Shown here: in pieces, positions 1 to 45,341 of the stretch | How positions within the stretch are numbered: position 1 is the first letter of the stretch | How the letters are laid out: each line of letters opens with the position of its first letter | DNA from: a virus | Strand: one strand, 5' to 3' | IMG/VR virus record: IMGVR_UViG_3300021090_000045 | Location: 1 to 45,341 of that record | Length of the DNA: 45,341 nucleotides | Program-made: the position numbers and the translations under genes | The notes under the pieces: generated by a model | Databases searched by the model: none | Told to the model about the DNA's origin: nothing | The model's input: only the letters and a program-made list of their open reading frames with translations

Positions 1-1
1 A

Positions 2-3000
2 CAGCTGGACGCGGAACACATTGTCGTTACAACACCTGCGCATGCTGTGGGTTTTGTTGATGTCATTCTTGAGACATCGCCTGGCGGCGTTGAAGTCGCC
101 CGCTTGTCGAATGGATTTCAATTTACACAACTCACGCGTGGTACTGATATTCGTCGCTTGCCCGGCATTGTCATTCAAGACGCGCTGAACAATCGTCCGA
201 ATACTTGTACCTTCTCAGTCGATGGCGCCAGTAACGTTCCAGTCGTCGGTGAACAGATCGACATCATCGATTCGTTTGATAGCAATCGCGTGCTCTTTAA
301 GGGCACGGTGCAACGCGTCGATCAAGAATTCGAGGGGCTGAAAGAACAACTGGTCTGGCGCGCATCTGCTATCGACTTCACGTGGCTGTTTAATCGACGT
401 CGCCCAACAGGCACGTATTACAACGTGTCGGCGTCTGAGATTGTCAAAGATCTGGTTACGAAGTTTTCGACTGGTTTTACTACCACGTTCGTGCAAACGA
501 ATCTGGCACAGATCTCAATTCAGTTCGACGGCTCACGAGATCTAGCGACGTGTCTTAGCGATGTCGCGCAAGCTATTGGCGGTGGTCATTGGTATGTTGA
601 TTACACGCCGTGTGTGCATTTCTTCCACGTCAGACCGCCGTTAGTAAAACCGATTTCACCTATTAAACCTGGTCCAGGATCTGCGCTGGTTGCCGCTGTC
701 GGTGCGGCAATGCCAGACACGCAATCATTCACAGCCGGCTACTATTATTTCAGAACGACGTTCTTGTATTCGAACGGCTCGGAGTCGTCACTCGGGCCCG
801 CGTCTGTCATCGTCGCATTTGATGGCTTGCACAAGATGGACTTGTCGAGCATTCCCATTGGTGCTGATCCTGGTGGCGGTATCACATGCACTGGACGTCG
901 TATTTACTTTGTGCGCGGCATCGGGCAATTACAGCGCGGTTGGAAGATCGCTGACAACGTTACGACAACGGCAACAGTGTATCCTGGCATAGCCAGCACT
1001 GCGACAGTGATCGACGAGTCACATCTAACTGTGACGATTACGCTGCCACCGCCGAAGCCACCAGTATCGCAACCGGCAAGTTCGTCTGCGTCAGTCGCTG
1101 GTTCTGCGTCGTCTCTTGATACAGGCTTCGGTTATAACTTCAGTGGCGCTGTTGGTGTGCGTCCAACGGTAGCATCTGGTGCCGCGCTTCCAGGCTATTT
1201 GTTTTCAACTGGTACGTATCACTTCACGTTAGCTGCTGTTTACTCAGACGGTACACAAACAGCAGAAGGTCCGCCCAGTAATTCACTGGCGCTTGGTGAA
1301 GAGTTCGGGCCACACTTTACACAGCTGCCGGCATATCCACCGATCAACGGTGTGAACCCGATTGGCTATCGCGTCTTCGTCTATCACGAATTTTCTCCTG
1401 ATGGGCAATCAGCAATTCCACGCGGCGGTGTGGGGAGATGGACACCTGTCTGGCCGTCAACGTTAGGAATTCTGCCGTATCCGACGGTGCTTGCTGCTGC
1501 AACACCGCCGCAGCAACCTGTGATAATTCCAGCTGCTGATCCTGCGGGCACAATCGCGACGCCTCAAATCGACTTTGGTCAGAAACCACTGCAGACGACG
1601 AAAGTCCGCTCGACGTTTACATGGCCGAATAACGATGGTCCGTATCTTGAAGATACCGATCCTCCTGAAGATGTCACTGACGCAAGCACGCTGTTGATTC
1701 GTGATCCGCAGATCGTTAGCAGCGTTGACTTGTCGCAGATTCGAAATCGTGTATTCGTGCATGGCGGCGCGACGTCGGTAACGGTTGATGCCGACGCAGG
1801 TGATACCGAAGTCGAAGTTGCTGACGTATCGATCTTTAACGAGACCGGTGGCACGGTGTTGATCGGTTCGTATGTCGTCAATTACTTTTCGCCCAGTTCG
1901 TTTGAAGGCGGACAAGGTTCACTTTTCTTAGAAACTGGTCTGCCCGGCCCTGTGTTTTCTGGCGATCCTGTCTGTTTGTATTTGATGGGCGAAGACGTCG
2001 ATTCACAGAACATGATGGGCCGTATCGAACTTGATGTGGATGGTAATCCTACTGACGGCATCCATGAATACGTCGTGAGCGATACATCGCTAGTTGACCC
2101 GCAGCAACTGTATACGCGGTTGTATGCCGAGCTTGAGATTTTCAGTCAGCCCATCAAAACTGTGACGTATGCGACGCGCGATCCTAAATCGCGCTCTGGA
2201 CAAACAGTGCATTTTGATATGTCAGATCCCCCGTTGAAAGGGGATTTTCTCATACAGAATGTGACGATTGATCAGATTCACGACGAGAACGATACAGAGT
2301 TGTTTCCGCGTTATACGTGTACCGCGACGTCTGCGCGCTTCGAACTTGAAGATCTACTGCTGCAGCTCGTAAAGAATAGTCAGAACAGTCAGTCAACTAC
2401 GAAGTCAACAAGTGCGCGCGGTATTGTTGAGACTGCGATTACAGGCGGCCCAAATGGGTCCTTCAACGGCTTGCCGACGATCACGGCGGGGAGTAGTGGA
2501 GGCAGTCGCGGTGAAGGACACATCGCGCACGGGCAGGCTAGCGCGGGTGGGTTATCGGCGGGTCTCACGCCTAGTATTGCGAACATGAGTGCGTTTTCGG
2601 ATGCTGGTGGCTATTGGGCACGCGCACAATCGGCGGTGGCCACCACGCAGCAAGAGGTACGGACAGGCACAATTGTTAATCCGCAAGTATCATTTGCTCA
2701 AGCAACGTTTGTGATTCGTACCGGTCCCGATAAAAGTTCATTCCGAATTTGGATCGGTGCGTTTACAACGACCGCGTCCGGCATCGATACGGATGGCTTA
2801 GGCGTTGGCGTGCAAGCGTGCGGATGGCGGTTGAGTAGCACGGCTCCGGATGCAATGTTTCAGCCCTTCATGAAGGACAATGGGACAGGGGTCATTCGAC
2901 TGTCCGGTGGCAATAGGACATGCAATAATTGGTACGCCAATACCGTATACACGTTCCAATTATTGTTTTGCCCGGCGATTACGTTCGGATTCGCGGGCGG

Positions 3001-3229
3001 TCCTGGTGTCGCGTTTTTCACCAACGGTGAATTCGTGGCGTTCATGGAGTGGGGCGTATCAGACGTGCTGACTCTTGGCTTGGCTGTCGAGGCGATTCCT
3101 CAATCCAACAATCAACGAATTTTTGATCATCGCTCAACATCATTCGAGGTTCCCTACTCGTTCCACCCATCGCTTGATGTGACCAATCCGAACTTTGGAC
3201 AACAAGGGACACTAACTGGGCTCCATTAA
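2..3229 (+). CDS. Large modular tail/baseplate protein, 5' end cut by window
   Basis: The frame is open from base 2 without a stop, so the GTG at 47 is probably not the true start. The residues just before it (VVTTPAHAVGFVDV) read like the end of an IPT/TIG immunoglobulin-like module (inference). Numbering from the GTG, about 20-210 is a beta-rich region resembling tail-hub or baseplate proteins. Two fibronectin-III-like modules follow at about 225-335 and 385-495, sharing the pattern G-x-Y-x-F, YS-x-G, GP-x-S. A Ser/Thr/Gly/Gln linker lies at about 775-845, and a compact beta-rich domain, perhaps carbohydrate-binding, occupies the last 200 residues. Size, modularity and place at the end of a late operon point to a structural tail protein that contacts the host. 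The exact role (hub, spike or fibre) cannot be settled from sequence alone. Confidence 0.75.
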   Translation, partial: QLDAEHIVVTTPAHAVGFVDVILETSPGGVEVARLSNGFQFTQLTRGTDIRRLPGIVIQDALNNRPNTCTFSVDGASNVPVVGEQIDIIDSFDSNRVLFKGTVQRVDQEFEGLKEQLVWRASAIDFTWLFNRRRPTGTYYNVSASEIVKDLVTKFSTGFTTTFVQTNLAQISIQFDGSRDLATCLSDVAQAIGGGHWYVDYTPCVHFFHVRPPLVKPISPIKPGPGSALVAAVGAAMPDTQSFTAGYYYFRTTFLYSNGSESSLGPASVIVAFDGLHKMDLSSIPIGADPGGGITCTGRRIYFVRGIGQLQRGWKIADNVTTTATVYPGIASTATVIDESHLTVTITLPPPKPPVSQPASSSASVAGSASSLDTGFGYNFSGAVGVRPTVASGAALPGYLFSTGTYHFTLAAVYSDGTQTAEGPPSNSLALGEEFGPHFTQLPAYPPINGVNPIGYRVFVYHEFSPDGQSAIPRGGVGRWTPVWPSTLGILPYPTVLAAATPPQQPVIIPAADPAGTIATPQIDFGQKPLQTTKVRSTFTWPNNDGPYLEDTDPPEDVTDASTLLIRDPQIVSSVDLSQIRNRVFVHGGATSVTVDADAGDTEVEVADVSIFNETGGTVLIGSYVVNYFSPSSFEGGQGSLFLETGLPGPVFSGDPVCLYLMGEDVDSQNMMGRIELDVDGNPTDGIHEYVVSDTSLVDPQQLYTRLYAELEIFSQPIKTVTYATRDPKSRSGQTVHFDMSDPPLKGDFLIQNVTIDQIHDENDTELFPRYTCTATSARFELEDLLLQLVKNSQNSQSTTKSTSARGIVETAITGGPNGSFNGLPTITAGSSGGSRGEGHIAHGQASAGGLSAGLTPSIANMSAFSDAGGYWARAQSAVATTQQEVRTGTIVNPQVSFAQATFVIRTGPDKSSFRIWIGAFTTTASGIDTDGLGVGVQACGWRLSSTAPDAMFQPFMKDNGTGVIRLSGGNRTCNNWYANTVYTFQLLFCPAITFGFAGGPGVAFFTNGEFVAFMEWGVSDVLTLGLAVEAIPQSNNQRIFDHRSTSFEVPYSFHPSLDVTNPNFGQQGTLTGLH

Positions 3230-3259
3230 ACGAACGTGCGTAAGTTAGGACGTGGGTCG

Positions 3260-3763
3260 ATGGTTGATCACGAATTAGAAGAAACACCACACGCTAGGCG
3301 GATTGATGATCGGGACCGGATGCTGCATACAAGACTCGACCAAATGGAACGCGACTACATGAGCCTGGTCAACAAGGTGACCGCTCTGGAGTTCGGTATG
3401 CAGTCCATTAAGTCGGAGCAAGGCCATCTGAAAGATCTGATGGACGCCAGACTCAAGGTCATTGAGAAGTCACAAGAATTGCAGTTGACGAAGCTTGACC
3501 AGCTGTCGGCTAATATCACGTCCATGGCGAGCGACGTTGAAAAGACACCAGCTGGACGCACGCTGCAGAACATGATTCAGACAATGGCCATGACGGTCGA
3601 TAGTCACGGCACAACGCTGGCCCGCCATGCTGACGTTCACAACGAAATCATTCTTTGGCAAAAGAGTGTTGATAGTGTGATCAGCGTTATGAAGTGGATG
3701 GGCCCAACAGGGATCATCGCACTTGGATTAACGCTGCTACGCATGGCCAAGATCATCCCGTGA
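3260..3763 (+). CDS. Coiled-coil protein with C-terminal membrane segment
   Basis: A protein of 167 residues. The ATG at 3260 is preferred because AGGA at 3247-3250 sits about 9 nt upstream; an in-frame GTG at 3236 lacks such a site. The N-terminal two thirds is charged and heptad-like, with L/M/I every 3-4 residues between about 20 and 100. The C-terminus carries one hydrophobic helix (MGPTGIIALGLTLL) and a short basic end. This layout resembles the XhlA-type hemolysin/holin-accessory proteins found at the end of phage tail operons, but I see no diagnostic motif. It overlaps the next gene by GTGA, indicating translational coupling. It may act in lysis or as a tail-associated membrane anchor; both are inference. 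Confidence 0.6.
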   Translation: MVDHELEETPHARRIDDRDRMLHTRLDQMERDYMSLVNKVTALEFGMQSIKSEQGHLKDLMDARLKVIEKSQELQLTKLDQLSANITSMASDVEKTPAGRTLQNMIQTMAMTVDSHGTTLARHADVHNEIILWQKSVDSVISVMKWMGPTGIIALGLTLLRMAKIIP

Positions 3764-4167
3764 ATATTGAACTGTCGATCAACCGTTTTCTGCGCAAGCC
3801 TGGCGCGACGTTAGGCATGTTCTCAGGCGCCGGTCTTAACAGCTTCGTGCTGGAAGATGAAGTGCGCACGGGACCGAAGATCGACGGGCGCACTGCGATA
3901 CCGCCGGGACGTTATCGCGTTGTGCTATCGTTCTCAGGTCGCTTTCAAAAGAAGATGCCCGAACTCCTCAACGTGCCAGGGTTCACCGGCATCCGACTGC
4001 ACGGCGGAAATACAGCAGCGGACACGCTCGGATGTCCCATGCTTGGTCGTAGCGCCGACTCGAAAGAGTTGAAGATCTGGGACTGTGCAGAGATCAACGC
4101 AGCGGTAATTACGCTGTTAGAAAACGCTGACCGAGTCGGCGACGAAGTGTGGTTAACTGTCGCATAA
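3760..4167 (+). CDS. DUF5675 family protein
   Basis: A protein of 135 residues. The GTG start at 3760 overlaps the preceding TGA (GTGA); starting here gives MNIELSINRFL, which fits the usual family N-terminus, while the open frame upstream only shadows the previous gene. Family hallmarks are visible in order: FVLEDEVRTGPKIDGRTAIP, then GRYRVVLSFSGRF, then LLNVPGFTGIRLHGGNTAADT, then GCPMLGR. These match the conserved blocks of DUF5675, a single-domain family common in phages and prophages near lysis genes. The conserved His, Asp and Cys in the HGGN...DT.GC block suggest a hydrolase-like site, but the biochemical function is unknown to me. It sits between a holin-like protein and a lipoprotein. 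Confidence 0.8.
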   Translation: MNIELSINRFLRKPGATLGMFSGAGLNSFVLEDEVRTGPKIDGRTAIPPGRYRVVLSFSGRFQKKMPELLNVPGFTGIRLHGGNTAADTLGCPMLGRSADSKELKIWDCAEINAAVITLLENADRVGDEVWLTVA

Positions 4168-4180
4168 CATGAGGAGCCCA

Positions 4181-5794
4181 GTGAAGCGATTACTGATCGT
4201 CCCAGCCGTTCTGTTAATCACCGCGTGCGTACCGCCGAAGCCACCAGATCCGCCACAACCGCCGCTACATCAGTTTCAACGCACGGTGGGCGCGATGTTT
4301 ACCGGCTTACCGACACCGGTTGTCAAGCTGAGTGTCGATACAGGCGAGTTGACGTCTTGCACGTTCGACAAGTCGCAACATACGGTGTGCTTCTTGGCTG
4401 ACGATACGCCAGCGCCGTTTGGTGCGGATTTACTGATGTCGTTCGACGGCTTCGATTCCATTGATTTTCGTTTCACGCTGCAAGACTTTACGCCTGAAAA
4501 CGCGCACCAAGAGCTTCCCGAGCAACACATGACACGCGCCGTCACAGCTCGCCCGGGCGCCCCACGCGCGTCAGGGCGGGTCTACGTTGACGACGCTGGC
4601 GCCTTTAACCCAGTGGGCGCGTCGTTGTTCTGGGGTCTATGGGGCTGGAAAAACGACCAAGCACGCACGCGTCAGAATCTGGCTTGCCTTGCTGGACTTG
4701 CCAATGCGCCCGCCGGATGCCCGACGATCAAGATCGCGGACTATGTGCGCGTGCTGGCATCTGTGCAAGGACGCTCATGGGAAGATCGCGAAACGCGTGC
4801 CGATTGGCCTGATTACGTGGCGCAGCTGCGAAGCTTCATCACAGCCGCGTATAACGAATATGGCTTGCGAACGGAGTTGACGATCTACGGTGGCGACGAT
4901 CCGAATCCCCAAGGCGTCGCGTCGAAAGTTGCGCAAGCGCTGCCTGGTCTTGAACACATGATCATGCACATCGAAGCGGCGAATGAATTGACGCTGCCTG
5001 ATAACGACAAGGTACGCCAGATTGTTCAGACAATGAAGAACGCCGGCATGACGTTGATTGCGCCGTATTCACCGAACGGTGGCGAGTTTCCCGCTGTCAA
5101 AGATGTCGTTACGGCAACGTTTGCGACGATGGGCACGTCACATCCGGATCGTTCGCTGACGTGTCCTGATGATTGCGATTGGCGTCAAGCGCGGAAGGGA
5201 TGGAGTGAAGGCAACTTCTTGCCGTTCCCGACAAGTCTGAATGAACCAGTAGGACCACAGTCGAGCGTTGCTGAGAACTGGTCGCCGCTGCAATTGGCGA
5301 TGATGCGTGCGACAGCCATTATCAGCGGTACTGGCGCATTCGTGTATCACACAGGTCCCGGCATCCGCGGCGGTGGCGCTGAAGACGTGCGTAAGGGACG
5401 CAACGCGAACTTCTGGGAGCTGCCACACTTCGCAGAAATTGGCATCGCGATCAAGAAGCTGGGTGACTTGTTGCCTGGCGACGTTGCGAACTGGCAAGCC
5501 TATAACAGTGGGTGGGCCGGCAATCCGCTGTCGCACGACGGCTTCTGGGTCGATGGTCAAGATCACGGTGTCGTGCGTATGTATAGCGCAAGCAATGGTC
5601 CAAGCATCGTCGCTGTGTTGTTGGGCGTGAAGAACTTTACACGCGTCAAAGCAGAATCAGCTGCCGATTATGAACTCTTCGACGGTCGCACCGCAAAGCT
5701 GATCGAAACAAAACACTTGAATCAGGGACAAACGTGGCAGATCACCGGCACGCCAAACGCTGATTCAGGATTTCTTCTGATTGGACGACGCTAA
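4181..5794 (+). CDS. Predicted lipoprotein with glycoside-hydrolase-like TIM barrel
   Basis: A protein of 537 residues. The GTG at 4181 is chosen over the in-frame ATG at 4169 because GAGGAG lies at 4171-4176 and because it yields MKRLLIVPAVLLITAC, a classic type II signal peptide with lipidated Cys16. A Pro-rich tether (about 17-30) follows. Residues about 141-160 (FNPVGASLFWGLWGWKND) and later alternating strands and helices suggest a glycosidase-like TIM barrel; an Asn-Glu pair at 268-269 (EAANE) matches the acid/base position of clan GH-A enzymes, and SLNEP occurs further on. The C-terminal 80 residues look like a small beta domain. A phage-encoded lipoprotein could alter the infected cell's envelope or be a depolymerase; both are inference. 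Its stop overlaps the next ATG (TAATG). Confidence 0.6.
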   Translation: MKRLLIVPAVLLITACVPPKPPDPPQPPLHQFQRTVGAMFTGLPTPVVKLSVDTGELTSCTFDKSQHTVCFLADDTPAPFGADLLMSFDGFDSIDFRFTLQDFTPENAHQELPEQHMTRAVTARPGAPRASGRVYVDDAGAFNPVGASLFWGLWGWKNDQARTRQNLACLAGLANAPAGCPTIKIADYVRVLASVQGRSWEDRETRADWPDYVAQLRSFITAAYNEYGLRTELTIYGGDDPNPQGVASKVAQALPGLEHMIMHIEAANELTLPDNDKVRQIVQTMKNAGMTLIAPYSPNGGEFPAVKDVVTATFATMGTSHPDRSLTCPDDCDWRQARKGWSEGNFLPFPTSLNEPVGPQSSVAENWSPLQLAMMRATAIISGTGAFVYHTGPGIRGGGAEDVRKGRNANFWELPHFAEIGIAIKKLGDLLPGDVANWQAYNSGWAGNPLSHDGFWVDGQDHGVVRMYSASNGPSIVAVLLGVKNFTRVKAESAADYELFDGRTAKLIETKHLNQGQTWQITGTPNADSGFLLIGRR

Positions 5795-6039
5795 TGGATG
5801 AAACCAGAATCGCTGCGTGGCTCGTGTTGCACCCGTTTGTCAGAACAGAACTGCTGATGATCGTCGCCGCTGTGAGCGCGATGGCCAAGAAAGACTGGGA
5901 AACGTTTAAGGCTTTTCAGCTTGACGATCCCAAAGTGACGTTCAAATGGCGCGTTGCAGCATGGCAATACTTTCAAGGTGTGCTGATCGGCGGACTGCCG
6001 CCATTAGCCTTCAAAGTCGTTCAGATACTGGGAGGTTGA
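5794..6039 (+). CDS. Small membrane protein, holin-like layout
   Basis: A protein of 81 residues whose ATG shares one base with the preceding TAA. Two hydrophobic stretches are visible, about 18-31 (VRTELLMIVAAVSA) and about 61-78 (VLIGGLPPLAFKVVQIL), separated by a charged loop containing KKDWETFKAF and LDDPKVTFKW. Two-helix small proteins at this position in phage genomes are often holins, but there is no family signature, so the role stays open. It is followed by a good Shine-Dalgarno site for the next gene, which suggests one operon. Confidence 0.5.
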   Translation: MDETRIAAWLVLHPFVRTELLMIVAAVSAMAKKDWETFKAFQLDDPKVTFKWRVAAWQYFQGVLIGGLPPLAFKVVQILGG

Positions 6040-6043
6040 TTCG

Positions 6044-6430
6044 ATGCTGTTGAAACGTTTCGTTATCGCTGCTGTTCTTGCGCTTGCGCTAGGCGCGCCT
6101 GCGTGCGCGGGAAACATGCCGCTGAATCTGAATCCGCAAGCGACGATTGCGTATCAGAACAAGCAGATCGTGGGCGTGCTGGACTTGATTCGCGACGTCG
6201 CCATTGATGCAAACGATCAAGATCCTCCACTGCTTGACACTGATACGACACGGAAGGTTGTGCTCTATCATCAATCAGCGTTGCGTATTCTTGACAGTCG
6301 CGTCAATGGCTGGCAAGAAGCACTTGCTATCGGCATCAATGAAGTTGTCAGAAACTTGCCAAACGCACAACGTCAGCTAATGTCGCCATACGTTGCGCTC
6401 TTGCAATCACTGATTAGGGAGGTTCAATGA
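6044..6430 (+). CDS. Small exported protein, unknown function
   Basis: A protein of 128 residues. GGAGG at 6031-6035 lies 8 nt before the ATG. The N-terminus is a textbook signal peptide: MLLKR, a hydrophobic core (FVIAAVLALALGAP), then an ACA-G signal peptidase I site near residue 23. The Cys in this segment makes a lipobox conceivable but its context (APAC) is poor. The mature part is helical and charged, with no cysteine pair or catalytic motif that I recognise. It overlaps the next gene by ATGA. A spanin or envelope-acting role would fit a late-region exported protein, but this is only a guess. Confidence 0.55.
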   Translation: MLLKRFVIAAVLALALGAPACAGNMPLNLNPQATIAYQNKQIVGVLDLIRDVAIDANDQDPPLLDTDTTRKVVLYHQSALRILDSRVNGWQEALAIGINEVVRNLPNAQRQLMSPYVALLQSLIREVQ

Positions 6431-6645
6431 CGCAGCAGGGCGGAACGTCGATGGGCGCAGCGTTGGTAGCAATCGCGATTCAGGAAGCACCTGCCGTGAT
6501 TCAACTGCTACGCGAAGCGTTCATCAAGAAGAACCCGAATCTACCTTCGCCGACGAGCGAAGAGGTCATCGCCGCGTATCGACAGGCATTCAACTCGTCG
6601 CTGTCGAAAGACGCTGCATGGTTGGCAGCGCATCCGCAACAGTAG
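6427..6645 (+). CDS. Small hypothetical protein
   Basis: A protein of 72 residues whose start overlaps the upstream stop (ATGA). An amphipathic or weakly hydrophobic N-terminal helix (MGAALVAIAIQEAPAVIQLL) precedes a basic segment, a Pro/Ser turn (NPNLPSPTSEE) and a short helix. I do not recognise the family. Tight coupling to the exported protein upstream suggests that the two act together. Confidence 0.45.
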   Translation: MTQQGGTSMGAALVAIAIQEAPAVIQLLREAFIKKNPNLPSPTSEEVIAAYRQAFNSSLSKDAAWLAAHPQQ

Positions 6646-6652
6646 GTGCGCT

Positions 6653-7108
6653 ATGGCATTGATTCATGTTCACGTATCGATAGACGGTGTTTCTTGCGAC
6701 AAGAAAAAGAAGCGCAAGAAAATCCGGTTGCTGTGGAACGTCGGTCCCGTTTCAGAGCAACGACTGCCAGGACCATTAGGAGCACGATACATGTTGCAGC
6801 TCACGGACACACAGCAAGTGCGGATCTCGATTGCGCCCGTTGACAAGAAGGGCGCACCGGCAGAAGTGCAGTCAGTCGCGTTCTCGTCGTCAGACTCAGG
6901 CGTCGCCAGCGTGACGCAAGATCCTGCCGATGAAAAGGCGGCGCTGGTCGTCGCCGGTTTGCCCGGCACGTGCCAGATTCAAGTCACCGCCGACGCTGAT
7001 CTCGGCAATGGCGTGACAACGATCACAGGGACGTTGGATTTGACAGTCGTCGGCGGAGAAGCTGTCGCGCTCGGCATCAACGCTGGCGCGCCGGAAGAAC
7101 AGCCCTAA
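6653..7108 (+). CDS. Bacterial Ig-like (BIG2-type) domain protein
   Basis: The reading frame codes for 151 residues from the ATG at 6653. The last ~105 residues form an Ig-like domain of the kind decorating phage particles: LTDTQQVRISIAPVDKKG, then VAFSSSDSGVASVTQDP, then AALVVAGLPGTCQIQVTADA. Similar proteins are common accessory structural genes in phages. A second ATG at 6791 has a better Shine-Dalgarno site (AGGAG at 6778-6782, 8 nt away) and begins exactly at the Ig-like domain, so a 105-residue product may be the main or a second one. The extra N-terminal part has a basic run (KKKKRKK) unlike a structural domain. This is the last gene of the rightward group and is followed by a strong hairpin. 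Confidence 0.7.
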   Translation: MALIHVHVSIDGVSCDKKKKRKKIRLLWNVGPVSEQRLPGPLGARYMLQLTDTQQVRISIAPVDKKGAPAEVQSVAFSSSDSGVASVTQDPADEKAALVVAGLPGTCQIQVTADADLGNGVTTITGTLDLTVVGGEAVALGINAGAPEEQP

Positions 7109-7148
7109 CTGTCACGCGAGACAGGCGGTTCCTCCCAGGGCCGTCTGA

Positions 7149-7198
7149 GAACGGCGACGCGTTGTAGATTTGCTGGGGTCCGCGACGCGTCGCCGTTC
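7149..7198. terminator. Strong hairpin between converging operons, likely bidirectional terminator
   Basis: A 13-nt perfect inverted repeat, GAACGGCGACGCG at 7149-7161 and CGCGTCGCCGTTC at 7186-7198, extends one more pair inward (T7162-A7185) and leaves a 22-nt loop. It sits between the end of the plus-strand genes at 7108 and the end of the minus-strand genes at 7202, where a terminator is expected for both. Only a short T run (ATTT) follows on the plus strand and none on the minus strand, so intrinsic termination is plausible but not certain. Confidence 0.55.
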
Positions 7199-7201
7199 GA
7201 T

Positions 7202-7411
7202 TTAACAGAGTCCGATCAGATCGCAGACCCACCACATGTAGTTGAAAAGATCGTCCTGAGTCGGATCGTTTTCGTCTACCCAATAGCACATTTCAATGTA
7301 CCAAATGGTGACGCAGTTCCAGAACGGTTCTGCGCGTACCGTTCTGGTCGTTGCGGCGATCAGTGTCGTTGCAAGTACCGCGGAGATTACGAAGTGTTTG
7401 ATACGTTTCAT
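7202..7411 (-). CDS. Small exported cysteine-containing protein
   Basis: A protein of 69 residues. The ATG at 7411 is chosen because a purine-rich site (GGAGAGGG) lies just upstream and it begins a clean signal peptide: MKRIKHF, a hydrophobic core (VISAVLATTLIAA), then a VRA-E cleavage site near residue 26. The mature part is short, acidic and rich in Trp, Tyr and Cys (four Cys: WNC, EMC, WVC and the last residue), so disulfides in the periplasm or outside the cell are likely. I do not recognise the family. It is the last gene of the leftward block. Confidence 0.55.
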   Translation of the reverse strand: MKRIKHFVISAVLATTLIAATTRTVRAEPFWNCVTIWYIEMCYWVDENDPTQDDLFNYMWWVCDLIGLC

Positions 7412-7431
7412 AACTACCCTCTCCTTCTGCG

Positions 7432-7770
7432 TTACCGATGAAGACTGCGCGCACACTGCGGACACATGTTGTTGTAATCAATAGGCATTTCATGCTTAAC
7501 ACAATGTGCCACCAAGATGAAACGTTTGTGGACGTGCTGCATACACGTCACTTCAATAGCTTGAAATACAATCCCGTGTTCTTTCGATTCCGCGTTGATG
7601 ATCGCTAGCACAATGCGCGCTTTGCGCTCTGACCATTCGCCACGGGGATCAATACTCAAGAACATTCCAAGGCTCATGGGCACCTTTAGCAAGCGTCGCA
7701 TCTGATACGCGCGCTCGTGTGGTGTCGCTACGCGTTGTGTGCGCCACCATGTTGTCATTTTGTGCAACAT
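7432..7770 (-). CDS. Hypothetical protein with C-terminal Cys/His cluster
   Basis: A protein of up to 112 residues. No clear Shine-Dalgarno site marks the start; ATGs at 7770 and 7758 are both possible. The C-terminal 35 residues carry HCVKHEMPIDYNNMCPQC, a possible single zinc site, and CMQHVHKRF lies just before. The family is not recognised. It lies beyond a terminator-like hairpin that follows the next upstream gene (7929-8207), so it may have its own weak promoter or rely on read-through. Confidence 0.45.
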   Translation of the reverse strand: MLHKMTTWWRTQRVATPHERAYQMRRLLKVPMSLGMFLSIDPRGEWSERKARIVLAIINAESKEHGIVFQAIEVTCMQHVHKRFILVAHCVKHEMPIDYNNMCPQCARSLHR

Positions 7771-7810
7771 ACGTATCTGTGCGTGCGTTCACGCGTTGAC
7801 TGTCGAAAAC

Positions 7811-7857
7811 GAGAAAAACGACGGTCAGAACTGACAGCTGCTGCACGTTCTGACCGT
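7811..7857 (-). terminator. Rho-independent terminator (leftward)
   Basis: An 11-bp perfect stem (7821-7831 paired with 7847-7857, arms ACGGTCAGAAC and GTTCTGACCGT) with a 15-nt loop is followed on the minus strand by CGTTTTTCTCGTTTT, i.e. a T5 tract and then a T4 tract. It lies after the gene at 7929-8207 on the transcribed minus strand, in a 158-nt gap without coding signal. Confidence 0.75.
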
Positions 7858-7928
7858 TGGTCGAAGCTTACCCTGTCCCGGGTCCCCGTCGTTCCTAGCG
7901 CATCCTCGGGCGTTTCGCTATTTGTTCG

Positions 7929-8207
7929 CTAGCAGCGTCGTGATTCGACGAGGGCGCGCAGTGTTGCGACGTCAGCGTCTAGTTCGTCGATCATCTTGTC
8001 GCACGTCTTGACGTCTGCCGACGCTTCCCTGATGTTCGCCAGTGAACGATCCCGTTGACCTGAATACATCGCGCGCAACGTTGACGCGTGTTCAATACGG
8101 AAGGCGATTTCGTCTGTGCTCAAGTCGCGGTTATGGACGGCGACTGCGGCTTGCCGTGCGGCGCGTGCTTCGTCTTTCTTCGACAACTTCTGTGCTGGTT
8201 TCTTCAC
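7929..8207 (-). CDS. Small basic coiled-coil protein
   Basis: A protein of 92 residues starting at GTG 8207, with AAGGAG 7 nt upstream. The N-terminus is strongly basic (MKKPAQKLSKKDEARAARQA). The rest is helical with heptad-like spacing, ending in ADVATLRALVESRRC. No catalytic motif is visible; a DNA-binding or structural role is possible. It is the last gene before the terminator at 7811-7857. Confidence 0.55.
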   Translation of the reverse strand: MKKPAQKLSKKDEARAARQAAVAVHNRDLSTDEIAFRIEHASTLRAMYSGQRDRSLANIREASADVKTCDKMIDELDADVATLRALVESRRC

Positions 8208-8229
8208 GCGAAATCTCCTTATGTAAGGT

Positions 8230-8258
8230 GGACGGACGATACCGGTTATCGTCCGTCC
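8230..8258. other. Perfect 12-bp hairpin in short intergenic gap
   Basis: GGACGGACGATA (8230-8241) and TATCGTCCGTCC (8247-8258) form a perfect 12-bp stem with a 5-nt loop between two minus-strand genes. No T tract follows on either strand, so an RNA-processing, mRNA-stability or attenuation role is more likely than simple termination. Confidence 0.6.
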
Positions 8259-8267
8259 GTTGACGTG

Positions 8268-8675
8268 CTAGTCCTTGAACTTCTGAACGATCAAGAACGC
8301 AGGGCCCCACTGGTCGGCGCTGTCGATGTTTGTCGTGCCGAATCGAATCTCTGAACCTCCCGGCACGATGACATCTCCGATACCGATCACGACACCGACG
8401 TTGACGGAACCTGCACCGCGGTAGCCGCCATTTGCCAAGCACTGATACGTGCGCGCTTCGCTGGCGACTTGCGTGACTGACGACGGCACGAACACGAACG
8501 TATTCTGCCGCAGAAGATCGTTGACGATGAACCGCACTTCACGACTTGCGGACGCGCCGCTGGCTGTCAGAAATCCTCGCATCGTGTGAATCTTCCACGT
8601 TTCTCCCGCAGGTACGACGACTGATGGTTCCGCACCAACTGCGGGCTGCGCGATGATCACAAGCTCTGCTTTCAT
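8268..8675 (-). CDS. Beta-rich hypothetical protein
   Basis: A protein of 135 residues. The ATG at 8675 has AAGGAG about 6 nt upstream; the longer in-frame start at 8696 lacks a site. The sequence is nearly free of charged helices and rich in Val, Gly and Thr (AEPSVVVPAGETWKIHTMRG at about 17-36 and GAGSVNVGVVIGIGDVIVPG in the C-terminal half). Such single beta-sandwich proteins occur as phage decoration or tail proteins, yet this one is encoded in the early-type leftward block. Function unknown. Confidence 0.5.
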   Translation of the reverse strand: MKAELVIIAQPAVGAEPSVVVPAGETWKIHTMRGFLTASGASASREVRFIVNDLLRQNTFVFVPSSVTQVASEARTYQCLANGGYRGAGSVNVGVVIGIGDVIVPGGSEIRFGTTNIDSADQWGPAFLIVQKFKD

Positions 8676-8741
8676 GCTGTCTCCTTGATGTATCACGCTT
8701 ACACATAAAACGTTTGCGCGCGTGATCTACGCAAACGAATC

Positions 8742-9107
8742 TTAGAGCCGTTCCGGAAAACCGTATTCTTCTGACTTCTGATTGAACTTCGCTTTCACGA
8801 CCATTTCGATATCGATGCCGACAGCTTCTGCCAGCAAGACTGCGTAAATGATTGTGTCAGCGATTTCTTCACCAATCTTTTTGCACGCGTCTTTGCGATC
8901 TGTGATCGCACGTCCCGGCTCGTGGTTGATGTTCGCGATCCCGTCGTCGATGCGTTTCAGCTTCTTAGCCGCGTTGCACGCTTCGCCCGCTTCACCAGCC
9001 ATCGCCGCGGCCCATTCAAGCGGCGACCAATCAGAGACGCCATGCGGGTGCCAGCGTCGCGCACGTGCAGCGTTGACGACTTGTAAGTCTAGCAGTGTGA
9101 TGCTCAT
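8742..9107 (-). CDS. MazG-like nucleotide pyrophosphohydrolase
   Basis: A protein of 121 residues. The ATG at 9107 gives MSITLLDLQVVNAARARRW, a normal start for the family; a much longer open frame upstream reads through the neighbour out of frame. The all-alpha NTP pyrophosphatase hallmarks are present: EAGEACNAAKKL (E39, E42) and EEIADTIIYAVLLAEAVGID (E80-D84), which match the ExxE...ExxD magnesium-binding pattern. It is expected to hydrolyse (d)NTPs to (d)NMPs and pyrophosphate, affecting nucleotide pools or removing non-canonical nucleotides. A second MazG-like domain is encoded at 19479-20240. Confidence 0.85.
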   Translation of the reverse strand: MSITLLDLQVVNAARARRWHPHGVSDWSPLEWAAAMAGEAGEACNAAKKLKRIDDGIANINHEPGRAITDRKDACKKIGEEIADTIIYAVLLAEAVGIDIEMVVKAKFNQKSEEYGFPERL

Positions 9108-9111
9108 GTGT

Positions 9112-9477
9112 TCACCACGAGATCTCAAAAAGGACATTGTTGTATTCGACCATGCACGGCGCGGCGCTATCACCCATATTGGCGACACCGTTTTCAAAGG
9201 TGACTTTTGTTGTGTAGCCTTCTTGTTGTAGTCGCGTCTCAATTTGAAAATCGATACCGCTGGCTTGAAATGAACACGTCGTGTTGTTGTCGCCACCACC
9301 AGCGGCTTTGCGAATCGCTGCCTTGATTTCGCGTAGACGTCGCGGCATCAGATCTTTCTTCAACCATTTCTGATGCTCTGCCGCTTGATACGCTTTCTTC
9401 TGTTCTTCGGTAATTTGCCGACGGGCGCGACGACGTTTACCTAGCGTCGTCTCAAGTCGTGCTTTATCCGCGTTCAT
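9112..9477 (-). CDS. Hypothetical protein with basic N-terminal helix
   Basis: A protein of 121 residues. The ATG at 9477 overlaps the stop of the upstream small gene (ATGA), which settles the start. The first half is very basic and helical (RRRARRQITEEQKKAYQAAE, KKDLMPRRLREIKAAIRKA). The second half, after a GGGDN turn, is a short beta domain with TCSFQASGIDFQIETRL and VEYNNVLFEISW. Nucleic-acid binding by the basic half is plausible. Family not recognised. Confidence 0.55.
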   Translation of the reverse strand: MNADKARLETTLGKRRRARRQITEEQKKAYQAAEHQKWLKKDLMPRRLREIKAAIRKAAGGGDNNTTCSFQASGIDFQIETRLQQEGYTTKVTFENGVANMGDSAAPCMVEYNNVLFEISW

Positions 9478-9617
9478 GCGCGCACCCGATAGCACGGATG
9501 TGATTTGCAGTGCGTGACGACGTACCACTTAAACGCAATACACGGTAGCAGCACCGCAATGCCTGTGATACGCAGATGATCGATTAAGAAGAATTGGACG
9601 ATGGCATCTGCGTTCAT
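9474..9617 (-). CDS. 47-residue single-pass membrane protein
   Basis: A short gene supported by context: its ATG (9617) overlaps the stop of the ATPase gene upstream, and its TGA overlaps the ATG of the next gene downstream, both as ATGA. The product has one hydrophobic helix (ITGIAVLLPCIAFKWYVV) followed by a Cys/His/Arg-rich tail (THCKSHPCYRVRA). Function unknown. Confidence 0.55.
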   Translation of the reverse strand: MNADAIVQFFLIDHLRITGIAVLLPCIAFKWYVVTHCKSHPCYRVRA

Positions 9618-10987
9618 ACATTGTGTCCGTTTTCAATGAAGACACTGACGTCGTTGGCGTCCTTCGTCACAATCTCCATGAGCACTTGTCCGCCGGCAGC
9701 TTCTGCGGCATCGGCAATCAGCTTGAAGCTATCGTCGTCAAGCGCGTTGCCGTTCTTGATGCACAGCAGCTTCAGCGCGGGATTCAGCGCGAACCCGATG
9801 GCGACGCTGATGCGAATTTGTTCCGCTGTCGAAGCTTGCTTGAGATTGATCCCTTTGAACGTGACGGCGCCATCGTGGGAGATGCTGAGACCATCAATCG
9901 GGAATTTCGTCGTGCGTAGCAGCGTCGCCTTCTTGTCGTCGAACCCAGCGATTAGCGCGTCTTGCTCTTCGCTTTGCTTCTGAAACTTTACGACGGTATT
10001 CATCACGTCGCGGCGCGCTTTGTTCGCGCGAATCTTATTGTTCGTGTCTTCAAGTTCTTTGATCTTGCCTTGCACATGCGACACGTCTGGAACGGCGTCT
10101 TCTGCCACCTTCACGTCACGCGCTGCGCGCTCAGCTACGTCACGAGCAACTTGGGCAGCGTCTGAGGCTTCGCGATGTAAGTTCGCGGTACCTCCGCGTC
10201 GTTGCTGCAGCTCTGCGATCTGTTCGTCCAACGCGTTCAGTTTCTGCTTCAGTGAATCGACGTTCATGCTGGCGCGCAGCGATGCTGCCGACATGTCTGA
10301 TTCATACCGTTGAGCAATCACAACCTTTTTTCTGAACTCTTCAGCCGCGTTCAACTCGTCGATCAACTCAGTTGCGAAGACTTCCGTTTCTGGGACGCCG
10401 TCGTATTTCGCCATCGCGTCAAGCAGCACCAGCTGTTCTTTGTATTGTTTGTTGAAGACGGTGCGTCTGTCATACGCGATGGCGCGCAGCTCGTCGTGGT
10501 CTTTGAAATCAAGTCCGACGATCTGCCGCAAGATCTCTGATTGCTTCTTGGACTCTTCCAGCGCGAACGCCGTGGGATCAAACGTCAGCTTGCCGATCAA
10601 CCGATCCAGCAAACGCTGCGCCGGCTCTTGTTTGACCCCCTCAGGATTCTTGACTAGCAGACGCGACTTCACTTCACCATACGCAGGCGGACCGGACTCC
10701 GGCTGCTCGGTCAACAGGTCGCGCCAGAACTCGCGACGGACCAACAGCTCGCCTAAGTTCAGCTCGACGAAGCCGCGTGATTCACCACGCTTCAGCGGTT
10801 CATCTGGGCACAACGATAGGCCACCAAGCGCCATCGCGACAGCGTTAAGCACGCTCGACTTTCCAGCGCCGTTGCGCCCTCCGAGCGTGAGCACGCGTTT
10901 CCCTTCTTGCCACGAAAATTCTACCGCGCTTAAACGCAGAATGTTTGACGCTTGCAGCGACACGACACGGACGGCTGGGTTGCTCAT
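9614..10987 (-). CDS. RecN/SbcC-like AAA ATPase
   Basis: A protein of 457 residues. The Walker A motif GRNGAGKSS is at 37-45 within a typical SMC/Rad50-type N-terminal lobe (ASNILRLSAVEFSWQEGKRVLTLGGRNG). A moderate coiled coil (about 170-335) replaces the long arms of true SbcC. A signature-like helix (KQASTAEQIRISVAIGFAL) follows, and then LKLLCIKNGNALDDDSF at 405-421 in the Walker B position. There the usual acidic pair after the hydrophobic strand is replaced by Lys-Asn, followed by an LDDD block. Phage ATPases of this group are thought to assist recombination or end processing of viral DNA. It is translationally coupled to its neighbours on both sides by ATGA overlaps. Confidence 0.8.
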   Translation of the reverse strand: MSNPAVRVVSLQASNILRLSAVEFSWQEGKRVLTLGGRNGAGKSSVLNAVAMALGGLSLCPDEPLKRGESRGFVELNLGELLVRREFWRDLLTEQPESGPPAYGEVKSRLLVKNPEGVKQEPAQRLLDRLIGKLTFDPTAFALEESKKQSEILRQIVGLDFKDHDELRAIAYDRRTVFNKQYKEQLVLLDAMAKYDGVPETEVFATELIDELNAAEEFRKKVVIAQRYESDMSAASLRASMNVDSLKQKLNALDEQIAELQQRRGGTANLHREASDAAQVARDVAERAARDVKVAEDAVPDVSHVQGKIKELEDTNNKIRANKARRDVMNTVVKFQKQSEEQDALIAGFDDKKATLLRTTKFPIDGLSISHDGAVTFKGINLKQASTAEQIRISVAIGFALNPALKLLCIKNGNALDDDSFKLIADAAEAAGGQVLMEIVTKDANDVSVFIENGHNV

Positions 10988-11166
10988 GATTGTTGTCCAA
11001 TCTGTTTGTAGATCAAAAAGTCCGGATGCTTCGGTTCTGTTTTCTTTGTATTCTTAAACATCACGACTTTCACACCGTTGATAACACCGGCGTAATAGTC
11101 TTCGCCGCGTGATGTCTTCTTGTGCGACAGCCACAACGCGCCGACTTGATTGTTGGGTGGCGGCAT
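10984..11166 (-). CDS. Small DUF736-like protein
   Basis: A protein of 60 residues from the ATG at 11166, which follows the previous TAG by one base. An in-frame TTG at 11190 would give 68 residues. The sequence runs NQVGALWLSHKKTSRGEDYY, then AGVINGVKVVMFKNTKKTEP, then KHPDFLIYKQ. The pattern of a short strand, polar turn, strand and a final P-D-F-x-I/V-Y resembles the small beta proteins of the DUF736 type that often accompany phage and plasmid replication genes (inference). It overlaps the ATPase start by ATGA. Confidence 0.55.
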   Translation of the reverse strand: MPPPNNQVGALWLSHKKTSRGEDYYAGVINGVKVVMFKNTKKTEPKHPDFLIYKQIGQQS

Positions 11167-11167
11167 A

Positions 11168-11563
11168 CTATTCGTGCGCTGCGTTGACAAGTTCAGCGGC
11201 TGTTTGCACGGCGAAGAATGCTTCGTCTAAATCGTCGTCGCGCACTGTCTCTGTTTCATCGACGGCCCGATTATCAATGCGCGCTTCAACTTCGCGCAGA
11301 TGCGTGATCGCGTCTTTCAACCGTCGCAGCGCAATCTGTTGTTCCGTGTCGCCGTAGACGGGTGCGCCATTACTAGCTAGCTCAAGGTACAAGCCGACGC
11401 GAAAGTCTTCTGTGCTACCAAAACGCAAGCGGGCGCCTCTGACGATGCATGGGAGCGCGACGCCGTTGGCGGCGATCACGACGCTTGCGCCTTGCAGTCG
11501 TCGCACCACGTCACGCGCTTCTTGTTGTAGCTGCAGTGGCGTCGCTAAAATGTCATCACTCAT
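11168..11563 (-). CDS. Hypothetical helical protein
   Basis: A protein of 131 residues. The ATG at 11563 has GAGGA about 6 nt upstream. The N-terminal half contains a short beta segment (ASVVIAANGVALPCIVRGAR), and the C-terminal half is a long acidic helix region (ALRRLKDAITHLREVEARID, then DETETVRDDDLDEAFFAVQ). No known motif is visible. It is co-transcribed with the DUF736-like protein and the ATPase. Confidence 0.5.
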   Translation of the reverse strand: MSDDILATPLQLQQEARDVVRRLQGASVVIAANGVALPCIVRGARLRFGSTEDFRVGLYLELASNGAPVYGDTEQQIALRRLKDAITHLREVEARIDNRAVDETETVRDDDLDEAFFAVQTAAELVNAAHE

Positions 11564-11623
11564 TGAATCCTCTTTCGTGTCGCGTGCGACGCGTCTCCGC
11601 AACGCATCGCACGCGGACAACAG

Positions 11624-11650
11624 GTGCTTATCGCATAAGACACCTCCTCC
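11624..11650 (-). promoter_or_regulatory. Very strong Shine-Dalgarno site in a hairpin with a two-codon ORF
   Basis: On the minus strand GGAGGAGGTG (11650-11641) is an almost ideal ribosome-binding site. It is followed after four bases by ATG-CGA-TAA (11636-11628). The same stretch folds: AGGTG pairs with CACCT and the inner CTTAT with ATAAG, leaving GCG in the loop with a one-base bulge. The next real gene begins 65 nt further on. This looks like a regulatory leader or minigene rather than a normal start. Confidence 0.45.
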
Positions 11651-11655
11651 CGACG

Positions 11656-12156
11656 CTACGGCAAAGGATCTGCGATGTAGTCTCCCGTCACAGCATAGGC
11701 GCGAAATGCTGCCGGTGTTTCAGTCGCTGAAAGGACACGAATCACCATGGATGTATTGTTGCCTTCGACGCCTGTCTGTGAACCAAACAGCGTACCAGCG
11801 GGATAGCCACCTGTCTGCGTAACGTGTCCAACCGCGTAAGCGTAATTTGAAATCGTCGCCGGGAATGGCAGCGACAGCTGAACAATCATCAGTCCGCCTG
11901 GCGTTGTCGGCTTCAGATCAATCTTGCCCCAGAAGTGTACCGCGTCGCCGGAGCGTGAGTAGAAGAAATCGCCAGGTCCTGCATGTCCGGTCGGGTAGTC
12001 GTCTGAATAGATCTTGTAATCAGCAACGTTGGTCGACGTGCCGACGACAGATACAGTGTATTCGTTCGACCCTGCTTTGACAACCGATGTCAGCAGATTC
12101 AACGGCGCGATCAAGACAACGAGTGCCAGTGCGATTGAGGTAACGACTCTCTTCAT
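11656..12156 (-). CDS. Exported beta-rich protein
   Basis: A protein of 166 residues. AAGGACC lies just before the ATG. The signal peptide has MKR, a hydrophobic stretch (VVTSIALALVVLIAPLNLL), then a VKA-G cleavage site near residue 28. The mature part is beta-rich with Gly/Thr/Tyr-rich loops (DDYPTGHAGPGDFFYSRSGD, VQLSLPFPATISNYAYAVGH), similar in style to phage tail or adhesin receptor-binding domains. Finding it in the leftward, early-type block is unusual. Function unknown; surface exposure during infection is inferred from the signal peptide. Confidence 0.6.
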   Translation of the reverse strand: MKRVVTSIALALVVLIAPLNLLTSVVKAGSNEYTVSVVGTSTNVADYKIYSDDYPTGHAGPGDFFYSRSGDAVHFWGKIDLKPTTPGGLMIVQLSLPFPATISNYAYAVGHVTQTGGYPAGTLFGSQTGVEGNNTSMVIRVLSATETPAAFRAYAVTGDYIADPLP

Positions 12157-12202
12157 GATGGTCCTTCGTCGGGTAACAGCGCGCGTGATTGCGTGCTGTA
12201 TT

Positions 12203-12343
12203 CTAGTATGGCGCGTCGATCATTTTCACGACGATATGTAATAGCAATTTGAATCCATTCCAGATCAGCCACGCACAGAATAGGTAAATGGCAAGTTTAC
12301 AGAGTCCATAAACGAAGTTGATGAACTGAACAAAATTACTCAT
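12203..12343 (-). CDS. 46-residue membrane protein
   Basis: The ATG at 12343 overlaps the end of the upstream gene by 8 nt (ATGAGTAA). The product MSNFVQFINFVYGLCKLAIY... is mostly hydrophobic, with a helix of about 25 residues (LCKLAIYLFCAWLIWNGFKLLL) and a short tail (VVKMIDAPY). It is probably an inner-membrane micro-protein, of unknown role. Confidence 0.55.
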   Translation of the reverse strand: MSNFVQFINFVYGLCKLAIYLFCAWLIWNGFKLLLHIVVKMIDAPY

Positions 12344-12614
12344 GATCGGCGTTCTCTTCGTCCAGAGCTTCTTTGTAGTGCGCTGCGCGCTCAAGAAAGA
12401 ACGTCGCGTCATGGTCGTTGTCTGCGTCGAGCGCCGATGTCAGATCGCGACGCCAGCAGTAATGCAGCTGCATCGCGGTTGACCACGACAAGAAACGTGC
12501 TTGTGGCACTTCCTCCCAGTCGTTATCGTCTTCGACAACCGCTTCAACAGTCTCTTCGACCGGGGCTGGTTCATCGAACAACGATGGTGTGAAATCGTCG
12601 CGACGTTTAGGCAC
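12336..12614 (-). CDS. Acidic hypothetical protein
   Basis: A protein of 92 residues. The GTG at 12614 overlaps the stop of the upstream gene and starts PKRRDDFTPSLFDEPAPVEE. A Glu/Val/Asp-rich disordered segment (about 14-38) precedes a helical part with LSWSTAMQLHYCWRRDL and ERAAHYKEALDEENADHE. The longer upstream frame only shadows the neighbour. Family not recognised. Confidence 0.5.
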   Translation of the reverse strand: MPKRRDDFTPSLFDEPAPVEETVEAVVEDDNDWEEVPQARFLSWSTAMQLHYCWRRDLTSALDADNDHDATFFLERAAHYKEALDEENADHE

Positions 12615-12855
12615 GCACGACTTCAATATCAAATTCGTGTGATGACAACCCCAGCTCCATGATCGCGTGCGCAGTGGCAATCGTCATGAATTCAAACTTG
12701 AGCGCGTCGGTTGTCATTGGCGTCCAATGTCTATTTGCGCGTGCGTAAAATCCGCTTCTCAGCTTGACGACGTAACGCAGCGGGCTTGCTTGCGTCAACG
12801 TCTTCACTTGCTTCGCGCGTTCTTTTCCCTGGTCGATCATCTGTCGCGCAGTCAT
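12607..12855 (-). CDS. Small hypothetical protein
   Basis: A protein of 82 residues with AAAGG about 9 nt before the ATG. It has a basic helical N-terminus (MTARQMIDQGKERAKQVKTL), a short beta part (LRYVVKLRSGFYARANRHW) and a helix (FEFMTIATAHAIMELGLSS). Not recognised. The 93-nt gap upstream holds two short inverted repeats, one of them CGGG(12883-12886)/CCCG(12895-12898), which are too weak to call a terminator. Confidence 0.5.
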   Translation of the reverse strand: MTARQMIDQGKERAKQVKTLTQASPLRYVVKLRSGFYARANRHWTPMTTDALKFEFMTIATAHAIMELGLSSHEFDIEVVRA

Positions 12856-12948
12856 GATGCATACCTTTCTAAAATGAAGGCACGGGACTAGCAGCCCGCT
12901 TTACCAAGTTGCTCCCGCTACAGAGCAAACGGCCCCCATCCATCACGT

Positions 12949-13743
12949 TTACATGTCGGTCGGATCGCCTTCGCCGCCAGTGTTGTTGCCGCCTTCAGGC
13001 GCCGTACCAGGTTCTGCCGGCGCTTCGTCAACGTCCATGACGATCTTCTTGCCAGCAATCGACTTCGCGTAGCCGCTGATCTGCTTGCGCAGCGCTGTCG
13101 GCGTCAAGCCTTCAAGCTGCGACACGTTGAAGATCCCCCAGCTGAAACCGCCATCTTCTTTCATTTCAGTCTTGAGGTTGAACATGCGCGCCCAGATCGG
13201 CGGCTGCATGATCAGCTGACCTTCGATGACAAGACGATAGTTCATCTTGTTGATCAACGTCTTCGCGACGCCGATGCCGGTGCCCTTGAACGAAAACAAC
13301 ACCGGTTCCTGCTTGTCGGTCAAGAACAGCAAGAAGTTGTAGAACGCCGTGGCGATGGGCTTGACCGATGTTTTGCCGTCTTCAGCCAGCGTGAACTTCG
13401 TGCGCGGGTCTGACGCCGGGATGTCGCGTTCGACGACTTGGAGTTCCTTGTCGAACTCGACGTAGGTGATGCCGAGAAACGCGACGACTACGAAGTTGAC
13501 GCTGCGTCCGTATTTCTCGCTGCTGAGCGTGTTGAACAGATCCAGTTCTTCCAGGCCCTTGATCTGCTTGGGATTGTCAGGCTTGCGCTCGGGACTCCCA
13601 GACTGACAGATCTTCATACGCGGTGGACGAATGTCGTTCGCGTCGATGTTCTCGCGTCCCGTGCCGGCGTCTGCGACGAGATCTCCGAACTCTTCGGATG
13701 TCGCGAGCGCTTGCGTGCCCGTCTTCTGCAACTTGTCGTCCAT
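12949..13743 (-). CDS. Hypothetical replication-associated protein, acidic tail
   Basis: A protein of 264 residues. A flexible N-terminus is followed by a compact alpha/beta core (about 55-225: GLEELDLFNTLSSEKYGRSV, VVVAFLGITYVEFDKELQVV, YNFLLFLTDKQEPVLFSFKG). The C-terminal ~30 residues are acidic, Pro- and Gly-rich (DEAPAEPGTAPEGG...GEGDPTDM). This arrangement resembles phage ssDNA-binding proteins with acidic tails such as gp2.5, but no OB-fold signature can be confirmed by eye. It lies next to the Zn-finger protein and the UvrD-like helicase, which supports a DNA-metabolism role (inference). Confidence 0.5.
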   Translation of the reverse strand: MDDKLQKTGTQALATSEEFGDLVADAGTGRENIDANDIRPPRMKICQSGSPERKPDNPKQIKGLEELDLFNTLSSEKYGRSVNFVVVAFLGITYVEFDKELQVVERDIPASDPRTKFTLAEDGKTSVKPIATAFYNFLLFLTDKQEPVLFSFKGTGIGVAKTLINKMNYRLVIEGQLIMQPPIWARMFNLKTEMKEDGGFSWGIFNVSQLEGLTPTALRKQISGYAKSIAGKKIVMDVDEAPAEPGTAPEGGNNTGGEGDPTDM

Positions 13744-13760
13744 GTGTCTGCTACTCCTTG

Positions 13761-14426
13761 TTAGAACGAAATCGAGTCGTCGTCGCTTGCTGGTGGCTGC
13801 TGCGCGGATGCCTCCGTTTTCATGGGTGTATACACAATCTTCGCACGCGTGAAGATTTCGATGCCGTCGGGTTCTTTGTCTGCGACAAGTGCCCGCGCTT
13901 TGACGATGTCTTGCGTTTTCTTCTCAGGCAGTTCCATATCGCCACGCAGACCGTTGTTGTAGCACCATACCCGAAAGTCTGCTTTGCTATTCGCGGTGCC
14001 ATACAGTTCAGGCTGAACACGAATCGTATCACCGTTCGTCAGTTTCATTGCACGATCTGACGCACCGAATGCGCCCCATTCTGGTGCTTGATTTTCTTGT
14101 GATTCGATCAAGAGCTGTGTAACGGCTTCAAGTTCAACGTTGGCGACGCTGACGATATGCAGCAACGTCTCCACGTCAGCGCGTGCGATGATGTAGAGTT
14201 CAGCCAGTCGCGTCGCGGTTAACTCCCATTCGCCGCTGCCGTTGCACATGTGGCACGGACCGTTCTCAGCGACATCGTTTTCAAGCTTGCTACCGTCGCA
14301 ACGTGGACACGTGCGCAGCGTGATCTTGCGATGCTGAATCTTTTCATGCTGCTTGAGATCATCAGGCGGCAGCTTCTTGTATTTCGCCAGCAGATGATCA
14401 TATTTACCGGGTTTTCGTTTTGCCAT
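13761..14426 (-). CDS. DnaJ-type zinc-finger protein with SSB-like C-terminal tail
   Basis: A protein of 221 residues; GGAG lies about 8 nt before the ATG. A basic N-terminus precedes two CxxCxGS knuckles, CPRCDGSKLE (about 40-49) and CHMCNGSGEW (58-67), as in the DnaJ cysteine-rich domain. A helical region follows, then a beta-rich part with MKLTNGDTIRVQPELYGTAN. The end, PPASDDDSISF, is strikingly like the acidic, Phe-terminated tip of bacterial SSB (DDDIPF), which recruits replication and repair proteins. A DNA-metabolism adaptor or ssDNA-binding role is therefore plausible. Its N-terminus overlaps the preceding small gene by 23 nt. Confidence 0.6.
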   Translation of the reverse strand: MAKRKPGKYDHLLAKYKKLPPDDLKQHEKIQHRKITLRTCPRCDGSKLENDVAENGPCHMCNGSGEWELTATRLAELYIIARADVETLLHIVSVANVELEAVTQLLIESQENQAPEWGAFGASDRAMKLTNGDTIRVQPELYGTANSKADFRVWCYNNGLRGDMELPEKKTQDIVKARALVADKEPDGIEIFTRAKIVYTPMKTEASAQQPPASDDDSISF

Positions 14427-14589
14427 CAGGTTTCTCCACGAGTCTCAAGAAGTTCTTTCTAAACGTGAATGGTACGAGTGTCGCGCGTGGATGCAGCGCT
14501 TTCGCGTCGTCGCAGCTTAAACGCGTATCACGATGATCGAAATGGTGCGTCAGCAGCAAGCCGCAGACGCACCGTCCTAAACGCTTCAC
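14404..14589 (-). CDS. Small Cys/His-containing protein
   Basis: A protein of 61 residues. The GTG at 14589 overlaps the TGA of the helicase gene (GTGA), and its own stop lies 23 nt inside the next gene, so translation is chained. It contains CVCGLLLTHHFDHRDTRLSC, which puts three Cys and three His in 20 residues, a likely zinc site. The following part (DDAKALHPRATLVPFTFRKN) has no recognised motif. Confidence 0.55.
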   Translation of the reverse strand: MKRLGRCVCGLLLTHHFDHRDTRLSCDDAKALHPRATLVPFTFRKNFLRLVEKPDGKTKTR

Positions 14590-16094
14590 AGCCCGGTCAC
14601 CGGCTTCTTGACGTAGACCAGTGTGGACTTCGCACGAGTAATGGCGACGTAACTGATGTTGCGCTCTTCGTCGTTGTTCTCACGCAGCGTATCAGCCAGA
14701 ACGAATACGCGCTCCGCTTCAAGACCTTTCGAACGGTGAACGCTGCTGCATGTAATCATGCCAGCCTGCCCCAGCCCGTCGTCAGTGAAGAGCGCTTCAA
14801 TACGCGCTTCGACTTCGCCCACGTTCTTGGCGTTGTCCGTCAGCGACGACAACATTTCCGCTTGGTCCACAATTGCGTCGAAGCGTGACACATAGGTGGG
14901 CGAATCCATGTTGTTCTTGAACTTCGCATCAAGTCTGATGATCTCGCGCGTCTTCCACGATTCGATCTTGGCGATCAGCTCAGGAACGGTGCGAGCGCGC
15001 ATCTTACGCACAAGAGTAATCAAGCCCTTGCCGATATCGCGTCCCGCAATGCGCGTGCGCTTGCCGCTACGAAGCAACGACATCGCGATGGACACGAGCG
15101 GCGCATTCACGCGCGACAGAATGAAGTCGCCGGCAGTGGCAGTCTGCGTCAGCTTCGACGCGTCAAGCGACAGCACTTCGCCTTCAGGATTGTCTTCGCC
15201 CGCTTCGAAGTCTGGCACAAGTCGTTGTGCTTCGCGCACGATAGACTTTGCGCAGCGGTACGTGATGTTCAGCGGCAATTCCTCAGCGCTCAGTTCGCGC
15301 TTCAGACGATCCAGCGCGTCGCTGTCAGCACCGCGAAACGCGTAAATCGCTTGCTTGTCGTCGCCCACCACGATGATACGGTCAGCGACTTTCGTGGCAA
15401 TTTCAAGCTGTGTCGCGTTCATGTCTTGCGCTTCGTCCACCACGATATCGTCACACATGCGGCGCAGCCACCCGTTACGCACAGGAAGGAAAATCATGTC
15501 GCTGCCGTCAATGCCAGTCTTGACAGGCTCGACGCTAGCAGCAAGTTCCATCGCTTCAAGCGCTTTCAGTTCGACGAACTCAAGACTGAAGCCATCAGCG
15601 ATCCATTCGTCGCTAGGCTCACACTCGAATCGAATCGCAATATCTGTCAAGTCGCCAAGCTGTCGCGCGTGCGCGTTGATCTCGCGTCCCTTCGTATGCA
15701 GCTTCGACACGAGTTTCTTAACGTCGTTAGGAACGCCGGCGCCGCAGACCGCTTCGGCCAGTGCATCGGCACGCGTCCCGTCAAAGCTCACTTTGACGCT
15801 GGGCCAGAAGCGCTTGACACACGATAAGCCCAGCGCGTGCAGCGTCTTGACCACCACGTCGTAACCAACGAAGCGGGACACGAGTTCGTCAGCGATGGCT
15901 TTGCCAAACGCAGCAACGATGATCTTGCGCGTCGGGTTCAGCTTCAGCAGACGCTTGATTGCTTCGACGATGGTCGTCGTCTTGCCGGTGCCGGCGCGTG
16001 CGCGGACAACGAGGTTGACAAGAAGATGCAGCGTAAAGAAATCGAAGATTGATGACTGCTTGCTGGACCAGTTGCGCACGTTGCCGTTGTTCAT
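14586..16094 (-). CDS. UvrD/Rep-like superfamily 1 DNA helicase
   Basis: A protein of 502 residues. GGAG lies about 9 nt before the ATG. The SF1 motifs are clear: Walker A ARAGTGKTTT (about 32-41), motif II VVDEAQD (218-224), motif III GDDKQAIYAFRGAD (244-257), and motif VI VAITRAKS (483-490). At 502 residues it is shorter than cellular UvrD (about 720) and lacks most of the 1B/2B insertions, as is usual for compact phage helicases. It probably unwinds DNA during replication or repair. A promoter with a perfect TTGACA -35 lies directly upstream (16133-16161), so this gene can head its own transcript. Confidence 0.92.
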   Translation of the reverse strand: MNNGNVRNWSSKQSSIFDFFTLHLLVNLVVRARAGTGKTTTIVEAIKRLLKLNPTRKIIVAAFGKAIADELVSRFVGYDVVVKTLHALGLSCVKRFWPSVKVSFDGTRADALAEAVCGAGVPNDVKKLVSKLHTKGREINAHARQLGDLTDIAIRFECEPSDEWIADGFSLEFVELKALEAMELAASVEPVKTGIDGSDMIFLPVRNGWLRRMCDDIVVDEAQDMNATQLEIATKVADRIIVVGDDKQAIYAFRGADSDALDRLKRELSAEELPLNITYRCAKSIVREAQRLVPDFEAGEDNPEGEVLSLDASKLTQTATAGDFILSRVNAPLVSIAMSLLRSGKRTRIAGRDIGKGLITLVRKMRARTVPELIAKIESWKTREIIRLDAKFKNNMDSPTYVSRFDAIVDQAEMLSSLTDNAKNVGEVEARIEALFTDDGLGQAGMITCSSVHRSKGLEAERVFVLADTLRENNDEERNISYVAITRAKSTLVYVKKPVTGL

Positions 16095-16132
16095 GATGTT
16101 CTCCGTGTTGACTGCGTAATACGAACATCAAG

Positions 16133-16161
16133 AGTATTGCAAACCACGACATGAATGTCAA
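16133..16161 (-). promoter_or_regulatory. Sigma70-type promoter for the UvrD-like helicase group
   Basis: On the minus strand, TTGACA (16161-16156) and AATACT (16138-16133) are separated by exactly 17 nt. The predicted start near 16126 leaves a leader of about 32 nt with a Shine-Dalgarno site. Upstream, at 16163-16168 and 16173-16178, lie CTGCAC and TTGCAC (plus-strand reading) 10 bp apart, related to the box pairs at the promoters near 30.9 and 31.4 kb but inverted. Confidence 0.65.
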
Positions 16162-16184
16162 ACTGCACGGTATTGCACAACGCG

Positions 16185-17861
16185 CTAGGCGTCGCTGGCT
16201 GCTGGTTCTTTCAACGCTTTGACCCATGCGTCAGTCGTCCACGTCGCTAGGTCTTGCTTGTCGCGACGTGCTTGCACGATGACACTATCATACGTCTTTT
16301 GACCCTTGGGACCGACAGCGACGATATCGAAATATTCAATCGGTGCGACTTGACGCGGTCCGTATACCCTGTCGCCGCTCTGCAAGAACTTGCGCAAGCT
16401 GTGATCGTAGGAATAGTTGATACTGACGCGCGCTGCACTGAAGTCTAGACCAAACGATCCTGTGCCAATCGTGCCGACGCTGACAACACCCATATCTTTC
16501 GGCGCTGTCAGTGGGTGGAGCATTGCTTTTGTAAAGTCGCGTTCGTGCTTTGGTTGTCCGCCAAACAAACCCACCACAAGCACGCCATCGGGAAACTTCT
16601 TAGCGACTTCACGAAGAATGCGCTGCGTCTCGTGGACGAAGCGTGCCCAGATCACGATCTTGATGTGGGGATCTTTTGTCAGCAAATCAGTCAACAGCCA
16701 TAACAACACGTCGAGCTTGGAACGTCCGACTTCACGCACACTTGATAACAACGGCTGTGCAGCGCCGATGCCGCTGCCTTCGCAGTCTGCGCACATGTCT
16801 TGCTTAATGTAGCCGCTGCCTCCACACGTCACGCACGGCGGATCAAGTCCTGAATCTTGAATGCCTCCTAGAAATCCTCCGGTAATTTGCGTGAGGCGCA
16901 TGAACTTCACGATAGCTTGCTGCGATATGCTCGCGTTGCTGCCTTCAAGCATGACCAACATATCATCGCGCATCGACACATAGAACGGCCATTCTGTAGA
17001 CATCGTGGCTTTCAGTGTCACAGCTGGCAGCTTCGTTGGCATGTCTGGGCAATCCGCTTGCAGACGTCGCACCGTAAAAGGCTTGAAGCGTGCTTGCAGA
17101 TCTTCTAAATTTTTCCATCCCACGATCTTCGTCACGCCTTTATTGTAAGGCGTCATGACTTGCTTACCTGTTCGCGCGCTGATCACAGGCTCTTCTTTTG
17201 CGTATCGTCGTTTGAAGTGTGTGATGAATTTTGTCCCGATGATTGAGTCGTGCATCATACGCCCTTGCGCGAACAGATGGATGGGTGTGTCCATCGGCGT
17301 ACCGTTCATCAGCACAACACGTCCGCATTTCTGACGCATCGCAAAGCACGATTCAAATTGCTCCGAGTTGTGGCTGGTGACTGCGCCAGATTCATCAAGC
17401 ACGAACAGCGTTTTAGGCGTGCAATACTTCAGCAGCTTCTGCAGCGCCTTGTCATTCTTCTTAGCTTCGTCTTTGCGCTTGTAAGGTCTGATGAATTCGT
17501 AATTGCTGACGATAAAACGCAACTCGGGACCCGCTGGGCCGACGCGCCATTGATTGATCTTCGAATGAAACTCAGTCACCAGTGTTGGCGTCTTCAGCCA
17601 CAAATGTTCGTGCAGCTCGCCTCCAAGCGTAGTGGAATCTGCGCCGACCCATACACCGCGCACCGGCTCTGGGCAGATAACAATGACGCGATCAATCACA
17701 CCAGCGAAGAATAGAAACTGTGCGGCGTCGATCACGATCTTTGTTTTACCGGTCCGCATTTCAGACGCGATAAAGAAGAATGGATGATCGACCACCGCTT
17801 GGGTATCCTCAAGCTGATGGGCGAACGGTGTGTAACGCGAGGGCGACCAATCAAGCAGCAT
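16185..17861 (-). CDS. SNF2-like superfamily 2 helicase with zinc-knuckle insert
   Basis: A protein of 558 residues. Visible SF2/SNF2 motifs are MRTGKTK (Walker A, 35-41), VLDESG (motif II, 154-159), NGTPMD (motif III, 186-191) and QSGDRVYGPRQ (motif VI, 494-504). Between the two RecA lobes, at 343-364, is a CVTCGGSG...CADCEGSG pair that should bind zinc, like the DnaJ cysteine-rich repeats. Phage SNF2-type enzymes are replication or repair helicases/translocases; the exact substrate is unknown. Its start overlaps the end of thyX by 11 nt. Confidence 0.88.
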   Translation of the reverse strand: MLLDWSPSRYTPFAHQLEDTQAVVDHPFFFIASEMRTGKTKIVIDAAQFLFFAGVIDRVIVICPEPVRGVWVGADSTTLGGELHEHLWLKTPTLVTEFHSKINQWRVGPAGPELRFIVSNYEFIRPYKRKDEAKKNDKALQKLLKYCTPKTLFVLDESGAVTSHNSEQFESCFAMRQKCGRVVLMNGTPMDTPIHLFAQGRMMHDSIIGTKFITHFKRRYAKEEPVISARTGKQVMTPYNKGVTKIVGWKNLEDLQARFKPFTVRRLQADCPDMPTKLPAVTLKATMSTEWPFYVSMRDDMLVMLEGSNASISQQAIVKFMRLTQITGGFLGGIQDSGLDPPCVTCGGSGYIKQDMCADCEGSGIGAAQPLLSSVREVGRSKLDVLLWLLTDLLTKDPHIKIVIWARFVHETQRILREVAKKFPDGVLVVGLFGGQPKHERDFTKAMLHPLTAPKDMGVVSVGTIGTGSFGLDFSAARVSINYSYDHSLRKFLQSGDRVYGPRQVAPIEYFDIVAVGPKGQKTYDSVIVQARRDKQDLATWTTDAWVKALKEPAASDA

Positions 17862-18711
17862 GATCGAAGAGTTGCAGCGTGCGTGGAAAATGAAACTGCA
17901 ACAAGTCGTGTACCGCGTTGGCGTATTGACGAATCTCCCACTGCGCTGCCGGGTTCATACGCAGCTCAAGAAATTGCAACCAGTTGCGAAGATTCGCGCT
18001 GGCGCGCATGCGGGAGATCTGCCCAACAGGGACCACGACGCGGGCGACCTCGCGCGCTACACCCATCGACATCAAATCGACATACGCCATACGCGACGCT
18101 TTGTAAGCTCTGGCGATTTCATCTTGTCTGTGACGTGCTTCCAGTTCTGTGAACGCTTGTCCGCCGCTGGCTTGCTTGTTGATCGCGTCTTGCCGTGACT
18201 GCATGATCCGCGCAATCGACGGGATGTAGAACATGTCCGGCAGTTCGGTGTAGCGTGCGCTCAACTCGTTGTAAGACTGCGTGCGATGCCGATGCCATTC
18301 TCTGAACACAAAGATCGGCGCTTGCACTTCGAAGATGCAGCCCGCCATTTCGAATGGCGTGAAATGCTTGTGACCATAGAGATAGCCCAACAACTTGGCA
18401 TCGCCGTTGTGTCCACTCACATATGTCATGTTATGGATCACGCGAGGAGAAGGCATGATCGGCGCGCCAGCGGGAGGCATTACGACATCTATCGGCATCG
18501 GTACTTCGTGTTGAATGCGTATCGCAGGATCGTTGTGCGGCACCGTCATCGTATAACCGCACGTCGCACAACGATACAAGCTTTCAGGATTCCAGCCTAA
18601 GAATCCTTTATCGGTGGACATGCGCGCCGCTTCGATGATGCGTTCGTCACGGCCCCAGGTTTCGATCAGCTTGATCGAACAGTGCGGACTGTCAAGAAGT
18701 TGCGTCTGCAT
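17851..18711 (-). CDS. thyX: Flavin-dependent thymidylate synthase ThyX
   Basis: A protein of 286 residues. The ATG at 18711 has AGGAAGAGA directly upstream; the longer open frame shadows the previous gene. The ThyX signature is seen as RHRTQSYNELSARY (about 141-154), preceded by HFTPFE (116-121) and FEVQAPIFVFREWH. The enzyme makes dTMP from dUMP with FAD and methylenetetrahydrofolate, supplying thymidine nucleotides for viral DNA. Between AARMST (28-33) and the HFTPFE block there is an insertion of about 50 residues starting with CATC, which is longer than in typical ThyX (about 220-250 residues) and may add a metal or subunit contact. Confidence 0.95.
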   Translation of the reverse strand: MQTQLLDSPHCSIKLIETWGRDERIIEAARMSTDKGFLGWNPESLYRCATCGYTMTVPHNDPAIRIQHEVPMPIDVVMPPAGAPIMPSPRVIHNMTYVSGHNGDAKLLGYLYGHKHFTPFEMAGCIFEVQAPIFVFREWHRHRTQSYNELSARYTELPDMFYIPSIARIMQSRQDAINKQASGGQAFTELEARHRQDEIARAYKASRMAYVDLMSMGVAREVARVVVPVGQISRMRASANLRNWLQFLELRMNPAAQWEIRQYANAVHDLLQFHFPRTLQLFDHAA

Positions 18712-19057
18712 TCTCTTCCTCTGCTTTCTTCTTGCGCTCGTTGACACGTTCAGACAGCAGCGGAAGATCCAGCGGCTTGTCCATGTAGCACTTGTGACAG
18801 ATGAAGAGTTCGGTAACGAGTTCTTTGAACTCAGGTTCATCCATCGCGATAGTAAATCCCCGTGCCATCGCAGGCGCGAAGTTTTCAACCAGCGCATCAG
18901 ACGCATTGCCGCCGAAGAATCGACGCATGCCCAGATATTCGTCTACGGCTTGTCGATTGATGACAGCGACGGCGTAACGCACGACGTAGAAGATTCCACC
19001 ATTCACTGGCCCGTTGCAACTGTCGCACGGATGCAAGTCTCTCAGCTTACGTGGCAT
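18692..19057 (-). CDS. Zinc-finger-like hypothetical protein
   Basis: A protein of 121 residues. The ATG at 19057 has AAGGGA upstream. CDSC at residues 11-14 near the N-terminus and CHKC about 85 residues later could form one zinc ribbon split by a helical insert. The last 30 residues are Lys/Glu-rich and helical (SERVNERKKKAEEENADA). It overlaps the thyX start by 20 nt. Function unknown. Confidence 0.55.
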   Translation of the reverse strand: MPRKLRDLHPCDSCNGPVNGGIFYVVRYAVAVINRQAVDEYLGMRRFFGGNASDALVENFAPAMARGFTIAMDEPEFKELVTELFICHKCYMDKPLDLPLLSERVNERKKKAEEENADATS

Positions 19058-19058
19058 G

Positions 19059-19253
19059 TTAATCCCTTCGTTTACGAACCGCCACCCACACCCCATCGGC
19101 ACGTTTACGCATCACAATCGGCAGCTCGGGAACCTGCAAGCTATCGAAATAATCTTGTGCTTGATCTCTCGTGACGTAGCTGTTAATCGGTACGCGTGCT
19201 TTTGCGTCGCGTAACAGTTCGTCGGCGATGTCGTCGATTACGTGACTGAACAT
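19059..19253 (-). CDS. Short alpha/beta protein, possibly the frameshifted end of the DUF3310 protein
   Basis: The frame encodes MFSHVIDDIADELLRDAKAR...VPELPIVMRKRADGVWVAVR (64 residues from the ATG at 19253). Coding-like sequence extends further upstream in this frame (VFFGFDVSD) to a point inside the DUF3310 gene, where the other frame becomes an unnatural Arg-rich string. No Shine-Dalgarno site precedes the ATG. The most economical reading is one protein split by a +1 shift or by a one-base error in the A5 run at 19273-19277. Confidence 0.5.
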   Translation of the reverse strand: MFSHVIDDIADELLRDAKARVPINSYVTRDQAQDYFDSLQVPELPIVMRKRADGVWVAVRKRRD

Positions 19254-19479
19254 GTCGCTGACGTCGAAGCCGAAAAATACGCCGTTGGATCTCCCTGTCG
19301 AGGTACCAGCGGGCTTTTTCGAGGTCTTCGACGTCGGTGGCGCCTTTCTTGAGTCCTGCGCGTGCAATGTATTTGAGCGTATTACCAAGGCAGAACCCGG
19401 CTTCCCACGCTTCGATGACTTTGATCGCTTCATACTGCGTATCGCCGCCGTAATGTTGTGGGTGATTGATGCGCGACAT
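19183..19479 (-). CDS. DUF3310 protein
   Basis: A protein of 98 residues, of which the first ~65 match the DUF3310 family of small phage proteins: INHPQHYGG...YEAIKVIEAW, then LGNTLKYIARAG, then DVEDLEKARWYLDREI. Function is uncertain; some members are annotated as nucleotide kinases without strong proof. The remaining residues (RRIFRLRRQRHVQSRNRRHR) are almost pure Arg/His/Ser and look like out-of-frame reading of the next gene. The ATG overlaps the upstream TAA (TAATG). Confidence 0.75.
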   Translation of the reverse strand: MSRINHPQHYGGDTQYEAIKVIEAWEAGFCLGNTLKYIARAGLKKGATDVEDLEKARWYLDREIQRRIFRLRRQRHVQSRNRRHRRRTVTRRKSTRTD

Positions 19480-20240
19480 TAGTATTTCTTGCCGTGTTCT
19501 GAGAGTCGATGCGCGTGTGAATGGTCGACACGCACGCTGTTGTATTCCATTTTCTTTTCGAACGCGTCTGGAACATCAAGCGCCAGTCCGCCCGCGATGT
19601 CGAACAGCCGGATCAACGCGTCGGCGATTTCGACGGTCTTCATTCTGAACTGCGGGAGCTTGTCGTCCATCAAGTCTTTGCGATCACCTTCAAGCGCCTC
19701 TGCCAGCTCTGACGTCACGAGCATCAGCAGTTCACCGAAGTTGCGCGTAATGGGCTGACCTGTTTCAATATCTACCCACCACTTCTTGTTGGCGGCATGC
19801 GTATACCCGATCAGGGCGTCAAGCATTTCGCCGTAGGTCATCTGGTTCTTGCGCGCTGTCGGTAGATTGCTCTGCAGCACGGCTACTAATTCGTTTGTCG
19901 TATCGACGACGCGCACCAGTTGCTGTGCGTGAAAGAGGTTGGTCGGCTCACCCAGCACGAAAATCGGCAAGCCAAGACAGAGCGCGTAGCCGACTTCTGT
20001 GTGACGTCCGCCGGTGCCGCTGTTGGCCCACTTCTTGGGATTGATCAGCACGAGCGCTTCAGCGCTGCGCACGTCTGCCAGATCCATATCACCAGCCTCT
20101 TCGTTGGTGATTTTGAATGGGCCGTCGATCCAGCGTGACGTGACGAAGATACTGGGACTCGACATATTCAGCAGCGCGCGGACTTCGTCTGCTTGTTCTT
20201 TCAGCTGATATGGCGCGGCAATGTAGACGCGTGCGATCAT
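19479..20240 (-). CDS. Fusion: nucleoside 2-deoxyribosyltransferase-like + MazG-like domain
   Basis: A protein of 253 residues. Residues 1-105 resemble the nucleoside deoxyribosyltransferase fold: VYIAAPYQL (5-13), SRWIDGP (35-41), VLINPKKW (64-71) and GRHTEVGYA (78-86) with the probable catalytic Glu82. Residues about 135-220 are MazG-like: NFGELLMLVTSELAEALEGD (167-186) and VEIADALIRLFDIAG (203-217), with the ExxE...ExxD pattern. The joint product could cleave or exchange the base of unwanted deoxynucleosides and hydrolyse (d)NTPs, thereby shaping nucleotide pools; that coupling is inference. Start and stop overlap the neighbours by TAATG and ATGA. Confidence 0.75.
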   Translation of the reverse strand: MIARVYIAAPYQLKEQADEVRALLNMSSPSIFVTSRWIDGPFKITNEEAGDMDLADVRSAEALVLINPKKWANSGTGGRHTEVGYALCLGLPIFVLGEPTNLFHAQQLVRVVDTTNELVAVLQSNLPTARKNQMTYGEMLDALIGYTHAANKKWWVDIETGQPITRNFGELLMLVTSELAEALEGDRKDLMDDKLPQFRMKTVEIADALIRLFDIAGGLALDVPDAFEKKMEYNSVRVDHSHAHRLSEHGKKY

Positions 20241-20572
20241 TTCTGGTCTCCCATGTCGATAGATAAGTCGTCTTTGATCAGACGTAGCAGATACGCTGAC
20301 AGTGATTTATGCTGACGTCGCGCAGCTTTTTCAATCGCTTCTTTGACGTCTACCGGAACGTTCGCACCAATGAACGCGTAGAGCTGTTGATTCCGTGTCT
20401 TCGGGTTATCGTCTTTCGAAATGCCAGCAGCTTTCAAAATTTGATGCACGCGCTGCTTGGTCATCTGAAATGCGTCAGCAATTTCAGTGATGGTATTGCC
20501 TGCGCGATAGCACAACGCGATCTGTTGATCGCGCGTCAAGCCTCGACGCAATGCTTGCAGCGGATTCTTCAT
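20237..20572 (-). CDS. Regulator joining a helix-turn-helix and a ribbon-helix-helix-like domain
   Basis: A protein of 111 residues. Residues about 14-50 form a helix-turn-helix of the sigma-region-4/resolvase kind (DQQIALCYRAGNTITEIADA then FQMTKQRVHQILKAAG). Residues about 68-105 have a CopG/Arc-like layout with a short strand, then VDVKEAIEKAARRQHKSLSA and YLLRLIKDDL. Two DNA-binding modules in one small protein suggest a transcription or replication regulator; it is a candidate reader of the repeated boxes in this window (inference only). It lies 3 nt after the preceding short gene. Confidence 0.65.
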   Translation of the reverse strand: MKNPLQALRRGLTRDQQIALCYRAGNTITEIADAFQMTKQRVHQILKAAGISKDDNPKTRNQQLYAFIGANVPVDVKEAIEKAARRQHKSLSAYLLRLIKDDLSIDMGDQK

Positions 20573-20575
20573 GAG

Positions 20576-20740
20576 CTACGCGCCGCGGGCAACGACGATG
20601 ACGACTTTCTTGGGGAACTTGTCCACGCGTGCGACGTGGTTATACAAGCTGACTTCGTTGCCGGTCTGCACGTTCACTTCAGAATCTTTGTCAATAACGG
20701 CTTGTAGTTCTTCGATCAATTGCTTGACAGACGTTCTCAT
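20576..20740 (-). CDS. 54-residue hypothetical protein
   Basis: A short gene with AGGAG 8 nt before the ATG, whose ATG overlaps the methyltransferase stop (ATGA). The product starts MRTSVKQLIEELQAVIDKDS, continues EVNVQTGNEVSLYNHVARVD and ends KFPKKVVIVVARGA. An N-terminal helix followed by beta strands resembles the many small phage proteins of the 'M-x-V-x-x-L-I-E-x-L' type. Function unknown. Confidence 0.65.
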   Translation of the reverse strand: MRTSVKQLIEELQAVIDKDSEVNVQTGNEVSLYNHVARVDKFPKKVVIVVARGA

Positions 20741-21267
20741 GGTGTAACTCCTGGAAGCTGATTACCAAACGACGTCCACCCATCGCGTCTGCGACGTGCG
20801 AACAATTCACAATACGGACCCTCGCGCAGTCGTTCGACGAGTTTGTAAAACGCTTCTGGCTTTTCTGAATGTCGACCGACAGGCGCTTCAAAGATAGAGC
20901 GTATCGACTTGTCAAGCGTTTGCGGTTTGCCGCTCTGTGCGATCAAGCACACTTCATGTTCATTGCGTACCGTGCGCCCCATGCCCATATGGCGCTTGCC
21001 GTGCTTCGTCAGTTTCTTCCACACGATTTCCGCTTTGACTTCGTAATCCCATGCGTCGAGCACGTCAAGCGCTTCCCGTTGCATCGCTGCAACGCGCCAC
21101 AAAAACACTGTGCTGTATTCATACATCGGTGGGAGGGGAAAACGTTTGATGTCGTCCACGCTCAAAATGCCGTAGTGCGCAGCTGCACCACGTGAGAAGT
21201 CGTCTAGCTGATCGTCGAAGGGCCACGGCGGATCGGCGCACAGCACGCGGAAACGTTCAGAGTTCAT
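20737..21267 (-). CDS. MT-A70-type adenine-N6 DNA methyltransferase
   Basis: A protein of 176 residues. The catalytic DPPW motif is at 12-15 (VLCADPPWPF). Further family features are YEYSTVFLWRVA, VWKKLTKHGKRHMGMGRTVR, NEHEVCLIAQSGKP and the C-terminal EAPVGRHSEKPEAFYKLVER, which matches the common RxHSxKPxxxY block of MT-A70 proteins. It should transfer a methyl group from SAM to adenine in DNA, possibly to protect phage DNA from restriction or to mark it. A second, different methyltransferase domain is fused to the polymerase at 23504-26947. Confidence 0.9.
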   Translation of the reverse strand: MNSERFRVLCADPPWPFDDQLDDFSRGAAAHYGILSVDDIKRFPLPPMYEYSTVFLWRVAAMQREALDVLDAWDYEVKAEIVWKKLTKHGKRHMGMGRTVRNEHEVCLIAQSGKPQTLDKSIRSIFEAPVGRHSEKPEAFYKLVERLREGPYCELFARRRRDGWTSFGNQLPGVTP

Positions 21268-21598
21268 CGTCCGTGCCCATCCTCAGTAGCATCACATTGC
21301 CTGGATCGATGTCTGCGATTTCGTGAATGGTGACGAATGCAGATAAACACGTGTAGCGGAACCACGCGAACCCATTGATTGGTTGTGGTCGATGAAACTT
21401 CGATTTCGGCACCCACACGACAGCTTCGACAAAGGCGCCGCCGTCGCAGATCTGAACGTTCGCGTGGTGCGGCACTTTGACTTCATGGAGTATTTCGTTC
21501 GTGCCGTGTCCGTCGCCATGCACAACGCTATACGTGTTGTAGAGTTCTTGTGCGCGCTCACGATACTGTCGATATGCTTCTTTGCTTGTGTCGATCAT
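21257..21598 (-). CDS. Hypothetical protein
   Basis: A protein of 113 residues. GGGA from the preceding stop region (TAGGGACTGCTA) serves as a Shine-Dalgarno site. It begins with a charged helix (SKEAYRQYRERAQELYNTYS) and continues as a beta-rich domain (VQICDGGAFVEAVVWVPKSK, GFAWFRYTCLSAFVTIHEIA). It overlaps the methyltransferase start by 11 nt. Not recognised. Confidence 0.55.
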   Translation of the reverse strand: MIDTSKEAYRQYRERAQELYNTYSVVHGDGHGTNEILHEVKVPHHANVQICDGGAFVEAVVWVPKSKFHRPQPINGFAWFRYTCLSAFVTIHEIADIDPGNVMLLRMGTDDEL

Positions 21599-21607
21599 TA
21601 GCAGTCC

Positions 21608-21763
21608 CTATCTATTGCGAATCACACGAAGGACCACGTTAACGAAGCTTTCTTCGACAGCGTGCCGACGCGGTTCCAACTTATACAGCGATAGCACGCA
21701 CAATTGTTCTTCAGGTGTCATCAACGAAAAGGTACGGAGCGATAGTAAAAATTCTACGCTCAT
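21608..21763 (-). CDS. 51-residue hypothetical protein
   Basis: A short gene whose ATG overlaps the TGA of the clamp gene (ATGA). The product runs MSVEFLLSLRTFSLMTPEEQ, LCVLSLYKLEPRRHAVEESF, VNVVLRVIRNR. It is helical, with no motif I know. Its position between the clamp and the next gene in a fully packed operon is the main support. Confidence 0.55.
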   Translation of the reverse strand: MSVEFLLSLRTFSLMTPEEQLCVLSLYKLEPRRHAVEESFVNVVLRVIRNR

Positions 21764-22842
21764 GTTCGCATTTGCATAATGACGTTCATGAATTCGCCTG
21801 TGTCGCCGTCAGTCCACAACGTGGCTGTCGTCGCATCTTTCAACGACAGTCGCACGACGGCACTGGCAGCAGCGCTCAGAAAGTCTTCGACAAAGTTCCA
21901 TTCAAAGGCCAGTTTGAGCGCCGGCCCGGTGTATTCGATGTTCAGATGTTCCAGCGCATCGCCTAATTGTGCGTTCGCCGACGACAACGACAACAAGCCT
22001 TCCGCCAGGGTGAACGTGAGCGCCCGGCTATCACCAGATGCCAGCGCGACGCGTCGCAGCGCGGCTAGCAAGGTCGTGCGTGGGATCTTGGCAACGTGCT
22101 TGTTCTCTGTCGGCACGATGCGCTTGTAATTTGGAAAGGTGCCTTCCAGTGTGCGTGATGTTAGCATCGTGTCTTCTGACACGAAGAACATCTGCCGAAG
22201 GTCTTTGGTGAATAGAATGTCGTCGTGCCCTTCATCACTACCCAACACGTCAAGCGTCTTCGTGGGGATCACAATCTCTAACGACGGGCCAGGCGTTGTG
22301 CGTTTCATCGCAGTCAACGATAAACGTTTACCGTCGGTCGTCACTAGCGCGATAGCGTTGTCTGTGAGTGATAGCAACGCACCACTGATGAAGTATCGTT
22401 TATCGCTGTCGCTAATGGCATAGCGCACGCGTTTGATCATCGTCTTAAACATATCACCAGGGAGCAAGATCGCGCCGTCTGGCATCGTCGGCAGCTGTGG
22501 GAAGTCATCAGCTGGCAACGTGGCGATACGCATCTTGAAAGCGCCAGACGCAATTCTGACCTTTTCCTTTTCTAGCATCAAGTGCGTATGCTCTTCAGTG
22601 ATTTGACCTAACAGATCCAGCAGTGGTTTGACTGGCGCTGTGATGACGCCTGGTGTATTGATCGTCGCGGCGCACGCGCACGTCAAACTGATTTCTAGAT
22701 TCGTCGTTGATAGCTTTAGTTCCCCCATCTCTGCACGCAGCAATACATTTGCCATGATTGGCAGAATTGATTTCTGCTGCACGATCTTTTCAACGAGGCG
22801 CAATTTCTTTGCCAACAGCGCCGTGTTTACGGTGATGTTCAC
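21760..22842 (-). CDS. dnaN: DNA polymerase sliding clamp (beta subunit, DnaN family)
   Basis: A protein of 360 residues, the normal length of a bacterial beta clamp. The three-domain pattern is recognisable: N-terminal LVEKIVQQKSILPIMANVLL with the TTNLEIS strand; middle YAISDSDKRYFISGALLSLT and LVTTDGKRLSLT; C-terminal TSRTLEGTFPNYKRIVPTE. The last residues, EFMNVIMQMRT, match the conserved tail of the family. It should form a ring on DNA and tether the polymerase. It is encoded just downstream of the polymerase, so the phage carries its own processivity system. Confidence 0.95.
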   Translation of the reverse strand: MNITVNTALLAKKLRLVEKIVQQKSILPIMANVLLRAEMGELKLSTTNLEISLTCACAATINTPGVITAPVKPLLDLLGQITEEHTHLMLEKEKVRIASGAFKMRIATLPADDFPQLPTMPDGAILLPGDMFKTMIKRVRYAISDSDKRYFISGALLSLTDNAIALVTTDGKRLSLTAMKRTTPGPSLEIVIPTKTLDVLGSDEGHDDILFTKDLRQMFFVSEDTMLTSRTLEGTFPNYKRIVPTENKHVAKIPRTTLLAALRRVALASGDSRALTFTLAEGLLSLSSANAQLGDALEHLNIEYTGPALKLAFEWNFVEDFLSAAASAVVRLSLKDATTATLWTDGDTGEFMNVIMQMRT

Positions 22843-23283
22843 TTATTGTCCCGGTCTATGAAGGGTGTCCATGAACTTCGCCAGCCGGTCGAAGTCGTGT
22901 CCGGCCCACGAGTCGGCAAACTGCACGCGCGCTAGATTGCCGTCTTGCCCAAAGATGTCGCGTGGATGCACGATGCGTGTTTGAAGAACGTTGCCAACTT
23001 CGACAAACAGAACATAGAGGCAAGAGAAGCTGTGACGCGCAAGACGTCCACACGTGATCTCTTGAATCCCCGGCGATGAAAAGTTCGGCGTAGCGTGTTT
23101 GAATTCCCAATGGCTAGAACGTCCCAGCCCATGCAAGCTGCTATCCGGATAGCCTGACTTGCGCACGTCTTGATGCTGCATCGCGAAATACACAGACGGC
23201 GGATACATCTGTTCAAAGCGTTTCCAATACGCGTCTTTCAATTCGTTTTCGCGCTTCTCAATTCGTAGTCGTGTCATCGTCAT
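22843..23283 (-). CDS. PD-(D/E)XK-like nuclease or resolvase
   Basis: A protein of 146 residues. The ATG at 23283 lies inside the end of the upstream gene; a second ATG at 23277 is possible. The core SGYPDSSLHGLGRSSHWEFK (43-62) fits a PD-(D/E)XK active site with Asp47, Glu60 and Lys62. QEITCGRLARHSFSCLYVLF then resembles the following helix and strand of the fold. It could be a Holliday-junction resolvase or VRR-NUC-like enzyme acting on recombination intermediates. The subfamily is uncertain. Confidence 0.55.
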   Translation of the reverse strand: MTMTRLRIEKRENELKDAYWKRFEQMYPPSVYFAMQHQDVRKSGYPDSSLHGLGRSSHWEFKHATPNFSSPGIQEITCGRLARHSFSCLYVLFVEVGNVLQTRIVHPRDIFGQDGNLARVQFADSWAGHDFDRLAKFMDTLHRPGQ

Positions 23284-23455
23284 CCGATGGAAGCTTCGCC
23301 GCTTCTGCTAAATGAACGTCGCAGAGATGATGATATTTGCGAACTTTGTTATCGTCGTCGTCACGCACGATCACGTAACTTGTCTTGGCGCCGCAGTAGG
23401 TCGCGGGAAAGACACACGGGGCTGACAACAACCAGCAGCACGTCGGACGACTCAT
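23258..23455 (-). CDS. Small zinc-binding protein
   Basis: A protein of 65 residues. CVFPATYCGAKTSYVIVRDD and the later HHLCDVHL provide Cys and His residues in a zinc-ribbon-like arrangement; an acidic tail (SDDDDTTTN) ends the protein. It overlaps the nuclease start by 26 nt and lies 48 nt after the polymerase stop. Function unknown. Confidence 0.6.
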   Translation of the reverse strand: MSRPTCCWLLSAPCVFPATYCGAKTSYVIVRDDDDNKVRKYHHLCDVHLAEAAKLPSDDDDTTTN

Positions 23456-23503
23456 TTGGGAACTCGACGCAGAATAATTGAGGCTTTACGCTAAGTCAAG
23501 CGA

Positions 23504-26500
23504 TTATTTCGCGTCAGCCCAATTTTTTCCTGTACCAGCGGCCCACAGAATCGGCACCGTTGTTTCGATGGATTGCACGTTCAGAAGATCTTCAATCTTC
23601 TTGGCAGCAGCGACGTCGGGAACATCACCCGTGACTTCGTCGTGTACCGTCATACGCATCGTAAAGCCCAGTGCTCTGCGTTGCTTGAACAGCTCGACGA
23701 GTTTTGTTTTCATGATGTCAGCGGCGCTACCTTGAATGATCGCGTTCAGCGCTTTATGAATCTTGTAATCCGTGGGGAAGCGTGAGCGACGACCCAGCAC
23801 CGTCTTCACATAGCCACGATGCTTGAACTCTCTATGCATGTCGTCGTTCTTGTTGCAATAATCATTGCACTTCGACATGGCAAGATGCATCGCTTTACGT
23901 GTCAGCGGTTTCACTTCAGGCATTTCTTTGTCGTAGATCGATTCAATCTCGCGCGCTTGCTCTAGCAACGGCGATGTCTTCTGCGCTTTGCGTGCCGTAA
24001 TGTCGTCACCTTGTTCTTCGGTGATCATCCCCATCATGACAGCAGTCTTGACCGTGCCACCGCCATACATGCGCATGAAGTTAAAGGACTTCATGTTTGT
24101 ATAGCTGAAGTCAGGACGATACCGCGTAATCTTGGGCCACATCAGTTTATGAAAACTGACGCGCGGATCGTCACGGTACGCTTGCAGCACTCGGGGATTC
24201 TTCGCATGACTTGCGAAGATACGATATTCAATCTGCGATGCGTCGCCCGCGAAGAATAATCCCGAGCCGGGTGTGTAAAGCGCCCGCGGGTTATATAAGT
24301 CACCGAAGACCGCAAAGTGATTATCGTGGTTGGGCACTTGCTGCACATACGCAGCAGAGAAACGTCCACTGACCGTACCGCGTTGTCCGTGCTCGTCGTC
24401 AAGGCGCAGCTGATTGTATTCGACGCGGAGAATACCGTTCTTGTCTACGTTCTCTAGATACGGTTTATAAATCTTGCTGCGTAGTGAGTCGAGCTGCGCG
24501 GCAAATCGCGCCTTCTTGATGACAGGATGATCGACACGTTCAAGCACCGCATCCTTAAACGTGGGCTTGTCGCTGCGCTCATTCGTACCTTTGACTTTGC
24601 CGTAGACTAAGGGGATCTTGTATCGTTCGAAGAGGCGAATCCATGACGCGTCGGTATCGTCGAAATTGAAGCCTGCTTCGTTCGCGACTTCGCGAATCAA
24701 CTTGTGGTAATGCTCTTCGCTTTCGCGTGCCCATTGCTGTAGCAATTCAACGTTTAGCGGTGCGCCGTTGCGTTCCATCTCACAGACAACGGGAATGATC
24801 TGATCTTCTAGTGCGCGCACGTTCTGCAGCCCTTGCGCATCAAGCATGGGCCACATAACGTCTTTCAGTTGTGCGACGGTTTCAACGTCACCTTCTGCAC
24901 GCTTCGCCACCATCCATGGCTCATAATCGGCCATGCGCGTGGGGTCTAAATCCATGCCTTCTTTTTCGCGCCCAAGAAAGTCTTTCGCTAGTTCGTTGAG
25001 CGCGAATCGTTTTCGATGATCGTCAAGCAGCGCTGCGTAATGCATCACGTCGCTAAACGTGCAGCCTTGTTCGACAAGATCGGCGCCCATCGCATACGCC
25101 ACATGCACTTCAAATCCGGTGCGCGCGTTGGTGATGCGCTTCCCCTTCAGCTCTGTCTGAAACCAACGCAGCGCCACAGCGGGATCGATCTGGTCACTGC
25201 AGTTGCGATGGCGTATCGGATAATACTTCTTGCGCCCGTTTGGCAGTCGCAGGGCCCACCCAATCGCAATATCACGATTGTAGTAATCGACGCCGTCTGT
25301 TTCAAAATCAAGTTCGATATCGTGAATCCCATCAAGTGACGGCGGCGCCTCGACGCGCCAATCTTTCGGCACATCGCTCACAGGTGCTTCGCCTAAGAAT
25401 TGAATGATGGATTGCGTCTTTGCTTGTTGTTCTTCTGGGAACGTCGGCGCGATGACTAGCAGTTCATCGCGCACCGATTTGATTAGTGCGCGCTCGTCGT
25501 CACTCAACGTTGACGCGTTGGTCACCACAAGCTTGCCGTGACGCGCGAAGATCTGGTGACCTTTCGTCAGCATCAACAGCTCCACTTGATGCGCTGTGAT
25601 CGCCGGCGTCGCTTGCACGGCTGCGACGACGACCGCTGCCGCCGCTGCTAGACTGTTCTCTTTTTGAGACACTGTGTCAGCGTCTTCAGACTGTCTAGGA
25701 TTCGCTGTAAGCGGTTCAGGCCCCAGCGCAGTCAAGAACGCGTCGAGCGGGTTAAAGTCTTCAGCTGCGTTGGTTGTGTCAGGGCTTTCTAGCTTCTGAG
25801 CGCTCGACGAGTCAGCGACGTCCAACGCGGGAGTGTCAGACTGTGCAAGTGGCGCCATCACGTCGGCAAACGCTGTCGCGCTCACGTGCAGACCCGCATG
25901 GACATCGACTTCAACGACGATGGGCAGCGCGTCAGGTTCGATCCAGCTGCCGGGGTTTTTCACTTCGTAGAATGTTTCACCTTCACCCGTCTTGCCTAAA
26001 CCATTCGACGACGACAGTCGATCTTTTTCTTTGCTGACTTCATATTTGCCAGCGCTGATCTCTATCAGCTTTTCGTTGAGCGGATAGATTCGACTCCCGA
26101 TGTTGAGCACGAAGCAGGCACCGGGTTTTAACGCGCGCATCGTTCGATGAATCAGCGGTGCGTAAAATCCATTGCACCATTCAGAGAACGACGCGTACCG
26201 ATTCATGCTGTTGATCGCTTCGTTCGGCGCGTAATGCTCTGTGTCGTAATACGGCGGCGACGTCATGGCAAAGTCAAACGACGCTGCCTCTAGTTCGATG
26301 TCTTCAAATGGCGTTTCATTGATGCGCGCATGAAAATCCGCGCGAAACGATTGAATGAATCGTAGAATGCGCCGAAGCCCGGCGGCAGTGCGTGCGCTCG
26401 GCTCACAGCACGTATACGCGTTGACGACAGCGGAGAATCCGAGCATGCGTCCGCCCCAGCCCGCGCATGGATCTAGAATGTTGCAGCGCTTCGACATGCC

Positions 26501-26947
26501 GTAGGCGATGGCAAGATCACGTGCGACATGTGGCGGGAATTCTTGCACGTAGCTAGTGCCTTGCACGCCCATGCCGATAGACGCATACAACAGATCTTTC
26601 GTCGCGCCTTTTTTCTTGTTTAGTAGCACGACACGTGCCAGCCCTTTGACGAAGCTTTCGTCGTGTAACGCGCGAAACAAGCTGATGGGGAACCGTTTCG
26701 TACCGGTGTCTAGTCGATGGGGATTGAATGTGAGGCTGATACGCTGACCCGTCTTTTCGCCAGCGCAGAGATTCGCATAGTCCACGACGGCTTCAAAGCC
26801 GTTCGTGAACATCGCAACGAACTCTTCTAACGTGACGTCGCGCAACTGCGCATAGAGCGCGCGTGCTAGCGTGTCACGATCAATGTCCGGTTTCTCTGCA
26901 ACGGCGTCGCCGAATAGATTTTCACCTTCGTTGAGTTCAATCGACAT
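23504..26947 (-). CDS. Fusion: SAM-dependent DNA methyltransferase + family A DNA polymerase
   Basis: A single frame of 1147 residues. Residues 1-340 are a methyltransferase: motif I NILDPCAGWGGRMLG (156-170) and motif IV TSPPYYD (229-235), followed by PGACFVLNIGSR. Residues about 340-535 are a low-complexity linker rich in Ala, Ser, Asp and Glu, with a short helical module (about 450-502). Residues 535-1147 are a family A polymerase: exonuclease motif ELDFETDG (545-552), an Exo III-like HYAALLDD, motif A FFAGDASQIEYR (898-909), motif B KSFNFMRMYGGG (953-964), QGSAADIMK (1072-1080) and motif C TVHDEV (1100-1105). Exo II has GFE in place of the usual FD, so proofreading may be altered. It should copy the phage genome; the attached methyltransferase could modify nascent DNA (inference). 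Confidence 0.93.
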   Translation of the reverse strand: MSIELNEGENLFGDAVAEKPDIDRDTLARALYAQLRDVTLEEFVAMFTNGFEAVVDYANLCAGEKTGQRISLTFNPHRLDTGTKRFPISLFRALHDESFVKGLARVVLLNKKKGATKDLLYASIGMGVQGTSYVQEFPPHVARDLAIAYGMSKRCNILDPCAGWGGRMLGFSAVVNAYTCCEPSARTAAGLRRILRFIQSFRADFHARINETPFEDIELEAASFDFAMTSPPYYDTEHYAPNEAINSMNRYASFSEWCNGFYAPLIHRTMRALKPGACFVLNIGSRIYPLNEKLIEISAGKYEVSKEKDRLSSSNGLGKTGEGETFYEVKNPGSWIEPDALPIVVEVDVHAGLHVSATAFADVMAPLAQSDTPALDVADSSSAQKLESPDTTNAAEDFNPLDAFLTALGPEPLTANPRQSEDADTVSQKENSLAAAAAVVVAAVQATPAITAHQVELLMLTKGHQIFARHGKLVVTNASTLSDDERALIKSVRDELLVIAPTFPEEQQAKTQSIIQFLGEAPVSDVPKDWRVEAPPSLDGIHDIELDFETDGVDYYNRDIAIGWALRLPNGRKKYYPIRHRNCSDQIDPAVALRWFQTELKGKRITNARTGFEVHVAYAMGADLVEQGCTFSDVMHYAALLDDHRKRFALNELAKDFLGREKEGMDLDPTRMADYEPWMVAKRAEGDVETVAQLKDVMWPMLDAQGLQNVRALEDQIIPVVCEMERNGAPLNVELLQQWARESEEHYHKLIREVANEAGFNFDDTDASWIRLFERYKIPLVYGKVKGTNERSDKPTFKDAVLERVDHPVIKKARFAAQLDSLRSKIYKPYLENVDKNGILRVEYNQLRLDDEHGQRGTVSGRFSAAYVQQVPNHDNHFAVFGDLYNPRALYTPGSGLFFAGDASQIEYRIFASHAKNPRVLQAYRDDPRVSFHKLMWPKITRYRPDFSYTNMKSFNFMRMYGGGTVKTAVMMGMITEEQGDDITARKAQKTSPLLEQAREIESIYDKEMPEVKPLTRKAMHLAMSKCNDYCNKNDDMHREFKHRGYVKTVLGRRSRFPTDYKIHKALNAIIQGSAADIMKTKLVELFKQRRALGFTMRMTVHDEVTGDVPDVAAAKKIEDLLNVQSIETTVPILWAAGTGKNWADAK

Positions 26948-26951
26948 TGTT

Positions 26952-27461
26952 TTACAGCGCGCCGACGTTCATGAACGTATTGCCAAGTTTTCTGAAGTGA
27001 AATAGAAATCCGCGCAGATTGCTGCCTTTGTAAGCGACAAGGTATCCTGATGCAACATCGTGCGCCTTACGATGATGCGATACTATTTTTGGCTTTCGCC
27101 GTCCTGTCAAGAAACATAGCGCGGTGGCGTGACTCGACAAAAATGGGAACATGTAGTGATTCGACAGGCTTCGGCATTCTGTGAAGATGATCAACTGTTG
27201 CAGTTCTCCTGGACGAACCAACGCAAACGACGCTGACTGTACCTTCGGGAGATCTGCCGGCGTCTCAATGTCGATCATGAATTTTTCAATGCATAACTGC
27301 ATCATCGATTGAGGCGGTGCAATCAAAACATTGCCAGACCATCGCTGGGCTAACGCTGCTTGCACGTGCGCGCTTTCGGTTACTTCGATGTCAACCATGT
27401 TTGACATGGTGGTCCTTGCCGCGTCAAGCGCGTCTGCCATTTCGTATAGTCGTTCATGCAT
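26952..27461 (-). CDS. Hypothetical protein upstream of the polymerase
   Basis: A protein of 169 residues; AAGGG lies about 11 nt before the ATG. A charged N-terminal helix precedes an alpha/beta domain with AQRWSGNVLIAPPQSMMQLC, QLIIFTECRSLSNHYMFPFL and a basic part (TGRRKPKIVSHHRKAHDVAS). The end (NLRGFLFHFRKLGNTFMNVG) is beta-like. Not recognised; the 4-nt gap to the polymerase gene suggests a shared role. Confidence 0.5.
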   Translation of the reverse strand: MHERLYEMADALDAARTTMSNMVDIEVTESAHVQAALAQRWSGNVLIAPPQSMMQLCIEKFMIDIETPADLPKVQSASFALVRPGELQQLIIFTECRSLSNHYMFPFLSSHATALCFLTGRRKPKIVSHHRKAHDVASGYLVAYKGSNLRGFLFHFRKLGNTFMNVGAL

Positions 27462-27639
27462 TGTCTTTGTCCCTTGTCGTTGTATCTGATTCAGGCAAGA
27501 TTAGATGCCATGTACCTGCATCAACACCGCGTGTTGACTTCCACATCAACGGTGCTTTTGAATTTTTCTTCGCCAGCGACTTCCGTAGATGCTTATAAAC
27601 GTTTTCAACGTTATCTCCGCACAACGGACACTGCGGCAT
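27454..27639 (-). CDS. Small C2H2-like zinc-finger protein
   Basis: A protein of 61 residues. CPLCGDNVENVYKHLRKSLA (4-23) gives a CxxC followed by a His in a helix, a truncated zinc-finger pattern. The second half (GVDAGTWHLILPESD) is short and polar. Its ATG overlaps the stop of the preceding short gene (TAATG) and its own stop lies 8 nt inside the next gene. Confidence 0.6.
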   Translation of the reverse strand: MPQCPLCGDNVENVYKHLRKSLAKKNSKAPLMWKSTRGVDAGTWHLILPESDTTTRDKDNA

Positions 27640-27785
27640 TACTTGAAGTGTGACGCGACTTTCGCGCTGTTGCCTTCGACGACGTCAAGACGAATCGCGA
27701 TGTTCCGGATTTGATGTTCAATCGCTTCAAGGATGTCACGCTGCGTGCGTCGCTTCTTGCGCGGCTTGCGAATCTTCTTTGCCAT
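27639..27785 (-). CDS. 48-residue basic helical protein
   Basis: AAAGGA lies before the ATG. The product is MAKKIRKPRKKRRTQRDILE followed by AIEHQIRNIAIRLDVVEGNS and a short end. The very basic N-terminus and a single amphipathic helix suggest nucleic-acid binding. Its coupling to neighbours on both sides supports that it is a true gene. Confidence 0.6.
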   Translation of the reverse strand: MAKKIRKPRKKRRTQRDILEAIEHQIRNIAIRLDVVEGNSAKVASHFK

Positions 27786-27794
27786 GTGATCCTT

Positions 27795-28490
27795 TTATGC
27801 TGATACGTTCCAGAAGAGTGCGCCTGGCTTCGCATACGCTTTCATCAGTCGCCAGACTTTCGCGTCGTAATTTCTGCAACTGGGAAACGGAGGCGGATAG
27901 ACGGCGTCGCGTTCATACTTCTCAGGCGCGATCACGATCTGTGCGCGTCCACGTTGCTCTGGCGTGGGTTCGTGTCCGACTTGCACGCCTACGAAATAGG
28001 CATCAGGCCATGCTAGCTGCAGCGCACGAGTCAACACACCACTAGACGCGACGCTCCAGACTTCGCGCGGTTTGACATCAAGCGAGGCGGCGACGTCGGC
28101 TAGTGCTTCGACGAAGGTGGGATCGTCCAGACCGAACGGCAGCAGCTTCGCGCCTGTCTGTAGGCAGTAGTCACGCGCCTTCGCTGTGATGTTCGACAAA
28201 AATCCCATGGGCACGTGCTGCACGTGCGCACCAAGTTCAATCGCACACAGCGTATTGATATGCAGTGTCTTGCGTGCTGCGCAGAAGATCGTTGCCTTCT
28301 TGCTGTGCTCACGCGCGGTGTAGGCTAGCGCGAGTTGCGCCGCACCTTGCACTGGCGAGGCATAGACGTATTCGTCGTGATGATCAAAAAAGACTGGGAT
28401 GGCACGACGTTTTGTTCCACCAGGAAGCAAATCATCGCGAACGACGAGGAAGGAATCACGCTCTTCGACCACTGGTGCTGGCAATGTCAT
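27795..28490 (-). CDS. PLP-dependent enzyme (fold type II)
   Basis: A protein of 231 residues from the ATG at 28490, with GGGGA about 6 nt upstream. The hallmark is VVRDDLLPGGTKRRAI at about 17-32, in which Lys28 is the expected Schiff-base lysine, as in ACC deaminase/D-cysteine desulfhydrase and related tryptophan-synthase-beta-like enzymes. Other fold features are ATIFCAARKTLHINTLCAIE and EVWSVASSGVLTRALQLA. At 231 residues it is far shorter than those enzymes (about 330), so it is a reduced variant. The substrate is unknown; related phage-encoded PLP proteins have been linked to base hypermodification, which is only a possibility here. Confidence 0.75.
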   Translation of the reverse strand: MTLPAPVVEERDSFLVVRDDLLPGGTKRRAIPVFFDHHDEYVYASPVQGAAQLALAYTAREHSKKATIFCAARKTLHINTLCAIELGAHVQHVPMGFLSNITAKARDYCLQTGAKLLPFGLDDPTFVEALADVAASLDVKPREVWSVASSGVLTRALQLAWPDAYFVGVQVGHEPTPEQRGRAQIVIAPEKYERDAVYPPPFPSCRNYDAKVWRLMKAYAKPGALFWNVSA

Positions 28491-28496
28491 GGGCGT

Positions 28497-28540
28497 CCCC
28501 AAAAGAGAACGCCGGCACGTCTTGTCGAACGTGCCGGCGT
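28497..28540 (-). terminator. Rho-independent terminator (leftward)
   Basis: ACGCCGGCACGT (28509-28520) and ACGTGCCGGCGT (28529-28540) form a perfect 12-bp stem with an 8-nt loop. On the minus strand the stem is followed by TCTCTTTT. It lies 27 nt after the gene at 28567-29148. It also overlaps the leader of the PLP-enzyme gene, so partial read-through must occur unless another promoter exists. Confidence 0.7.
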
Positions 28541-28566
28541 CAGTGTTGTGCGTCGATGCTGCGCTA

Positions 28567-29148
28567 TTACATGCTCTGCGGAGCGGCAGCGTTCTCGGCG
28601 TTGATCTTCGCCTGCAGCTTCGCGGCGCGCTCGTTGAGCTTCGCCAGCTTCTGCGCAGCCGACAACTTCGGCGCGTTCTTGCGCGCTGTCTTGCGCTCTT
28701 CCGCCGTCAGCTTCGCCTTCGGCTCTGCGAAGGACGCGCCGTCGATCACGAGCGTTTCGGGTGCAATGCCGTCCTTGAAGAACGTCTTGGCGAATCGCGC
28801 GCTGCCGCGCAGACCGTTGGACGCGTTGTAGACGACGCTGGTGGACTTGCGATTCTTTGTGCTCTTGGTGAACGTGACATGCATGATGGGTTCCTTGTTT
28901 TCGGACGCTGGGTTAATCGTTGACGTCGATTCAATCGACGTCGTTTCATGTGAACGCGAGTCTAAACGAGTCTCTGAAGCAGTGTCAACCACTTTCTTTT
29001 TGGTGCCGGATCCCTTCGTGACAGCAGCGCGGGCGGCGCGTGCTTCGTGACGTGTCTTGAATTGTCCCGTCCATTCGTTCGTCGTCGGATGCATGAATGC
29101 CCAGCCATCGCTGGCTTTCTGCACCGTCTCTGGTTTCGGCTTCGTCAT
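28567..29148 (-). CDS. Lys/Ala-rich hypothetical protein with internal start
   Basis: A protein of 193 residues; AAGGAG lies 7 nt before the ATG at 29148. Residues 1-45 hold a short conserved-looking segment (ASDGWAFMHPTTNEWTGQFK). About 46-88 is a Ser/Thr/Glu-rich linker. From Met89 (28884) a second domain begins, MHVTFTKSTKNRKSTSVVYN, preceded by its own AAGGAACCC site, and it ends in a long Ala/Lys/Glu helix. Two good ribosome-binding sites in one frame predict two nested products. A terminator follows. Family not recognised. Confidence 0.6.
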   Translation of the reverse strand: MTKPKPETVQKASDGWAFMHPTTNEWTGQFKTRHEARAARAAVTKGSGTKKKVVDTASETRLDSRSHETTSIESTSTINPASENKEPIMHVTFTKSTKNRKSTSVVYNASNGLRGSARFAKTFFKDGIAPETLVIDGASFAEPKAKLTAEERKTARKNAPKLSAAQKLAKLNERAAKLQAKINAENAAAPQSM

Positions 29149-29157
29149 GTTCGCTCC

Positions 29158-30312
29158 TTAGTTGTTGAGAAGTTTACGCGCAACGGCGCCCGTCACACCC
29201 TTGCGACCAATCGTCATACTGTCAGCTGCAGCGCGTCCACGTCTACTGCCCTCTTCGTTTGTGCTGCGACCAGAACGCAACGCGCTAGCGCTGCCGCGTT
29301 TCGCTTTGAACTTGTTGTCAATGTAGCGTTGCACTTTCACCAGCGCACCGTCAAGACGCATCAGCGCTTGAGACTCACTGCCCGCTGGCAAATCGACGAC
29401 AGCCGCCGCGACAGCAGCAGCACGCGCTTCGTCAAAGCGTTCTGCAATGCGCTTCACGAACGCGTCCAGCCACGCTTCGCGAAAACCGTTGACGCCCTTC
29501 CAATGACCATCGCGGGCGTAGCATTCGTGACCATACTTGTATTTCTCTTTGATCGACATCGCATTTGCGATGGGCACGAGCGTTCCGTATACGTATTCAG
29601 CAACGGTCGCATGCGAGCGCGTTCCGACGAACCAGATACGATTAGACCCCTTCGACAGCATCCACGAGCACAGATGCGAGCGCGACACGATACGCGCCAG
29701 CGCTTCTTGCCACGCGACGCGCTGGCGCTTCTTGTCAATCGCATATTTCGACAAGTCCACCAGCAGTTCAATAACTGGATCGTCGTCAGCGGTGCGCGCG
29801 TAATCGATATCTGACGGGTGCAACTCGTTTTCGACCAGCATGCGATTGATTGCTGCCGCGAACGCTTCAGCGGCTTCCATGTTGCCCAGCTTCGCTTCGC
29901 CGTCGCGTGACTGCTGCAGCTTCACCAGCTTGCGGAGCACGCGCTCACGGTGGTCTTCTTGAACATTGTCGAACGCGCGCACGAGTTCAGCATAGAACTC
30001 GTGAAACTGCGGACCGTGGTTCATGTGCAACAAGTGCGCCAGTTCGTGCGCCGCCGTGTTCCACACTTCAGCGGGCGATAACGGCGCGTCGCAGAACGTC
30101 CCATCAACGCTGCAGCGGAGCACCAGTTCGATATGTCCATCCCAGTGGCAGCGTCCCATGTAGTCAATCAGCCCAGATTCTGGCATCGTCGCGGCAACGA
30201 CGTCGCGAAGCGGTAGCTGATACCGCTTCGCGATCTTGAACATCACGGCTTTGACTTCGTTGAAGAATAGCACGTCGTCAGGATGAATCGGCAGCGCTGG
30301 AGCTGACGTCAT
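29158..30312 (-). CDS. SprT-like metalloprotease fused to DUF2786-type region
   Basis: A protein of 384 residues. The zinc-protease site HELAHLLHMNH (89-99) has His89, Glu90, His93 and His99 within a SprT/Wss1-like minigluzincin context (NTAAHELAHLLHMNHGPQFH). Residues about 125-170 match DUF2786: LRKLVKLQQSRDGEAKLGNM, EAAEAFAAAINRMLVENEL. The middle region, SRSHLCSWMLSKGSNRIWFV to ARDGHWKGVNGFREAWLDAF, resembles the domain that follows DUF2786 in other proteins. The C-terminus is basic and disordered. SprT-like enzymes cut proteins crosslinked to DNA, so clearing DNA-protein adducts or host factors is plausible. It overlaps the next gene by ATGA. Confidence 0.75.
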   Translation of the reverse strand: MTSAPALPIHPDDVLFFNEVKAVMFKIAKRYQLPLRDVVAATMPESGLIDYMGRCHWDGHIELVLRCSVDGTFCDAPLSPAEVWNTAAHELAHLLHMNHGPQFHEFYAELVRAFDNVQEDHRERVLRKLVKLQQSRDGEAKLGNMEAAEAFAAAINRMLVENELHPSDIDYARTADDDPVIELLVDLSKYAIDKKRQRVAWQEALARIVSRSHLCSWMLSKGSNRIWFVGTRSHATVAEYVYGTLVPIANAMSIKEKYKYGHECYARDGHWKGVNGFREAWLDAFVKRIAERFDEARAAAVAAAVVDLPAGSESQALMRLDGALVKVQRYIDNKFKAKRGSASALRSGRSTNEEGSRRGRAAADSMTIGRKGVTGAVARKLLNN

Positions 30313-30533
30313 GACAGCACCACAATCAACGACGCGCCGCGGTGCGCTGCGAAGTGCTCAGCTGCTGCGCGCTTGGCGTCGCTATACAGACCGTTGAACC
30401 AGAAAACGAACGTCAAATAGTCGTCGCGATCTGCATATTGCGACGGGCAGAACGCCCAGCTGCCACGTCCGCTGGGTCGCTTGCAGTGCGCGGACTCGAA
30501 CTGACGCGTAGTGAACTCGATTTTGTTTCGCAT
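30309..30533 (-). CDS. Small hypothetical protein
   Basis: A protein of 74 residues; AAGGAG lies 7 nt before the ATG. Features are MRNKIEFTTRQFESAHCKRP, then GSWAFCPSQYADRDDYLTFV, then FWFNGLYSDAKRAAAEHFAA. The alternating aromatic pattern suggests a small beta sheet with one helix. Its stop overlaps the metalloprotease start. Not recognised. Confidence 0.55.
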   Translation of the reverse strand: MRNKIEFTTRQFESAHCKRPSGRGSWAFCPSQYADRDDYLTFVFWFNGLYSDAKRAAAEHFAAHRGASLIVVLS

Positions 30534-30544
30534 GTGACAGCTCC

Positions 30545-30835
30545 TTAGCGCTTGGCGCGCAGTTCGTTGTAAAGCGTGTCGATCATTGAATCGACGACAG
30601 CGGCGCCGCAGACCATGCGCAGCGCTTCAACAGGGGAATTACCATCTTCAACAAGCGCCCGCACGCGCAGCGACAACATCCTAGCCGCGTCAGCGCGCGT
30701 CAGTGATGACTTTTTGCGCGCGTCAATCTCTGCGCGCAGTTCAGGCGACACACGAATGCCGCGCTGCATGTTCAGATACGCGCGCTCTTCAAGCTGGTCA
30801 AGCGTCAAGTTCGTCAAGAAGTTCGTTTTGATCAT
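30545..30835 (-). CDS. Helical hypothetical protein, predicted leaderless mRNA
   Basis: A protein of 96 residues. The ATG lies exactly 6 nt after the TAGAGT -10 box of the promoter at 30842-30870, so transcription should start at the A of the ATG and no Shine-Dalgarno site is present. The protein is helical and rich in Arg, Leu and Ala (LTLDQLEERAYLNMQRGIRV, SSLTRADAARMLSLRVRALV). Function unknown; being the first gene of an early transcript, it might be a host-takeover protein (inference). Confidence 0.6.
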   Translation of the reverse strand: MIKTNFLTNLTLDQLEERAYLNMQRGIRVSPELRAEIDARKKSSLTRADAARMLSLRVRALVEDGNSPVEALRMVCGAAVVDSMIDTLYNELRAKR

Positions 30836-30841
30836 GTGAAT

Positions 30842-30904
30842 ACTCTAGCAACGTGTCAGACGTGTGTCAACATGAAAAACATCTTGCCGTGCAAGGCTGT
30901 GCAA
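30842..30904 (-). promoter_or_regulatory. Early promoter with upstream box, predicts leaderless transcript
   Basis: Minus-strand TTGACA (30870-30865), 17-nt spacer, TAGAGT (30847-30842), then 6 nt to the ATG at 30835. Upstream lie CATG next to the -35, a conserved TTGCACGGCAAGATG block, and two TTGCAC boxes 10 bp apart (30904-30899 and 30894-30889), which is -69 and -59 from the ATG. The cassette fills exactly the gap between the upstream stop codon and this ATG. Confidence 0.75.
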
Positions 30905-31099
30905 TTACGAAAGTGCAATGTAATACAGACGCGCAAGGTACGCGCGCTGCACGCGTGCGCTGTAACCAGCGTCGCGCAGCTTCTGCGCACGTCGTGACGC
31001 TGTCTGGCTGTCGCTGAAGAGCGCCGTAGACACGTTGCCACATTCGTCGCGACGTGCAAGCACTTGTGTCCCACGATAGTCGATGGTCAGTGGTGGCAT
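30905..31099 (-). CDS. Small hypothetical protein
   Basis: A protein of 64 residues. The ATG at 31099 overlaps the upstream TAA (TAATG). The product MPPLTIDYRGTQVLARRDEC is followed by a helix (DSQTASRRAQKLRDAGYSAR) and a short hydrophobic end. The pattern, a strand followed by a helix with a residue string like 'A-x-R-x-A-x-x-L-R-D-x-G', is common in small phage proteins. Function unknown. Confidence 0.55.
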   Translation of the reverse strand: MPPLTIDYRGTQVLARRDECGNVSTALFSDSQTASRRAQKLRDAGYSARVQRAYLARLYYIALS

Positions 31100-31392
31100 T
31101 AGAATGACTCCCCAGCAAGCGTGCGATCCAGCTGCTTGGCGTTGTCGCCGTGGCAGGGCGCGACAAGTTGATTGGTCTGCACATAGAACAGAATCCACGA
31201 CTTGCTTGACGCGTCAAGCGTCACGCGCACGCGATGCGCGCGTCCATCAGCGCTGACGCGCTCGAACGTCAGCACGTCGTCTTCATGCGTTGGGCTGAAG
31301 CGGTTGGGCGTGTTGCGCTTCGTATCAATCAACACGAAGCTGCGACGCTCGCAGACGGCCGTAAACTTGCGTTCTTCCTTCATATTCAGCAT
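31099..31392 (-). CDS. Hypothetical protein, predicted leaderless mRNA
   Basis: A protein of 97 residues. As with the gene at 30835, the ATG is 6 nt after the -10 box (TAGAGT at 31404-31399). An internal ATG at 31383 would give a slightly shorter form. The protein is beta-rich (ERKFTAVCERRSFVLIDTKR, RAHRVRVTLDASSKSWILFY) and ends in a helix (GDNAKQLDRTLAGE). Not recognised. Confidence 0.6.
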   Translation of the reverse strand: MLNMKEERKFTAVCERRSFVLIDTKRNTPNRFSPTHEDDVLTFERVSADGRAHRVRVTLDASSKSWILFYVQTNQLVAPCHGDNAKQLDRTLAGESF

Positions 31393-31398
31393 GCCAAG

Positions 31399-31461
31399 AC
31401 TCTAGCAAGATGCTTTACATCTGTCAACATGCGAAACACGATACCGTGCAATGTTGTGCAA
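31399..31461 (-). promoter_or_regulatory. Early promoter, near-copy of the one at 30.9 kb
   Basis: Minus-strand TTGACA (31427-31422), 17-nt spacer, TAGAGT (31404-31399), 6 nt to the ATG at 31392. Two TTGCAC boxes lie 10 bp apart at 31461-31456 and 31451-31446, again -69 and -59 from the ATG. By hand alignment about 50 of 69 positions equal those of the 30.9-kb cassette. The cassette starts directly after the upstream stop codon. Confidence 0.75.
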
Positions 31462-31674
31462 CTACGATTTCGACGTCGTCGGCCCCAGCCACGTCAGCAC
31501 GTGGTTAGACTCTGACACCATTTTCGCGCGCTTCAACGACTCAATAATGATGTTGTATTCGTGTATCGACATGTGCGGCATCACACGTGCGTAGAACTCG
31601 CCGCTAGGGACGCGGCGCAGTTCTTTCAGTGCTTCAGCGCACGCGATGGTCATCAGCGTAATCTTTCGCGGCAT
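31462..31674 (-). CDS. Small helical protein, possibly winged-helix-like
   Basis: A protein of 70 residues. The start overlaps the upstream TAA (TAATG). The helices (ITLMTIACAEALKELRRVPS, IHEYNIIIESLKRAKMVSES) followed by a short strand (NHVLTWLGP) recall a minimal winged-helix domain: the SLKRAKMV helix and the NHVLTW hairpin are in the right order. DNA binding is inference only. Confidence 0.55.
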   Translation of the reverse strand: MPRKITLMTIACAEALKELRRVPSGEFYARVMPHMSIHEYNIIIESLKRAKMVSESNHVLTWLGPTTSKS

Positions 31675-31889
31675 TATGTCTCCAGATACGTGAAGAGTAC
31701 CGACAGCGTCTTGACATCTTTTTCAAGACGCGGATCCCAGTGTCTGAACGTTTTACAGCGTCGGATCAATACATGTGGAAACAACGACAGTGCGCGCTCC
31801 ATTGTGCGCAGCGCGTGATCACCGTGCGTATCATTGTCCCACATGATTTCTAACCAGTGCTCTAAACGGCGTTCTTCTTTGTTGGGCAT
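31674..31889 (-). CDS. Small hypothetical protein
   Basis: A protein of 71 residues: EERRLEHWLEIMWDNDTHGD, then HALRTMERALSLFPHVLIRR, then CKTFRHWDPRLEKDVKTLSV. It is all-helical and rich in Trp, His and Arg. No known motif. It starts one base after the upstream stop and is coupled downstream by TAATG. Confidence 0.55.
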   Translation of the reverse strand: MPNKEERRLEHWLEIMWDNDTHGDHALRTMERALSLFPHVLIRRCKTFRHWDPRLEKDVKTLSVLFTYLET

Positions 31890-31890
31890 T

Positions 31891-32076
31891 TTATCGAGGC
31901 TCCGGTTTATTCAATCGCGCTGTTGGGCGTAAGATAGTGCGCGCTGCATCGGTACGAACACGTGCGCTATGTTTATCTTCGCTCACTTCGATCACCGTCG
32001 CATATTGTTTATATGAACGTCGGCTATTACGTATACGCGTCCAGAACCAGCAGCGATCAAACTTCTGCCAATTCAT
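31891..32076 (-). CDS. Small basic protein
   Basis: A protein of 61 residues. The ATG at 32076 overlaps the upstream stop (ATGA) and AAGG lies about 8 nt before it. The sequence is MNWQKFDRCWFWTRIRNSRR then SYKQYATVIEVSEDKHSARV and a basic end; it could be a small SH3-like barrel (ATVIEVSEDKHSARVRTD). Not recognised. Confidence 0.55.
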   Translation of the reverse strand: MNWQKFDRCWFWTRIRNSRRSYKQYATVIEVSEDKHSARVRTDAARTILRPTARLNKPEPR

Positions 32077-32390
32077 CGTAGCGCCTTCTGTGTGAGCGGC
32101 AGTGTCGCAAACAAGAAGCCAATCAACTCGTTGTGTCGTCCCTCTGACGGTAACTCCAGCGTCGGCCATTCGTCTTTCAGCTCTTCGACACCAACCGCTA
32201 GCGACATCGCCGCGTGCTCAAGTTCGTTGAGGCGTAATACCAGGTGCATCAATAACGCGTGCGCGTCATAAATGATCGACAATTCAGGATCACCTGTTGC
32301 CATGGATTTCGTTGTGTTGATGACATGCGCTAATGCATTCGCAGTCAGCACGCGATTTTCATGTCTTCGTTTTTGCTCTTCGACCGTCAT
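32073..32390 (-). CDS. Helical hypothetical protein
   Basis: A protein of 105 residues. The ATG at 32390 overlaps the upstream stop (ATGA). It is mostly helical with leucine- and histidine-rich stretches (YDAHALLMHLVLRLNELEHA, GRHNELIGFLFATLPLTQ). The long open frame upstream is a shadow of the neighbour. No motif recognised. Confidence 0.55.
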   Translation of the reverse strand: MTVEEQKRRHENRVLTANALAHVINTTKSMATGDPELSIIYDAHALLMHLVLRLNELEHAAMSLAVGVEELKDEWPTLELPSEGRHNELIGFLFATLPLTQKALR

Positions 32391-32908
32391 CGTCGTCGCC
32401 GTGTGTCGCCGTAGATAGTGATTGGATCTGACAGCAGCGTACCGTCTAGACGTCGCGCTGGTCGCTCTGGCGGGAATTCGAGCCACGATAACGCGCCAGG
32501 CTTACTGGTGGACGTGCGCACGCTCGGAGGTTGCGGCTTGGGCGGCGCGTGGTATTCGCGCTCGTGCATCGCGGCAAGAATTTCTGGCGTGACTGGCACA
32601 GCGACAGCGTGACGTTTGCCCAGATCGGCGTTCGTCAGTGTGAGACTTTGTGCGCTGACAGACGACGCGACGCAGAGCAACAACGCAAACACAATCGTGG
32701 TGCCCATCAGCATGCCGCGCTTGATGTCGCTGATTCTACGTTCCAGCTGTTCGACCCATGGCCAGTAGATCCCGCCGTTGATGTTGCGGTGTTCGCGCAT
32801 GAGACGCTGATAATCATTCAGCATCGTTTCCATGTGCGCGATGTCTTCGACGTTCAAGCTGATGACGATGCCGGTAAGAATCTCTTTCTTCGTCGCAAGC
32901 ACTTCCAT
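32387..32908 (-). CDS. Membrane-anchored protein with internal signal-like helix
   Basis: A protein of 173 residues; AAAGGAG lies 8 nt before the ATG. Residues 1-64 are soluble and helical (IAHMETMLNDYQRLMREHRN, WVEQLERRISDIKRG). Then comes MLMGTTIVFALLLCVASSVS (66-85), which alone would be a perfect signal peptide with an SAQ cleavage site. A Pro-rich extracytoplasmic part follows (HAPPKPQPPSVRTSTSK). Either it is a type II membrane protein or two genes are joined in one frame, with a second start at 32713. Function unknown. Confidence 0.55.
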   Translation of the reverse strand: MEVLATKKEILTGIVISLNVEDIAHMETMLNDYQRLMREHRNINGGIYWPWVEQLERRISDIKRGMLMGTTIVFALLLCVASSVSAQSLTLTNADLGKRHAVAVPVTPEILAAMHEREYHAPPKPQPPSVRTSTSKPGALSWLEFPPERPARRLDGTLLSDPITIYGDTRRRR

Positions 32909-32920
32909 GATGTGTCTCCT

Positions 32921-33127
32921 TTAGTCGCGTGGGTCGCTGCCTCTGACGGTAATTTCGGTGACGCCTTCGAACTTGCGCAGCACAGAATGATCCCAATCGG
33001 CGCCATGCACGCCATGCCAGGCGCCTTCACGCAGTCGTTGTTCCGCTTCTTGTAACGTGTTGGCGTCAACGATGACTTTGACCGGTACGAGCACTTCAGC
33101 GTCAAACGAAAAACGTTTTTCCATCAT
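32921..33127 (-). CDS. Small alpha/beta protein
   Basis: A protein of 68 residues. The start overlaps the upstream stop (ATGA). MMEKRFSFDAEVLVPVKVIV, DANTLQEAEQRLREGAWHGV and VTEITVRGSDPRD form a strand-helix-strand unit. The pattern of a V/I strand, 'A-x-T-x-x-E-A-x-x-x-L' helix and second strand is common in small phage proteins of unknown function. Confidence 0.55.
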   Translation of the reverse strand: MMEKRFSFDAEVLVPVKVIVDANTLQEAEQRLREGAWHGVHGADWDHSVLRKFEGVTEITVRGSDPRD

Positions 33128-33330
33128 TTCAACCTCCGTAAATCAGACGTTAAGACCAGCTGTTCCGCGCCATCAGCCCAACGCACGTAGACAGCGCGCG
33201 AACGGGGTACCTCAGGGGTATCGATAGAGACACGGACGACGACGCCGTGACGCGGGGACCCGTTATACAGATATCGGGACTCAACTGCATCATCTTTAAC
33301 CATGCCCCGGGTCTGATAGCGGTAGCTCAT
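33124..33330 (-). CDS. Small beta-barrel-like protein
   Basis: A protein of 68 residues, with start and stop overlapping neighbours. HGVVVRVSIDTPEVPRSRAV, YVRWADGAEQLVLTSDLRRL reads as an SH3/KOW-like small barrel, where G-V-V-V-R-V and Y-V-R-W-x-D-G-x-x-x-x-V/L are typical. Possible nucleic-acid or protein binding; unproven. Confidence 0.55.
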   Translation of the reverse strand: MSYRYQTRGMVKDDAVESRYLYNGSPRHGVVVRVSIDTPEVPRSRAVYVRWADGAEQLVLTSDLRRLK

Positions 33331-33539
33331 TTCTGGTATTCAATGATTGATTCGATCTTCTGCCCAGTTACGTGAGAAATCAGCGTCTTGCCGTCTCTGA
33401 ACATCTTGCGATGCTGCTTACACACAATGCAATGCGGTTGATCGATATATTTCATGCAGCGTGCGGTACTCTTGTCGCTGAGTGGCTGTCGCTGCACGTG
33501 ACAACGCGACGCATCAGGAGGAGCTATAAACGCACGCAT
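33327..33539 (-). CDS. Small CxxC protein
   Basis: A protein of 70 residues. CMKYIDQPHCIVCKQHRKMF contains a Cys/His cluster (HCIVCKQH) suited to a zinc site. The N-terminus (MRAFIAPPDASRCHVQRQPL) is polar. It is coupled on both sides by overlaps. Function unknown. Confidence 0.5.
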   Translation of the reverse strand: MRAFIAPPDASRCHVQRQPLSDKSTARCMKYIDQPHCIVCKQHRKMFRDGKTLISHVTGQKIESIIEYQK

Positions 33540-33844
33540 TACAGCGCCTCCAGATGTCTCAAAACGTTGTCGCGTTCAGCTGTCAACTCTAGCAACGCGC
33601 TGGACAACCGATTGATCGCGTCCTGATTGTGACGCTTCGGCAAACCTGCCAGCAAATGAAGGTCCGCGTGCTGACGGTGCCCCAGCTCACGCGACTTGTG
33701 CGCGATCTGCAGATTGATGTCAGCGACGCGTGCCAGCTCACTGGCCATATGTGACAGCTTCGCGCGTAGCGCTTCGTTCGACGCGTTCCAATCGTCCAGC
33801 ATCTGCTGCAAAACGGCGGCGAATTCGGGATTGACGTCAGCCAT
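33539..33844 (-). CDS. Helical coiled-coil protein
   Basis: A protein of 101 residues with AGGAG 7 nt before the ATG. Long helices (EFAAVLQQMLDDWNASNEAL, RAKLSHMASELARVADINLQ, NRLSSALLELTAERDNVLRH) indicate a helical bundle or coiled coil. No motif recognised. Confidence 0.6.
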   Translation of the reverse strand: MADVNPEFAAVLQQMLDDWNASNEALRAKLSHMASELARVADINLQIAHKSRELGHRQHADLHLLAGLPKRHNQDAINRLSSALLELTAERDNVLRHLEAL

Positions 33845-33853
33845 GTGTGTCTC

Positions 33854-34252
33854 CTATTCGCGCACGAAGCGCGGTTCGTGTAACTTGTCGATGCTCTTAC
33901 GCACTGCGATCACATAGCCTTGCATCTGCGCAGCGCCGTATCTGGCGACTTCGCGCGTGATGCACTCTTCCATCCGCTCACGTTCCCACGCCACGACGCG
34001 GGCGCCCAGCTGCAGCGCGTAAGCGTGCGCGTCGTCGGCTGTCATTCTGGGATGCACTTCACAGAACGTATTGACGCCCTGGACGATGCTAGGCTGAAAG
34101 TTCTGACCCGCGAACTTGACGCCATTTGCATCGACCAGAATCATCTGCTTTTTGCCCGCGGAGTAGACCGTCAGATCCACGACGCGAATCGTCCCGCAGG
34201 TATCCCAGTTACCGAAGTAGGTGACAGCGTCGCCTTTGCGAAAGGTCGTCAT
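33854..34252 (-). CDS. Hypothetical protein, second gene after the early promoter
   Basis: A protein of 132 residues from the ATG at 34252, two bases after the stop of the short membrane peptide. The N-terminal half is beta-rich and SH3-like (FRKGDAVTYFGNWDTCGTIR, MILVDANGVKFAGQNFQPSI) and the C-terminal half is helical (DAHAYALQLGARVVAWERER, CITREVARYGAAQMQGYVIA). No known motif. Translation probably depends on ribosomes finishing the upstream peptide. Confidence 0.6.
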   Translation of the reverse strand: MTTFRKGDAVTYFGNWDTCGTIRVVDLTVYSAGKKQMILVDANGVKFAGQNFQPSIVQGVNTFCEVHPRMTADDAHAYALQLGARVVAWERERMEECITREVARYGAAQMQGYVIAVRKSIDKLHEPRFVRE

Positions 34253-34254
34253 GA

Positions 34255-34341
34255 TCAGAATCCCAGCACGTGCGCGTGCGTACCGAACCACAACGACGCA
34301 TACACGACGACGACAGCAGCCACGAAGAATGTTTTGAACAT
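34255..34341 (-). CDS. 28-residue membrane micro-protein, predicted leaderless
   Basis: The frame starts with ATG exactly 6 nt after the TATACT -10 box and ends two bases before the next ATG. The product MFKTFFVAAVVVVYASLWFG + THAHVLGF is one hydrophobic helix with a short polar end. Position at the very front of the leftward block and coupling to the next gene support that it is translated, as a micro-protein or a leader peptide. Confidence 0.5.
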   Translation of the reverse strand: MFKTFFVAAVVVVYASLWFGTHAHVLGF

Positions 34342-34347
34342 GAGAAG

Positions 34348-34376
34348 AGTATACGGCAAGATGAAACGCAAGGCAA
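34348..34376 (-). promoter_or_regulatory. Main leftward early promoter, predicts leaderless transcript
   Basis: Minus-strand TTGCCT (34376-34371), 17-nt spacer, TATACT (34353-34348), then 6 nt to the ATG at 34341. Upstream of the -35 is TTACGGCAATCGTGTTTTT followed by GATG, which matches the block found at the same place in the promoters near 30.9 and 31.4 kb. It would drive the whole leftward block. Confidence 0.7.
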
Positions 34377-34516
34377 CATCAAAAACACGATTGCCGTAAC
34401 TGCTTGCTATTGCACACTTTACACATCTGCACAGTCGAGGCGTCGCAGTCGCAGAACTCGATTCTTGACGTAATGGATGTGTCTGTCAAGCTTTTCTACA
34501 GCTCAGCAGAAAACGC

Positions 34517-34546
34517 TTGACTTCGGCGTCAGACGCTGTCTAGACT
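34517..34546 (+). promoter_or_regulatory. Candidate rightward promoter for the primase-helicase
   Basis: TTGACT (34517-34522), 18-nt spacer, TAGACT (34541-34546). The start near 34553 would leave a leader of about 165 nt that contains the hairpin at 34619-34648. Confidence 0.5.
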
Positions 34547-34618
34547 TCGCGCGCAGCTTCTGCGCTTCCCGCTCAGTCTCACTGCCAGCGCGTTCGCGTC
34601 TTGACGAAGACGCATCAT

Positions 34619-34648
34619 CCGCCGTCGGTGCTTGTCCACTGACGGCGG
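34619..34648. other. 12-bp hairpin in the primase leader
   Basis: CCGCCGTCGGTG (34619-34630) pairs with CACTGACGGCGG (34637-34648) with one G-U type pair and a 6-nt loop. No T tract follows on either strand. It may be an attenuator, an operator or part of an untranslated regulatory RNA. Confidence 0.5.
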
Positions 34649-34717
34649 AGCGCGTTGCACCCAGCAACCGCGACACGAAGGACAAGACGTGTTCAACCTG
34701 TGCCCAGGTGCGATTCG

Positions 34718-36826
34718 ATGATCGCGCCATCAAGCATTCTCGATTTCTACTTTCAACATAATTTCAGACTCGTCTTCTGGCCCCAGATTGGCGACAGCAA
34801 GGGCCCGCACGAGCGCGGATGGACCGAGCGTGTTTACACTCGGGAGGATTACCGCGACGGCATGCGCGTCGGCATTATGTGCGGACACGAGCTGTCGTCT
34901 GGGAAGTTTCTACATGATGTTGATATCGATTGGGCTGATGGCGCCCAGATCGCGCAGTCACTGCTGCCGGCGACAGATTTCATGTATGGCAGAACGTCGA
35001 AGCGTATTTCACACTGCTGGTACACCCTCTCAGAAGCCCTTCCCTCATTCAAATACATCGACCCGATAGACCAGAGCATCACGTATATTGAATTGCGTGG
35101 CGTCAAACTTGATGGCACGCTTGGTAATCAAACGATGGCGCCGCCATCGGTCTGGAGCAAAGAGAACAACAAAGAGCAATTGGCGTTTGTGCGTATGCAA
35201 TTGCCCGCACACATTGACGTGCCGTCAGGTCTGAAGCAACGGGTCTGTCTGTGCGCGATCAGTATGTGCTTCGCGCGACACTTCGGACGTAAAGGCTTTG
35301 GACACGAGCAACGCTTAGCCTGGGCTGGCTTTCTGCTGCGCGCGGGCTTAAGCATCGAAGAATGTACCGCGATTGGCAATGCCATCATGCTCTATACCGG
35401 CAATGCCGATCGCACCGACATCAAACTCGCCATTGAGACGACGAAAAAACGCCTCGACGATAAGGAAAAGAAAGTCAAAGGCGGTCCCGCGCTGGCAAAG
35501 CTGCTTGGCGAAAATGGCCGCGCTGTCATCAAACGGATCAACGAATGGCTGGGACGTGACAGCGACTTCATCCGCGACGGGAATGGCCTGATTGTTAAAG
35601 ATCACCAAGAGAATATCTCACGCGCGTTAACCATGCTGAACGTTGAACTGACCTTTAACGAGTTTAGCGATAAGTTGTTGGTGGGTCGCACGACGCCGTT
35701 GGAAGATCGCCACTTGAACGAATTGTGGTTCCGGATCGATGAAGAGTTCCGCTTTCGCCCCTCCTACGATTTCTTTGAAAAAGTTATCAAACGCATTGCC
35801 TGGAATAACGGCTTTCATCCCGTGAAAGAGTATCTAGCGACGCTGCAATGGGACAACGTTCCGCGTATCAATCGGTGGCTGATTGAATCCGCAGGCGCTG
35901 AAGAGTCTGACTACGTGCAAGCGATTAGCGCGATTGTGTTGATCGCCGCCGTGCGACGCATCAAGCAGCCTGGATGCAAATACGATGAAATGATTGTGCT
36001 AGAGAGTTCACAAGGGCTGCAGAAGTCATCCGCGTTGCGGGCGCTGTGTCCGAATCCTGAATGGTTCAGCGATGACTTCGAATTGAACGCGACAAGTCAG
36101 CGCATCATCGAATCTACCATTGGCAAATGGCTCGTCGAAGCGCAAGAACTCTCAGGCATGAGTAAAGCGCAGTCCGAGCTGTTGAAGTCGAACCTATCCC
36201 GCCAGATCGACGGACCCGCCAGAATGGCGTATGCGCGCTTGCCGATAGAACGTGCGCGACAGTTCGTCATGATTGGCACGACGAACAGTAAAGCGTATCT
36301 GGCTGACTCGACCGGCGCGCGACGCTTCTGGCCGGTGGATGTCAGTCGCTTTGATGTCGCGTGGATTATTGAGCACCGTGATCAGTTGTGGGCCGAAGCC
36401 GCACACAGAGAAGCGCTCGGTGAATCGAATCGATTACCAGAATCGTTGTGGGCTGCGGCAGGCGAAGCGCAAGAATCCCGACGAGAAATCGATCCGTGGG
36501 AACCGTTGGTCAAACAAGCGTTGATTAGCGCGCACGAGTTGCACGACTACCACGATAGGCATTCGCGCGTCGTGACGTCGTTTTTATGGAACGCCGTGAA
36601 CGTGCAATCAGAACGACGCACGCGCAGAGAAGAGACGCGTATGTCGGAAATTCTGCAGCGATTGGGCTTCAGACGCACGAAAGTTCGTCCTGCTGGTGAA
36701 GTGGTGCAAGTGGGTTATGTGTCGAAGCTGCCAGATTGGACGAGTGTGATTGAAGCCGAAGATCACATTGAAGAGATGCACGCACGCGCGGTAACTCAGA
36801 AAAGCGACGACGATACGCCATATTGA
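34718..36826 (+). CDS. Primase-polymerase + VirE-type helicase
   Basis: A protein of 702 residues. The ATG at 34718 is preferred because CAGGTG lies 7 nt upstream; an in-frame TTG at 34655 is less likely. The N-terminal domain (1-150) resembles bifunctional primase/polymerase proteins: DVDID (67-71) supplies the metal-binding acids and SHCWYT (98-103) the next motif. The C-terminal domain (about 375-600) is a virulence-associated-E family P-loop ATPase: LESSQGLQKSS (428-438) as Walker A, VEAQELSGM (473-481) as Walker B, and MIGTTNSKAYLADSTGARRF (518-537) with sensor and Arg finger. It should prime and unwind DNA at the phage origin. The GGGTAAC repeat array begins 40 nt after its stop. Confidence 0.9.
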   Translation: MIAPSSILDFYFQHNFRLVFWPQIGDSKGPHERGWTERVYTREDYRDGMRVGIMCGHELSSGKFLHDVDIDWADGAQIAQSLLPATDFMYGRTSKRISHCWYTLSEALPSFKYIDPIDQSITYIELRGVKLDGTLGNQTMAPPSVWSKENNKEQLAFVRMQLPAHIDVPSGLKQRVCLCAISMCFARHFGRKGFGHEQRLAWAGFLLRAGLSIEECTAIGNAIMLYTGNADRTDIKLAIETTKKRLDDKEKKVKGGPALAKLLGENGRAVIKRINEWLGRDSDFIRDGNGLIVKDHQENISRALTMLNVELTFNEFSDKLLVGRTTPLEDRHLNELWFRIDEEFRFRPSYDFFEKVIKRIAWNNGFHPVKEYLATLQWDNVPRINRWLIESAGAEESDYVQAISAIVLIAAVRRIKQPGCKYDEMIVLESSQGLQKSSALRALCPNPEWFSDDFELNATSQRIIESTIGKWLVEAQELSGMSKAQSELLKSNLSRQIDGPARMAYARLPIERARQFVMIGTTNSKAYLADSTGARRFWPVDVSRFDVAWIIEHRDQLWAEAAHREALGESNRLPESLWAAAGEAQESRREIDPWEPLVKQALISAHELHDYHDRHSRVVTSFLWNAVNVQSERRTRREETRMSEILQRLGFRRTKVRPAGEVVQVGYVSKLPDWTSVIEAEDHIEEMHARAVTQKSDDDTPY

Positions 36827-36866
36827 CTGGCATTCCATGGCGAAATCGCGTGTTTTTCGTCGGTTT

Positions 36867-37142
36867 GTTACCCTGTTACCCTTGGGTGTTGAGAAATTTT
36901 CGACGAAGGGTAACAAAATAAGTGCTGAGCGCTGAACGTGTTGCAGACGTTTGGCGACGTTTGTTACCCTGTTACTGTTACCCTTCGAGTTCAACACTTA
37001 GCCGGCGAAAAATTATTTTTTCTGTTCTGGCGCCAAAGAGAAGGGTAACAGGGTAACAGGGTAACAGAATGGCGGAAGTCTCACAGAGTCAACGAGTTAA
37101 AATGTTACCCTTCGTGTTACCCTCCAAAATGCGAAGGGTAAC
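36867..37142. repeat. Array of GGGTAAC/GTTACCC heptamers, candidate origin, pac site or operator
   Basis: Eleven perfect heptamers lie here. GTTACCC is at 36867, 36875, 36963, 36977, 37104 and 37116; GGGTAAC is at 36908, 37043, 37051, 37059 and 37136. A degenerate copy (GTTACT) is at 36971. Several follow each other with an 8-bp period and most form inverted pairs whose longer core is GTTACCCTTCG/CGAAGGGTAAC. AT-rich stretches lie between arms (around 36891-36900 and 37009-37024). The array occupies most of the 363-nt gap between the primase-helicase and the small terminase, which fits iterons of a replication origin, a packaging recognition site, or a regulator's operators. Confidence 0.8.
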
Positions 37143-37189
37143 AGTTTCCTTTACAGTCAGTCAAGCGACGTGCGTGCTATTGTCGCGCT

Positions 37190-37783
37190 ATGGCAGCCAT
37201 TGACGACGCAGAAACCGAAGCGCTGGCGCAGACGTGCAACGACAAAGAGCGGGCATTCGCTCGGGAGTTCGTGATCGACTTGAACGCGTCTGCCGCTGTA
37301 TGGCGCGCGGGTTGCTTCAACGTCACGACGGATTCATCGGCAGGGGAATGCGGCTCGCGCGTCCTAAGTCGCCCTAAAGTGAAGGCGCTGATATCGGTGT
37401 TGTCGGCGCAGCGCGCATCACGAACGAATCTCACAGCGGATTCTGTGCTCCATGAAATGTCTTTGCTGGCGAATAGCGATCAATCGCATTACATTGTGGA
37501 TGATAACGGGCAGATTCTGTTGACTGCTGGCGCGCCGGAAGGTGCGATGCGTGCGATTCAAAGTGTGAAGCGCAAGAAGACGATTCGCGAAGACCACGAA
37601 GGTCACATCACGATTACCTACGATGTTGAATTGAAGTTGTGGGATAAGCCCGGCTCGTTGAAGCTGATGGGCCGTCACGTGGGATTGTTCCCTGACAAGG
37701 TGCAAGTGACTGGCAAAGACGGCGGACCAATCGAGACCGTGACACGAATCGAGCGCGTGATCGTCGATGCTGCGAAAGTCTAA
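37190..37783 (+). CDS. terS: Terminase small subunit
   Basis: A protein of 197 residues. The N-terminal part matches the Terminase_2 family: NDKERAFAREFVIDLNASAA, VWRAGC, then SRVLSRPKVKALISVLSAQR, a helix-turn-helix that recognises the packaging site. The rest is an oligomerisation region with DKPGSLKLMGRHVGLFPDKV near the end, a common feature of the family. It would bind viral DNA and recruit the large terminase. The repeat array upstream is a candidate binding region. Confidence 0.9.
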   Translation: MAAIDDAETEALAQTCNDKERAFAREFVIDLNASAAVWRAGCFNVTTDSSAGECGSRVLSRPKVKALISVLSAQRASRTNLTADSVLHEMSLLANSDQSHYIVDDNGQILLTAGAPEGAMRAIQSVKRKKTIREDHEGHITITYDVELKLWDKPGSLKLMGRHVGLFPDKVQVTGKDGGPIETVTRIERVIVDAAKV

Positions 37784-37785
37784 TC

Positions 37786-38025
37786 ATGAGTTCTGACGCA
37801 CGCTTATACATGGGCGAGAATGGTTACATGTGGACGGGTAACCATGACGGTGACTGCCTTGAGGGAGCTGCCGATCACGACTCTCCGACGTCGTTAGGCG
37901 AGAAGATCACCGAGCTTGAGAAGTGTATCGGGCACTCTATGTGTTGGGTGATTGACTCGCCTGATGATTCTGATTTACGCAGATCGATTCGTCGCATACG
38001 CGGTTGGGTGGCGCATGGAGGCTGA
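37786..38025 (+). CDS. Small hypothetical protein
   Basis: A protein of 79 residues starting 2 nt after the small terminase stop. It is acidic and polar (LYMGENGYMWTGNHDGDCLE, GEKITELEKCIGHSMCWVID). Three Cys are present without a clear zinc pattern. No family recognised. Coupled to the next gene by an 11-nt overlap. Confidence 0.5.
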   Translation: MSSDARLYMGENGYMWTGNHDGDCLEGAADHDSPTSLGEKITELEKCIGHSMCWVIDSPDDSDLRRSIRRIRGWVAHGG

Positions 38026-38203
38026 AGCCACTAACGTGCATGAGATTGTTTGTGTGCGCGCGTTCTCTTCGAAATGTCCTTACTGCGCGTTCAGAGCGTC
38101 AACACCAGGACCGCAAGACGAAAAACAGTTTGACGGCTCGTCTTACTTCAATCGCTTAGCGATGTATCTAGGCGCGCACATCTTGACTGTGCATCCTCAA
38201 TAG
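38015..38203 (+). CDS. Small zinc-finger-like protein
   Basis: A protein of 62 residues from the ATG at 38015, inside the end of the previous gene. CPYCAF near the middle and two His near the C-terminus (YLGAHILTVHPQ) form a C2H2-type arrangement. Function unknown. Confidence 0.5.
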   Translation: MEAEATNVHEIVCVRAFSSKCPYCAFRASTPGPQDEKQFDGSSYFNRLAMYLGAHILTVHPQ

Positions 38204-38211
38204 GAGTTTCT

Positions 38212-38406
38212 ATGCTGCTGAATATTCTTCTGCTTGTCGTGTACCTGGCGGCGATTGGGTTCTTCACTTACATCATTACCACGCGCGTAAAGATGTCTGC
38301 CGGCATCGCTGAGATTATCCAAGCGGTGGTGTTGCTGTTCTGCCTCTTGTGGGTGTTGGCGATTCTGTTTGGCAGCGCGTCATGGCCGACGCCTCCGAAG
38401 TTCTGA
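38212..38406 (+). CDS. Two-helix membrane protein
   Basis: A protein of 64 residues with AGGAG 7 nt before the ATG. Two hydrophobic helices (ILLLVVYLAAIGFFTYIITT and IIQAVVLLFCLLWVLAILFG) flank a short basic loop. Located between the terminase genes; a holin-like or packaging-associated membrane role cannot be excluded, but there is no diagnostic signature. Confidence 0.6.
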   Translation: MLLNILLLVVYLAAIGFFTYIITTRVKMSAGIAEIIQAVVLLFCLLWVLAILFGSASWPTPPKF

Positions 38407-38549
38407 ATACGCTGAAGATAGGCGACGTGATGACGATAGCTGGACGCTATCGTCGTCGCACGCTATGGCAGTGGCTCACATGTCAGCCGCGCGTGCTGCA
38501 AGAGTTTACTGTTACAGGATGTGTGTCTAGTCACATGTTTGTTTTCTAG
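38382..38549 (+). CDS. Small hypothetical protein
   Basis: A protein of 55 residues; the ATG at 38382 overlaps the previous gene by 25 nt and the stop abuts the large terminase start. MADASEVLNTLKIGDVMTIA then GRYRRRTLWQWLTCQPRVLQ and a beta-like end (EFTVTGCVSSHMFVF). Not recognised; the packed position is the support. Confidence 0.5.
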   Translation: MADASEVLNTLKIGDVMTIAGRYRRRTLWQWLTCQPRVLQEFTVTGCVSSHMFVF

Positions 38550-39848
38550 ATGGGACGCACACTCCAGATTCCGTGCGCGCGTGCGTATACGCCGTTGTTA
38601 CAACCGTCGCGCTACAAAGGCGTGCATGGTGGGCGCGGCTCTGCGAAGTCACATTTCTTTGCCGATCACCTACTAGAGAACGCGTTAGCACGTCGAGGCT
38701 TGCGCTGGGTCTGCGTGCGTGAAGTGCAGAAGTCTCTGGACCAATCGGTGAAGCTGCTGCTAGAAGACAAGATCAAGGAATATGGCTTGCTCGGTGACTT
38801 CGGGATTATGCACAACCAGATTGTGACACCTGGTAATGGCATCTTTTCGTTTCAAGGCATGCAAGATCACACCGCGAATAGTATCAAGTCATTAGAAGGT
38901 TACGACGGAGTGTGGGTCGAAGAGGCACAGACACTAAGTGATCGATCACTCACGTTGCTGCGTCCCACGATTCGCAAAGAAGACAGTGAGTTATGGTTTT
39001 CATGGAACCCTGAGAACGATACCGACCCTGTTGACAAGCTGCTACGCAAAGACAAGCCGGATAACTCCATCGTCATTGCAACAACATGGCGCGATAACCC
39101 ATGGTTTCCCGATGTGCTGCGTCGCGAGATGGAATGGGATCGACGCATCGACTTTGAGAAGTACCAGAACGTCTGGGAGGGCACGTATCAAAAGCGCAGT
39201 CAGTCGCGCGTGTTCAAGAATTACCGCGTCGAAGAATTCACGGCGCCAGCGAATGCGATGTTTAACATTGGTGCGGACTGGGGATTCAGCGTAGACCCGA
39301 GCACGTTGATTCGCTGCTACGAAGAACGCATCGATCCCGTCACAGGACAACCGTGGCCCCGCAAACGTTTGTATATCGATCACGAGTGCTACGCGATTGG
39401 TGTAGAGATTGAATTTCTACCAGGATTTTTCGATGGTCTGGTGTGTGGCTGCACGATTGACCTCAACACCGGCAAAGCGATTGGCGACTGCCGCAATCCT
39501 AAGTTCCATGCGTGGGCGCGTAACTTCGCGGTAATCGCCGACAGCTCGCGACCCGATACGATTAGTCATTTGCGGCGCCATGGCTATCAAGGTATGGAGG
39601 CGGCAAAAAAGGGGCAGAACAGCGTGAAGGAAGGTGTTCAGTTCCTGCAAGGTTACGAGATCATCATTCATCCGCGTTGTCGTCACACCCTCGACGAGTT
39701 CAACAACTATAGCTTCGTGATCGATAAGCTGTCTGGCATTGTCACGAATGAATTAGAAGACAAAAAGAATCACATCATCGACCCGATGCGTTATGCGCTG
39801 GAACAGCTGCGTGGTGCGTTGGTGATTCGTCGTTCGATTTGGGGTTAG
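38550..39848 (+). CDS. terL: Terminase large subunit
   Basis: A protein of 432 residues, normal for a PBSX-type (Terminase_3/6) large subunit. Walker A GGRGSAKS is at 27-34, Walker B VWVEEAQ at 121-127, followed by SWNPENDTDPV (coupling motif region). The RNase H-like nuclease half has GADWGFSVDP (241-250), ADSSRPDTISHL and HIIDPMRYAL at the end. It powers DNA translocation into the capsid and cuts the genome. Confidence 0.95.
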   Translation: MGRTLQIPCARAYTPLLQPSRYKGVHGGRGSAKSHFFADHLLENALARRGLRWVCVREVQKSLDQSVKLLLEDKIKEYGLLGDFGIMHNQIVTPGNGIFSFQGMQDHTANSIKSLEGYDGVWVEEAQTLSDRSLTLLRPTIRKEDSELWFSWNPENDTDPVDKLLRKDKPDNSIVIATTWRDNPWFPDVLRREMEWDRRIDFEKYQNVWEGTYQKRSQSRVFKNYRVEEFTAPANAMFNIGADWGFSVDPSTLIRCYEERIDPVTGQPWPRKRLYIDHECYAIGVEIEFLPGFFDGLVCGCTIDLNTGKAIGDCRNPKFHAWARNFAVIADSSRPDTISHLRRHGYQGMEAAKKGQNSVKEGVQFLQGYEIIIHPRCRHTLDEFNNYSFVIDKLSGIVTNELEDKKNHIIDPMRYALEQLRGALVIRRSIWG

Positions 39849-39850
39849 CT

Positions 39851-40057
39851 ATGACGAATGAAGAACGAGAACGCTGGTTTAGAAAAGTCATGTGTCCGTT
39901 CTGCGGACGTATGGTGGACATTGATTACGACGCACACTTAGCGACCAGCAAAGAGTGCTTACGTGAATTGCAATGGGAGCGCCGGGCCTTCCCTGAAAAG
40001 TATGCGGGATTGTCTACGAAGGTGCTTGACAAACTGAACGATTCGCTGTCTGATTAA
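39851..40057 (+). CDS. Small zinc-finger protein
   Basis: A protein of 68 residues from the ATG at 39851, two bases after the terminase stop, with GGGG about 6 nt upstream. MCPFCGRMVDIDYDAHLATS, then KEC, is a C2HC zinc finger. The C-terminal helix is charged. Function unknown. Confidence 0.6.
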   Translation: MTNEERERWFRKVMCPFCGRMVDIDYDAHLATSKECLRELQWERRAFPEKYAGLSTKVLDKLNDSLSD

Positions 40058-40087
40058 CGCGCTTCCCACAGCTGAAAAAGTTTCTCT

Positions 40088-40417
40088 ATGGACCCATCGC
40101 TTCCGCTCGTTGTGGGTAGTATCTTGACGCCTATTTCCACGATGCTTATCATCATGTTTAATGCACGTCAAGCGCGGTTGCGTCGCGAAGAAAATCGAAA
40201 GTGGGAGATCGAAGATCGGGCAGAGTTAGCGCGTAAAGTCTTAGCCACGAGTGAGACGCTGGCGAGGCGCGTGGAACAAAGCGGTACTGAACTGACGACG
40301 CATATTGAGAAGGCGACAGACGCAGCCCATCGGGCATTCAAGGAAGCAAACGACGTCAACGGGAAGATCGAAGATTTGAATCGGCGCTTACTGCAACGCG
40401 ACAAAGAAGAGCACTAA
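40088..40417 (+). CDS. Membrane-anchored coiled-coil protein
   Basis: A protein of 109 residues. An N-terminal hydrophobic helix (LPLVVGSILTPISTMLIIMF) is followed by a long charged helix (ARLRREENRKWEIEDRAELA and on to the end) with heptad-like spacing. A similar layout is seen in the protein at 3260-3763, but in reversed order. Role unknown. Confidence 0.55.
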   Translation: MDPSLPLVVGSILTPISTMLIIMFNARQARLRREENRKWEIEDRAELARKVLATSETLARRVEQSGTELTTHIEKATDAAHRAFKEANDVNGKIEDLNRRLLQRDKEEH

Positions 40418-40418
40418 T

Positions 40419-40688
40419 ATGCCGCTGTTTGATTTTCGTTGCGACAACTGCGGGGCTGTGCAAGAAAAGTTGCTATCATTTCAAGAAGCTATCACGAGCG
40501 CGGTGTATTGCCCGCACTGCAACGCGCTGACGCTTCGTCAAATCTCTGCGCCTGGGTCTGTGCAAGTCAACGGGTTCAGTCACATGAACGGGTATTCAAG
40601 CCCGCGCACGATTCATCAGCGACACGGCAGCATCAAGACGACAGTATCAGGAAACTTCGAAGCGTTCTCTGACGGGCTGCATAAGTGA
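40419..40688 (+). CDS. FmdB-type zinc-ribbon protein
   Basis: A protein of 89 residues. MPLFDFRCDNCGAVQEKLLS and YCPHCN are the hallmark of the FmdB/CxxC_CxxC_SSSS family of putative regulators, a short zinc ribbon starting right at the N-terminus. The C-terminal half is polar. Such proteins are common between head genes of phages. Function not known. Confidence 0.8.
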   Translation: MPLFDFRCDNCGAVQEKLLSFQEAITSAVYCPHCNALTLRQISAPGSVQVNGFSHMNGYSSPRTIHQRHGSIKTTVSGNFEAFSDGLHK

Positions 40689-40873
40689 TTCGCGATCTAG
40701 AGTTTGTCGAAGCGGTGTTAGCGAAGGGCCTGCAACCAGGTTACGATCTGTCTGCGCCGTGTGAGTGTGGCGCAACAGCAACGACCGCCGCACGCATCGA
40801 TAAGGCGCCATTTCGCCCGCTCTGCAGCTTGTGTCGAATCAAACTCGTGAATCGTTTCTATAGCCGGTCATGA
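40685..40873 (+). CDS. Small zinc-ribbon protein
   Basis: A protein of 62 residues starting at GTG 40685 (GTGA overlap). CECGATATTAARIDKAPFRP followed by CSLC gives a four-Cys ribbon. Coupled to the next gene by ATGA. Function unknown. Confidence 0.6.
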   Translation: MIRDLEFVEAVLAKGLQPGYDLSAPCECGATATTAARIDKAPFRPLCSLCRIKLVNRFYSRS

Positions 40874-41040
40874 AGAGCAAGGCTGACATACTCGCGCATA
40901 TCAGCACGTTGCTGGATAAAAAGGATTGCGTTGTGCGGATTCAACGTGAGATGACACCGGCACAGATCAACGAACGTGTGACAGACGCGTATGTCTTGGG
41001 AAAGAAAGTCACTATTATTATCGCGGCGACAGACAAATGA
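40870..41040 (+). CDS. 56-residue hypothetical protein
   Basis: Short gene with ATGA overlap on both sides. MKSKADILAHISTLLDKKDC, then VVRIQREMTPAQINERVTDA, then a strand KKVTIIIAATDK. It is an alpha/beta mini-protein with no known motif. Confidence 0.55.
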   Translation: MKSKADILAHISTLLDKKDCVVRIQREMTPAQINERVTDAYVLGKKVTIIIAATDK

Positions 41041-41162
41041 GAACTGAGAAGCGTTGCTGGAACTGCAAATGCGAAATCGCTTTTGGTAAGTTCTGCGTAG
41101 ACTGCGTGCGTGGGTGGGCTGTTGGCGTCGGTACCGCACTTCTTTTACATTGGTTGCTGTAA
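41037..41162 (+). CDS. 41-residue zinc-binding membrane micro-protein
   Basis: The ATG overlaps the upstream TGA, and the TAA overlaps the next ATG (TAATG). MRTEKRCWNCKCEIAFGKFC followed by VDC holds five Cys in two CxxC-like pairs, and the end GWAVGVGTALLLHWLL is a short hydrophobic helix. Function unknown. Confidence 0.55.
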   Translation: MRTEKRCWNCKCEIAFGKFCVDCVRGWAVGVGTALLLHWLL

Positions 41163-41410
41163 TGAAAGCTGTGACACCTGTCATACACGCCGATGCGACG
41201 CTAGTAACATTCGCACGTAATCAGCAAGAGCTTTACGAAGTGCTGCCTGCGTCTGTCGATGCGCAAAGTACCGTCATGACCGAATGGGAACTCTCCGCCG
41301 AAGACTTAGCGCGCATCGTGAACGGTGGGCGCATTCGTGTGTGGCTGCTGCATACAGGTGTGATGGACGGTAAGAAGCTCACACCGATTGCCGTGGAGGC
41401 AGTTGAATGA
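41162..41410 (+). CDS. Small hypothetical protein
   Basis: A protein of 82 residues starting in the preceding TAATG. It is alpha/beta with MTEWELSAEDLARIVNGGRI followed by RVWLLHTGVMDGKKLTPIAV, resembling small phage proteins with the 'W-x-x-S/T-x-E-E-x-x-x-I-x-x-G' pattern. Not assigned. Confidence 0.55.
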   Translation: MKAVTPVIHADATLVTFARNQQELYEVLPASVDAQSTVMTEWELSAEDLARIVNGGRIRVWLLHTGVMDGKKLTPIAVEAVE

Positions 41411-41739
41411 TCGTCGAACCCACTGACATGCTTGAATACTTGCGACGCTTCAAGGCGAATGAACAGATTAGCGGACGCGGGCTTGAGACGACGGTCCATC
41501 AGCCGTGTCCATTTTGCGCCTCGCCTAATTTTTGGGTGTACCGTTTGATTGACGTGCGCACAGTGCTTGGTAATGAGTTTGTCTGCGTGAACTGCCAGCG
41601 CGGTGCGCGCGTGCTCTTCGTCAACACTGAAGGCTTTTCAAAGTTCGAAATCATACAGACCACCGGGCCGGACCAACCAGCATGGCTCATGCCTAAAGTT
41701 CGCAAACAGACCGAACAGGAGCGCACGCATGCCGGTTGA
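41407..41739 (+). CDS. Zinc-ribbon protein upstream of the portal gene
   Basis: A protein of 110 residues. CPFC (about 34-37) and CVNC (about 60-63) form a ribbon with a beta hairpin between them. The end is basic (KVRKQTEQERTHAG) and overlaps the portal start by 11 nt. Function unknown. Confidence 0.6.
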   Translation: MIVEPTDMLEYLRRFKANEQISGRGLETTVHQPCPFCASPNFWVYRLIDVRTVLGNEFVCVNCQRGARVLFVNTEGFSKFEIIQTTGPDQPAWLMPKVRKQTEQERTHAG

Positions 41740-43189
41740 CAAAACACGTGTAGACTACGACGCGATCAAACCGAAATGGAAGCGTCTACGCGATTGTTTC
41801 AATGGACGCGATGCGCTGCTGAAAGCTGGTGCGGAGTATGTCCCAGACTTGCCAGGCATCGACGCGAATGGCAACATCGCCTATCGCAAGCGGGGCAACT
41901 TTTACAACGCGTTGATGCGTACCGTCTCTGGTCTGAACGGCGCCATTTTTCAAGACGCGCCAGAAGTCGATATCGCTGAATCGTTGAAGCCGATTCTTGA
42001 CGATATCACCATGACCAACGTGAGCTTCGAAACGTTCGCGACTGAGACAGGCAAAGAAGTCTTCTTGACGGGTCGTTACGGCGTGCTCGTGGACATGCCG
42101 CGCCCTGTCTCTGCGCCCGGTTCGTCAACCGGTGGTGTGATTCGCACTGAGCCAGTAGACATGCGCCCTTACTGCGTTGCGTATCGCGCAGAAGAAATCA
42201 TCAACTGGCGCACGACACGACGAGGCGGCGACGAAATTCTGACAATGGTCGTCATGTGTGAGCACGTTGAAGCGGGTTACACGGTGGACGATCCGTTTAG
42301 CTGCGACATTCTGGAACAGTATCGCGTGCTGATGTTGAACCCTGAGGGGAAGTGCATCACACAGATCTGGCGGAAGAATCGCGCTGGCGATAAGTGGGAG
42401 AAAACGGTAGAAGGCGACGTCGTATTGATGCGACGTGGCGAAGCGCTGACTTTCGTGCCGTTCGTCTTCTTGGGCGCCCTGTCTGCGGGACCCGAGCTGG
42501 AACATCCACCACTGATCGATTTGGCGGACGTCAATCTGGGTCACTGGCGCAACTCAGTTGATTACGAATACGGGCTCCATCTAGTCGCGCTGCCAACGCC
42601 GTGGCGTTCAGGCGCGAAAGGCAACACGACGAACACCGACGTACCGCTGGGCCCGTCTGTCGTGTGGGAGCTTGAAGCAAACGGTAGCGCAGGCATGCTC
42701 GAATTCTCAGGCGCAGGTCTGGGCGCTCTTGTCGTCGCGATGGACGAAAAGAAAAAGCAGATGGCGACGCTAGGTGCGAAGCTGTTGGAAGACGCACCGC
42801 AGACACAAGAGACGGCAACAGCGGCGAAGATGCGTCACACTGGCGAAACGGCATCGCTAAAGACTGTTGCGCAAGCGCTGGAGCAAGGGCTATCGCAAGT
42901 GCTGCAAATCTGTGTGTGGTGGCAAACCACTGATGCGACGCCGACAGAATCAGAAGCGTCTGTTGAGTTGAACAAAGAATATCTTGATGTGCGTGCAACG
43001 CCTCAGGAAATTCAAGTGGCGCTGACAGCGCTGCAAGCTGGCGAGATCTCTTTTGAAACGTGGTACAACTTGCTCTTGACCGGTGGTTGGGCGCGAGAAG
43101 GTATCGACGCTGAACAGGAACAAAAAGACATCGCTGCGCGCAAAGTCGATACAAAGGACCCAGGGCCTGAACCGCCAATCGAGGAATAA
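41729..43189 (+). CDS. Portal protein (DUF4055 type)
   Basis: A protein of 486 residues from the ATG at 41729, with AGGAG about 8 nt upstream. It matches the DUF4055 portal family in layout: AGAEYVPDLPGIDANGNIAY near the start, NALMRTVSGLNGAIFQDAPE, FLTGRYGVLVDMPRPVSAPG, IDLADVNLGHWRNSVDYEYG and ETATAAKMRHTGETASLKTV. It should form the dodecameric ring through which DNA enters the head. Position between terminase and MuF genes agrees. Confidence 0.88.
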   Translation: MPVDKTRVDYDAIKPKWKRLRDCFNGRDALLKAGAEYVPDLPGIDANGNIAYRKRGNFYNALMRTVSGLNGAIFQDAPEVDIAESLKPILDDITMTNVSFETFATETGKEVFLTGRYGVLVDMPRPVSAPGSSTGGVIRTEPVDMRPYCVAYRAEEIINWRTTRRGGDEILTMVVMCEHVEAGYTVDDPFSCDILEQYRVLMLNPEGKCITQIWRKNRAGDKWEKTVEGDVVLMRRGEALTFVPFVFLGALSAGPELEHPPLIDLADVNLGHWRNSVDYEYGLHLVALPTPWRSGAKGNTTNTDVPLGPSVVWELEANGSAGMLEFSGAGLGALVVAMDEKKKQMATLGAKLLEDAPQTQETATAAKMRHTGETASLKTVAQALEQGLSQVLQICVWWQTTDATPTESEASVELNKEYLDVRATPQEIQVALTALQAGEISFETWYNLLLTGGWAREGIDAEQEQKDIAARKVDTKDPGPEPPIEE

Positions 43190-43190
43190 C

Positions 43191-43325
43191 ATGCTGAAGC
43201 GTGTTGCACCCGGGAAGTGGGTCGTCTATTCGCATGATGGTAAGAAAAAGCTGTCGCGTCCGATCAGTCACGCAGCTGCGAAGAAACGTCTAACGCACGT
43301 GGAGATGTTCAAGAAAGGATATTGA
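43191..43325 (+). CDS. 44-residue basic protein
   Basis: The ATG at 43191 follows the portal stop by one base. MLKRVAPGKWVVYSHDGKKK, then LSRPISHAAAKKRLTHVEMF, is a very basic strand-turn-helix peptide. Such short proteins often lie beside portal genes in phage operons. Function unknown. Confidence 0.55.
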   Translation: MLKRVAPGKWVVYSHDGKKKLSRPISHAAAKKRLTHVEMFKKGY

Positions 43326-43326
43326 G

Positions 43327-43527
43327 ATGCCTGGTGTTCCGCCGTTAGTGATTCGTTTGAACGACGATGGCAATGTGGCTGTCGAGGGGCCGATTGACAA
43401 CAAGTTGATTGCGCTGGGTCTGCTTGAAGTCGCGAAGGATGCGATCATTAAGCACCACGACAAGCAAACGTCAGAGCGTCGTATCATTCCCGCTACGGGC
43501 ATGACCTTGGTGCCGCCGAAGAACTAA
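43327..43527 (+). CDS. Small hypothetical protein
   Basis: A protein of 66 residues with AAAGGA about 8 nt before the ATG. VIRLNDDGNVAVEGPIDNKL, then IALGLLEVAKDAIIKHHDKQ is a strand-strand-helix layout seen in many small phage proteins. No function known. Confidence 0.6.
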   Translation: MPGVPPLVIRLNDDGNVAVEGPIDNKLIALGLLEVAKDAIIKHHDKQTSERRIIPATGMTLVPPKN

Positions 43528-43531
43528 GTCC

Positions 43532-44068
43532 ATGCGCCCGATCAAACGTCGTCACAACTCGATTAAAGGCCCGGTCTTTCAATCGTTTCACAATCAAAAT
43601 ACCGGACCGAAAAAGATCTTGGTGTGGACGCCAGGGACGCAGAGCACGCGTCAAGTTAAGCGCAATCTGCGGAACAAGGCGCGTGCGATCATCGACAGCA
43701 AAGATCCCGAAATCTACGTCGTGGGCGATGCCGTGATCTACGCGGTGCGCGATGAACCAGACCCTGAATATTCTGCGCTGCATTTGTTCTGCGCAGCGAT
43801 AGACGCTAGCGACGATACAGGCGAGCCGTGGACGGTCTGTATGCGTCACATCATGTCGAAGTTCGCCGCATCGGGAGAATTAGAGGAACTGCATGTCAAC
43901 GACACGCGGGAAGCGGCATCAGAAAACGGTTCTCTCCTCAGCCGACTATTACGAAAGCTTGTTCCGCGCCCGCTACGTGCGAGCACTTCGACAGTTACAG
44001 AAAGACACGTCGATCAACAAGCTTGCAGCATCACTGAATCGCAGCAGTCTGAATCGTCCAAAGCTTGA
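43532..44068 (+). CDS. Hypothetical protein whose end overlaps the MuF-like region
   Basis: A protein of 178 residues. The N-terminal 130 residues look like a real alpha/beta protein (PKKILVWTPGTQSTRQVKRN, PEIYVVGDAVIYAVRDEPDP, LHLFCAAIDASDDTGEPWTV). The last 50 residues (SRLLRKLVPRPLRASTSTVT...) overlap the next gene by 176 nt and are low-quality, so the true end may be earlier or a frame change may join the two. Function unknown. Confidence 0.55.
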   Translation: MRPIKRRHNSIKGPVFQSFHNQNTGPKKILVWTPGTQSTRQVKRNLRNKARAIIDSKDPEIYVVGDAVIYAVRDEPDPEYSALHLFCAAIDASDDTGEPWTVCMRHIMSKFAASGELEELHVNDTREAASENGSLLSRLLRKLVPRPLRASTSTVTERHVDQQACSITESQQSESSKA

Positions 44069-44180
44069 CGCAGATGCGTTAGCGAAAGCGATGGAGCCCG
44101 TTAAGCAGGCGTTGATCGCGGCGTTCATGCGTGGCGGCAAACTTGGCGCGGTGCATGTGAAAGATATCGTGAATGGCTAA
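43893..44180 (+). CDS. Probable N-terminal part of MuF-like head protein
   Basis: A protein of 95 residues with GAGGA before the ATG. It contains SSADYYESLFRARYVRALRQ, then LQKDTSINKLAASLN and AMEPVKQALIAAFMRGGKLG, typical of the helical N-terminal half of phage head morphogenesis proteins, whose C-terminal half is encoded next in a different frame. The two overlap by 8 nt (ATGGCTAA). Confidence 0.6.
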   Translation: MSTTRGKRHQKTVLSSADYYESLFRARYVRALRQLQKDTSINKLAASLNRSSLNRPKLDADALAKAMEPVKQALIAAFMRGGKLGAVHVKDIVNG

Positions 44181-44745
44181 GAAGCTCATTAACTTTCGTT
44201 TCGATGGCGCGAACGAAGAGGCTATCGCCGCTGCTGAGAAAATGGCAGCGAAGATGATCACCGAGATCACGAAAGAGACTGAGAAGAATATCCGCAATCT
44301 CATTGCAGAAGCCATACGCGAGGGGATTCCGCCCTACGAAGCTGCGCGCACGATTGTCCCATTGATTGGTCTGACTTCAGCGCAAGGTCAAGCGGTGTTG
44401 AAGTACCGCGCTGAGCTGATCGACAACGGGCTATCGATAGACAAAGTCAATAGCGAAGTGGACGACTACGCCGAAGAGTTGTTGGGCAAACGCGCGGACG
44501 CTATCGCGCGCACAGAAATTTTAGACGCGTTGAATGCCGGACAAGAGGAAGCCTGGGCGCAAGCGCAAAGCGCGGGCTTGCTCAGCGACGACGCGACGAA
44601 AGAAGTAATCTTGAGTGATAACGCGTGTCCAATTTGCGTAGACATTGCCGACAACGGTTCCGTGCCGATTGGCGAAGACTTCGCAGAAGATGGCCCGCCA
44701 TTCCACCCGCATTGTCGTTGCACGGTGGCCATTGCGCAGCCGTAG
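44173..44745 (+). CDS. MuF/SPP1 gp7-like head morphogenesis protein (C-terminal half)
   Basis: A protein of 190 residues. The start fits FRFDGANEEAIAAAEKMAAK and MITEITKETEKNIRNLIAEA, the helical part that precedes the MuF core. The core shows RADAIARTEILDALNAGQEE, ACPICVDIADNGSVPIGEDF and PPFHPHCRCTV with the conserved Cys/His set. MuF-type proteins are minor head components that sit near the portal. A typical member is a single protein of 250-400 residues, so the gene appears split here. Confidence 0.85.
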   Translation: MAKKLINFRFDGANEEAIAAAEKMAAKMITEITKETEKNIRNLIAEAIREGIPPYEAARTIVPLIGLTSAQGQAVLKYRAELIDNGLSIDKVNSEVDDYAEELLGKRADAIARTEILDALNAGQEEAWAQAQSAGLLSDDATKEVILSDNACPICVDIADNGSVPIGEDFAEDGPPFHPHCRCTVAIAQP

Positions 44746-44917
44746 ACGCGCGAAACGCGGACAGGGGATCCTCTACACCCGGGTCACCTTCGCATGCTCT
44801 GACGCAGAGGAACGCGCTCTGCGACGTCACGCGAGCGCAGCAAAGCTGAGTGTGTCAGAGTTTATCCATAAGAAGCTCAGCGACTTAGGCGTCTTGGTAA
44901 ACCAGCTAGACAGTTGA
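44732..44917 (+). CDS. Small ribbon-helix-helix protein
   Basis: The frame encodes YTRVTFACSDAEERALRRHA followed by SAAKLSVSEFIHKKLSDLG, a clear Arc/CopG-like strand-helix-helix. No ATG lies near the start; TTG at 44732, overlapping the MuF gene end, is the best candidate (61 residues). It could regulate late transcription or another DNA site. Placement in the head operon is unusual. Confidence 0.55.
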   Translation: MRSRRRAKRGQGILYTRVTFACSDAEERALRRHASAAKLSVSEFIHKKLSDLGVLVNQLDS

Positions 44918-44951
44918 TACCGTTCACTCTACACTCTGGGAGAATTCAGAC

Positions 44952-45341
44952 ATGGCAGCACTAGCACCTGTTGTTGACAAGATCGAAGATGTACCTGAAC
45001 CCGCGCGCCAGTTCTACGTGGCGAAAGAAGGCAAGTTCCACGTTGATCTGACAGCTGCACCGGCAGGTTTTGTTTCTGCCGCTGAATTAGCGATTGCCAA
45101 CGGCAAGGTGATTGAGTTCCGCGACAACAATGTCCTACTGACCAAGAAGGTTGGCGAACTGGAACCCATCGCCAAGAAGTTCGAAGGCATTGACGCCGAC
45201 GCGGCAAAGAACGCGATTGCGGCGCAAGATGCGCTGAAGAAAGCGGGCATCGGGAAGCCTGACGACGTGACGGCGCTGATCAACTCAGCGGTGCAGAACG
45301 CTGTCAAGCCGTTGACCGACCAGATCACGACGATCACGACT
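44952..45341 (+). CDS. Scaffold-like protein, cut by right edge
   Basis: The frame is open to the last base (130 codons). GGGAG lies about 9 nt before the ATG. The start MAALAPVVDKIEDVPEPARQ and FYVAKEGKFHVDLTAAPAGF is typical of phage scaffolding or head-maturation proteins, followed by a charged helical part (ELAIANGKVIEFRDNNVLLT, DAAKNAIAAQDALKKAGIGK). Position between MuF and the expected major capsid gene supports this role. Confidence 0.75.
   Translation, partial: MAALAPVVDKIEDVPEPARQFYVAKEGKFHVDLTAAPAGFVSAAELAIANGKVIEFRDNNVLLTKKVGELEPIAKKFEGIDADAAKNAIAAQDALKKAGIGKPDDVTALINSAVQNAVKPLTDQITTITT

Follow-up and report, generated by a model that had tools for sequence, protein, structure and literature searches.

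A single gene in the DNA studied here encodes, in one unbroken frame, a predicted DNA methyltransferase followed by a phage family A DNA polymerase, and sequence comparison indicates that the N-terminal slot of this polymerase clade is interchangeable. That DNA-marking enzymes occupy the same spot on related polymerases points to a marking of DNA during its copying in these phages, and we consider it fairly probable that the methyltransferase is tethered to the phage replicase in order to modify new phage DNA during its synthesis. The gene lies in a 45,341-base virus record of IMG/VR, the whole of which is referred to here as the window; with genes for terminase subunits, a sliding clamp, an MT-A70 methyltransferase, ThyX, an SF1 helicase and a VapE-like protein, the window comes from a tailed phage.

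A single frame in the window and its conservation

The uninterrupted frame of 1147 residues claimed in an earlier note made from the sequence alone is confirmed: it runs on the minus strand from an ATG at 26947 to a stop at 23504 with no internal stop, and the plus strand across the same bases is broken by many stops. A chance open frame was ruled out, the longest open run in 200 shuffles of the same bases being 233 codons. The gene starts 4 bases past the end of the upstream gene (26952-27461), an arrangement like that of a phage operon. A stop or indel in the linker, which the earlier note held would refute the fusion, is not found: no frameshift or stop divides the frame.

The entire fusion recurs as one frame of 1141 residues in L082 (IMGVR_UViG_3300036781_000044) and of 1140 residues in L222 (3300012943_000039), both ~60% identical to that of the window, so that the homologues spanning both halves called for in the earlier note do exist; in L095 (3300049564_000005) the methyltransferase and tether, the first 517 residues, run to the contig end. 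Stop-free recurrence in other records at ~60% identity rules out a sequencing or assembly artefact. No close relatives came from a search for exact peptide patterns taken over the full length of the protein.

Table 1. Features of the fusion gene and nearby genes in the window
Feature	Position	Strand	Basis
MTase-PolA fusion gene, 1147 aa	23504..26947	-	stop-free frame; architecture matches L082, L222, and L095 to contig end
N-terminal methyltransferase domain (predicted), residues 1-335	25943..26947	-	alignments, model pLDDT 92.8
Motif I (AdoMet binding) DPCAGWGG, residues 159-166	26450..26473	-	alignments
Motif IV (catalytic) TSPPY, residues 229-233	26249..26263	-	alignment
Disordered tether, residues 338-447	25607..25936	-	pLDDT <50; pN/pS 0.67-0.88
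Small folded TubC_N-like domain, residues ~450-503	25439..25600	-	pLDDT ~90; L239 equivalent; kept in L226
Family A DNA polymerase + 3'-5' exonuclease domain, residues 525-1147	23507..25375	-	DNA_pol_A, phrog_17, motifs A, B, C
Sliding clamp of DNA pol III beta type, in the fusion operon	21760..22842	-	Pfam DNA_pol3_beta, beta_2, beta_3
MT-A70 family methyltransferase gene	20737..21267	-	Pfam MT-A70 E 6.2e-24
ThyX thymidylate synthase	17851..18906	-	Pfam Thy1 E 3.8e-41

The clamp, MT-A70 and ThyX genes that had been reported nearby are all confirmed by Pfam matches (Table 1), and a gene matching the MT-A70 of the window also lies beside the clamp in L222, L223 and L224. An SbcC-like AAA ATPase gene is present in the record. 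A 253-aa protein encoded at 19479-20240 (minus strand), whose C-terminus is of pyrophosphatase type (phrog_5658) and which weakly matches nucleoside deoxyribosyltransferase, is possibly a nucleotide-pool enzyme.

Prediction of the structure of the full chain, proposed earlier as a check, gave three folded units (residues 1-335, ~450-503 and 525-1147) on disordered joins (338-447 and 505-524) with a pTM of 0.61, and because the three units lack a fixed arrangement, no specific coupling surface is visible. The low-complexity linker of about 200 residues described in the earlier note is thus disordered only in part: the tether proper is ~110 residues long, and it is followed by the small folded domain and the short second join. 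The equivalent of the small domain in L239 weakly matches TubC_N (E 0.03), and the domain is still present in the polymerase of L226, which has no methyltransferase.

Across the window, L082, L222 and L095, pN/pS was 0.23-0.32 for the methyltransferase, 0.32-0.34 for the polymerase and 0.67-0.88 for the tether, values that are rough because synonymous sites are near saturation. Judged by these ratios, both enzyme halves are under purifying selection and the tether is not, the pattern expected of two constrained enzymes and a free tether obliged to stay in frame. An internal start that would make a free polymerase was considered and rejected: a GGAG-like stretch does precede an ATG at residue 459, yet L082 and L222 lack that Met, so the start has no conserved signal.

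The methyltransferase domain

Both motifs attributed earlier to the methyltransferase half, DPCAGWGG (159-166) and TSPPYYD (229-235), are present. Relatives were gathered via a DNA pattern for DPCAGWGG plus alignments, and we call the family ‘NPHR’ from its conserved LFNPHRLDT stretch. DPCAGWGG is invariant in 12/12 members of one alignment and nearly so across 54 relatives; TSPPY is invariant in all 54, and DPC nearly so. SAM binding, the lack of which the earlier note held would refute its claim, is inferred here only from the retention of motifs I and IV. The AlphaFold2 model of residues 1-335 (mean pLDDT 92.8) has a class I methyltransferase fold, so that the features defining a class I AdoMet exocyclic-amino methyltransferase, namely a Rossmann-like fold, motif I and a (D/N/S/T)PP(Y/F) motif IV, are all met. 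The closest solved folds, Trm11, METTL5, TrmI and TrmN (Z 16.5-17.9), are RNA methyltransferases, which counts against a role in DNA modification.

The Pfam model N6_N4_Mtase (PF01555) scores 16.6 bits on this half, below its cut-off of 26.7 (E 0.0081), and kinship with PF01555 is only distant; phrog_12517 also matches weakly (E 5.4e-5). The sequence TSPPY is typical of m4C enzymes. Motif IV accordingly suggests N4-cytosine as the putative target, and adenine is not excluded, the substrate being unmeasured. We found no plasmid relatives of the methyltransferase, and no restriction endonuclease among the neighbours scanned, some small genes lying outside that scan.

The polymerase domain

DNA_pol_A (Pfam) matches residues 736-1145 (E 2.1e-30, 106 bits against a cut-off of 34.3) and the phrog_17 DNA polymerase family matches residues 530-1146 (E 3.3e-71). 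Membership of family A is borne out by that score and by motifs A, B and C (GDASQIEYR, K...YGG and VHDE). The full set of exonuclease and polymerase motifs claimed in the earlier note needs correction, several exonuclease and O-helix residues being non-canonical. The ExoI DxE (DFET) and the ExoIII Asp are kept, but the ExoII Asp is replaced by Glu, the ExoIII Tyr by Arg and, as in most of the clade, the O-helix Arg by Tyr. Apart from the fusion, no polymerase of family A, B or C was detected in the record.

Phage polymerases of phrog_17, such as those of Dinoroseobacter phage R5C and Acinetobacter phage Bhz20, are 26-27% identical to the polymerase half of the window; the phrog_17 polymerases of isolates align only from about residue 497, and none covers the methyltransferase half.

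The ExoI acidic residues are gone (DFET to NFAT) in the polymerase halves of L223, L224, L239, L243, L245 and L227, and because of this loss proofreading is, as far as residues alone can indicate, probably dead in those six; the window group and L277 retain the DxE.

Exchange of the N-terminal enzyme among related polymerases

Searches with the polymerase half gave ~36 distinct members of its clade, most of which lack any N-terminal enzyme. A long in-frame N-terminal extension is carried by 11 members, with L095 as a truncated twelfth. The slot holds the window-type methyltransferase in the window, L082, L222 and the truncated L095; a second methyltransferase in L227 (phrog_12517, E 6.5e-97) and L260 (E 4e-95); and a TAGT DNA glycosyltransferase in L223, L224, L239, L243, L245 and L277 (PF20691, E 1.6e-28 to 4.2e-42). 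The T6-type glucosyltransferase family phrog_842 matches both of the TAGT-fused members scanned, and the alternative enzymes keep catalytic-type motifs (SCPPY and WxxDDN).

On the polymerase tree the fusion type of the window forms one clade (100/100), the methyltransferase-bearing L227 is sister to the TAGT-bearing L243 (100/99), and L277 with its TAGT is remote from the other TAGT carriers, so that the tree demands at least 5 changes of slot state. In L226, the polymerase segment is 73% identical to that of the window and is preceded by part of the linker only; the methyltransferase is dispensable within the lineage. The sole bare member within the fused clade, L228, has a separate methyltransferase-like gene downstream. 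From the swapping of chemically different modifiers at one place we infer that selection favours modification at the polymerase and not any one chemistry.

A stand-alone TAGT gene occurs in the records of the bare polymerases L251, L256, L257 and L252, in several of them a few kilobases off. The contigs of L256 and L257 each hold two TAGT-type glycosyltransferase matches downstream of the bare polymerase of the same clade. Neither Tet_JBP nor DNA_methylase (PF00145) was matched in ten records, and the Tet_JBP search was also silent in control genomes; a 5mC-TET-glucose pathway in the TAGT-fused relatives is unsupported, and the absence of Tet_JBP is not established.

Association of the methyltransferase family with replication genes

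Where the methyltransferase is not fused, it usually neighbours a polymerase, clamp, helicase or primase gene. The stand-alone genes are adjacent to, or one gene from, PolA in L027, L081, L006, L209 and L144, a clamp together with PolA in L045, a clamp with DnaE in L057, a clamp alone in L137, DnaB in L131 and primase genes in L015 and L072. A PolA, clamp or DnaE gene lies within 5 kb at 11 of 18 family loci and at 3 of 101 loci of more distant relatives (Fisher p 9e-9). The p value is a guide only: the loci are phylogenetically non-independent, and the tree places L234, counted among the 18, outside the family. In phages, moreover, methyltransferase genes are commonly found next to replication genes, which counts against the proposed coupling.

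A member of the family also forms the C-terminal part of a family B polymerase (L112:454-3366), in the order opposite to that of the window. This polymerase matches phrog_1252 (E 1.8e-198) and is 48% identical to family B polymerases of isolates; its match to the Pfam PolB model falls below the cut-off. The methyltransferase tree gives the L112 fusion a second, independent origin.

Some of these loci have further features. On the contig of L027, a uracil-DNA glycosylase domain is fused to a family A polymerase (L136:6951-9392) directly downstream of the stand-alone family member. The contig of L057 carries a DnaE-type polymerase gene (L133:8066-10351), apparently with at least one intein (Pfam Intein_splicing, Hint), that adjoins the methyltransferase and a clamp-like gene. 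At L144:5935-6955 a methyltransferase of the same family lies in two overlapping frames beside PolA, which reflects either sequencing error or decay.

Comparison with known systems

The earlier note knew of no described family with this architecture, and within our searches of phage records and the literature that statement holds. No match to the window fusion at 80% coverage or more was found in 50,697 phage records, nor was any found there at that coverage for the fusions of L277 (TAGT), L260 (second methyltransferase) or L112 (PolB). The matches listed from BFVD structures are to polymerases, and the methyltransferase half was not seen in any of them. A literature search, outside which most subscription papers lay, found no such fusion and returned only flavivirus NS5, TAGT in T6-like phages and general reviews; nor was one seen in a jumbo-phage survey (PMC7824862).

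Flavivirus NS5 (PMC3738499) likewise places an AdoMet methyltransferase N-terminal to a viral replicase polymerase in one chain, but it belongs to an RNA virus, methylates caps and has an RdRp fold, whereas the window pairs a DNA polymerase with a predicted DNA base methyltransferase; the likeness is one of layout, and we claim no kinship for either half. TAGT (TET-associated DNA glycosyltransferase, PF20691, T6 type) is an N-terminal domain in the sister polymerases, where the window has a methyltransferase instead, and in T6-like phages it is a separate gene product (PMC13390438). The methylases of phrog_12517 and phrog_498 (for example in Erythrobacter phage R6L) are distant relatives of the window methyltransferase and the direct family of the L227 and L260 domain; the isolate proteins carry the annotation DNA modification methylase or ParB-like protein and are without a polymerase fusion. 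Pas55 of Actinoplanes phage phiAsp2 (1415 aa) is likewise a long family A polymerase from a phage and has an additional domain at its N-terminus, but it was ruled out as a precedent, that domain being DUF3854 and no known DNA-modifying enzyme. The parts are of known kinds, but the searches turned up no description of a replicase that unites them and takes exchangeable modifiers.

Discussion

We propose that the C-terminal ~620 residues are the DNA polymerase of the phage and the N-terminal 335 residues an exocyclic-amino DNA methyltransferase, with the long flexible tether letting the methyltransferase reach the duplex as it leaves the polymerase. New phage DNA would then be methylated during synthesis, before host restriction or other nucleases could reach a strand still lacking the mark, and the enzyme would be directed to phage replication forks and away from host DNA. 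The slot may be a general device, bearing another methyltransferase or a TAGT glycosyltransferase in other relatives, and its most likely purpose would be the shielding of new phage DNA against host nucleases. Replication-coupled modification had been suggested in the earlier note, and it is supported by the conserved fusion, by the link to replication genes and, most tellingly, by the slot exchanges and the independent fusion to a family B polymerase, which the note did not have. Counting against it are the dispensability of the methyltransferase (L226), the bare state of most clade members, the lack of a visible coupling surface, the Pfam score below cut-off and the RNA methyltransferases among the closest folds; catalysis, the base modified, action on the nascent strand during replication and the protective role are all inferred, and activity, base and nascent-strand action remain unproven.

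The fusion might instead be one of convenience, in which adjacent early genes merged and the methyltransferase acts on phage DNA as a free enzyme would, uncoupled from synthesis, with only stoichiometry and timing fixed by the shared chain. Stand-alone family members directly adjoin polymerase genes (L027, L081 and L209), so a read-through fusion would be easy; the tether, besides its length, is disordered and evolves fast; and polymerases without the methyltransferase domain are viable. Yet in several separate gains the same slot has taken up three unrelated or distantly related modifiers, and a reverse-order fusion to PolB exists besides, which exceeds what convenience predicts, while fusions to other operon neighbours were not seen among the loci examined; we regard this explanation as unlikely, though it deserves to be kept in mind. 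A weaker candidate still is that the mark is a signal distinguishing phage from host DNA, for nuclease sparing, for the timing of packaging or replication initiation, or as a label of the new strand. The separate MT-A70 methyltransferase that shares the operon, both in the window and in relatives, and the SbcC-like ATPase gene would both suit it, and because the operon holds this second methyltransferase, protection and signalling may be split between two enzymes. Exchange for TAGT, which is known in phages for hypermodifying DNA (T6 type, PMC13390438), accords better with protection than with a specific signal.

It is also conceivable, if very improbable, that the N-terminal domain methylates nothing and serves as a DNA- or protein-binding module for processivity or the recruitment of partners. 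Methyltransferase folds do bind DNA, and a role in binding alone is not excluded because in the full-length model the domain hangs free from its tether. Against this, motifs I and IV are invariant or nearly so, the whole domain is under strong purifying selection, a clamp gene is already present in the window, and the other slot enzymes have likewise retained their catalytic-type motifs.

Modification of phage DNA is usually viewed as acting either on free nucleotides, as for the hmC of T4, or on finished DNA, as for Dam and the glucosyltransferases. We tentatively raise the possibility, about which we remain somewhat doubtful, that there is a class of ‘modifying replicases’ in which an exchangeable marker, either of two kinds of methyltransferase or a glycosyltransferase, makes modification an obligate part of synthesis, and that this class arose more than once, in families A and B. 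If this is so, a polymerase with a swappable modifier would be a third route of modification, one that closes the period for which new phage DNA is naked, and the speed of modification behind the fork would become testable within one protein. An engineering principle is also suggested, that of a polymerase writing marks during copying. For the clade itself, unknown N-terminal domains of these polymerases would be good candidates for new DNA-modifying enzymes.

Follow-up and report, generated by a model that had tools for sequence, protein, structure and literature searches.

An array of short both-strand iterons downstream of a VapE-type helicase gene as a probable replication origin in an uncultivated phage

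Introduction

In the genome of an uncultivated tailed phage (IMG/VR record IMGVR_UViG_3300021090_000045), a non-coding gap between a helicase gene and the small terminase gene is filled with copies of the word GGGTAAC. Which of its two neighbours does this array belong to, and what does it do? A preliminary description of the same DNA had left the choice between a replication origin, a packaging site and an operator. We addressed the question with the whole 45,341-bp stretch, hereafter called the window, and with loci that encode related helicases and terminases.

Several mobile elements offer a comparison. The origin of phage P4 consists of 8-bp iterons (GGTGAACA) that are read by its primase-helicase, the alpha protein, and a second repeat region (crr) lies away from the origin. 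In the staphylococcal pathogenicity islands (SaPIs), the origin of the hexameric, self-loading Rep helicase lies immediately 3' of the helicase gene; this origin and Rep were reportedly described by Ubeda and co-workers in 2007. Rep uses its C-terminal domain to recognise the iterons directly downstream of its own gene (PMC7581432). In vitro, Cch2 of SCCmec both binds and unwinds DNA just downstream of its gene, and its isolated C-terminal domain is enough for binding (PMC7581432).

Results

The array contains eleven exact copies of GGGTAAC, all of which read GGGTAACA when extended to eight bases (five on the plus strand and six on the minus strand), and one degenerate copy, CAGTAACA (Table 1). 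Elsewhere in the window the word occurs only twice, at 12171 and at 37836, the latter just 3' of terS, and beyond these two stray copies we found no second array in the window. A 363-bp piece with the density seen outside the array would hold 0.016 copies, and dinucleotide-preserving shuffles of the whole window averaged 1.28 copies, with none exceeding 5. These counts, coordinates and shuffles therefore bear out the preliminary description in the number, place and orientation of the repeats. By its own terms it would have been refuted if the repeat were equally common across the genome, which, with two outside copies, it is not. The 8-bp tandem period that it reported is present at sites 36866/36874 and 37043/37051/37059.

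Table 1. Features of the candidate origin and its flanks (window coordinates).
Feature	Position	Strand	Basis or content
VapE-type (SF3-like) helicase gene, 723 aa, proposed initiator	34655..36826	+	PF05272, E 4.3e-61; PHROG helicase/primase match
VapE C-terminal region (~residues 613-723), proposed iteron-binding domain	36491..36823	+	Inferred; varies together with the iteron word
Non-coding gap, proposed replication origin	36827..37189	.	363 bp, between vapE and terS
Left block, six sites	36866..36983	.	36866-36873(-), 36874-36881(-), 36908-36915(+), 36962-36969(-), 36970-36977(-, degenerate), 36976-36983(-)
A/T-richer spacer, proposed unwinding element	36984..37042	.	59 bp, 59% A+T, core 71-75% at ~37004-37030
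Right block, six sites	37043..37143	.	37043-37050(+), 37051-37058(+), 37059-37066(+), 37103-37110(-), 37115-37122(-), 37136-37143(+)
terS (small terminase), neighbour, thought to lie outside the element	37190..37783	+	Terminase_2, PF03592, E 3.7e-21

The twelve sites form two blocks of six, beginning 40 bp past the vapE stop codon. The inner three sites of each block are close tandems, mutually inverted (36962-36983 on the minus strand, 37043-37066 on the plus strand), which flank a spacer. Of the AT-rich centres noted initially, the inverted groups around an A/T-richer spacer stand, while the enrichment itself is real but modest, since the whole window is already about 46% A+T (against 59% in the spacer, and more in its core). 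The gap holds no convincing gene; only mechanical ORFs run into it, such as a minus-strand frame at 36608-36997.

Domain matches agree with the earlier identification of the two neighbours as a replication-initiator-type gene and terS (Table 1). The helicase is also related to a solved structure, 7pds ('Similar to D. nodosus vapE', E 8.5e-33), and a stretch in its N-terminal half, DVDID...RISHCWY, may be a primase-polymerase motif, judged by eye only. AlphaFold run without an alignment gave no usable model of the C-terminal domain. Beyond terS lie terL (Terminase_3) and a portal gene. The GC-skew minimum, at 34-35 kb, fits a nearby origin; it coincides with a switch in gene direction, which confounds this signal.

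We then compared the position of such arrays across VapE loci. These were gathered by protein similarity (20 named-phage regions, L004 and 80 viral contigs), and the window and L016 were added, the latter having entered through the motif and so not being independent. Sequences were scored by the largest count of non-overlapping copies of any single 6-mer on both strands, and a score of at least 6 was called an array. By this measure, an array follows the vapE stop codon within 900 bp in 57 of 102 loci, whereas 23 of 438 control blocks contain one (6 of the 152 located further downstream and 17 of the 286 located upstream). Many VapE loci are near-duplicates, and 43 non-redundant arrays are left at 90% C-terminal identity. 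The excess peaks sharply 0-600 bp past the stop codon, and the first 400 bp beat every control window of the same locus in 10 of 23 loci of the first set and in 19 of 79 viral contigs. The other 45 of the 102 loci, close relatives L167 and L173 among them, have no array by the score test. The layout with a spacer flanked by inverted tandem groups is seen repeatedly, and 27 of 31 such spacers are richer in A/T than their own locus. In several named phages (of Pasteurella, Staphylococcus, Corynebacterium and Paenibacillus) the genes that come after the array are those of nucleases and helicases instead of terS.

Some clusters lie at a greater distance. A large VapE group (L195-L217 and relatives) has TGGGACA-type arrays about 400-900 bp 3' of vapE. 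In Escherichia phage ECOO78, GGTGAC occurs 13 times within 400 bp (L159:6150-6700), some 2.3 kb beyond the 3' end of the primase gene, and this cluster is possibly a displaced origin.

The position 3' of vapE is constant and the word varies, even among close relatives. Helicases with 51-59% identity to that of the window are followed by GGTAAC (L171), GCTAAC (L170), ATTACA (L168) or AGTAAG (L169), and words in more distant VapE relatives include TGCAACA, GTCAACA, GTGACA, GGGACAA, GGTAGCA, GCTACA, GGTACA and others. Iteron similarity tracks that of the C-terminus somewhat more closely than that of the ATPase domain (partial rank correlation of 0.19, p 0.0015 by permutation). Such co-variation is the pattern expected if the C-terminus were the binding domain; the signal is small and in part reflects shared ancestry. 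As the word and the putative binding domain change together between phages, each phage lineage would have a private origin. In a literature search that covered few subscription papers, we found no statement of a both-strand array 3' of vapE as a rule for VapE phages.

A similar plan is found next to a different helicase family. In DUF927 helicases (the Cch and SaPIbov1-Rep-like group; L252-L330), an array in the 400 bp 3' of the gene beats all controls in 69 of 75 loci, or 63 of 69 when six contigs first found through the motif are left out. Nearly all of these arrays use words of the GGTAAC/GTTAC type, and the spacer between their inverted tandem groups is strongly A/T-rich. They thus share position, layout and nearly the word itself with the window, but the helicase family differs. 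When the C-terminal domains of VapE and DUF927 helicases were compared as profiles, no homology was detected (probability 0.3%), so common ancestry of the binding domain does not account for the GGTAAC that the two families share in some phages.

Discussion

The arrays are associated with VapE-type helicase genes and not with the terminase. In L004, a 13.8-kb record, 14 of 17 GGTAAC copies are at 2103-2460, beside vapE, whereas the terminase, 58% identical to that of the window, begins at 10043, 7.6 kb from the array, and has no copies nearby. In five phages with homologs of the window's terS, GGTAAC is absent from the 400 bp upstream of that gene. Because of this separation, the array-less terS homologs and the other genes that follow the array elsewhere, we regard the array as the companion of the helicase and rejected its assignment to terS. 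The same observations make it unlikely that the array is a packaging site (pac or cosB-like) where the TerS encoded downstream would bind the GGGTAACA sites and so choose phage DNA for packaging, even though the last site is only 47 bp before the terS start, the extra GGGTAAC copy follows just 3' of terS, and an unrelated terS family, described below, carries GGTAAC clusters that are conserved immediately ahead of the gene and within it.

Control of transcription into terS and the late genes, by a phage repressor or activator bound at the sites, would suit the location of the array, in a gap that precedes the late operon. If VapE regulated itself through origin sites, this would be compatible with an origin. 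The array stays 3' of vapE in phages in which other genes follow, typical operators have fewer sites than the twelve spread here over both strands of 280 bp, and we identified no candidate regulator, so that we judge an operator to be very unlikely. Hardly credible, in our view, is a functionless array that grew by short tandem duplication. One-strand tandem runs of the same 8-mer do exist in some bacterial genomes, but the sites in the window are exact, dispersed over both strands and separated by unrelated DNA, and many phages have this plan, with other words, at the corresponding place. Among the three roles offered in the preliminary description, the origin thus gains strong comparative support from arrays that lie 3' of VapE genes whatever gene follows; packaging loses ground to L004 and the five terS homologs, and an operator gains no positive support.

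We propose that the array is probably a replication origin of the SaPI kind, with the C-terminal domain of VapE as its predicted ligand. This reading, drawn from sequence comparison, follows the SaPI and Cch2 precedents and the same plan 3' of DUF927 helicases. The VapE C-terminal domain would bind the GGGTAACA iterons, and probably two VapE hexamers would assemble, one on each six-site block, facing one another across the A/T-richer spacer. These hexamers may then melt the spacer and load, giving rise to bidirectional replication.

The likeness to the known origins differs from case to case. The SaPI origin and the window both have multiple short iterons in two site groups directly 3' of the gene for a self-loading initiator helicase; the word differs, and SaPIs are satellites whereas the window is a tailed-phage genome. 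Of the features that mark the SaPI origin, an array directly 3' of the replicative initiator helicase gene is present in the window and general in VapE loci, and short iterons in two groups around an A/T-rich region are likewise present, with modest A/T enrichment in the window. The Cch2 origin is also a region just downstream of the helicase gene whose repeats are bound by the helicase's C-terminal domain. It comprises three AAGTG repeats in 23 bp, compared with twelve 8-mers in two blocks in the window, and Cch2 is of the Primase_Cterm/D5 type whereas the helicase of the window is VapE. P4 shares 8-bp iterons and a primase-helicase with the window, but the window has no counterpart of crr.

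If the proposed origin is right, it would provide a defined pair of origin and initiator for an uncultivated phage, and origins could be located by a simple rule, a both-strand array of one short word 3' of a vapE or DUF927 gene. Of greater interest than the single origin is the comparative side of this rule: across VapE phages the array stays in place and its word changes. Rapid change of the word at a fixed place would yield many natural initiator-iteron pairs with which to study helicase recognition and DNA opening.

The GGTAAC word also occurs in other settings. In the phrog_57 lambda-type terS family (L332-L411, e.g. L021:5296-5640), which is unrelated to the terS of the window, 43 of 56 loci have two GGTAAC copies within 60 bp before the start codon. 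Usually a further four to five copies lie within the first 300 bp of the coding sequence, where they encode Gly-Asn or Val-Thr; few copies are found elsewhere. These clusters look like DNA sites embedded in coding sequence, and are perhaps cosB-like, so the word may have a packaging role in other phages. Because of this family we keep a small probability for dual use in the window. It is quite unlikely, though, that unrelated kinds of DNA-binding protein (VapE helicases, DUF927 helicases, lambda-type small terminases) recognise GGTAAC in common and that the array of the window couples an origin with a packaging or late-control site.

GGGTAAC arrays also directly follow the gene of a third helicase class, with Toprim and AAA_25 domains (L005, L024 and L025); these loci were found via the motif and are a lead only. 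Bacterial genome contigs scanned for three tandem copies contained mainly one-strand runs, mostly in Bacteroidales, and were set aside. In several Bacteroidales and other genomes (L046-L146), such one-strand tandem runs of the GGGTAACN 8-mer reach up to 14 copies.
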